DNA from: a virus
Length of the DNA: 22,148 nt
Strand: one strand, 5' to 3'
IMG/VR virus record: IMGVR_UViG_3300048837_000597
Location: 1 to 22,148 of that record
Position 1 is the first letter of the stretch. Each line of letters opens with the position of its first letter. Positions 1 through 22,148 of the stretch are shown here, in pieces. The notes beneath the pieces were generated by a model. It had not been told where the DNA came from and searched no databases. It worked only from the letters and a program-made list of their open reading frames with translations. The position numbers and the translations under genes are program-made.

Positions 1-131
1 GAGTTGCGGACGCTGCCGCCCTCGAAACCGTCGCCGAAAACTACGCCGACTGCCGGGAGTGGCGTGCCGGCCTGATCGGCTGGCAGCGGTGGTGGCGGGC
101 GGTCTCCGGGCTGCGCAGCCCGGCGGCGTGA
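1..131 (+). CDS. C-terminal end of a probable phage lysis (Rz/spanin-like) protein, partial
   Basis: Reading frame 3 is open from the left edge to a TGA at 129-131, giving 42 residues that begin VADAAALETVAENYADCREW and continue with a Trp-rich GWQRWW segment. The polar alternating helix followed by a Trp-rich tail resembles the C-terminus of phage inner-membrane spanin or lysis-accessory proteins, and its place beside the integrase end of a phage genome fits. The N-terminus, where the membrane anchor would be, lies outside the window. The family assignment is inferred from resemblance and position only. The gene converges on the minus-strand integrase remnant and overlaps it. Confidence 0.45.
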   Translation, partial: VADAAALETVAENYADCREWRAGLIGWQRWWRAVSGLRSPAA

Positions 132-337
132 TCGAGGTAGAGTTCCATGATGCCGGCGAGCGGCGGGTCGCCTGGGATGACTGGCACGCGAGCGCGGCCG
201 AGCGCGGCGCGCATATCTGCCTCTAGCTGCTTGGCAGCACCCTTAGATGCACCCGCCGGCAGGCGGCGGTGAATTCGGCGCCCGCCGGCCATGATGCCGA
301 CGTGCAGCCGCCCGTCTTCGTCAGTCCAGATCGACAA
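41..337 (-). pseudogene. int: truncated phage integrase (N-terminal part only)
   Basis: The first ~80 residues (starting SIWTDEDGRLHVG, then GGRRIHRRLP and IMELYLDHAAGLRSPETA) look like the arm-binding and core-binding start of a phage tyrosine recombinase. After SPETARHH the frame becomes unrelated and stops at 41-43. The rest of the core-binding domain and the whole catalytic domain, with its R-H-R-Y residues, are absent; a full protein would be about 330 residues. The start is a TTG at 335-337 preceded by GAGGG, lying inside the upstream HTH gene. The break lies close to an 18-bp perfect palindrome (106-123) and the lysis gene's 3' end. I infer a deletion that removed the catalytic part, leaving no functional integrase here. 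An assembly junction is the alternative. Confidence 0.6.
106..123. repeat. 18-bp perfect palindrome at the lysis/integrase junction
   Basis: CCGGGCTGCGCAGCCCGG is its own reverse complement. It lies at the end of the + strand lysis ORF, at the point where integrase similarity stops. It could be a transcription-stopping hairpin for both converging genes, although no T-tract follows, or a scar of the event that removed the integrase. Confidence 0.6.
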
Positions 338-492
338 TTCGCCCTCAGCCAGCCTTTGACCTCGGCCAGATTGTACCTCTTCGCGCGGCGGCCGACCGGG
401 GTGTAGGGCAGGCCGTCCAATTCCAGCCGGCGCACGGTGGATTCGGAGATCCCGAGCGCGGCACAGAGCTGCTGGCGGGTGATGTCGCTCAT
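223..492 (-). CDS. excisionase-like helix-turn-helix protein
   Basis: 89 residues. The N-terminal segment (residues 2-50; RQQLCAALGISESTVRRLE, then LPYTPVGRRAKRYNLAEVKG) is a MerR/AlpA-type winged helix-turn-helix of the kind used by phage excisionases and small integrase-linked DNA-binding proteins. The tail ends CRRVHLRVLPSS, which also looks conserved rather than random. The ATG at 490-492 overlaps the stop of the upstream membrane-protein gene (ATGA), so the two are probably translationally coupled. Its last ~115 bases also encode the start of the integrase remnant in another frame. A role in excision or in regulating int is inferred from position and fold; it may have no partner now that int is broken. 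Confidence 0.7.
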   Translation of the reverse strand: MSDITRQQLCAALGISESTVRRLELDGLPYTPVGRRAKRYNLAEVKGWLRANCRSGLTKTGGCTSASWPAGAEFTAACRRVHLRVLPSS

Positions 493-707
493 GCGCCTCT
501 CCAGTGGTTCGCCAGCCCGCGCGCCCAGGCGCCGGTGTAGAACACGGCCAAGGCGAACATGCCCCATTGCGCCGCCTGCCAGGTCTCCCACAGCCACAGC
601 GGCTGGCTGGCCAGCCCCAAGGCCCAGCCGAGGCAGGCGTGCCGGCTGCGGCCGGAGACGAGCCACATGGCGGCGGCGGAGAGGATGAGGAGGGCGGCCT
701 GGGTCAT
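489..707 (-). CDS. small phage membrane protein
   Basis: 72 residues with two or three hydrophobic stretches: MTQAALLILSAAAMWLVSG at the N-terminus, a middle segment around ACLGWALGLASQPLWLW, and GMFALAVFYTGAW near the C-terminus. Trp residues are abundant near the segment ends, as in small polytopic inner-membrane proteins. The ATG at 705-707 has a strong GGAGG just upstream. The start overlaps the stop of the 26-residue ORF before it, and the stop overlaps the start of the HTH gene after it, so the three form a tight leftward translational unit. I do not recognise a named family. Confidence 0.7.
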   Translation of the reverse strand: MTQAALLILSAAAMWLVSGRSRHACLGWALGLASQPLWLWETWQAAQWGMFALAVFYTGAWARGLANHWRGA

Positions 708-784
708 GCTGCCTCCAGGGTGAGGCGCATGCGCTGGTATTTCAGCATGAGCGCCATTGCGGCAGTCCAAGACGGAGTAGTCAT
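704..784 (-). CDS. 26-residue ORF, translationally coupled
   Basis: MTTPSWTAAMALMLKYQRMR followed by LTLEAA: a short amphipathic helix. The ATG is at 782-784 with a weak purine-rich leader. Its TGA (704-706) overlaps the ATG of the membrane-protein gene, the arrangement used throughout this operon. It is supported mainly by that coupling and by the lack of an alternative gene here. Function is unknown. Confidence 0.45.
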   Translation of the reverse strand: MTTPSWTAAMALMLKYQRMRLTLEAA

Positions 785-810
785 GTCCAATATTCCGTTT
801 ACTTGACGTT

Positions 811-833
811 TTGTCCGCTACTTCACGTTAGGC
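811..833 (+). other. attC right half-site or attI-like left boundary of the array
   Basis: A GTTAGGC core (827-833) follows TCCGCTAC and a 5-base spacer, as in an attC right arm, but no matching left arm is present. ACTTGACGTT at 801-810 and ACTTCACGTT at 820-829 form an imperfect direct repeat, a pattern more like an attI-type simple site. It marks where cassettes meet phage DNA on the left. Confidence 0.45.
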
Positions 834-1207
834 GTCTTCTTGTACGGCTCTATTTGATTGTCCGGGAAGTGGTAGTTCCAAGCGGAAAATACCTCTACAC
901 ATCCCGCAAGCATTGCCGATTGCACGACGTTCCGAAGTGCAGCAATTTCCAGCGTAAGCTTTTCTTCTTTACCGCAGCAGAAAGTAAGTCCAGCCGCTAC
1001 CGACTCAACGCTTGCTGGCTCTTTGGCGTAAAGTGGGACTAACGTCCCTTCGTCGAATGCGTCATCCGGTGGGCGAACTCGGCTGAAGCCGTCCCATTCG
1101 CCGTTAATCTTGTAATGCCACCAGTCCGGCGTAGGCATCAAGCCTAACCCGCCGGTCAACGAGGACTCGCCGCAATCCGCCTTCGTTTCTGCGCTGTCGT
1201 TGTTCAT
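818..1207 (-). CDS. cassette 1: hypothetical phage-type protein, 129 aa
   Basis: Begins MNNDSAETKADCGE, contains PDWWHYKINGEWDGFSRV and GTLVPLYAKEPA, and ends PYKKTPNVK. The D...VPLYA pattern is common in uncharacterised early phage proteins, so a phage origin is likely. There is no membrane segment or catalytic motif. The ATG at 1205-1207 has a good AAGGAG ribosome site. The ORF runs through the GTTAGGC core and stops at 818-820, seven bases beyond it, so the last residues are encoded by the recombination site. Its role is unknown. Confidence 0.65.
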   Translation of the reverse strand: MNNDSAETKADCGESSLTGGLGLMPTPDWWHYKINGEWDGFSRVRPPDDAFDEGTLVPLYAKEPASVESVAAGLTFCCGKEEKLTLEIAALRNVVQSAMLAGCVEVFSAWNYHFPDNQIEPYKKTPNVK

Positions 1208-1239
1208 TGCTAGTCTCCTTCTTTGGCCGCGCCACCAGC

Positions 1240-1267
1240 GGCGAGCCTGTTACCTTGCACGTTAGCC
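1240..1267 (+). other. attC right half-site between cassettes 1 and 2
   Basis: GCCTGTTAC (1245-1253), a 7-base spacer and the core GTTAGCC (1261-1267) match attC right arms elsewhere in the array. The expected left arm is missing; the ribosome-binding site of cassette 1 occupies that place. Probably a degraded site. Confidence 0.5.
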
Positions 1268-1645
1268 GGCATGTCCGTACTGCTCCATAGCCCTCATTGC
1301 CTTGTCCGTCGCCGGCCCGAGGTCGGCCAGAATCTCTCTGGTCGGCCTGCTTCCGCCGATGTCCTCCGCTGCGCGATCCACCGCGACGCAAAGCTCGTCT
1401 GCGTACTTAATCACATCCCTGAAATCTTCCACGGGAACCACATCGGCCAGCATGTGCGAAATCATGGCCCGCGCCTGGTCTGCCGTCAGCAGGTTAGTTC
1501 CAATCGGCCACCACGAATTGCCGAGTTCGTCGCCCTCGTATGGCTCCGTCGGCTTGAACGAAATTCCAGCGTCCGGGGCGAAGTCCTTTGGCAGCTTCCA
1601 ACCAAGGAAGCGGTTCACCATCTGGTCAATCTGCTTTTTGTTCAT
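1262..1645 (-). CDS. cassette 2: conserved phage hypothetical protein, 127 aa
   Basis: Starts MNKKQIDQMVNRFLGWKLPK, followed by a SFKPTEPYEGDELGNSWWPIGTN region and a helical C-terminal half with GGSRPTREILADLGPATDKA. I recognise this as a type of small soluble protein found in early regions of many phages; no function is assigned to it. The start at 1643-1645 is preceded by GGAG, better placed than the in-frame ATG 12 bases upstream. The stop is the TAA at 1262-1264, the reverse complement of the first three bases of the cassette after the recombination point, so the core site itself supplies the stop codon. Confidence 0.7.
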   Translation of the reverse strand: MNKKQIDQMVNRFLGWKLPKDFAPDAGISFKPTEPYEGDELGNSWWPIGTNLLTADQARAMISHMLADVVPVEDFRDVIKYADELCVAVDRAAEDIGGSRPTREILADLGPATDKAMRAMEQYGHAG

Positions 1646-1670
1646 GTCAGTCTCCATAGTTAAAGTTGCC

Positions 1671-1739
1671 GGCTAACCCGGCATTCCAGAGGGAGCCTTC
1701 GCCGCAAGCGGCTCGGCCCCCTGAATTTGGTCGTTAGCA
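1671..1739 (+). other. attC-like site 1
   Basis: Left core GGCTAAC (1671-1677) and left arm ATTCCAGAGGG; apical GCCGCAAGCGGC; right arm CCCCTGAAT and right core GTTAGCA (1733-1739). The left arm carries two bases that are unpaired against the right arm. The cassette 3 reading frame passes through the whole site. Confidence 0.7.
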
Positions 1740-2287
1740 GGCACGCCCCATTGCGCCGCCATCGCATCAGCAACGCCCTGGTATGTCCTGCTCCGCTCCT
1801 TCCATCGGTCGGGGCTTGGCGGCATCCGATGCACCCGCGCCTCGCGCCCTTCAACCACATTCGTCGGCGTCAGCTTCGGTAGTCCTTTCAGCCACAGGCA
1901 TGTCGCTTTCGTTTCCCCATGCCCGAACTGCCACGGCTGAATGATCTGGTCAGGTTTGCGAATGCGGCTTGAAATAACGCTTATCGGATTTTCAATCGCA
2001 ATCATGGAGATTGGCGCATCCATCAGCGTCTGCACAAATGCCAGCGCTTCGGCCTGTTCCTTCACCTTGTCCTTAAACCAGCGGCTACCGCTTACGGCCA
2101 GGTGCGTGCATGGCGGGTGTGCAATCATCAAGTCCCATCCCATGTGCAGCAACTCCGCCACGTCGCCCATGTGGTGCGGCCCTTCAACCTCTGTCGGCAA
2201 CAGGTCGCAACTCATCGCCTCATGCCCGAGCGCACGGAACGCATCCCGCACTCTGCCGCTGTACTCGCATGCCACTAATACCCGCAT
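1673..2287 (-). CDS. cassette 3: DNA cytosine methyltransferase-like protein
   Basis: 204 residues. MRVLVACEYSGRVRDAF is a SAM-binding start like that of phage C5-cytosine methyltransferases. It is followed by CDLLPTE (27-33), IAHPPCTHLAVSG with the catalytic Pro-Cys (PPC at 58-60) and IENP (98-101), corresponding to motifs IV and VI. It is shorter than stand-alone restriction-associated enzymes and lacks a clear target-recognition domain, as in the compact phage members. The role, host-sequence mimicry or protection from restriction, is inferred. The ATG at 2285-2287 starts just after the R'' box of the next site; the Shine-Dalgarno (AGG) is weak. The last ~20 residues (from ANDQIQ) are translated attC sequence, and the TAG stop lies in the GGCTAAC box. 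Confidence 0.8.
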   Translation of the reverse strand: MRVLVACEYSGRVRDAFRALGHEAMSCDLLPTEVEGPHHMGDVAELLHMGWDLMIAHPPCTHLAVSGSRWFKDKVKEQAEALAFVQTLMDAPISMIAIENPISVISSRIRKPDQIIQPWQFGHGETKATCLWLKGLPKLTPTNVVEGREARVHRMPPSPDRWKERSRTYQGVADAMAAQWGVPANDQIQGAEPLAAKAPSGMPG

Positions 2288-2290
2288 CCC

Positions 2291-2356
2291 TGCTAACCCT
2301 CCGTTCGTTCGGACGCTACGCCTGCGGCTTCGCGCCGCACAACTTGAGCGTTGTCC
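2291..2356 (+). other. attC-like site 2
   Basis: Left core TGCTAAC (2291-2297) and arm GTTCGTTCGG; right arm CCGCACAAC, spacer TTGAGC, right core GTTGTCC (2350-2356). The right half resembles the classic aadA-type attC right half as I remember it. The left arm has one extra base. Confidence 0.75.
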
Positions 2357-2532
2357 GGACGCCCTCCGGGCATCCGGACAACGGCGGAGGAGCTGAGCGG
2401 CTGGCTGTCCGGCATACACCAAAGGCGCCGGACAACCAGTCGCACGAACCGACGCCCTACGGCCGAGGAGTGATCGAGCAAGCTCGTCACTCCTCACCCT
2501 CCGGGCGCCGCTCAGCTCCTCCGCCGTTATAC
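2350..2532. repeat. gene-less cassette forming a large multi-hairpin structure
   Basis: Three layers are seen. First, GTTGTCCGGA (2350-2359) pairs with TCCGGACAAC (2373-2382). Second, a perfect 22-base arm at 2380-2401 pairs with 2507-2528, ending in the GTTATAC core (2526-2532). Third, inside that stem are hairpins at 2401-2439 (TGTCCGGC/GCCGGACA) and 2465-2495 (GAGGAGTGA/TCACTCCTC). No credible ORF fits. It occupies a cassette slot, and may be a very long attC (compare the long Vibrio repeats), a structured RNA or a fold-back element. Unlike the other sites, its outer stem has no unpaired base. Confidence 0.65.
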
Positions 2533-2742
2533 GGCTGGTCTTTCGGGCCATCCAAGCGGGTATCCATCGTCTCGGATCAGGTGCGCAGGCCGTTCCTCCT
2601 GCATACATGGCGGCGGTTTTCCACCTGGCGCTGCGTTCCCCCAGCAAACAGAACTCATACCAATGTGCCCGCTCAAGCACCGGCTATTCTTTTCGTCCCA
2701 CTCTCGGCACGGTTTCCGTTCTTCAGTCACTTCGTTCTCCAT
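2527..2742 (-). CDS. cassette 5: small Cys/Pro-rich hypothetical protein, 71 aa
   Basis: Starts MENEVTEERKPCREWDEKNS and has four Cys in all (residues about 12, 22, 33 and 46), a PGGKPPPC segment and the ending GWPERPAV. The Cys spacing is loose, and a metal site is possible but not clear. The start at 2740-2742 is the only in-frame ATG close to the left core of the next attC, and its ribosome site is weak. The TAA stop (2527-2529) lies in the GTTATAC core of the structured site, the same core-supplied stop as in cassettes 2 and 15. No family recognised. Confidence 0.5.
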   Translation of the reverse strand: MENEVTEERKPCREWDEKNSRCLSGHIGMSSVCWGNAAPGGKPPPCMQEERPAHLIRDDGYPLGWPERPAV

Positions 2743-2752
2743 TCCGCTTCGT

Positions 2753-2836
2753 GTACAACAGCCCCTTCGAGCCGACCGCCAACCCTTGCCGCTTTCCTGC
2801 GCTCACTCGCGCGGCGGCTCAAGTAGGGTGTTCGAC
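2753..2836 (+). other. attC-like site 4
   Basis: Left core GTACAAC (2753-2759), arm TTCGAGCCG; right arm CGGCTCAA, spacer GTAGGGT, right core GTTCGAC (2830-2836). One extra C in the left arm gives + orientation. At 84 bp it is one of the longest and clearest sites. Confidence 0.8.
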
Positions 2837-3105
2837 ACCACTTCCCAATCGGAGCAGTCGGCAATGTCAATCCGCAGGTCGTAGCCGTTTTCCCGCTCGA
2901 AGTGCTTCGTCAGCCACACGTCGCCCATCCGGCTGCAACCAATGCAGCGATAGCGTTTCCCATCCTTGTAGGTGCAGAACAATTGCCGAGCGCGAAGCCA
3001 CGCATGGTCTTTCTTAACCGCCGGTCTGCGGAAGTGCTCAAGCCATTCCTTCACGTCGGCGGGGCCGGTTGTCGGGTCATCAAGCCAGTCGTCTATGTGT
3101 AGCAT
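2803..3105 (-). CDS. cassette 6: small zinc-binding-type hypothetical protein, 100 aa
   Basis: Starts MLHIDDWLDDPTTGPADVKE. The middle has FCTYKDGKRYRCIGCSRMGD, a CxxC that with the preceding Cys suggests a metal site, then WLTKHFERENGYDLRIDIADC. The ATG at 3103-3105 was chosen over one 11 codons upstream because GGAGAG precedes it at the right distance. The ORF passes through the right core and right arm of site 4 and stops (TGA) in the apical part, so the final EPPRE is attC-encoded. Function unknown. Confidence 0.6.
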   Translation of the reverse strand: MLHIDDWLDDPTTGPADVKEWLEHFRRPAVKKDHAWLRARQLFCTYKDGKRYRCIGCSRMGDVWLTKHFERENGYDLRIDIADCSDWEVVSNTLLEPPRE

Positions 3106-3127
3106 TTGTCTCTCCGTAATCCGTGTT

Positions 3128-3196
3128 GTCGAACCCATCCATCAACCCGGACGCAAGCGATAAGGCCGCTTGCGCCGGTTATTTCAGTCGTGCGTC
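3128..3196 (+). other. attC-like site 5 (degenerate right core)
   Basis: Left core GTCGAAC (3128-3134), arm ATCAACCCGG; apical GCAAGCG/CGCTTGC; right arm CCGGTTAT, then GTGCGTC (3190-3196) where GTTRRRY is expected. The left arm has two extra bases. The degenerate core may make this site inactive. Confidence 0.65.
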
Positions 3197-4007
3197 AAAC
3201 CTCGAACGCCTGCGCCTGGGCGAAGCTCACGCGAAAACCTGCCGCGTTGCGATGCCCGCCGCCCCCGTACTGCTTCGCCACTTCGGCCACGTCCGCGCCG
3301 TCGTCACTCGACCGCAGGCTGAACACCCGGCCCTCCGGCGTGTCCCAGTAGCACGCCGCGAACGGCCGCCCCTTCGCCAGTTCGTGCCCTGCGTCGCTGC
3401 TCATCGTGTAGGGCAGGTTCGCCACCGGAACGCGGTGCCCACCGATCACCATGTCCCGCGTCGTCACGCCAAGCAATTCCCGAATGTCCTTGAAGTGCTT
3501 GCGCTCAATGGCCTCGCCCTCCGTCGCCAGCGCGGCCGGAGCGGTCGCCATCAGCGTGTCCCACACCTGGAAGTCGTAGGGGAACGAAAAGACGTTGGCC
3601 TGAATCTGCCGCGTGTTCTGGAGCGCGAAGCGCCACAGGTCGCGGTCCTCGATGTGCAACAACAGCGGGGGCGGCTCCTGGCCGGGGAAGAAGTGTTCCC
3701 ACGTCAGCATCGCGCCGCTGTGGCTCATGTCGAACTTTGCGGTCACGTTCGCCGGCAGATCAACCAGGTCTTCAACCGCCGTCTTGTGGTGGTCCAAGAT
3801 CAAGATGCTGTTGGCCTTCTCGGCCATCTCCAGCAGCACCGGGCGCTTGTAGCTGAAATCCACCATCACCACGTCCTTGCCCGTCACGTCGGGCGGCGGC
3901 TCCTGGTACTTGCCGGGGTGGAATTCAATGTCGCCGAGTGCCTTGCGAACAACCCAGGCCGCCCCGAATCCATCGGCACAATTGCCGTGGTAGATGCACA
4001 TACTCAT
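3195..4007 (-). CDS. cassette 7: DHH-family phosphoesterase
   Basis: 270 residues, with the signature series of the DHH superfamily: IYHGNCADGFGAAW (residues 5-18, metal-binding Asp12), VMVDF with Asp50, LILDHHKT with DHH at 72-74, the EDRDLW region (120-125) and a C-terminal GGGGHRNAAGF (248-258) typical of the DHHA1 substrate-binding domain. Relatives include NrnA-type nanoRNases/pAp phosphatases and short phage DHH proteins, which hydrolyse small nucleotides or short oligonucleotides with Mn. The substrate is not readable here. The ATG at 4005-4007 follows AAAGGA and overlaps the stop of the cassette 8 gene. It is the longest gene of the array. Degrading a nucleotide signal used in host defence is an attractive but untested role. 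Confidence 0.85.
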   Translation of the reverse strand: MSMCIYHGNCADGFGAAWVVRKALGDIEFHPGKYQEPPPDVTGKDVVMVDFSYKRPVLLEMAEKANSILILDHHKTAVEDLVDLPANVTAKFDMSHSGAMLTWEHFFPGQEPPPLLLHIEDRDLWRFALQNTRQIQANVFSFPYDFQVWDTLMATAPAALATEGEAIERKHFKDIRELLGVTTRDMVIGGHRVPVANLPYTMSSDAGHELAKGRPFAACYWDTPEGRVFSLRSSDDGADVAEVAKQYGGGGHRNAAGFRVSFAQAQAFEV

Positions 4008-4369
4008 TTGTCAGTCCTTTCGTCGTTGGTGCCGTTTGCCGCACAACCCGTCGGTGCAGGGGACGCGCCGCAAGCGGCGCTCCCCTGACCTATGGCGTTC
4101 GACGGCTTTGCCGTGGTCAGTTCAAACACGAGGTCCGGCGTTCCAACCACTGCCACGCACCGGCGCCCTTCGTTGCCAAAGAGCGCGCCGGCCGTCTCAC
4201 GCATTGCAGCGGTCAGCGGGCCGTCAGCTTCCGCCACGATCAGGCTTCTCCCCTGTGCATCTTCCAGCTTGCGCAGCCCTTCCCACTCACCTGTTACGCG
4301 CATTCCGCGAATCTCGCGGCCGTTGGCGCGCACCGTGTAGGTGGGTTCCGGTATCAGTTCAATTTCCAT
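4004..4369 (-). CDS. cassette 8: hypothetical protein, 121 aa, with attC-encoded tail
   Basis: MEIELIPEPTYTVRANGREI begins a probable small beta-rich domain (to about residue 90; GRRCVAVVGTPDLVFELTTA). From PSNAIGQGSAACGASPAPTG onward the sequence is simply translated attC, ending at a TGA that overlaps the start of cassette 7. The start at 4367-4369 follows GGAGAGAG directly behind the next site's left core. No family recognised. The read-through tail (~32 residues) is Gly/Ala/Ser/Pro-rich and probably disordered. Confidence 0.65.
   Translation of the reverse strand: MEIELIPEPTYTVRANGREIRGMRVTGEWEGLRKLEDAQGRSLIVAEADGPLTAAMRETAGALFGNEGRRCVAVVGTPDLVFELTTAKPSNAIGQGSAACGASPAPTGCAANGTNDERTDK
4041..4103 (+). 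other. attC-like site 6
   Basis: Left core GCACAAC (4041-4047), spacer CCGTCG, arm GTGCAGGGG; apical GCGCCGCAAGCGGCGC; right arm CCCCTGAC, spacer, right core GTTCGAC (4097-4103). One extra base in the left arm. Bases 4045-4100 are identical to 7617-7672. Confidence 0.85.
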
Positions 4370-4790
4370 CGCTCTCTCCAGCCGTCGAACCCGTCGGTCG
4401 TGTGGGACCGGACGAAGCTGCGCTTCGCCGGCCCCACACCTCTGCGTTCGACGGCGTTTCGCGCAGCACACGCGCACGCTGCCAGTTTCGCTGCCGGCGC
4501 TGTGCATTCAGCGCTTTCGCGTACTCGTTCCAATACTTCACAGCTTCCACGATCCGGCCACGGTAAAAGTCCTGTGGCGGCATGTAGAGCAAACAACCTT
4601 CGTTTGTCAGTCCATCCTGCGGGCCGAACTTCTCGCCGTTGCTGCACATCAACACCTTTTCGATTGGACCAGCCTTGAAGTCCGTGCTGTACTGCCACAA
4701 CTGCGCATCCGCTCCGCACACAGGGCACGGCTCAACCTGCGTCCCTGCCGGAAGCTCGCCCGGCTTGTACAGTTCCTTACCTTCTTTCAT
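4359..4790 (-). CDS. cassette 9: Lar-like zinc-ribbon protein, 143 aa
   Basis: After MKEGKELYKPGELPAG comes EPCPVCGADAQLW (CxxC), a second metal-ligand region VLMCSNGEKFG with a later NEGCLLY, and a C-terminal IVEAVKYWNEYAKAL helix. CP.CG, further Cys, then a helix with A..YWN resembles the Lar restriction-alleviation family and related phage zinc ribbons; this is a resemblance, not a firm assignment. The ATG at 4788-4790 has GGAGAGCGAG upstream. The frame continues through the whole of site 7 and stops at 4359-4361, inside the start of the cassette 8 gene, so the two are coupled and the last ~30 residues are attC-encoded. Confidence 0.6.
   Translation of the reverse strand: MKEGKELYKPGELPAGTQVEPCPVCGADAQLWQYSTDFKAGPIEKVLMCSNGEKFGPQDGLTNEGCLLYMPPQDFYRGRIVEAVKYWNEYAKALNAQRRQRNWQRARVLRETPSNAEVWGRRSAASSGPTRPTGSTAGESDGN
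4384..4452 (+). other. attC-like site 7
   Basis: Left core GTCGAAC (4384-4390), spacer CCGTCG, arm GTCGTGTGGG; right arm CCCACACC, right core GTTCGAC (4446-4452). Apical GAAGCTGCGCTTC. Extra base in the left arm, + orientation. Confidence 0.8.
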
Positions 4791-4814
4791 TTCTCGCTCT
4801 CCGTGGTTTGCGCC

Positions 4815-4877
4815 GTCGAACATTCCGGTCCAGCAGATCGGCCCTATCGGGCCTCCTGCTGACCTACAGCGTTCGGC
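4815..4877 (+). other. attC-like site 8
   Basis: Left core GTCGAAC (4815-4821), arm GTCCAGCAG; right arm CTGCTGAC, spacer CTACAGC, right core GTTCGGC (4871-4877). One extra C in the left arm. Apical GGCCCTATCGGGCC. Confidence 0.8.
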
Positions 4878-5113
4878 GTCTCGCAAAACCACCGTTCATT
4901 TGCTGCCGCGAGTGCGTCAGCGTCAGTTACTCCCGGCAACACAGAGTCAATCCCGCAGTTCGGACAGAGCGCAGTCATTTCGTCCAAGTCCGCCCACTCC
5001 ACAACATCCGTTGCAGGGAATGAACGAAGACAGAAATAGCAACCGCATTCCTTTGCAGCAGTCACCGCCGCCCTGTTACGCCTCGACATATTGCAAGCCT
5101 GTTCAATGTCCAT
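4844..5113 (-). CDS. cassette 10: two-CxxC zinc-binding protein, 89 aa
   Basis: MDIEQACNMSRRNRAAVTAA precedes ECGCYFCLRSFPATDVVEW (CxxC), then MTALCPNCGIDSVLPG (second CxxC) and ALAAANERWF. The pattern of a Cys pair, an acidic W region, ALCP.CGIDSV and a final WF helix matches a widespread small cytoplasmic zinc-ribbon family often seen beside toxin genes; no biochemical function is known to me. The ATG at 5111-5113 follows GGGAAAGAAG. The frame crosses the right half of site 8 and ends with TAG in its apical hairpin, so the last residues (about NAVGQQEAR) are attC-encoded. Confidence 0.7.
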   Translation of the reverse strand: MDIEQACNMSRRNRAAVTAAKECGCYFCLRSFPATDVVEWADLDEMTALCPNCGIDSVLPGVTDADALAAANERWFCETPNAVGQQEAR

Positions 5114-5151
5114 ACTTCTTTCCCTTTCTCAAAAGTCGGCGCCAGCAACAC

Positions 5152-5221
5152 GCCGAACCCATCATTCCAGCGGACGCGCCGCGATGAAGCTGCGTCGCTC
5201 CGCTGAATTCAAACGTTATGA
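5152..5221 (+). other. attC-like site 9
   Basis: Left core GCCGAAC (5152-5158), arm ATTCCAGCGG; right arm CCGCTGAAT, spacer TCAAAC, right core GTTATGA (5215-5221). One extra C in the left arm. It forms the left boundary of the + strand cassette. Confidence 0.8.
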
Positions 5222-5260
5222 GGCGAAATCCGCCGCCTCGAAAATATTTGCAAATAGTTG

Positions 5261-5288
5261 TTGACATTACGCGCATTGCGCGTATCAT
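5261..5288 (+). promoter_or_regulatory. sigma70-type promoter with palindromic operator in the + strand cassette
   Basis: TTGACA (5261-5266), a 16-base spacer and TATCAT (5283-5288). The spacer holds the 17-base palindrome TACGCGCATTGCGCGTA (5268-5284), well placed for autorepression by the HTH protein encoded downstream. A second palindrome, ATTTGCAAAT, lies at 5246-5255. This is the clearest promoter inside the array and faces against phage early transcription. Confidence 0.75.
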
Positions 5289-5346
5289 TAGAACTGTCAA
5301 CACGTTGTTGATACCGCGCCTCGGGACTCAGGGGCTGGAGTTTCAA

Positions 5347-5607
5347 ATGCTTGCTCTGCCTTCCTCCTCCTCCGCTCTCCGTAACCTCATCGATGTCGCG
5401 CATCTCGCCGAGATCGCGGCTCCCGCCAATCGCGCCAAGCTGCGCACGTTCCGCGAGGCGGTCACCTCTGCGCGCCAGTACATGGCGGCCGAGCGTGGTG
5501 CTAAGGCCGTCAATACCATCTGCCTCTGCGCAGACGGCACGCTCCAACTGGTGAGCGTCGGGCCGAAAGGCGGCATCAAGCGCCTCTGGAACTTCGGCGC
5601 CCTCTGA
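5347..5607 (+). CDS. cassette 11, first gene: toxin-like small protein, 86 aa
   Basis: Starts MLALPSSSSALRNLIDVAHL, has a basic helical middle (RAKLRTFREAVTSARQYMAA) and a beta-type ending (TICLCADGTLQLVSVGPKGG, then IKRLWNFGAL). GGAG lies seven bases before the ATG at 5347; the longer frame opening at 5218 begins in the attC site and before the promoter, so it was not used. It is followed one base later by an HTH gene under a shared promoter with a palindromic operator. This layout is typical of reverse-order toxin-antitoxin pairs such as HigBA, but the sequence is not HigB and I do not recognise the family. Confidence 0.65.
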   Translation: MLALPSSSSALRNLIDVAHLAEIAAPANRAKLRTFREAVTSARQYMAAERGAKAVNTICLCADGTLQLVSVGPKGGIKRLWNFGAL

Positions 5608-5608
5608 A

Positions 5609-5821
5609 ATGGGCAACCACCCAAACCGAGGCCCGAAAGGGCCTTCTTCAAATCCGGCGCCAGCAGAAATTCGCGCGGCACGCGAGGCCGCAGGGCTTTC
5701 GCAAACTGCCGCCGGCCTGGTGGTGCATACCACTTGCCGGGTGTGGCAGCAGTGGGAGGCCGGAGACCGTCGCATGCATCCAGCGTTTTGGGAATTGTTC
5801 CGCATTAAAGTCGCCTCATAA
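5609..5821 (+). CDS. cassette 11, second gene: HTH regulator (antitoxin-like), 70 aa
   Basis: Residues ~20-65 (EIRAAREAAGLSQTAAGLVV, then RVWQQWEAGDRRMHPAFWEL) form an XRE-type helix-turn-helix of the short plasmid/phage class. The start lies one base after the TGA of the previous gene, and the stop TAA is in the left core of the following attC, as in ordinary integron cassettes. Autorepression at the 5268-5284 palindrome is likely. With the upstream gene it makes a self-contained, self-promoted module, the cassette type known in large chromosomal integrons. Confidence 0.75.
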   Translation: MGNHPNRGPKGPSSNPAPAEIRAAREAAGLSQTAAGLVVHTTCRVWQQWEAGDRRMHPAFWELFRIKVAS

Positions 5822-5885
5822 CCCGTCAGTCGAGCGGGACCTGTCGCATGAAGCCGCGCCAGGCCCCTCACTTTGTGCGTTAGGC
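5816..5885 (+). other. attC-like site 10
   Basis: Left core TCATAAC (5816-5822), spacer CCGTCA, arm GTCGAGCGGG; right arm CCCCTCAC, spacer, perfect core GTTAGGC (5879-5885). It follows the stop codon of the + strand gene directly, the canonical gene-attC order. Confidence 0.85.
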
Positions 5886-5886
5886 C

Positions 5887-6210
5887 TCAATGCGTCAGCA
5901 CCCAGCTTGATGACGGGTCGATGCCCATCTCTTTGCAGTGGCGCTTCAGGTGGATGATGTAGTTGTCCACGTTGGGCGCGGTGCGGCAGCACAGGTTGAC
6001 CATCTGCATGGCAAGGCCAGCGTCCTCCGTCAGGAAGTAGGTGCCGGCGCGGTCGCCCGGCTGGTACTCCACCTGGGCCAGGAAGGACATGCCTCGCGCA
6101 TGGCAGAGCTTCGCCAGCTCGGCCAGCTTTGGGGCGATCTCGGTGTCGTACCAAGCCTCACCCTCGGTTAACTCCGGCACTGCCGGGTCTTCGTTCGTCA
6201 TCACGGTCAT
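5887..6210 (-). CDS. cassette 12: conserved phage hypothetical protein, 107 aa
   Basis: After MTVMTNEDPAVPEL come EGEAWYDTEIAPKLAELAKL, CHARGMSFLAQVEYQPGD and a C-terminal helix with NVDNYIIHLKRHC. It looks like a compact alpha/beta protein of a type seen in early phage gene sets, without assigned function. The ATG at 6208-6210 has GGAGAGTGAC upstream. The stop TGA (5887-5889) lies one base beyond the GTTAGGC core. The ~105 bases between its start and the next attC hold GC-rich hairpins but no ORF I can support. Confidence 0.65.
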   Translation of the reverse strand: MTVMTNEDPAVPELTEGEAWYDTEIAPKLAELAKLCHARGMSFLAQVEYQPGDRAGTYFLTEDAGLAMQMVNLCCRTAPNVDNYIIHLKRHCKEMGIDPSSSWVLTH

Positions 6211-6314
6211 CGTCACTCTCCGCAAGGCCTGCGGCCCTGCTCGGTTGTTAAAGCGCCCGGGCCTGTGGCCCCGGCTTCGTGTGGCGCGCTGCGCCCTGGG
6301 TGTGTGGCTGCCAG

Positions 6315-6371
6315 GCCTAACACGTCGGTCAAGCGGACTGCTGACCGCAGCTGCTTACCTTGGGGTTGGGC
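6315..6371 (+). other. attC-like site 11
   Basis: Left core GCCTAAC (6315-6321), spacer ACGTCG, arm GTCAAGCGG; right arm GCTTAC, spacer, right core GTTGGGC (6365-6371). Short (57 bp) and close to textbook attC. Confidence 0.8.
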
Positions 6372-6374
6372 ATC

Positions 6375-6638
6375 TTAGTCCCGCGCATAGCCGCCGCCAA
6401 TTACAAACACTTTGCGCATTTTCTCGGTGCCATCCTTGTTGATGGCCGTACAACCATCGTCATCGGCCATCGTGATCGTGTCGGCCTTTGCCTCGGTCAC
6501 GTCAAGGATTGCCACACCGTCGATTTCGCACGGATGGTAGAAGCTCGCTTTGTTCACGCACACAGGGCGTCGGCCCTGACCGCTCTCTACCAATTCGCAA
6601 AGTATCTTGTGCAGTTTCGCCACCGTCATTGTTGCCAT
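6375..6638 (-). CDS. cassette 13: phage-type hypothetical protein, 87 aa
   Basis: MATMTVAKLHKILCELVESG then RRPVCVNKASFYHPCEIDGV and a C-terminal MRKVFVIGGGYARD. The pattern of an N-terminal helix, a V-x-V strand near residue 25 and a final strand resembles the many small phage early proteins that start MTV.EL...L. The start at 6636-6638 follows AGGACGAAAGGC. The stop TAA (6375-6377) is four bases past the site core. Function unknown. Confidence 0.6.
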   Translation of the reverse strand: MATMTVAKLHKILCELVESGQGRRPVCVNKASFYHPCEIDGVAILDVTEAKADTITMADDDGCTAINKDGTEKMRKVFVIGGGYARD

Positions 6639-6664
6639 GCCTTTCGTCCTTTCCGAGCCGCGAG

Positions 6665-6736
6665 GCCCAACCCTACGGTGCAGGGGATCGGCCACAAGCT
6701 GCGCTTGTGTCCTCCCCCTGACCTTGCACGTTGGCC
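6665..6736 (+). other. attC-like site 12
   Basis: Left core GCCCAAC (6665-6671), spacer CCTACG, arm GTGCAGGGG; apical CACAAGCTGCGCTTGTG; right arm CCCCTGAC, right core GTTGGCC (6730-6736). Same arms as site 6 but a different apex. Confidence 0.85.
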
Positions 6737-6957
6737 GTCACCATTGACCGCGCCACTGCGATCACATACCTATGCTCTTTCAGCATGGCTCCTTGGTCGC
6801 CTCCGCACTCCGTTCTGCGTTCGGCTTCCTCGTATATTTCAATGAGCCGAATGACTGCTTGCTTTAACGATGAAACCTGGTCATTCAAATCAGACGCCGC
6901 CTTGTGCGCGTCGGTGTGCCTGGTGTTTATCAAGATCACGTAGTCGTCGCCACCCAT
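6673..6957 (-). CDS. cassette 14: small helical protein, 94 aa
   Basis: MGGDDYVILINTRHTDAHKA is followed by a long amphipathic helix (residues ~20-55; LNDQVSSLKQAVIRLIEIYE) likely to form a coiled coil, then EHRYVIAVARSMVTA. The start at 6955-6957 is preceded by AGAGG. From about TANVQGQ on, the frame translates attC site 12 and stops with TAG next to its left core. No family recognised. Confidence 0.6.
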   Translation of the reverse strand: MGGDDYVILINTRHTDAHKAASDLNDQVSSLKQAVIRLIEIYEEAERRTECGGDQGAMLKEHRYVIAVARSMVTANVQGQGEDTSAACGRSPAP

Positions 6958-6990
6958 GTCAAAATCCTCTCTTTGTGGTAAATCAGCGCC

Positions 6991-7061
6991 GGCCAACAAC
7001 CGCATCGAGAGGGACGCCCGGCGATAAAGCCGCCGGGCGTCCCTCATGCGGAGCGTTATAC
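6991..7061 (+). other. attC-like site 13
   Basis: Left core GGCCAAC (6991-6997); arm GCATCGAGAGGG, GC-rich stem GACGCCCGGCG with its complement, right arm ending in CCCTCATGC, right core GTTATAC (7055-7061). The left arm has two extra bases (GCATCGAGAGGG against GCATGAGGG). Confidence 0.75.
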
Positions 7062-7592
7062 GGCTTCCAGTGCGAACTGCTCCGGGCACTGGTGCGCCAC
7101 CTTCCACTTCTCCCACGCATCGCTCACGGCACCGCTGCCGGGGAACAGGTCGTGAAAGTCATCCTCTGGCGTCAGGTTCAAGCCATCAAAAACCCAAAAA
7201 CAAAACTTGTCCGGCTTTGCTCCGGGGAACCCGCGCCGCATGGCTATCGGCTCGGCCACGAAGTCGCGCCAAGTGTCCTGCTCCCGCGTGCGGTTCCGGG
7301 CAAAGCGGAAAATCACAGGCTCCCACGCCCAGGCCCTCGTCACGTTTGCTTTGAAGGCCGCGAACGGCTTAACCCATGCAGCCACCCTCACATCGTCCGG
7401 GCACATCGCCAGAATCGTGCGTAGGCTCGGTTCGTGCAGGCTCAGTGCCCAGGTGTCGAACTCGTCGCACAGGCGCTCTATCAGCCGTTGGTGCGCTTCC
7501 GGCGTGTCGTACTCTGCCGCCTCGTCGTGTCGGTCGCCGTAGTGCTTGGCACCGCAGCCGAGGTATGGCGGGTCTGCGTAGGCTGCCTTCAT
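7056..7592 (-). CDS. cassette 15: DNA adenine methyltransferase-like (DPPY) protein
   Basis: 178 residues. MKAAYADPPYLG places the catalytic DPPY motif at 7-10, right at the N-terminus. HYGDRHDEAAEYDTPEAHQR, TWALSLHEPSLRTILAMCPD and RVAAWVKPF follow, as in MT-A70-like or phage N6-adenine methyltransferases. The SAM-binding part is reduced, typical of the compact phage type. Protection of phage DNA from restriction is the likely role. The ATG at 7590-7592 has GAGG upstream; the stop TAA (7056-7058) is formed by the GTTATAC core of site 13. With cassette 3 this makes two methyltransferases of different chemistry in one array. Confidence 0.8.
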   Translation of the reverse strand: MKAAYADPPYLGCGAKHYGDRHDEAAEYDTPEAHQRLIERLCDEFDTWALSLHEPSLRTILAMCPDDVRVAAWVKPFAAFKANVTRAWAWEPVIFRFARNRTREQDTWRDFVAEPIAMRRGFPGAKPDKFCFWVFDGLNLTPEDDFHDLFPGSGAVSDAWEKWKVAHQCPEQFALEAV

Positions 7593-7612
7593 CGTGTCCT
7601 CAATCTCCAGCC

Positions 7613-7675
7613 GTATAACCCGTCGGTGCAGGGGACGCGCCGCAAGCGGCGCTCCCCTGACCTATGGCGTTCACC
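7613..7675 (+). other. attC-like site 14 (right boundary of the array)
   Basis: Left core GTATAAC (7613-7619), arm GTGCAGGGG, right arm CCCCTGAC, right core GTTCACC (7669-7675). Bases 7617-7672 repeat 4045-4100 exactly. The stop codon of the next phage gene lies inside this core. Confidence 0.85.
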
Positions 7676-7985
7676 GCACCACCTCCGCTCCACGGCAGCG
7701 CACGTAACCATCTTCCACACGCCACGCACGCATCCCGTTCAAACACATCGCCAAATCCTCCTCGGCATCCATCTTCTTCGCCTCCGCCACCAGCGCACGC
7801 GCTTCCGCTTCCTGCGCGGCGGCGTCCTGGTACTCCATGCGCCCGCTGATCGCCACCAGCACGGCCAGGACTGTGCCGATGACGATGCCCTTCACCAGTT
7901 CGCGGGCGAACGGCGCGGGATCTGGATGCGCTTTCTGCCAGCGCAGGCCGCGCGCCATGCGCCATTTCGTGAGGTAGACGTGCAT
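7671..7985 (-). CDS. small single-pass membrane protein, 104 aa
   Basis: A short cytoplasmic start (MHVYLTKWRMARGLRWQ) is followed by a transmembrane helix (about residues 32-50, LVKGIVIGTVLAVLVAISG) and an Ala/Glu-rich coiled coil (EAEARALVAEAKKMDAEEDL), then a C-terminal region with two Cys (MCLNGMRAWRVEDGYVRCRG). It overlaps the stop of the next upstream gene (TGATG). The TGA stop at 7671-7673 falls in the last attC core. It is the first gene upstream of the array in the leftward operon. Function unknown. Confidence 0.7.
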   Translation of the reverse strand: MHVYLTKWRMARGLRWQKAHPDPAPFARELVKGIVIGTVLAVLVAISGRMEYQDAAAQEAEARALVAEAKKMDAEEDLAMCLNGMRAWRVEDGYVRCRGAEVVR

Positions 7986-8179
7986 CAGGAGGCCTCCTTG
8001 ATCCTGCACACCTTGCGGCGCGTCTCGGCGGCGACGGCCGCGTCCTGCTCGGCCTGGCGCTGCGCTTCCGCTTCGATCTGCCGTCGCGCGCGGCGGAAGG
8101 TGGCGCCGATGTCGGTTGATTTGCTCGGCACGTAGGCGTGCGGATAGCGGTGCGCGTCGGTGAAGTTCGGGCGCTTCAT
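7985..8179 (-). CDS. small basic helical protein, 64 aa
   Basis: MKRPNFTDAHRYPHAYVPSK leads into a long charged helix (RRARRQIEAEAQRQAEQDAA) and ends VCRIKEAS. It is coupled at both ends: its ATG overlaps the TGA of the preceding gene and its TGA overlaps the ATG of the membrane protein. Uncharacterised. The position between a membrane protein and the exonuclease says only that it belongs to the early leftward operon. Confidence 0.6.
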   Translation of the reverse strand: MKRPNFTDAHRYPHAYVPSKSTDIGATFRRARRQIEAEAQRQAEQDAAVAAETRRKVCRIKEAS

Positions 8180-8400
8180 GCCGCCACCCCGCCGATCCGG
8201 TCGATGTCGCAGCAGCCGGCCGTGCGGTCGGTCTCTTCGTAGGCATCGCGCACAGCGATGCGGAACCAGCCGGGCAGCGGCTGCGGCGCGACGACGGTGT
8301 GCCCGTCCGGCGTGATGTAGAGGCCGCAGCCCTGGCGCTCGGCTTCGCGCGCGGCCTGGATGACGGTGGCGGTGTCCGGGATAATGGTGGCGGCGATCAT
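8176..8400 (-). CDS. hypothetical early phage protein, 74 aa
   Basis: MIAATIIPDTATVIQAAREA, then GCGLYITPDGHTVVAPQPLP, GWFRIAVRDAYEETDR and a CC pair near the end. This looks like a small alpha/beta domain. The ATG at 8398-8400 is preferred over one eight codons upstream because it overlaps the stop of the exonuclease gene, matching the ATGA coupling used along the operon. No family recognised. Confidence 0.6.
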   Translation of the reverse strand: MIAATIIPDTATVIQAAREAERQGCGLYITPDGHTVVAPQPLPGWFRIAVRDAYEETDRTAGCCDIDRIGGVAA

Positions 8401-9068
8401 GCGAACACCATTCGCTTGTGACACTGCCTGACAGCTTCCACGTCGGCCATGCAGTAGGCAGCCACTTCCTTATGCCTGCCGGCCTGCCAGTATTCGGCCA
8501 CTTTGGAGCCGTCCAAGTCGCCCTTGCTCGATGGCACACCCAGGGCGCGGCAGAGCTTGTCCAGACTGATGCGCCGCTCTCGCTCGGGATTCCATGCCGT
8601 CATGGTATCGAACACCTTGCCGTCCCACGGTTTAGTGTTGAACGGGATGAATGCCGGCGGCCGGATGCCATTGACGACGCACCGTTGCCAGAGGAAGCGC
8701 AGATCGAACGACAGGATGTTGTGACCGATGAAGATGGCGGACTGGCGTTCGGTGTAGTCGCTGATTCTGGCGGCCTCAATCAGCCAGGCGAAGAAGGCGG
8801 TAATCGTCTCCGCCTCGTCGCCATAGCGAACATCGGCGGCGTCGTCATTGACGGCAAAGCCGATGCAGCAGATCCGCCCGAAGGTGCCGTCCAGTGCTGT
8901 CTTCTTGACCGCCTCCAGCAAGGCGCCGGGCTTCTCGTCACGTTCCCACGCCTCAATAGTCTCGGCCTTCTTGAGATTACCGGGCGGCCTGATGCCGGCG
9001 GCGATGTCGGCAATGATGGCCGGATCGTCGGAGGGGATCGTTTCGATATCCATAAAAATTAGACTCAT
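8397..9068 (-). CDS. DEDDy 3'-5' exonuclease (PolB-like exonuclease domain)
   Basis: 223 residues. FMDIETIP holds the first catalytic pair (Asp7, Glu9). FIGHNILSFDLRFL supplies Asp122, and YCMADVEAV (Tyr205, Asp209) is the ExoIII motif of the DEDDy subgroup. The architecture matches the predicted 3'-5' exonucleases related to the proofreading domain of family B polymerases that occur as stand-alone phage proteins. No polymerase domain is present. Its place next to an SSB-like gene suggests DNA replication or recombination work. The ATG at 9066-9068 follows AAGGTG and overlaps the stop of the 26-residue ORF upstream. Confidence 0.85.
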   Translation of the reverse strand: MSLIFMDIETIPSDDPAIIADIAAGIRPPGNLKKAETIEAWERDEKPGALLEAVKKTALDGTFGRICCIGFAVNDDAADVRYGDEAETITAFFAWLIEAARISDYTERQSAIFIGHNILSFDLRFLWQRCVVNGIRPPAFIPFNTKPWDGKVFDTMTAWNPERERRISLDKLCRALGVPSSKGDLDGSKVAEYWQAGRHKEVAAYCMADVEAVRQCHKRMVFA

Positions 9069-9145
9069 AATTTCACCTTATTATTGCTGTTTGCTTTTCT
9101 GTCGCGCTGGCTTGCGCATCCTTGAATAGAACAGATATTGGCCAT
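9065..9145 (-). CDS. 26-residue Cys-containing ORF bridging two genes
   Basis: MANICSIQGCASQRDRKANS then NNKVKL. Its ATG (9143-9145) shares bases with the TGA of the SSB-like gene (TGATG), and its TGA shares bases with the exonuclease ATG (ATGA). The exact fit at both ends, with a GAGGAG upstream, supports translation despite the length. The two Cys (CSIQGC) could bind metal only with a partner. Function unknown. Confidence 0.5.
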   Translation of the reverse strand: MANICSIQGCASQRDRKANSNNKVKL

Positions 9146-9885
9146 CAGAACGGCTCCTCTTCGCCCTTCCACGGCATGTCGTCGGGCATATCTTCGAATC
9201 CGCTCTTTCCGTTCTGCGGCGGAATCTCGGCCTCTGTTTCGCGTTGCACCTGTGCTGCTTCGGTACGCGGCTTCTTGAAGTAGCCTTCAAGATATGCCTG
9301 CAGTTCGGCGTCGAGCGCCTTTGCGATGTTGTTAGCCTCATCGCTGACCGGAGCGACGGCGAATACCGGAGAGATAAAGATAACGCTGCCCTTCTTGCCT
9401 TCGGTGTGGCCCTTGATGGCAATCGCCTGCTCGTAAATGTCTTTCCGGTTCGCCTTCTTGAAGTCCATCCAGGCGGACAGCGCAGCCCCCTTCAGTTGAA
9501 GGTTGCCGAGCTTGTATTCGTCACCATCCCTGTACGCAATGTAGAGGGATGCAACAAAATGCCCGCCGTGCGCTGCTGCGCGATCCCTTATTTGCGCGTA
9601 GAAACCAACCGCCAATTCACCGCCCTTGAATGACTTGACAACCAGCGTTTCGTTCCTGGTGTCGCGCACTTCGTTGGAGAAGATTCCGGATTCGCTGGCC
9701 TCGTGCCAGCCTTTGATGCAGGCCAGTTCGTCGAGTAGCAGGAAGGCGAATTTATCGCCCACCTTGACGTTTTCCTTGGCCTCCTTGTTGTAGTAGCGGA
9801 TGCTGTCGCCGCCTTTGGCACCGTGCCATTCGAACCAGCGCGTGCAAGGATTTGCAAGATTGTCAGTTGGATTGCTTCTGCTCAT
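9145..9885 (-). CDS. single-stranded DNA-binding-like phage protein
   Basis: 246 residues. A globular N-terminal ~190 residues with GGDSIRYYNKEAKENVKVGD, FAFLLLDELACIKGWHEA and GHTEGKKGSVIFISPVF is followed by a charged linker and an acidic C-terminal tail ending MPWKGEEEPF. A conserved acidic tip ending in PF is the hallmark of bacterial and phage SSBs that recruit partners. The core does not look like a classical OB-fold SSB to me, so SSB-like is inferred from the tail and from the neighbouring exonuclease. GAAAGGAAATAACC precedes the ATG at 9883-9885. Confidence 0.6.
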   Translation of the reverse strand: MSRSNPTDNLANPCTRWFEWHGAKGGDSIRYYNKEAKENVKVGDKFAFLLLDELACIKGWHEASESGIFSNEVRDTRNETLVVKSFKGGELAVGFYAQIRDRAAAHGGHFVASLYIAYRDGDEYKLGNLQLKGAALSAWMDFKKANRKDIYEQAIAIKGHTEGKKGSVIFISPVFAVAPVSDEANNIAKALDAELQAYLEGYFKKPRTEAAQVQRETEAEIPPQNGKSGFEDMPDDMPWKGEEEPF

Positions 9886-10036
9886 GGTTATTTCCTTTCG
9901 CGGAATCTTTCACCGCATGGTTGAGAAACTCCTGATACTCCCGCTGCGCCTGTTCGTCGCGCAGCCATTCCTCGCGCTCCTGCATCAGGAGAGCGTATTC
10001 GTGGGCTGCCTGGCCATCCTCACGCCAATCTGTCAT
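9863..10036 (-). CDS. first gene of the leftward early operon, 57 aa helical protein
   Basis: MTDWREDGQAAHEYALLMQE begins a highly charged, probably single-helix or coiled-coil protein (REEWLRDEQAQREYQEFLNH). The ATG at 10034-10036 lies only nine bases after the -10 box of the PL-like promoter, so its mRNA should be nearly leaderless. The ORF overlaps the start of the SSB-like gene by 23 bases. As the first product of the leftward operon it is in the position of early regulators, but no function can be read. Confidence 0.7.
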   Translation of the reverse strand: MTDWREDGQAAHEYALLMQEREEWLRDEQAQREYQEFLNHAVKDSAKGNNHEQKQSN

Positions 10037-10045
10037 CGTGAAAAG

Positions 10046-10074
10046 ACTTTACCCGGAGGTAAAACCAATGTCAA
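10046..10074 (-). promoter_or_regulatory. PL-like leftward early promoter
   Basis: On the minus strand: TTGACA (10069-10074), a 17-base spacer, TAAAGT (10046-10051). The first start codon is at 10036, so the predicted transcript start leaves almost no 5' leader. It should drive the operon from 10036 through the cassette array. Confidence 0.8.
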
Positions 10075-10088
10075 TACCCTCGGGTAAA
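10048..10088. promoter_or_regulatory. left operator pair
   Basis: A 16-base site TTTACCCGGAGGTAAA (10048-10063, TTTACC-N4-GGTAAA) covers the -10 box. A related site (10073-10088, AATACC-CTCG-GGTAAA) abuts the -35. Their centres are 25 bp apart, the same geometry as the right operators. Confidence 0.7.
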
Positions 10089-10097
10089 TTATTTTTG

Positions 10098-10122
10098 CAA
10101 AAAAATCCCGCCATGCGGCGGG
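10098..10122 (-). terminator. rho-independent terminator of the immunity operon
   Basis: On the minus strand, stem CCCGCC/GGCGGG with a four-base loop (10107-10122) is followed by a run of seven T. It ends the repressor-immunity-HNH transcript just before the PL-like promoter. Confidence 0.8.
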
Positions 10123-10133
10123 GGGCTTGTGGA

Positions 10134-10433
10134 TCAGCGGATGCCGCGACACACCCTTACATCTTTGCGCGTCTTGGCTTTGTGTTCGTTTTCAGAAAGC
10201 CATTGCATGTTTGCCGGATGATCCCGCCCCCCAGCACACAGCGGTTTGATGTGGTCAATATGAAAGGTGGGGCATGGGCCGCGTGGTTGGCCGGTAGAGG
10301 GGCAGGGGTTGGCACGCTTGAAGGATGCCTTGGCGGCGGCGCTGCGGGGTTGTTTGGCGTCCGTGCCAAGCGCAAACAACAGAATCGCCAACGAGACGAT
10401 TATGTAGGTAAATCGCTTCCACAATGTTTGCAT
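10134..10433 (-). CDS. HNH endonuclease with N-terminal signal/anchor
   Basis: 99 residues. MQTLWKRFTYIIVSLAILLF (basic start, hydrophobic core, Ala-rich end near 26) looks like a signal peptide. It is followed by a compact HNH fold: two Cys (44, 54), HIDHIKPLCAGG with the catalytic Asp60-His61, NMQWL (Asn75) and HKAKTRKD (His84, Lys85). Export of a nuclease to the periplasm would let it meet incoming DNA. Its place after a superinfection-immunity gene in the repressor operon suggests a lysogenic exclusion function, which is inferred. A longer upstream frame exists but would lie inside the neighbouring gene. The ribosome site is weak; coupling to the upstream gene (34-base overlap) is likely. 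Confidence 0.7.
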   Translation of the reverse strand: MQTLWKRFTYIIVSLAILLFALGTDAKQPRSAAAKASFKRANPCPSTGQPRGPCPTFHIDHIKPLCAGGRDHPANMQWLSENEHKAKTRKDVRVCRGIR

Positions 10434-10777
10434 TTGATGGCGGCAAACAAAACCTGTTCGGCACAATATGGACAGGGTTTCGTATCCGATTCCACCGCCT
10501 TCGGCGGTAAGGCTTCGGGTTTCTTGAATGCCCACGCTGCCGCAATCACCCATCCGATCAGAGACCACCCGAAGAAAAAATTAACTAGAGCAATCGAGGA
10601 CAAATTTACGTGTTTTCGTTTCCACGCTTCGTATGTGGGAAGCATATAGAGCGCCGGGAATGTGACGAAAAACGATAGTGCGACGATTTTCCCGAAGGCA
10701 TTCAGCTCCGGTTCTTGCCCCATTCCCCACCCATAGAGCGCCAGCAACGTAAGCGCTACAAGTCTAACGGCGAACAT
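10400..10777 (-). CDS. superinfection-immunity-type membrane protein with C-terminal zinc ribbon
   Basis: 125 residues. Three hydrophobic helices (about 4-20, 31-47, 61-84) include LYMLPTYEAWKRKHVNLSSI and NFFFGWSLIGWVIAAAWAF, the signature of the superinfection-immunity family related to T4 Imm-type proteins, which block DNA entry of related phages. The tail has a zinc ribbon, CPYCAEQV...CKHCG (Cys 102, 105, 116, 119), common in longer members. GGTGGGG precedes the ATG at 10775-10777, which is preferred over a GTG four codons upstream. It is transcribed with the repressor, as expected for a gene expressed from the prophage. Confidence 0.85.
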   Translation of the reverse strand: MFAVRLVALTLLALYGWGMGQEPELNAFGKIVALSFFVTFPALYMLPTYEAWKRKHVNLSSIALVNFFFGWSLIGWVIAAAWAFKKPEALPPKAVESDTKPCPYCAEQVLFAAIKCKHCGSDLPT

Positions 10778-10851
10778 ATCGCACCCCACCTAGTTGTCAT
10801 TAAACAATGTGGTCTGTATATTGCCATGCTGGCGGTATTTGTCCAGAAAAA

Positions 10852-11250
10852 TTATGCAGCCTTCCTTTTTTTCGCTTTCGTCAGCGGGTAGCGCTTCTTA
10901 ATCATCTGCGCGTACTCGATAATTAAATCCAGTCCTGGATCGGAAATTCCATCGGCTATATCGCATAAACGCTGAACATTGCTGCGGGCATGGCGCTTCA
11001 CCACGGTGGCCTTGACTTGCCCGCCCATGCTGAACCAGCCGAAATAGCCAGTGTTCTCTTCGATCTTTCTTACCGTGTCTTCTCCAATCCCCTTTTTACT
11101 TTTCTGGTTGTTGCTCAGGTAGCGCGACACAAGGGTCTCCGAAACGCCAGAAGCATCAGAGAAGCGTTTGTGCACGCCGTGGTAATGGGTGTCAATCAAC
11201 TCTCGCAGTCGCTTTTGCCTGAACGCGAGTCTTTCCGCCTTGATGTCCAT
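10852..11250 (-). CDS. phage repressor (CI-type, XRE HTH)
   Basis: 132 residues. An N-terminal basic helix (MDIKAERLAFRQKRLRELID) leads into a helix-turn-helix, DASGVSETLVSRYLSNNQKS, with a GIGEDTVRKIEENTG helix. The C-terminal part is short and helical, ending KKRYPLTKAKKRKAA, without the S24 protease domain of lambda-type repressors, so SOS self-cleavage is not expected from this chain. It lies between two matched operator pairs (10048-10088 and 11284-11324) and diverges from the Cro-like gene, which defines its role. A possible -10 (TAATAG, 11268-11273) lies upstream, but its -35 is poor. Confidence 0.8.
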   Translation of the reverse strand: MDIKAERLAFRQKRLRELIDTHYHGVHKRFSDASGVSETLVSRYLSNNQKSKKGIGEDTVRKIEENTGYFGWFSMGGQVKATVVKRHARSNVQRLCDIADGISDPGLDLIIEYAQMIKKRYPLTKAKKRKAA

Positions 11251-11283
11251 GCCTGGATTTTGGTGGCTATTACCAAAAAATAA

Positions 11284-11324
11284 ATAACCTAAGGGTATTG
11301 ACAGAGGCTTTACCCTACGGTAAA
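11284..11324. promoter_or_regulatory. right operator pair
   Basis: TTTACCCTACGGTAAA (11309-11324) overlaps the -10 of the rightward promoter, and ATAACCTAAGGGTATT (11284-11299) touches its -35 and lies toward the repressor gene. Half-sites and the 25-bp centre spacing match the left operators. Confidence 0.75.
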
Positions 11325-11326
11325 GT
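11298..11326 (+). promoter_or_regulatory. PR-like rightward early promoter
   Basis: TTGACA (11298-11303), 17-base spacer, TAAAGT (11321-11326), the same boxes as the leftward promoter. The Cro-like ATG begins at 11335, so the mRNA should be leaderless or nearly so. Confidence 0.8.
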
Positions 11327-11334
11327 GCCGCCGC

Positions 11335-11616
11335 ATGTACAAGTTGATCTCATTTCTGAACGGCAAGCCGAAAAGCGAACAGGAGTCTTTCGCGGCCCGC
11401 ATCGGCACGACTATTGGATATCTGCGCAAGGCCGCATCCGTCAATCAAAAACCCGCCACCGGCCTCTGTGTCGCGGCGGAAGGCGCGACAGATGGCGCTG
11501 TCACTTGCGAAGAATTGCGCCCGGATGTGGCGTGGGTGCGCATCAAGGACAAAAGCTGGCCGCATCCGCATGGTCGCCCGCTGGTCGATCACGCGCCGGC
11601 AAAAGAGGCCGCATGA
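11335..11616 (+). CDS. Cro/YdaS-like DNA-binding protein
   Basis: 93 residues. MYKLISFLNGKPKSEQESFA then ARIGTTIGYLRKAASVNQKP and GLCVAAEGATDGAVTCEELR-PDVAW is the compact YdaS/Cro helix-turn-helix layout. The tail is Pro/His-rich. As the first rightward gene opposite the repressor it should be the lytic-side regulator that binds the same operators. No Shine-Dalgarno is possible because the start lies eight bases from the -10 box. The stop overlaps the next ATG. Confidence 0.8.
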   Translation: MYKLISFLNGKPKSEQESFAARIGTTIGYLRKAASVNQKPATGLCVAAEGATDGAVTCEELRPDVAWVRIKDKSWPHPHGRPLVDHAPAKEAA

Positions 11617-11750
11617 AAAGTCTTCCCGTTTCGCAGAAGAAGAAATCAAAGCGCGATCTGCTGCGGGATGAAATCGCAAAATCACAGCAGCGTTACCGGC
11701 ATACCCCGGCAAGGGGGGCGGATGGCGCGGCAGGCAGGAGGAACAAGTAG
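11613..11750 (+). CDS. small basic protein, 45 aa
   Basis: MKSLPVSQKKKSKRDLLRDE then a short helix and a Gly/Arg-rich end. The ATG overlaps the TGA of the Cro-like gene (ATGA). Strongly basic, possibly nucleic-acid binding. No family recognised. Confidence 0.5.
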   Translation: MKSLPVSQKKKSKRDLLRDEIAKSQQRYRHTPARGADGAAGRRNK

Positions 11751-11859
11751 TCATGTCGAACATCACGAGCGCCGCGCCGAAGAGGCCGAAAAGGCGCTGG
11801 CGAAGGAAAGGGAGATCAACAAGGTGTTGAAGGATTTGCTGGCGGGGAAGGCGGCATGA
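11722..11859 (+). CDS. small coiled-coil protein, 45 aa
   Basis: From the ATG at 11722, MARQAGGTSSHVEHHERRAE continues as an uninterrupted amphipathic helix to AGKAA. It overlaps the end of the previous ORF by 29 bases, and its TGA overlaps the ATG of the next gene. A purine-rich GGGGGGCGG precedes the start. A 25-residue ORF in another frame (from 11753) is the weaker alternative. Confidence 0.5.
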   Translation: MARQAGGTSSHVEHHERRAEEAEKALAKEREINKVLKDLLAGKAA

Positions 11860-12158
11860 ACCAGCTTGCCATCGACTTCGACGCCATCCCGCACGCCCGG
11901 CGCAGCGATCCGGAAACTTCCAAGGAAGCCGCCCGCCGGGTGCGTGAGTTCGCCCGCGGGCAATGCGCCGCCATCCTGGCCGTGCTGCAGAAACGGGGGC
12001 CGCTCGGCGCGGAACAGATCGCCGCCTATCTCAAGATTGACGCCTACGCGGCAAGGAAGCGGCTGGCAGACCTGGAGCACGCAGGCATGGCCAAACCCTT
12101 GCACATGCAGCGCGTCACCGCCAGCGGCCGGCATGAGCGGATATGGGAGGCGTGGTGA
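11856..12158 (+). CDS. winged-helix-type protein, 100 aa
   Basis: MNQLAIDFDAIPHARRSDPE, then a helical region (RGQCAAILAVLQKRGPLGAE, QIAAYLKIDAYAARKRLADL) and a strand pair ending ERIWEAW. The helix, recognition helix and wing pattern resembles the small winged-helix proteins often placed before DUF1376 replication genes in phages. DNA binding is inferred. The stop TGA (12156-12158) overlaps the GTG start of the next gene. Confidence 0.7.
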   Translation: MNQLAIDFDAIPHARRSDPETSKEAARRVREFARGQCAAILAVLQKRGPLGAEQIAAYLKIDAYAARKRLADLEHAGMAKPLHMQRVTASGRHERIWEAW

Positions 12159-12988
12159 ATTACTACCCGCACCATATAGGCGACTACCTCACCGCGACGA
12201 CGCACTTGACGCTGCTCGAGCACGGCGTGTACCGCCGCCTGATTGATGTCTATTACATCCGTGAAGCGCCTTTGCCGGCAGACAAAAACCAAGTCTACCG
12301 GCTCGTTGGCGCCCGCACGAAGGAAGAAAAAGAAGCAGTTGATTCAATACTTTCCGAGTTCTTCCAAGTAACTGAAGAGGGATGGGCGCAAGATCGGTGC
12401 GATTATGAAATCGGTTTGTGCAACAAGAACCGGACCAATGGAAAAAAAGGGGGGAGACCTTCCAAAACCAAGAACCCAGACAAAACCCAAGCGGAACCCA
12501 GACAAAACCCAAACGGAACCCAACCCGAAAGCCCCCCATCACCCCATTACCCCATCACCCCAACAACTACTACGGCCTCTGCCGAGGCCGAGCCGGAATT
12601 CGAGGAAGCCTGGCGGCTTTTCCCGAAGCGCGCCGGAGGCAACCCAAAGGGCAGGGCATTGAAAGCCTGGCGGGCAAGGCGGAAGGAGGGGGCAACCGCC
12701 GCCGAGATTCAAGAAGGGGTGGCGCGCTATGCCGCCTTTGTCCGCGCCACCGGGCGGGAGCACACCGAGTTCGTCATGCAGTCCGCTACTTTTTTCGGGC
12801 CGGATCGGCAGTTTGCGGAGCCGTGGAACCCGCCGCAGGAAAAGCAGCGCCCCGCCGACTGGTGGGCCTCCGACGCCGCCACCGAAGCCAAAGGCAAGGA
12901 ACTTGGCCTGACGCCCAGGGCTGGTGAAGGCTGGCCGCAGTTCAAGGATCGCATTCGCGCCAAGCTGGGCGAAAGGATGGCCGCATGA
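12155..12988 (+). CDS. DUF1376-family phage replication protein
   Basis: 277 residues. The N-terminal ~95 residues (NYYPHHIGDYLTATTHLTLL, EHGVYRRLIDVYYIREAPLP, then DRCDYEIGLCNKN) are a DUF1376 domain, found in phage proteins in the replication-initiator position. A low-complexity Lys/Pro/Asn/Gln linker follows (about 105-150), then a helical C-terminal domain with EEAWRLFPKRAGGNPKGRAL and FVMQSATFFG, as in other phage initiators. The start GTG at 12155 follows GGGAGG and overlaps the upstream stop. The linker is encoded by tandem 22-bp repeats that may be the origin, the arrangement known from lambda O. Confidence 0.8.
   Translation: MNYYPHHIGDYLTATTHLTLLEHGVYRRLIDVYYIREAPLPADKNQVYRLVGARTKEEKEAVDSILSEFFQVTEEGWAQDRCDYEIGLCNKNRTNGKKGGRPSKTKNPDKTQAEPRQNPNGTQPESPPSPHYPITPTTTTASAEAEPEFEEAWRLFPKRAGGNPKGRALKAWRARRKEGATAAEIQEGVARYAAFVRATGREHTEFVMQSATFFGPDRQFAEPWNPPQEKQRPADWWASDAATEAKGKELGLTPRAGEGWPQFKDRIRAKLGERMAA
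12473..12522 (+). repeat. tandem 22-bp iterons inside the replication gene (candidate origin)
   Basis: 12473-12494 and 12495-12516 are copies of one 22-bp unit (AACCCAGACAAAACCC then AARCGG) with one mismatch, followed by the start of a third. An ACCCCATY motif repeats nearby (about 12537-12562). Iterons in the middle of an initiator gene recall the lambda origin in O. Confidence 0.55.
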
Positions 12989-13179
12989 TTGCCTGTCCCT
13001 ACTGCGTCGGGCGCCTTGCCCCGCATTCGGTCGAAAAGCTCAAGTCCGGCGAATGGAAGCGGCGCTTTCGCTGCACCTGTTGCCTGCGTTTCCGCTCTGC
13101 CTACAGCCATGACGGCGAGTTCTGGAAATGGGACACGCGGCCAGCAAGCAGGCCGGTCAAGGAATTTACCTTTGCGTGA
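12985..13179 (+). CDS. small zinc-ribbon protein, 64 aa
   Basis: MIACPYCVGRLAPHSVEKLK has the first CxxC (4, 7); RFRCTCCLRFRSAYSH gives Cys 30, 32 and 33, completing a four-Cys ribbon. The tail is basic/aromatic. It is coupled to the replication gene by ATGA. Similar small ribbons occur in early phage operons; the partner is unknown. Confidence 0.65.
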   Translation: MIACPYCVGRLAPHSVEKLKSGEWKRRFRCTCCLRFRSAYSHDGEFWKWDTRPASRPVKEFTFA

Positions 13180-13376
13180 ACGATTCGACAGAAAAAGCCG
13201 ACCGCGCCAAATCCGCATTGACCGGCAAGTGGGTAAGGGCTGGAGACTTCGCCGTGGTGCGCGGTGAAATGACCTGCGGCAAGTACATCGTCGCCGGCAA
13301 GCCGGTGTACGTGCTGTTCGACGGCGACAAGCGCGTCGGACAATACGACACATTCGAGGAGGCCAAGGCAGCATGA
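13176..13376 (+). CDS. hypothetical early protein, 66 aa
   Basis: Taking the GTG at 13176, which overlaps the previous stop, gives MNDSTEKADRAKSALTGKWV then GEMTCGKYIVAGKPVYVLFD, GDKRVGQYDTFEEAKAA: a small beta-rich domain ending in a helix. An ATG 16 codons upstream (13128) is possible but would overlap the zinc-ribbon gene by 52 bases. The stop overlaps the rusA start. No family recognised. Confidence 0.6.
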   Translation: MNDSTEKADRAKSALTGKWVRAGDFAVVRGEMTCGKYIVAGKPVYVLFDGDKRVGQYDTFEEAKAA

Positions 13377-13729
13377 TCTACCTATCCCTGCCCTGGCCCC
13401 CCACCGGCAATCATGCCGTCCGGCACGGCAGATTCGGCCACTACGCCACGAAAGAGGCCAAGGCATACCGAACCATTACCGCCGCGTTATGTCGGCCCAA
13501 GCGCCCGAAAAAGCCCCTCGCCGGGCAAATCAAGGTGCTGGCCATCTTCTTCCCGCCGGATCGCCGCCGCCGGGACATGGATAACGTCTGGAAAACGCTG
13601 TCGGACGCCCTCACCCTTGCCGGGATATGGAAAGACGACTGCCAGATTGCCGACCTTACCCTGATCCGCCGCGATCCGGTGCCGGGCGGTAGCGTGGCGG
13701 TGCAAGTGACGGAGCTGCTTGATGGATAA
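13373..13729 (+). CDS. rusA: RusA-family Holliday junction resolvase
   Basis: 118 residues, close to the family length. SLPWPPTGNHAVRHGRFGHY is the N-terminal PP.N motif. FFPPDRRRRDMDNVWKTLSDAL carries the acidic metal ligands Asp68 and Asp70, and GIWKDDCQI adds Asp88-Asp89. RusA cuts four-way junctions in phage recombination and in resolving replication products before packaging. It starts in the ATGA overlap and ends inside the ninB start, part of a tight recombination block. Confidence 0.9.
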   Translation: MIYLSLPWPPTGNHAVRHGRFGHYATKEAKAYRTITAALCRPKRPKKPLAGQIKVLAIFFPPDRRRRDMDNVWKTLSDALTLAGIWKDDCQIADLTLIRRDPVPGGSVAVQVTELLDG

Positions 13730-14156
13730 AACCATCGTCATCCAGTCCGCCGGGCACGCCGCCCACGCCAGCCAGATCATCAACCTCAACTGGCAGGCCA
13801 TGCACGCGGCTGGGCATCCGATGGCCGTCTCGATTCACGAATACAAGTCCATCCGCAGCATCGAACAACAATCCTTGATGTGGGTGCGCCTGGGCGAGAT
13901 TGCCGAGCAGGCGTGGGTGAATGGCCGGCAATACGCCGCCGAGACGTGGCACGAACATTTCAAGCGCGAATACCTGCCGGACGAGGCAGGCCCAACGAAG
14001 CGGTGCCGGAAGGGCTACAAGAAGTGGGAGTACATGCCAAATGGCGAACGGGTGCTGGTGGGCAGCACAACCATGCTGACGGTGTTCGGCATGAGCGAAT
14101 ACATGACGCAGATCGAAACGTATGCGGCGACGGAATTGGGGGTGATGTTTAAATGA
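13722..14156 (+). CDS. ninB: NinB-family recombination protein
   Basis: 144 residues. MDKTIVIQSAGHAAHASQII, KSIRSIEQQSLMWVRLGEIA, then EHFKREYLPDEAGPTKRCRK and STTMLTVFGMSEYMTQIETY match the lambda NinB (Orf) pattern, including the LMWV.LGEIA helix and the final S.MT..IE.Y. NinB binds SSB and single-stranded DNA to help load recombinase. The ATG at 13722 is used; a TTG one codon earlier has no support. It overlaps rusA by eight bases. Confidence 0.9.
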   Translation: MDKTIVIQSAGHAAHASQIINLNWQAMHAAGHPMAVSIHEYKSIRSIEQQSLMWVRLGEIAEQAWVNGRQYAAETWHEHFKREYLPDEAGPTKRCRKGYKKWEYMPNGERVLVGSTTMLTVFGMSEYMTQIETYAATELGVMFK

Positions 14157-14413
14157 CCCAAGCCCACCTCTCCCGCCTCGCCGCCATGCCCTGCGCCTTG
14201 TGCGGCATGCAGCCTGTCGAAGTGCATCACCTGCTGGAGGGGCGCACGAAGGGGCGGAAGTCCGGCCATTACACCGCCATCCCACTGTGCCCGGACTGTC
14301 ACCGGGGCAGCGGCAACGGTATCCACGGCCAGCGCCGGTTGTGGAATGTGCTGAAGAAGACCGAGCTTGAGCTGCTCGGGGAAACCATCGAGCGAATTCT
14401 GTATGGCCCTTGA
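14153..14413 (+). CDS. Ref-like HNH recombination nuclease
   Basis: 86 residues. MPCALCGMQPVEVHHLLEG (Cys14, Cys17, His25-His26), HYTAIPLCPDCHRGSGNGIHG (Cys46, Cys49, His50, His58) and a C-terminal helix form the zinc-stabilised HNH-like core of the Ref/recombination-enhancement family, whose P1 member cuts at RecA-bound displacement loops. It follows rusA and ninB by ATGA coupling, supporting a recombination role. Shorter than P1 Ref, which has an extra N-terminal region. Confidence 0.8.
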   Translation: MTQAHLSRLAAMPCALCGMQPVEVHHLLEGRTKGRKSGHYTAIPLCPDCHRGSGNGIHGQRRLWNVLKKTELELLGETIERILYGP

Positions 14414-14861
14414 ATCCTGGCGCTATCGCAACCCTGCCGAGGTGATGGAAAGAATGGAAGAATCCCAAGCGTTTGAACGGATGGATCATCGCCTCAAGAA
14501 GTGGGGAGCCTGGAGCCGGGCAGGGTGCATTGCCCCCGAACTATGGGAGTCCGACCCGCCTCCGTCCTACGAATTCCTGACGCGCGATGACGTAGAGGAC
14601 GCATGGCGCATTCAGTGCATGGTGATGCGCCTGCCCATGCTGCACAGAATCGTCTTGGCGGTGCATTACGTCCACTGGCGCGAGGTCGATTGCGAGCCGC
14701 ACCACGAAATCAATAAGCGCCTTGCCAAGATGGCCCGCGCCGCTTTCGAGAAAATGCCGCAGATATCCCGCCACGAATACCGGCCGATTCGCGACAGAGC
14801 GGTGCGCATGCTCGTCAACTCTGAAGAAGTCATGCTCGCCGCAATCCGGCCGGTGCGTTGA
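14403..14861 (+). CDS. probable late-gene regulator (Q-like position), 152 aa
   Basis: MALESWRYRNPAEVMERMEE, WGAWSRAGCIAPELWESDPP, VMRLPMLHRIVLAVHYVHWR and a C-terminal helical, HTH-like part (HHEINKRLAKMARAAFEKMP). It is the last gene of the rightward early operon, just before the late block, where phage antiterminators or sigma-like late regulators sit. Its helical C-terminus resembles sigma region 4-type domains. The family is not certain. The ATG at 14403 overlaps the Ref-like stop by 11 bases. Confidence 0.55.
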   Translation: MALESWRYRNPAEVMERMEESQAFERMDHRLKKWGAWSRAGCIAPELWESDPPPSYEFLTRDDVEDAWRIQCMVMRLPMLHRIVLAVHYVHWREVDCEPHHEINKRLAKMARAAFEKMPQISRHEYRPIRDRAVRMLVNSEEVMLAAIRPVR

Positions 14862-14960
14862 TAGATTGACGGGTTCACCCCACCCCTTTATAGATTGACG
14901 AGTTCAACCCATGTTGAAACCCACCCCTTTATAGATTGACGGGTTCAACCCATGTTGAAC
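14861..14960 (+). repeat. three tandem repeats with ATAGATTGACGRGTTCA core
   Basis: Units at 14861-14889 (29 bp), 14890-14930 (41 bp) and 14931-14960 (30 bp). Units 2 and 3 contain an inverted repeat based on TTCAACCCATGTTGAA; unit 1 lacks 12 of these bases. Between units 1 and 2 a -35-like TTGACG (14866-14871) stands 17 bases from TATAGA (14889-14894), a promoter arrangement. Likely a regulatory array for late expression or a protein-binding iteron set. Confidence 0.65.
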
Positions 14961-14981
14961 GCCCTAGAACGGCTGGCGCGG

Positions 14982-14999
14982 TGTCCGGAAATCCGGACA
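14982..14999. terminator. possible bidirectional hairpin terminator
   Basis: TGTCCGGA/TCCGGACA with a two-base loop, between the end of the rightward early operon and the end of the leftward accessory operon. No strong T-tract on either side, so termination strength is uncertain. Confidence 0.4.
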
Positions 15000-15004
15000 G
15001 CCAC

Positions 15005-15427
15005 TCACTCTCGCCGCGCCGCACGTCGAATGCCCGCTGACAGGTCTCCGTCGGCCAGGCCGCGTAGTGTCTCGACGCTGGCCGCGTCCAGGGTGACAGA
15101 GTACCGCCGCATCGGGCCGGCGATCAGTCCGGCATCCTTGGGTTTGCGCCCTTGACCCATGCCAGGGCCGCCGGATCGCCCCTTGATCGCCGCTTGCCAT
15201 GCGGTGATGGCCTTGTCCTGCGGCAGCGACCGCAGCGCGCCGGCATTGATTTGCACCAACACGCCGGAGGCAAGCCGTACCAGGGCGCCAGCCGAGCCTG
15301 GCAGTATGCCATCGCCCCGCGTGATGACCCCCAGCGCCCGCGCGCCAGCCGGCAGCGGCGACGCCGAATAGATGCGCCAGTCCGCCGCCACATCGACGGC
15401 GAGCCGGCCACGGTTTAGATGTGTCAT
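15005..15427 (-). CDS. protein with basic linker and RHH-like C-terminus, 140 aa
   Basis: The N-terminal 90 residues (MTHLNRGRLAVDVAADWRIY, GVITRGDGILPGSAGALVRL) look like a small beta domain. A basic Gly-rich segment (GRSGGPGMGQGRKPKD) and a possible ribbon-helix-helix (RRYSVTLDAASVETLRGLAD) follow. AGGCAGGAT precedes the ATG at 15425-15427. A direct repeat TTTATGGCA lies just upstream (15436-15444 and 15458-15466) and may be its own operator. It is the last gene of the leftward accessory operon; autoregulation of the operon is inferred. Confidence 0.6.
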   Translation of the reverse strand: MTHLNRGRLAVDVAADWRIYSASPLPAGARALGVITRGDGILPGSAGALVRLASGVLVQINAGALRSLPQDKAITAWQAAIKGRSGGPGMGQGRKPKDAGLIAGPMRRYSVTLDAASVETLRGLADGDLSAGIRRAARRE

Positions 15428-15435
15428 ATCCTGCC

Positions 15436-15466
15436 TTTATGGCATCCTTTCTGTGATTTTATGGCA
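15436..15466. promoter_or_regulatory. 22-bp-spaced direct repeat, candidate operator
   Basis: TTTATGGCA occurs at 15436-15444 and 15458-15466, two helical turns apart, immediately before the gene with the RHH-like C-terminus. RHH proteins commonly bind such same-face direct repeats. Confidence 0.4.
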
Positions 15467-15506
15467 CTATCGCCCCACTGCCCACGCGCGAGCATGGGCA
15501 GGGAGG

Positions 15507-16343
15507 CTAGGCGCAGGAAATTTCAGCGGCGGCGCGGGTGATCTCGCTCTGCCAGCACCAATGATTTTCGCCGCTCCAGTTGCTGATCGGCGAGACATTC
15601 CAGGCGCGGCCCTGGTTGTAGTCCTCGACCGTCGGCTTGACGTTCGCGTCGGTTTTGGCGGCGACAGCATCGATGGCGCGTTGCACCAGCGCGTCGGACA
15701 AGCGGCGATTGCAGGACACATACATCGCGCTGCCGAAAGTCTCGTTCCACGGGCTGCGCTGGTACTCGTAGCCATCAACCATCCCGTCGAAGTGGCCCGC
15801 GCTGAATCGCTCGGCGATCTCCTCGACCTGCTTCACCGTCGGCCCGTCCGTCCACCTGATGGATAGCGACCCATACCCCCTGCCCATCGTTACGCTGATT
15901 TTGACGCCGGGAAACGCGGCCTTGAGCAGTGCGCGCGCATTGGCGGCGGCAACCTTCGCACCGTCGCCTTGGGTGAGCTGCGGATATTCGGCCTTGAGGC
16001 GCTCGACTTCCTCGGCGAAGCGGCGGGAAGCTTCGGCGCGCTTCGCGGTTTCGTCAGCTTTAAGCATGGCCGCGCCGGCATGCAATGCGGCGATCTCGGC
16101 CTCGTCAGCGTAGCCGTCCTCGACCAGGTAGCGGTGCGCGCAGCCGTTGCGCTGCTCGGCGGGAACCAGGCTGGAGAAGCTCACGCGGCGCAGTTCGCGG
16201 CCGTCGGCGAGAAGGATGTCGACGCTCTGTGTGGGGTGGTCAAGCGCCACGATGGCGCCGCGGCCGGAAGGGTTGCACATGTCGCCTGTGTAGCTGATGC
16301 GGCGACCGATGGCGAAGAGTTCACCGATTGTGGTTACGTTCAT
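15507..16343 (-). CDS. LPD29-domain protein, 278 aa
   Basis: The N-terminal part (MNVTTIGELFAIGRRISYTG; ELRRVSFSSLVPAEQR) is a small beta domain, followed by a charged helix (AEASRRFAEEVERLKAEYPQ). The C-terminal ~130 residues (LLKAAFPGVKISVTMGRGYG, SIRWTDGPTVKQVEEIAERF, HFDGMVDGYEYQ) match the LPD29 'large polyvalent protein-associated' domain found on plasmids and phages, suspected of acting in counter-defence or establishment. The start overlaps the stop of the 102-residue gene (ATGA). The operon runs against the late genes, which marks it as accessory. Confidence 0.75.
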   Translation of the reverse strand: MNVTTIGELFAIGRRISYTGDMCNPSGRGAIVALDHPTQSVDILLADGRELRRVSFSSLVPAEQRNGCAHRYLVEDGYADEAEIAALHAGAAMLKADETAKRAEASRRFAEEVERLKAEYPQLTQGDGAKVAAANARALLKAAFPGVKISVTMGRGYGSLSIRWTDGPTVKQVEEIAERFSAGHFDGMVDGYEYQRSPWNETFGSAMYVSCNRRLSDALVQRAIDAVAAKTDANVKPTVEDYNQGRAWNVSPISNWSGENHWCWQSEITRAAAEISCA

Positions 16344-16648
16344 TTTCCGCCCCCCATTCCAAGCCGCGCAACAGTGCGCACGATCCGCGATCCGCCCATC
16401 AGGCGCACCGCTTCACCGCGCCCACTCCATGCGGCGAGGATGTCGGCTGCCCTGGCCGGATCAGCAAGTGAAATACTGCGGATGCCGTGCCGGCGCTCGC
16501 CGTCGGAGTAGTACAGCACCAGGCTTCCGGGCATCTCATCGTCGTACACCTCGATGCAGCGGCGGGCGTCGTCTAGGTCATGCAGATTGTGTGTGGTGCG
16601 CGGGAAGTCGGCGCGGGTTTGGTCGAGCATTGATATGCGCTTGGTCAT
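16340..16648 (-). CDS. hypothetical protein of the accessory operon, 102 aa
   Basis: MTKRISMLDQTRADFPRTTH, RRCIEVYDDEMPGSLVLYYS and ADILAAWSGRGEAVRLMGGS. A mixed alpha/beta chain without metal ligands or membrane segments. It starts three bases after the stop of the 143-residue gene and overlaps the LPD29 start, so the three are one transcript. No family recognised. Confidence 0.65.
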   Translation of the reverse strand: MTKRISMLDQTRADFPRTTHNLHDLDDARRCIEVYDDEMPGSLVLYYSDGERRHGIRSISLADPARAADILAAWSGRGEAVRLMGGSRIVRTVARLGMGGGK

Positions 16649-16651
16649 GGC

Positions 16652-17083
16652 TCAGACTCCTTCGTAATATCGACGCACGTCCTCGACCGATTGTTCGGCC
16701 TCGGCGGCGAGCTCTTCGACCGCGCGCCCGTCGACGTGCGTGAGCACGTTCGCATCGTCATAGGTCAGCATCACGATATCCAGCTTGTAGCGCGAGTGCA
16801 GCGCGCCGCGCTTGAAAACCTGCGCGGCCACGTCATCCTCCGCCGCGCCGTCGTCCTTGAGGTCGGAGGATGGAAAGAAAGCGTCTTCCGGCAGGCGGCA
16901 ATAGGGGTTGTTCCCGATGTGGCCACGGCTGGAGAAGAGGCGCATCGCGCCTTCGTCGTCGCGTGCGTATTGCGCGCCCCAGCCGTTGTGCCCTGCCGCT
17001 GCGAGCACCGCGTCGCGCAGCGTATTGTCCTGGCTTCCGATGGGTTCGCCAACCTGGCCGATTACTTGATATTTAGTGGTCAT
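16652..17083 (-). CDS. first gene of the accessory operon, hypothetical, 143 aa
   Basis: MTTKYQVIGQVGEPIGSQDN, DAVLAAAGHNGWGAQYARDD, then HSRYKLDIVMLTYDDANVLT and a C-terminal acidic helix (VEELAAEAEQSVEDVRRYYE). Similar small proteins accompany LPD29 genes on mobile elements in my recollection, but I cannot name the family. The leader between its start and the promoter at 17152-17180 is ~60 bases with AAGGAG-like purines. Confidence 0.6.
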   Translation of the reverse strand: MTTKYQVIGQVGEPIGSQDNTLRDAVLAAAGHNGWGAQYARDDEGAMRLFSSRGHIGNNPYCRLPEDAFFPSSDLKDDGAAEDDVAAQVFKRGALHSRYKLDIVMLTYDDANVLTHVDGRAVEELAAEAEQSVEDVRRYYEGV

Positions 17084-17151
17084 GGTCTTTCTCCTTGCCC
17101 CTGATTCCGCGAGGCGCCGGGTGGCCTGGGTGGCCGTGAATCTATGATTGA

Positions 17152-17180
17152 ATTATGCGAGAAAAACAAAGAAAAGTCAA
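17152..17180 (-). promoter_or_regulatory. leftward promoter of the accessory operon
   Basis: Minus strand TTGACT (17175-17180), 17-base spacer, CATAAT (17152-17157). GAATTATGCG is repeated at 17150-17159 and 17184-17193, flanking the promoter, and TTCTATGCGA lies at 17211-17220; these look like operator copies. Confidence 0.75.
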
Positions 17181-17242
17181 GAAGAATTATGCGCGCCAAT
17201 CATGGAATGTTTCTATGCGAAAAGGATTTTTGCTTATGGGTA

Positions 17243-17270
17243 TTGACAAACGCAAAAACATCAGGATAAT
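17243..17270 (+). promoter_or_regulatory. rightward promoter ahead of a short transcript
   Basis: TTGACA (17243-17248), 16-base spacer, GATAAT (17265-17270). The preceding GGGTATTGACA shares sequence with the operator/-35 junctions of the immunity region, so repressor contact is conceivable. Confidence 0.65.
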
Positions 17271-17276
17271 GGGCGG

Positions 17277-17342
17277 CAATTAGCTCAGGGAGAGGTGCGC
17301 CCTGGCGTTCCGCAAGCCGGCCATCGAGCCGGCTTTTTCATT
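17277..17342 (+). ncRNA. candidate small RNA, about 65 nt
   Basis: A good promoter (17243-17270) is followed within 75 bases by a strong rho-independent terminator, with no ORF between. The RNA would hold a hairpin CAGGG/CCCTG (about 17286-17304) and then the terminator stem AAGCCGGC/GCCGGCTT with a T run. The start resembles a tRNA D-arm (TTAGCTCAGGGAGAGG), but no T-loop or cloverleaf can be drawn. A short transcript just before a long untranslated region could act as antisense, decoy or leader RNA. Confidence 0.5.
17315..17341 (+). terminator. rho-independent terminator
   Basis: Stem AAGCCGGC/GCCGGCTT with a six-base loop CATCGA, followed by TTTTT. It ends the short transcript from the promoter at 17243. 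Confidence 0.75.
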
Positions 17343-17344
17343 TC

Positions 17345-17879
17345 CGATCCTCCTGCAGCGCGGATCTCCCTCCCTTTCGGGCCGTGCTGTTTTGCCCGCC
17401 GGCCTGGTGCTGGCGGGCTTCTTACTTCGGCACCCCGCGCCGTCGGCCTTGCGCTGAAAAGGATATAGCGGCCCCAGCCTGGGCCAGATCGGGAGGAAAC
17501 CGGGCGACACCGGGCCTTGATCCGAGCCGCGCCACCGAATACCAGGTGACGCAAGAAACCCTCTCTACATGCACCACACAGATATGCCGACCTCGGGCAT
17601 GGCGATGCACGCCCACGGAGGGGCAGCGCGTGACGCCACGATACGGCGTGAGGGTAATACGGTGCAGGTTCCCTGCGATGCCTTCCCTTCCTGGGTGGGT
17701 GCAGGGAGAACGGATCACGGCTTTACCCTACTATTCAAACATTCTTACGAATACACGAATACTAGGACTATTCAAACAAACGTAGGAATAGTCAAGAACA
17801 GACCTGCGGCGCCTGTCAGGATGGGGTCATCCTGAATCCGGAGTGCACCGGATGAGCCGCACTATATAAGCAGAAGCTA
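17345..17879. other. non-coding region before the packaging genes (possible cos region)
   Basis: About 535 bases without an ORF I can support. It contains a direct repeat ACTATTCAAACA (17730-17741 and 17767-17778), an inverted repeat GACTATTC/GAATAGTC (17766-17773, 17786-17793), and two adjacent hairpins CAGGATG/CATCCTG (17817-17834) and ATCCGG/CCGGAT (17836-17853). HNH-TerS-TerL-portal modules are typical of cos-packaging phages, so terminase-binding and cos sites are expected near here. The exact cut site cannot be read. Confidence 0.45.
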
Positions 17880-18191
17880 ATGAGGATGCTCAAGCCATCG
17901 AGGCTCGCAACACCCGGCCGCAAGCTGGCGATCCTGGAGACAGTGCCAGGTGCCACACCACGGCAGCGCGGCCGGCCCTGGGCACGGCGCCGGGCCGCAT
18001 GGTTGCGGGAGCATCCGCTCTGCGCTCACTGCCTGCAGGCCGGCATCATCCGTCCGGCGCAGGAGGTCGACCACATCACACCGCTCTGTGAAGGCGGGCG
18101 TGACGACGAGAGCAACTTCCAGAGCCTCTGCGTCGAGTGCCATCAGGTCAAGACGGCGAACGAGGCAAAGGGTAGAGCGAGAGGATATTAG
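17880..18191 (+). CDS. HNH endonuclease of the packaging module
   Basis: 103 residues. A basic N-terminus, then LREHPLCAHCLQAG (Cys48, Cys51), EVDHITPLCEGG (Asp64-His65) and NFQSLCVECHQVKT (Asn79, Cys84, Cys87, His88): a complete zinc-supported HNH. Small HNH proteins beside terminase genes (HK97 gp74 type) are required for cos cleavage in several phages, and this is the likely job here. The ATG at 17880 has no strong ribosome site. Confidence 0.85.
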   Translation: MRMLKPSRLATPGRKLAILETVPGATPRQRGRPWARRRAAWLREHPLCAHCLQAGIIRPAQEVDHITPLCEGGRDDESNFQSLCVECHQVKTANEAKGRARGY

Positions 18192-18200
18192 GCAAGAAAT

Positions 18201-18273
18201 AACTGTACGTAAATACAGTTGCCAACTGGAATGGAAACAGCAAGGCCGATAAGTGCGCTAACACTTATCGGCC
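18201..18273 (+). repeat. two strong hairpins between the HNH genes
   Basis: AACTGTA/TACAGTT with loop CGTAAA (18201-18220), and a perfect 12-base stem, GGCCGATAAGTG with CACTTATCGGCC and loop CGCTAA (18244-18273). They separate the packaging HNH from the second HNH gene; the second could be a weak terminator or part of an inserted element. Confidence 0.6.
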
Positions 18274-18306
18274 TCTAATCACAACAACCTGGATGAGAGG
18301 TCATCA

Positions 18307-19134
18307 GTGACTGAGGCGAATTATAAGCGCTTCCGGTGCAGCCATTGCGCCGTTGAGTTTGAGGCAATCAAAGAAAAGCGGTATTGCACCAAGAAGTGCA
18401 ACAGGGCCGCAATAAGCAAGAACAAGTCGAGCGTATCAAGGGCTGAGTATTTGGCTAAGGTGCGCGAGCATTCGGCCTGCAAGTTCACTTGCGAGCATTG
18501 CGGCAAGGAAGCGCATCGCAAACTGAGCGGCACAAACAAGAAGAAGGGGATCGTTAATCGGTTCTGTTCGATGCAATGCAAGAAGGATGCTGCTGCAGCA
18601 GAGCGGCCAGCGCCTTATTCGCCATGTCACGCCGGGTATTGCGGTACATGCGGCAAGCCATTCGTATCTAAGCGCAAGAAAGTCTATTGCAGCGAGCAAT
18701 GTAGGCCGGCCGCTCAATACGTGAGCATCGCGCCAGAAGCTAGGCTTTGCAAGTGCTGCGGTAATGAATATAAGCCCGCATTTACTGGCGGGAGGCCAAA
18801 TGAGTATTGCAGCCAAACCTGCTTTGACTTAGTTAGTGCGGCAATAAGAAGGGCTGCCAAAGCAAAGCGCGAGGCAAAGCTGAAGGGCGCGACTATTGAG
18901 AACGTTGACCCGTTTAAGGTATTCGACAGGGATAAGTGGCGATGCCAGCTATGCGGAGTAAAGACTCCAAAGAGTAAGCGCGGAACGTATGACGATGATG
19001 CGCCAGAGCTGGATCACATCATTCCCCTGGCTAAAGGCGGCGAGCACTCGTATTGCAATACGCAGTGCTCATGCCGCAAGTGCAATGGATTGAAGTCTGA
19101 CAAGCCCATGGGGCAGATGCTCCTAGTTGGATGA
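18307..19134 (+). CDS. HNH endonuclease with four N-terminal zinc fingers
   Basis: 275 residues. Four successive CxxC...CxxxC fingers are seen: Cys 11/14/27/31, 62/65/87/91, 112/115/128/132 and 148/151/168/172. A basic helix (RRAAKAKREAKLKG) and a C-terminal HNH domain follow: FDRDKWRCQLCG (Cys213, Cys216), ELDHIIPLAKGG (Asp236-His237) and CSCRKCNGLKSD. Repeated fingers probably give DNA recognition, as in phage homing endonucleases. The base composition is visibly more AT-rich than the flanks and it separates the packaging HNH from TerS, so I infer an inserted free-standing homing nuclease. Start GTG at 18307 after GAGAGG. Confidence 0.8.
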   Translation: MTEANYKRFRCSHCAVEFEAIKEKRYCTKKCNRAAISKNKSSVSRAEYLAKVREHSACKFTCEHCGKEAHRKLSGTNKKKGIVNRFCSMQCKKDAAAAERPAPYSPCHAGYCGTCGKPFVSKRKKVYCSEQCRPAAQYVSIAPEARLCKCCGNEYKPAFTGGRPNEYCSQTCFDLVSAAIRRAAKAKREAKLKGATIENVDPFKVFDRDKWRCQLCGVKTPKSKRGTYDDDAPELDHIIPLAKGGEHSYCNTQCSCRKCNGLKSDKPMGQMLLVG

Positions 19135-19248
19135 GGGCAGGGGGCTATCAGGTCTCTGGAGCTTTTCAATCCGGTAACCGCGCGGTATCCCATGCGCGGA
19201 AAAAATTCCCCTATTAAATCAATCACGTTGCACTAGGAGAATCATCAA

Positions 19249-19575
19249 ATGGCCGGAGTTAAGGGTAGAAGTGGCGGAAAGCGTCCGAATACTGGCGGCG
19301 CTCGTCCTGGTGCGGGGCGAAAGCCGAATCCGCCCATCGAGATGACGGTGATTGGCGCGCATGAAGATCCTAAAGCCTTCCTGTTCTCGGTCATGAACGA
19401 CACTTCGATGGATGGCAAGGCGCGGCTGGATGCTGCCAAGGCGCTGATGCCCTACATCCACCCGCGTATTGGCGAGAGCGGCAAGAAGGAAGCCCGGCAA
19501 GCCGCTGCCGGGAAGGTAGCGAAGGGCAAGTTTTCTCCTGCTGCGGCACCGAAGCTGGTTGTAAACAACAAGTAG
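19249..19575 (+). CDS. terS: terminase small subunit
   Basis: 108 residues. MAGVKGRSGGKRPNTGGARP then GAGRKPNPP is the basic Gly-rich start frequently found in phage small terminases; a helical core (MDGKARLDAAKALMPYIHPR) and a Lys/Ala tail follow. It is immediately before TerL. It should bind the packaging site and direct TerL. AGGAGA precedes the ATG. The ~110 bases before it hold no gene. Confidence 0.8.
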   Translation: MAGVKGRSGGKRPNTGGARPGAGRKPNPPIEMTVIGAHEDPKAFLFSVMNDTSMDGKARLDAAKALMPYIHPRIGESGKKEARQAAAGKVAKGKFSPAAAPKLVVNNK

Positions 19576-19579
19576 CCGT

Positions 19580-21238
19580 ATGGATTGGGATACTTCCTGT
19601 CCTGATTGGGAGGGCAGGGTACGGCGGCGCGAGTCGCTGATACCGTTTTCGCCGCTGTTTCCGGTTGAGGCGGAAGACGCCATGCGCGTGTTCCGGGAAC
19701 TGCGGATAGTCGATGCTCCAGGTTCTCCGGCAATGGCGGACGCCAGCCGGGAATGGATCACGGATTTCGTATCGCATGTATTCGGGTCGCTTAACCCTGA
19801 GATCGGGAAGCGGCTGATTACGGAATTTTTCTTGCTCATCAGCAAGAAGAATAGCAAGAGCACGACCGCCGCTGCCATCATGTTGACGGCGCTGATTCGG
19901 AACTGGCGGCAATCGGCCGAATACCTGATTCTCGCGCCCACGGTAGAGATTGCCAACAACTCCTTCTACCCGGCTCGTGACATGGTGCGGGCGGACGAAG
20001 AACTGTCCGCCTTGTTCATGGTGCAGGATCACATTCGCACCATTACGCACCGTGAGACCAATTCCACGCTCAAGGTGGTGGCGGCTGACAGCGAGACGGT
20101 CGGCGGCAAGAAGGCTACCGGCATCCTGATTGACGAACTCTGGCTCTTCGGCAAGCGGCCGAATGCCGAAAACATGCTGCGGGAAGCCTGTGGCGGGCTT
20201 GCCAGCAGGCCCGAGGGCTTTGTCATATACCTGAGCACCCAATCGGACGACGCGCCCGCTGGCGTCTTCCGGGACAAGCTCCTGTACGCCCGCAAGGTGC
20301 GGGACGGGCTGGTCAAGGATCGGCAATTCCTGCCGGTACTGTACGAATTTCCTGATGCGATGGTGAAGGCCGGTGAACACAAGCGGCCGGAGAACTTCTA
20401 CATCACCAATCCGAATTTGGGCGCCTCGGTATCCGAAGAATTCCTGGTGCGCGAACTCGCCAAGGCCGAGGAAACCGGACAGGAAAGCCTGATCGGCTAT
20501 CTGTCCAAGCACCTCAACATTGAGATTGGTCTTGCTCTCAAATCGGACAGGTGGGCGGGCGCGGAATTCTGGGAAAGTCAGGCGCGGCCCGACATCACCC
20601 TGGACGCCATCCTCGCCCGCTGCGACGTTATCGACATCGGGATTGATGGCGGCGGGCTGGATGACCTGCTTGGCCTGGCCGTGCTGGGGCGCGACGCCGC
20701 AACCGGCGAATGGCTGCATTGGGGCCACGCCTGGGCGCACCCCTCGGTCATGGAACGCAGGAAATCCGAGGCTGCGCGATTTGTCGACTTCGAGAAGGAC
20801 GGCGATTTGACAATCGTGCGCGCCATGGGTGACGACATCGTGGGCGTGGTCGATATTTGCCGGCGCATTGAAGACGCCGGCCTGCTCGACAAGATCGGCG
20901 TCGACCCCTACGCAATCGGCGGCATCCTCGACGCACTAGAGGCCGCCGGCATCCCCAAGGACAAGATCATTGGCATTCCGCAGGGCTGGAAGATGGTCGG
21001 CGCGATCAAGACCGCTGAACGCAGGCTCGCCGAAGGCGGATTCATTCATGGAGGCTCAAAAATGATGGCGTGGTCAGTCGGAAACGCGAAGGTAGAGCCA
21101 AAGGGCAACGCCATTGCCATCACCAAGCAGGCGGCCGGGTACGCGAAGATTGATCCGCTCATGGCGCTGTTCAATGCCACGTCCCTGATGGCGCTCAATC
21201 CCGAATCGCAGTCAGTTGCCGGGGTGATTCTGCTATGA
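19580..21238 (+). CDS. terL: terminase large subunit (HK97-type, Terminase_1)
   Basis: 552 residues, full length for the family. The ATPase has a Walker A-like SKKNSKST (88-95), ILIDELW with the Walker B Asp-Glu (185-186), and LSTQSDDAPAG as the coupling region. The C-terminal nuclease has DIGIDGGGLDDL as its first acidic cluster and further acidic patches (MGDDIVGVVD; GVDPYAIGGILD). It packages DNA into proheads and cuts at the termini. The start is four bases after the terS stop with a poor ribosome site, so coupling is likely. The stop overlaps the portal ATG. Confidence 0.95.
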   Translation: MDWDTSCPDWEGRVRRRESLIPFSPLFPVEAEDAMRVFRELRIVDAPGSPAMADASREWITDFVSHVFGSLNPEIGKRLITEFFLLISKKNSKSTTAAAIMLTALIRNWRQSAEYLILAPTVEIANNSFYPARDMVRADEELSALFMVQDHIRTITHRETNSTLKVVAADSETVGGKKATGILIDELWLFGKRPNAENMLREACGGLASRPEGFVIYLSTQSDDAPAGVFRDKLLYARKVRDGLVKDRQFLPVLYEFPDAMVKAGEHKRPENFYITNPNLGASVSEEFLVRELAKAEETGQESLIGYLSKHLNIEIGLALKSDRWAGAEFWESQARPDITLDAILARCDVIDIGIDGGGLDDLLGLAVLGRDAATGEWLHWGHAWAHPSVMERRKSEAARFVDFEKDGDLTIVRAMGDDIVGVVDICRRIEDAGLLDKIGVDPYAIGGILDALEAAGIPKDKIIGIPQGWKMVGAIKTAERRLAEGGFIHGGSKMMAWSVGNAKVEPKGNAIAITKQAAGYAKIDPLMALFNATSLMALNPESQSVAGVILL

Positions 21239-22148
21239 GCCTGATGGAGCGGCTGAAGGCCGCGTTTCGCCCGAAGGCCGAAGGCGAATCCCTCTCCATG
21301 CCCGACATCCGCAAGGGCACCGAACTATTTGAATGGCTCACCGGCGGCATGTCATCGGCCGGCGTGGCCGTCACCGAACAGACCGCCATGCGAGTGTCTG
21401 CGGTGTACGCCTGCGTCAACCTTGTCGGCGGCTCGATTGCCAGCCTTCCGCTTCCGGTTTATCGCCGGACACAGGACGGGCGCGAGCGCGCGGATCATGA
21501 AATATGGTGGATGCTGAACGAACAGCCGCACCCATGCTGGGGCGCGGGCACCTTCTGGGAATACCTGACGGCATCCAAGCTGCTGCTTGGCGATGCCTAT
21601 GCCCGCATCCTGCGCGCATCGAGACTGTCGGATCGCATCGTCGGGTTCGAGCCGCTGCACAAATCGCGCATCACCACGCAAAAGCTGAATGGGCGCCTTG
21701 TTTACTTCTATCAGGAAGACGACGGCGGCGTCATCGGCATAGACCAGGACGACATGCTGCACATTCCCGGCCCCGGCTTCGATGGCCTTGCCGGCATGAG
21801 CCAGATTCGTCACGCCTTGCGCAACTCGGCGGGCGTGGCCCTGGCTGCGGACGAGTTTTCCGCCTCCTTCTTCAAGAATGGCGCCCGGCCCGACTTCGCG
21901 CTTGAAGTGCCCGGCAAAGTGACGCCGGAACAGCAGGACATGATCCGCAATACGTGGAAGGATCGGCATGGCGGCGTGGAAAACGCCCACCTTCCCGCGC
22001 TCATGGTGGGCGGGGCGAAGGTTCACGAACTGACCATGAACGCCGAGGACGCGCAGCTACTCGATACCCGCCGATTCCAGGTCGAAGACATCGCCCGCGT
22101 GTTCGGTGTGCCGCCGCACATGATCGGGCATACCGACAAGACGACGAG
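21235..22148 (+). CDS. HK97-type portal protein, 5' part
   Basis: 304 residues to the window edge, still open. MSLMERLKAAFRPKAEGESL, AVTEQTAMRVSAVYACVNLV, SIASLPLPVYRR, LLLGDAYARILRAS, DDMLHIPGPGFDG and FQVEDIARVFGVPPHMIGHT are the successive conserved blocks of the Phage_portal family (HK97 gp3), usually ~400 residues. The portal forms the dodecameric DNA gate and docks the terminase. It overlaps terL by ATGA. Confidence 0.95.
   Translation, partial: MSLMERLKAAFRPKAEGESLSMPDIRKGTELFEWLTGGMSSAGVAVTEQTAMRVSAVYACVNLVGGSIASLPLPVYRRTQDGRERADHEIWWMLNEQPHPCWGAGTFWEYLTASKLLLGDAYARILRASRLSDRIVGFEPLHKSRITTQKLNGRLVYFYQEDDGGVIGIDQDDMLHIPGPGFDGLAGMSQIRHALRNSAGVALAADEFSASFFKNGARPDFALEVPGKVTPEQQDMIRNTWKDRHGGVENAHLPALMVGGAKVHELTMNAEDAQLLDTRRFQVEDIARVFGVPPHMIGHTDKTT

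Follow-up and report, generated by a model that had tools for sequence, protein, structure and literature searches.

The rexA and rexB genes of phage lambda lie between the operators OL and OR, phage T4 depends on the periplasmic endonuclease I of its host to destroy excluded DNA, and the nucleases Dns and IdeA carry a domain of the endonuclease I family. PMC12894663 places rexAB just downstream of CI. T4 Imm resides in the plasma membrane and keeps the genome of a secondary phage from being translocated (PMC6832632, PMC11436027). Trapping of DNA in the periplasm is one of the exclusion mechanisms covered by a 2024 review, whose text holds no word beginning with "nuclease" (PMC11436027). Also, a working hypothesis for lysis inhibition includes periplasmic DNA (PMC6832632), and phage DNA can be shielded from periplasmic nucleases, as in the example of T5 (PMC10975011). 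Stalling of DNA at the membrane by exclusion proteins is a known mechanism; among the matches listed from the open-licence PMC literature, neither a prophage-made periplasmic nuclease that finishes such DNA nor an exported HNH protein in a repressor operon is described.

The window, i.e. the whole stretch of DNA analyzed here, is the complete IMG/VR record IMGVR_UViG_3300048837_000597 (22,148 bases, linear). Behind a CI-type repressor gene, it encodes an Imm-family membrane protein and a small HNH nuclease with a predicted signal peptide (Table 1). We propose, at slightly under an even chance, that these genes form a lysogen-made exclusion cassette in the rexAB position, in which Imm would stall incoming phage DNA and the periplasmic HNH enzyme would cut it.

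Like cI-rexA-rexB of lambda and RexABpp of Pseudomonas putida, the locus combines genes placed after the repressor, one membrane protein and an exclusion function, here a proposed one (PMC12894663). The Rex system differs in having no exported nuclease and in that RexB damages the membrane; no Rex family appeared among the Pfam, PHROG, NCBIfam and PADLOC matches of Imm or HNH at E ≤ 0.1, and kinship with RexA or RexB was not found there. The window Imm has the same Pfam domain as T4 Imm (PF14373). Outside the 42 aa of that domain it differs from T4 Imm in additional N-terminal helices and a zinc ribbon at the C-terminus, and also in the placement of its gene next to a nuclease gene in a lysogeny operon. 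Dns of the Campylobacter jejuni element CJIE1 and IdeA of a Vibrio cholerae ICE are nucleases of integrated elements predicted to be extracytoplasmic, as the window HNH protein may be (PMC4774983); unlike them, the window HNH gene stands in a repressor operon with a membrane partner. As in SNIPE, a nuclease would act at phage genome injection, the link to the tape-measure protein being SNIPE's (PMC13190303, PMC12904381). Unlike SNIPE, a single cytoplasm-facing membrane protein with DUF4041 and GIY-YIG, the nuclease here is a separate HNH protein, predicted to be exported, and the Pfam scan detected neither DUF4041 nor GIY-YIG in Imm or HNH. We read the cassette as probable rex-position exclusion genes, a known kind, with a recurrent arrangement around a predicted exported nuclease as its new feature.

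Organization of the Immunity Operon

Table 1. Features of the immunity region (positions in the window).
Feature	Position	Strand	Basis or remark
CI-type HTH repressor gene	10852..11250	-	132 aa; PHROG transcriptional repressor, weak (6.6e-4)
Imm-family membrane protein gene	10400..10777	-	125 aa; Pfam and PHROG matches
Exported (predicted) HNH nuclease gene	10134..10433	-	99 aa; Pfam HNH; AlphaFold2 mean pLDDT 92.7
HNH protein, Sec signal peptide (predicted)	10356..10433	-	residues 1-26
Catalytic Asp60-His61 codons of the HNH gene	10251..10256	-	family alignment
Imm_superinfect (PF14373) domain of Imm	10526..10651	-	residues 43-84, Pfam
C-terminal zinc ribbon of Imm	10409..10483	-	residues 99-123; Zn_ribbon_3 below cut-off; cysteine pairs
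YdaS/Cro-like gene, divergent	11335..11616	+	Pfam, PHROG
Immunity-operon terminator	10107..10122	-	6-bp GC stem, then A and seven T
Putative OL/PL, inverted copy of OR/PR	10046..10096	-	TTGACA-17-TAAAGT promoter with operators
Putative OR/PR	11276..11326	+	TTGACA-17-TAAAGT promoter with operators

The large terminase of the window matched 165 phage records, with 64% identity at best, and we read the gene order as lambdoid-phage-like. The window contains no tRNA, and an Rfam scan of it gave no match at gathering scores. Both reading frames of the preliminary description are genuine and correctly located, the HNH gene starting within the 3′ end of imm so that the two have 34 nt in common. The operon is also closed by a terminator, as had been claimed; this call rests on form and position, because the four terminator-like sites in 9000–12200 are close to the 4.2 expected and the folding z-score of this one is only −1.7. 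The gap between the repressor gene and imm holds no credible promoter, its lone minus-strand consensus match (10800–10773) ending within imm. Repressor, imm and HNH genes are probably co-transcribed, and their shared position implies expression in lysogens.

The palindrome TTTACCNNNNGGTAAA occurs in the whole window in two perfect copies (10048–10063 and 11309–11324), and with up to two mismatches there are five matches against 0.29 expected. Each perfect site lies within a 51-nt element, the two elements being 78% identical in inverted orientation and sharing one promoter-like sequence. They look like OL/PL and OR/PR, with operators deduced from the repeats. The repressor, imm and HNH genes are all located between the two operator-promoter copies, with the terminator just before PL; given operators read from repeats, this is the rexAB-type position, after cI and between OL and OR. 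Matching inverted repeats placed before the repressor and after the HNH gene were detected in 12 of the 76 testable CI loci among the relatives described below (p < 0.02, about 1.5 expected), the window being among the three strongest by z; bracketing operators were undetectable in the other 64. The pair at 10046–10096 and 11276–11326 had been absent from the preliminary description.

Other parts of the window also present some particular features. Repeats of about 60 nt at 4038–4100 and 7610–7672, 97% identical, lie among small minus-strand ORFs, with weaker copies near 4384, 4812, 5811 and 6665. They resemble integron attC sites, and the phage may carry a gene-cassette array. Further HNH-type genes are found at 17886–18191, 14153–14413 (a weak match) and 18307–19134 (by eye only).

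The HNH Protein and Its Family

The HNH protein reached 21.8 bits against Pfam HNH, barely above the cut-off of 21.4; HNH and HNH_5 were its only Pfam matches, with no endonuclease I domain. We uphold the assignment despite this marginal score because of the numerous relatives and the predicted fold, and the Asp-His/Asn motif together with the Pfam score places the protein in the HNH superfamily. In the alignment of 208 HNH proteins, the conserved positions are D60 (204), H61 (205), N75 (208) and K87 (205). The numbering Asp60/His61 proposed earlier was correct; the Asp-His pair stands in 204 rows, the exceptions being two gaps, one GY and one GH. A copy located on a Diaphorobacter IncP plasmid (L011, 4893–5195) has Gly-Tyr where the catalytic Asp-His is expected.

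The AlphaFold2 model (66 sequences) has a mean pLDDT of 92.7 and a pTM of 0.70, with a separate N-terminal helix (3–21), a helix at 32–41, strands at 57–61 and 76–80 and a helix at 81–98. The model shows the HNH beta-beta-alpha fold, and HNH structures head the VIA-align rows. Residues 28–97 were aligned on the Cas8-HNH domain of 8w1p (Z 7.2, rmsd 1.8 Å, 64 residues), a Z below 8 being not decisive by itself, and a sequence profile match to Cas8-HNH (1.9e-4) agrees with this alignment. The top 14 rows were all Cas8-HNH, followed by the HNH of ZRANB3, McrA and a Geobacter HNH nickase at Z 4.7–4.8, and colicin-type DNases reached Z 3–4. Cas8-HNH of the type I-F_HNH Cascade, the closest solved fold for the mature domain, is a guided cytoplasmic effector, unlike the window protein, and the two have only the nuclease domain in common. 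Foldseek against the PDB gave nothing at E ≤ 0.001, and PADLOC gave a weak mREase_IV match only (1.5e-3) and no named system. From its sequence and model, the protein is a putative DNase.

The family was sampled by several searches. A single HNH query found 6 viral relatives. Alignment searches found the family in at least 307 viral contigs, then 169 relatives in a second search, and 181 relatives in GTDB genomes, with overlap between the sets and the best 80 being kept each time. The window HNH alone (E ≤ 1e-3) matched a single phage record out of 50,697 and two plasmid records out of 72,556; the family is thus rare among deposited phages. After gene calling, the 270 loci were grouped at 90% identity into 227 clusters, of which 133 are viral, 71 come from genomes, 4 are other and 19 are controls, the control family being the second window HNH (17886–18191) and its relatives, treated in the same way. 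These loci are the best-scoring 80 of each scan and not a random sample. The clusters are not independent either: the 208 non-control ones collapse to 114 at 70% identity (43 with a CI member) and to 18 under 60% single linkage (10 with a CI member). Loci L140 and L152 were dropped at gene calling and L156 for lack of a profile match, and L001 and L009 were unused.

The family is present in many Proteobacteria and Acidobacteria. Among the 80 GTDB loci kept, 79 are diderm by record title and the remaining one is a "Mycobacterium" MAG contig. With up to 25 first-look candidates scored per genome, the family was found in 1 of 197 Actinomycetota genomes, which is the query MAG, and in 6 of 200 Burkholderiales genomes, including the query genome and two with internal stops. 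A spread of the family through diderms only is suggested by these genome labels. In L006 and L007 (4887–5210), an HNH gene of the predicted exported kind follows lysis-like genes recognized by eye and faces an integrase-like gene, and is not behind a repressor.

The signal peptide claimed in the preliminary description is predicted at residues 1–26, and it appears to be family-wide. Of the viral clusters, 125 of 133 have a signal-like N-terminus, as do 65 of 71 genome clusters (190 of 204 for the two together) and 3 of 4 other ones, against none of the 19 control clusters. Gene calling relied on a home-made codon model, signal and membrane predictions used hydropathy rules and not SignalP, and starts of the target nucleases were picked with a bias to hydrophobic N-termini, the control HNH genes being handled identically. 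Alanine is the most frequent residue at aligned columns 24 (94 of 208) and 26 (110 of 208), i.e. −3 and −1 before the mature start, where the window protein has T24 and A26. Export is thus predicted from the sequence and from its conservation in the family.

The cysteines may form two disulfides. A Cys at or next to 66 accompanies a Cys near 95 in 184 of the 208 proteins, whereas 23 lack both and 1 has just one of them; C44 and C54 are both present in 203. The joint loss of a pair is as disulfides predict, and loss of one pair alone argues against a four-cysteine zinc site.

Repressor Linkage and Changing Partners

A repressor gene was found upstream on the same strand, with 0–3 genes between, in 66 of the 133 viral HNH clusters. 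For the genome clusters, with 0–4 genes between, the figure was 13 of 71, and for the control clusters 0 of 19; 10 viral, 10 genome and 3 control clusters run off the contig. In 60 of these 66 viral clusters, the gene beyond the repressor lies on the opposite strand, as cro would. Half of the viral and most of the genome clusters have no repressor detected upstream; detection was by iterated phmmer, and some repressors will be missed. The HNH gene comes straight after the repressor in 8 viral and 2 genome clusters.

Upstream neighbours (at most 250 aa, gap below 300) numbered 144 after 8 repressors had been set aside. Among these partners, 95 are predicted membrane or exported proteins (95 of 152 with the repressors), compared with 326 of 1975 distant genes and 2 of 14 control neighbours. 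A membrane segment together with two CxxC motifs was found in 20 of the 144 partners vs 1 of 1,975 distant genes. Linked BLAST matches sort these 20 proteins into 5 groups (11, 6, 1, 1 and 1 members), the largest of which comprises Imm and other zinc-ribbon membrane proteins. Overlap with the HNH gene is frequent, concerning 89 of the 175 upstream genes on the same strand.

Several other partners deserve mention. In the 6-member group (L067, L148, L207, L229, L232, L239), the CxxC pairs flank one hydrophobic helix, and the L232 protein has weak zf-LITAF-like and Pmp3 Pfam matches below cut-off. The partners in L026, L044, L189 and L200 belong to one exported or membrane family, and two of the 140 partners scanned matched Rap1a immunity proteins (PF18602).

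The 144 partners represent about 110 families. The scan covered 140 partners, namely 139 neighbours and the window Imm, after 28 of 167 had been excluded by hand (repressors, long proteins and a few others); only 3 of these 140 are Imm. A strict two-gene Imm-HNH module was therefore rejected as a general rule. As judged from these sequences, the slot recurs and the partner varies.

Imm, Its Relatives and a Second Exported Nuclease

The Imm protein scored 53.5 bits against Pfam Imm_superinfect (E 2.2e-14, cut-off 27.9 bits), and its match to PHROG 1039, "immunity to superinfection", had an E of 1.5e-15. Its zinc ribbon, unmentioned in the preliminary description, scored 23.2 bits against Zn_ribbon_3, under the cut-off of 27, and the cysteine pairs are nearly invariant among Imm relatives. 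Foldseek with the Imm model against BFVD gave nothing at E ≤ 0.001, the top three matches being still named superinfection immunity proteins, and PADLOC gave a weak PDC-S64 match only (0.034) and no named system.

A search of viral contigs with P0002 alone gave zero relatives; the alignment query did yield them, and the 80 loci kept form 53 clusters. A repressor is ahead of Imm in 14 of the 53, and in 11 a gene of at least 780 aa, which we took as the tape-measure gene, comes first or second after Imm; 28 are in neither context. For example, Pseudomonas phage YMC11/02/R656 has Imm, then a 1006-aa gene, then minor tail protein M. Imm directly upstream of a gene of about 900–1100 aa, taken as tape measure, was also seen in L283–L286, L288, L290–L293, L295, L321, L323, L325–L328 and L009, among others. 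This adjacency hints at an action of Imm on the injection machinery.

Most Imm genes were found with no exported nuclease alongside. A predicted exported HNH directly follows Imm in 3 distinct loci (the window, L089/L315 and L133/L320), and in 2 others the following protein is staphylococcal-nuclease-like (SNase) and also predicted to be exported: L311 (4.6e-23, 4-nt overlap) and L316 (1.7e-14, no gap). When both SNases served as queries, 53 loci were retrieved (L361–L413), 51 of them with a signal-like start, the starts having been picked with the same hydrophobic bias and with no control family of their own. Of the 47 SNase clusters, 18 have a repressor upstream of the predicted exported SNase, in temperate phages, and another 3 run off the contig; 18 of the 22 genes between repressor and SNase encode membrane or exported proteins. 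HNH genes of the window type were absent from the genes called in the SNase loci, and two HNH loci carry an SNase elsewhere. That two unrelated nucleases of predicted export share an operon position is the best clue to the purpose of the slot.

Alternative Explanations

The main rival, which we consider unlikely, is that the exported HNH guards the prophage from loss by natural transformation, degrading DNA in the periplasm, with Imm as an independent neighbour. Secreted DNases of several mobile elements, such as those of Campylobacter CJIE elements and of a V. cholerae ICE, lower transformation 10- to 1000-fold (PMC4774983, PMC11472951). The HNH family also occurs in many Proteobacteria and Acidobacteria and on two plasmids, one copy there lacking Asp-His, and it depends on no particular partner. 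Taken alone, transformation leaves the excess of membrane or exported partners unexplained, as well as Imm beside two unrelated exported nucleases and tape-measure-sized genes. The company kept by Imm, i.e. nucleases of two kinds and genes of tape-measure size, makes us favour the phage exclusion reading for this locus.

Less probable again is that HNH alone excludes phages whose DNA is exposed to the periplasm, the upstream gene serving exclusion on its own and being replaceable, at a hot spot within the immunity operon. The different partner families between phages and the 10 clusters with no gene between repressor and HNH fit with this; the overlap in 89 of 175 cases and the bias to membrane and zinc-ribbon partners suggest coupling instead. 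A secreted DNase made by lysogens for nutrition, biofilm or control of extracellular DNA, with no role in DNA entry, would suit a small protein of predicted export, expressed in lysogens by its position and found in many environmental hosts, but its co-location with Imm and membrane proteins makes it very improbable. Finally, an ordinary cytoplasmic phage HNH for packaging or homing, with an accidentally hydrophobic N-terminus, is the least credible reading: phage HNH genes are common and the window has a second one upstream of the terminase (17886–18191), but the signal-like N-terminus of 190 of 204 clusters against 0 of 19 in that second family and the position in the immunity operon disfavour it.

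A Possible Role in Superinfection Exclusion

According to the exclusion reading, the repressor transcript would also yield the inner-membrane protein Imm and the small HNH nuclease. The latter would be exported by Sec, mature in the periplasm with two disulfides and cleave double-stranded DNA there. Imm would hinder the incoming phage genome at the inner membrane in the manner of T4 Imm, and DNA stalled in the periplasm or leaking into it would be cut by the HNH enzyme, the host chromosome being safe because it is cytoplasmic. A periplasmic nuclease would in this way turn a stall into destruction with no risk for the chromosome. Stalling by Imm, its joint action with HNH and a superinfection phenotype are what we infer for this locus.

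The preliminary description had proposed that the two proteins jointly block and cut incoming phage DNA in the periplasm of lysogens. This proposal is partly supported. Its components stand, namely a membrane protein of the Imm family, a nuclease of predicted export whose active site is intact, and a repressor-linked position; a conserved Imm-HNH pair does not. Since the partners span about 110 families and some relatives follow the repressor with no partner, the joint working is not supported in the form proposed, and we restrict it to an inference for this locus. The rarity of the pair and the diversity of partners also mean that HNH need not act with Imm. Zinc ribbons are usually cytoplasmic, and the ribbon of Imm and the nuclease may therefore never meet. 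The shielding of phage DNA known from T5, the prophage DNases that block transformation, the many clusters with no repressor detected upstream and the Imm genes with no nuclease alongside also speak against the exclusion reading.

Beyond this locus, with its large and varied set of partners, the phage exclusion reading is less certain. It is possible, though rather doubtful, that temperate phages of diderm hosts reserve a place in the immunity operon for a periplasmic exclusion device of two parts: a membrane or exported protein, exchangeable, that would recognize or stall the entering DNA, and behind it an exported nuclease that would destroy this DNA, HNH and SNase being interchangeable. If the exclusion reading is true, compartment alone would separate self from foreign DNA, with neither modification nor guide. 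With members of the HNH family in 307 or more viral contigs, such a defence could be widespread among uncultivated phages, and the family could also supply small secreted nucleases.
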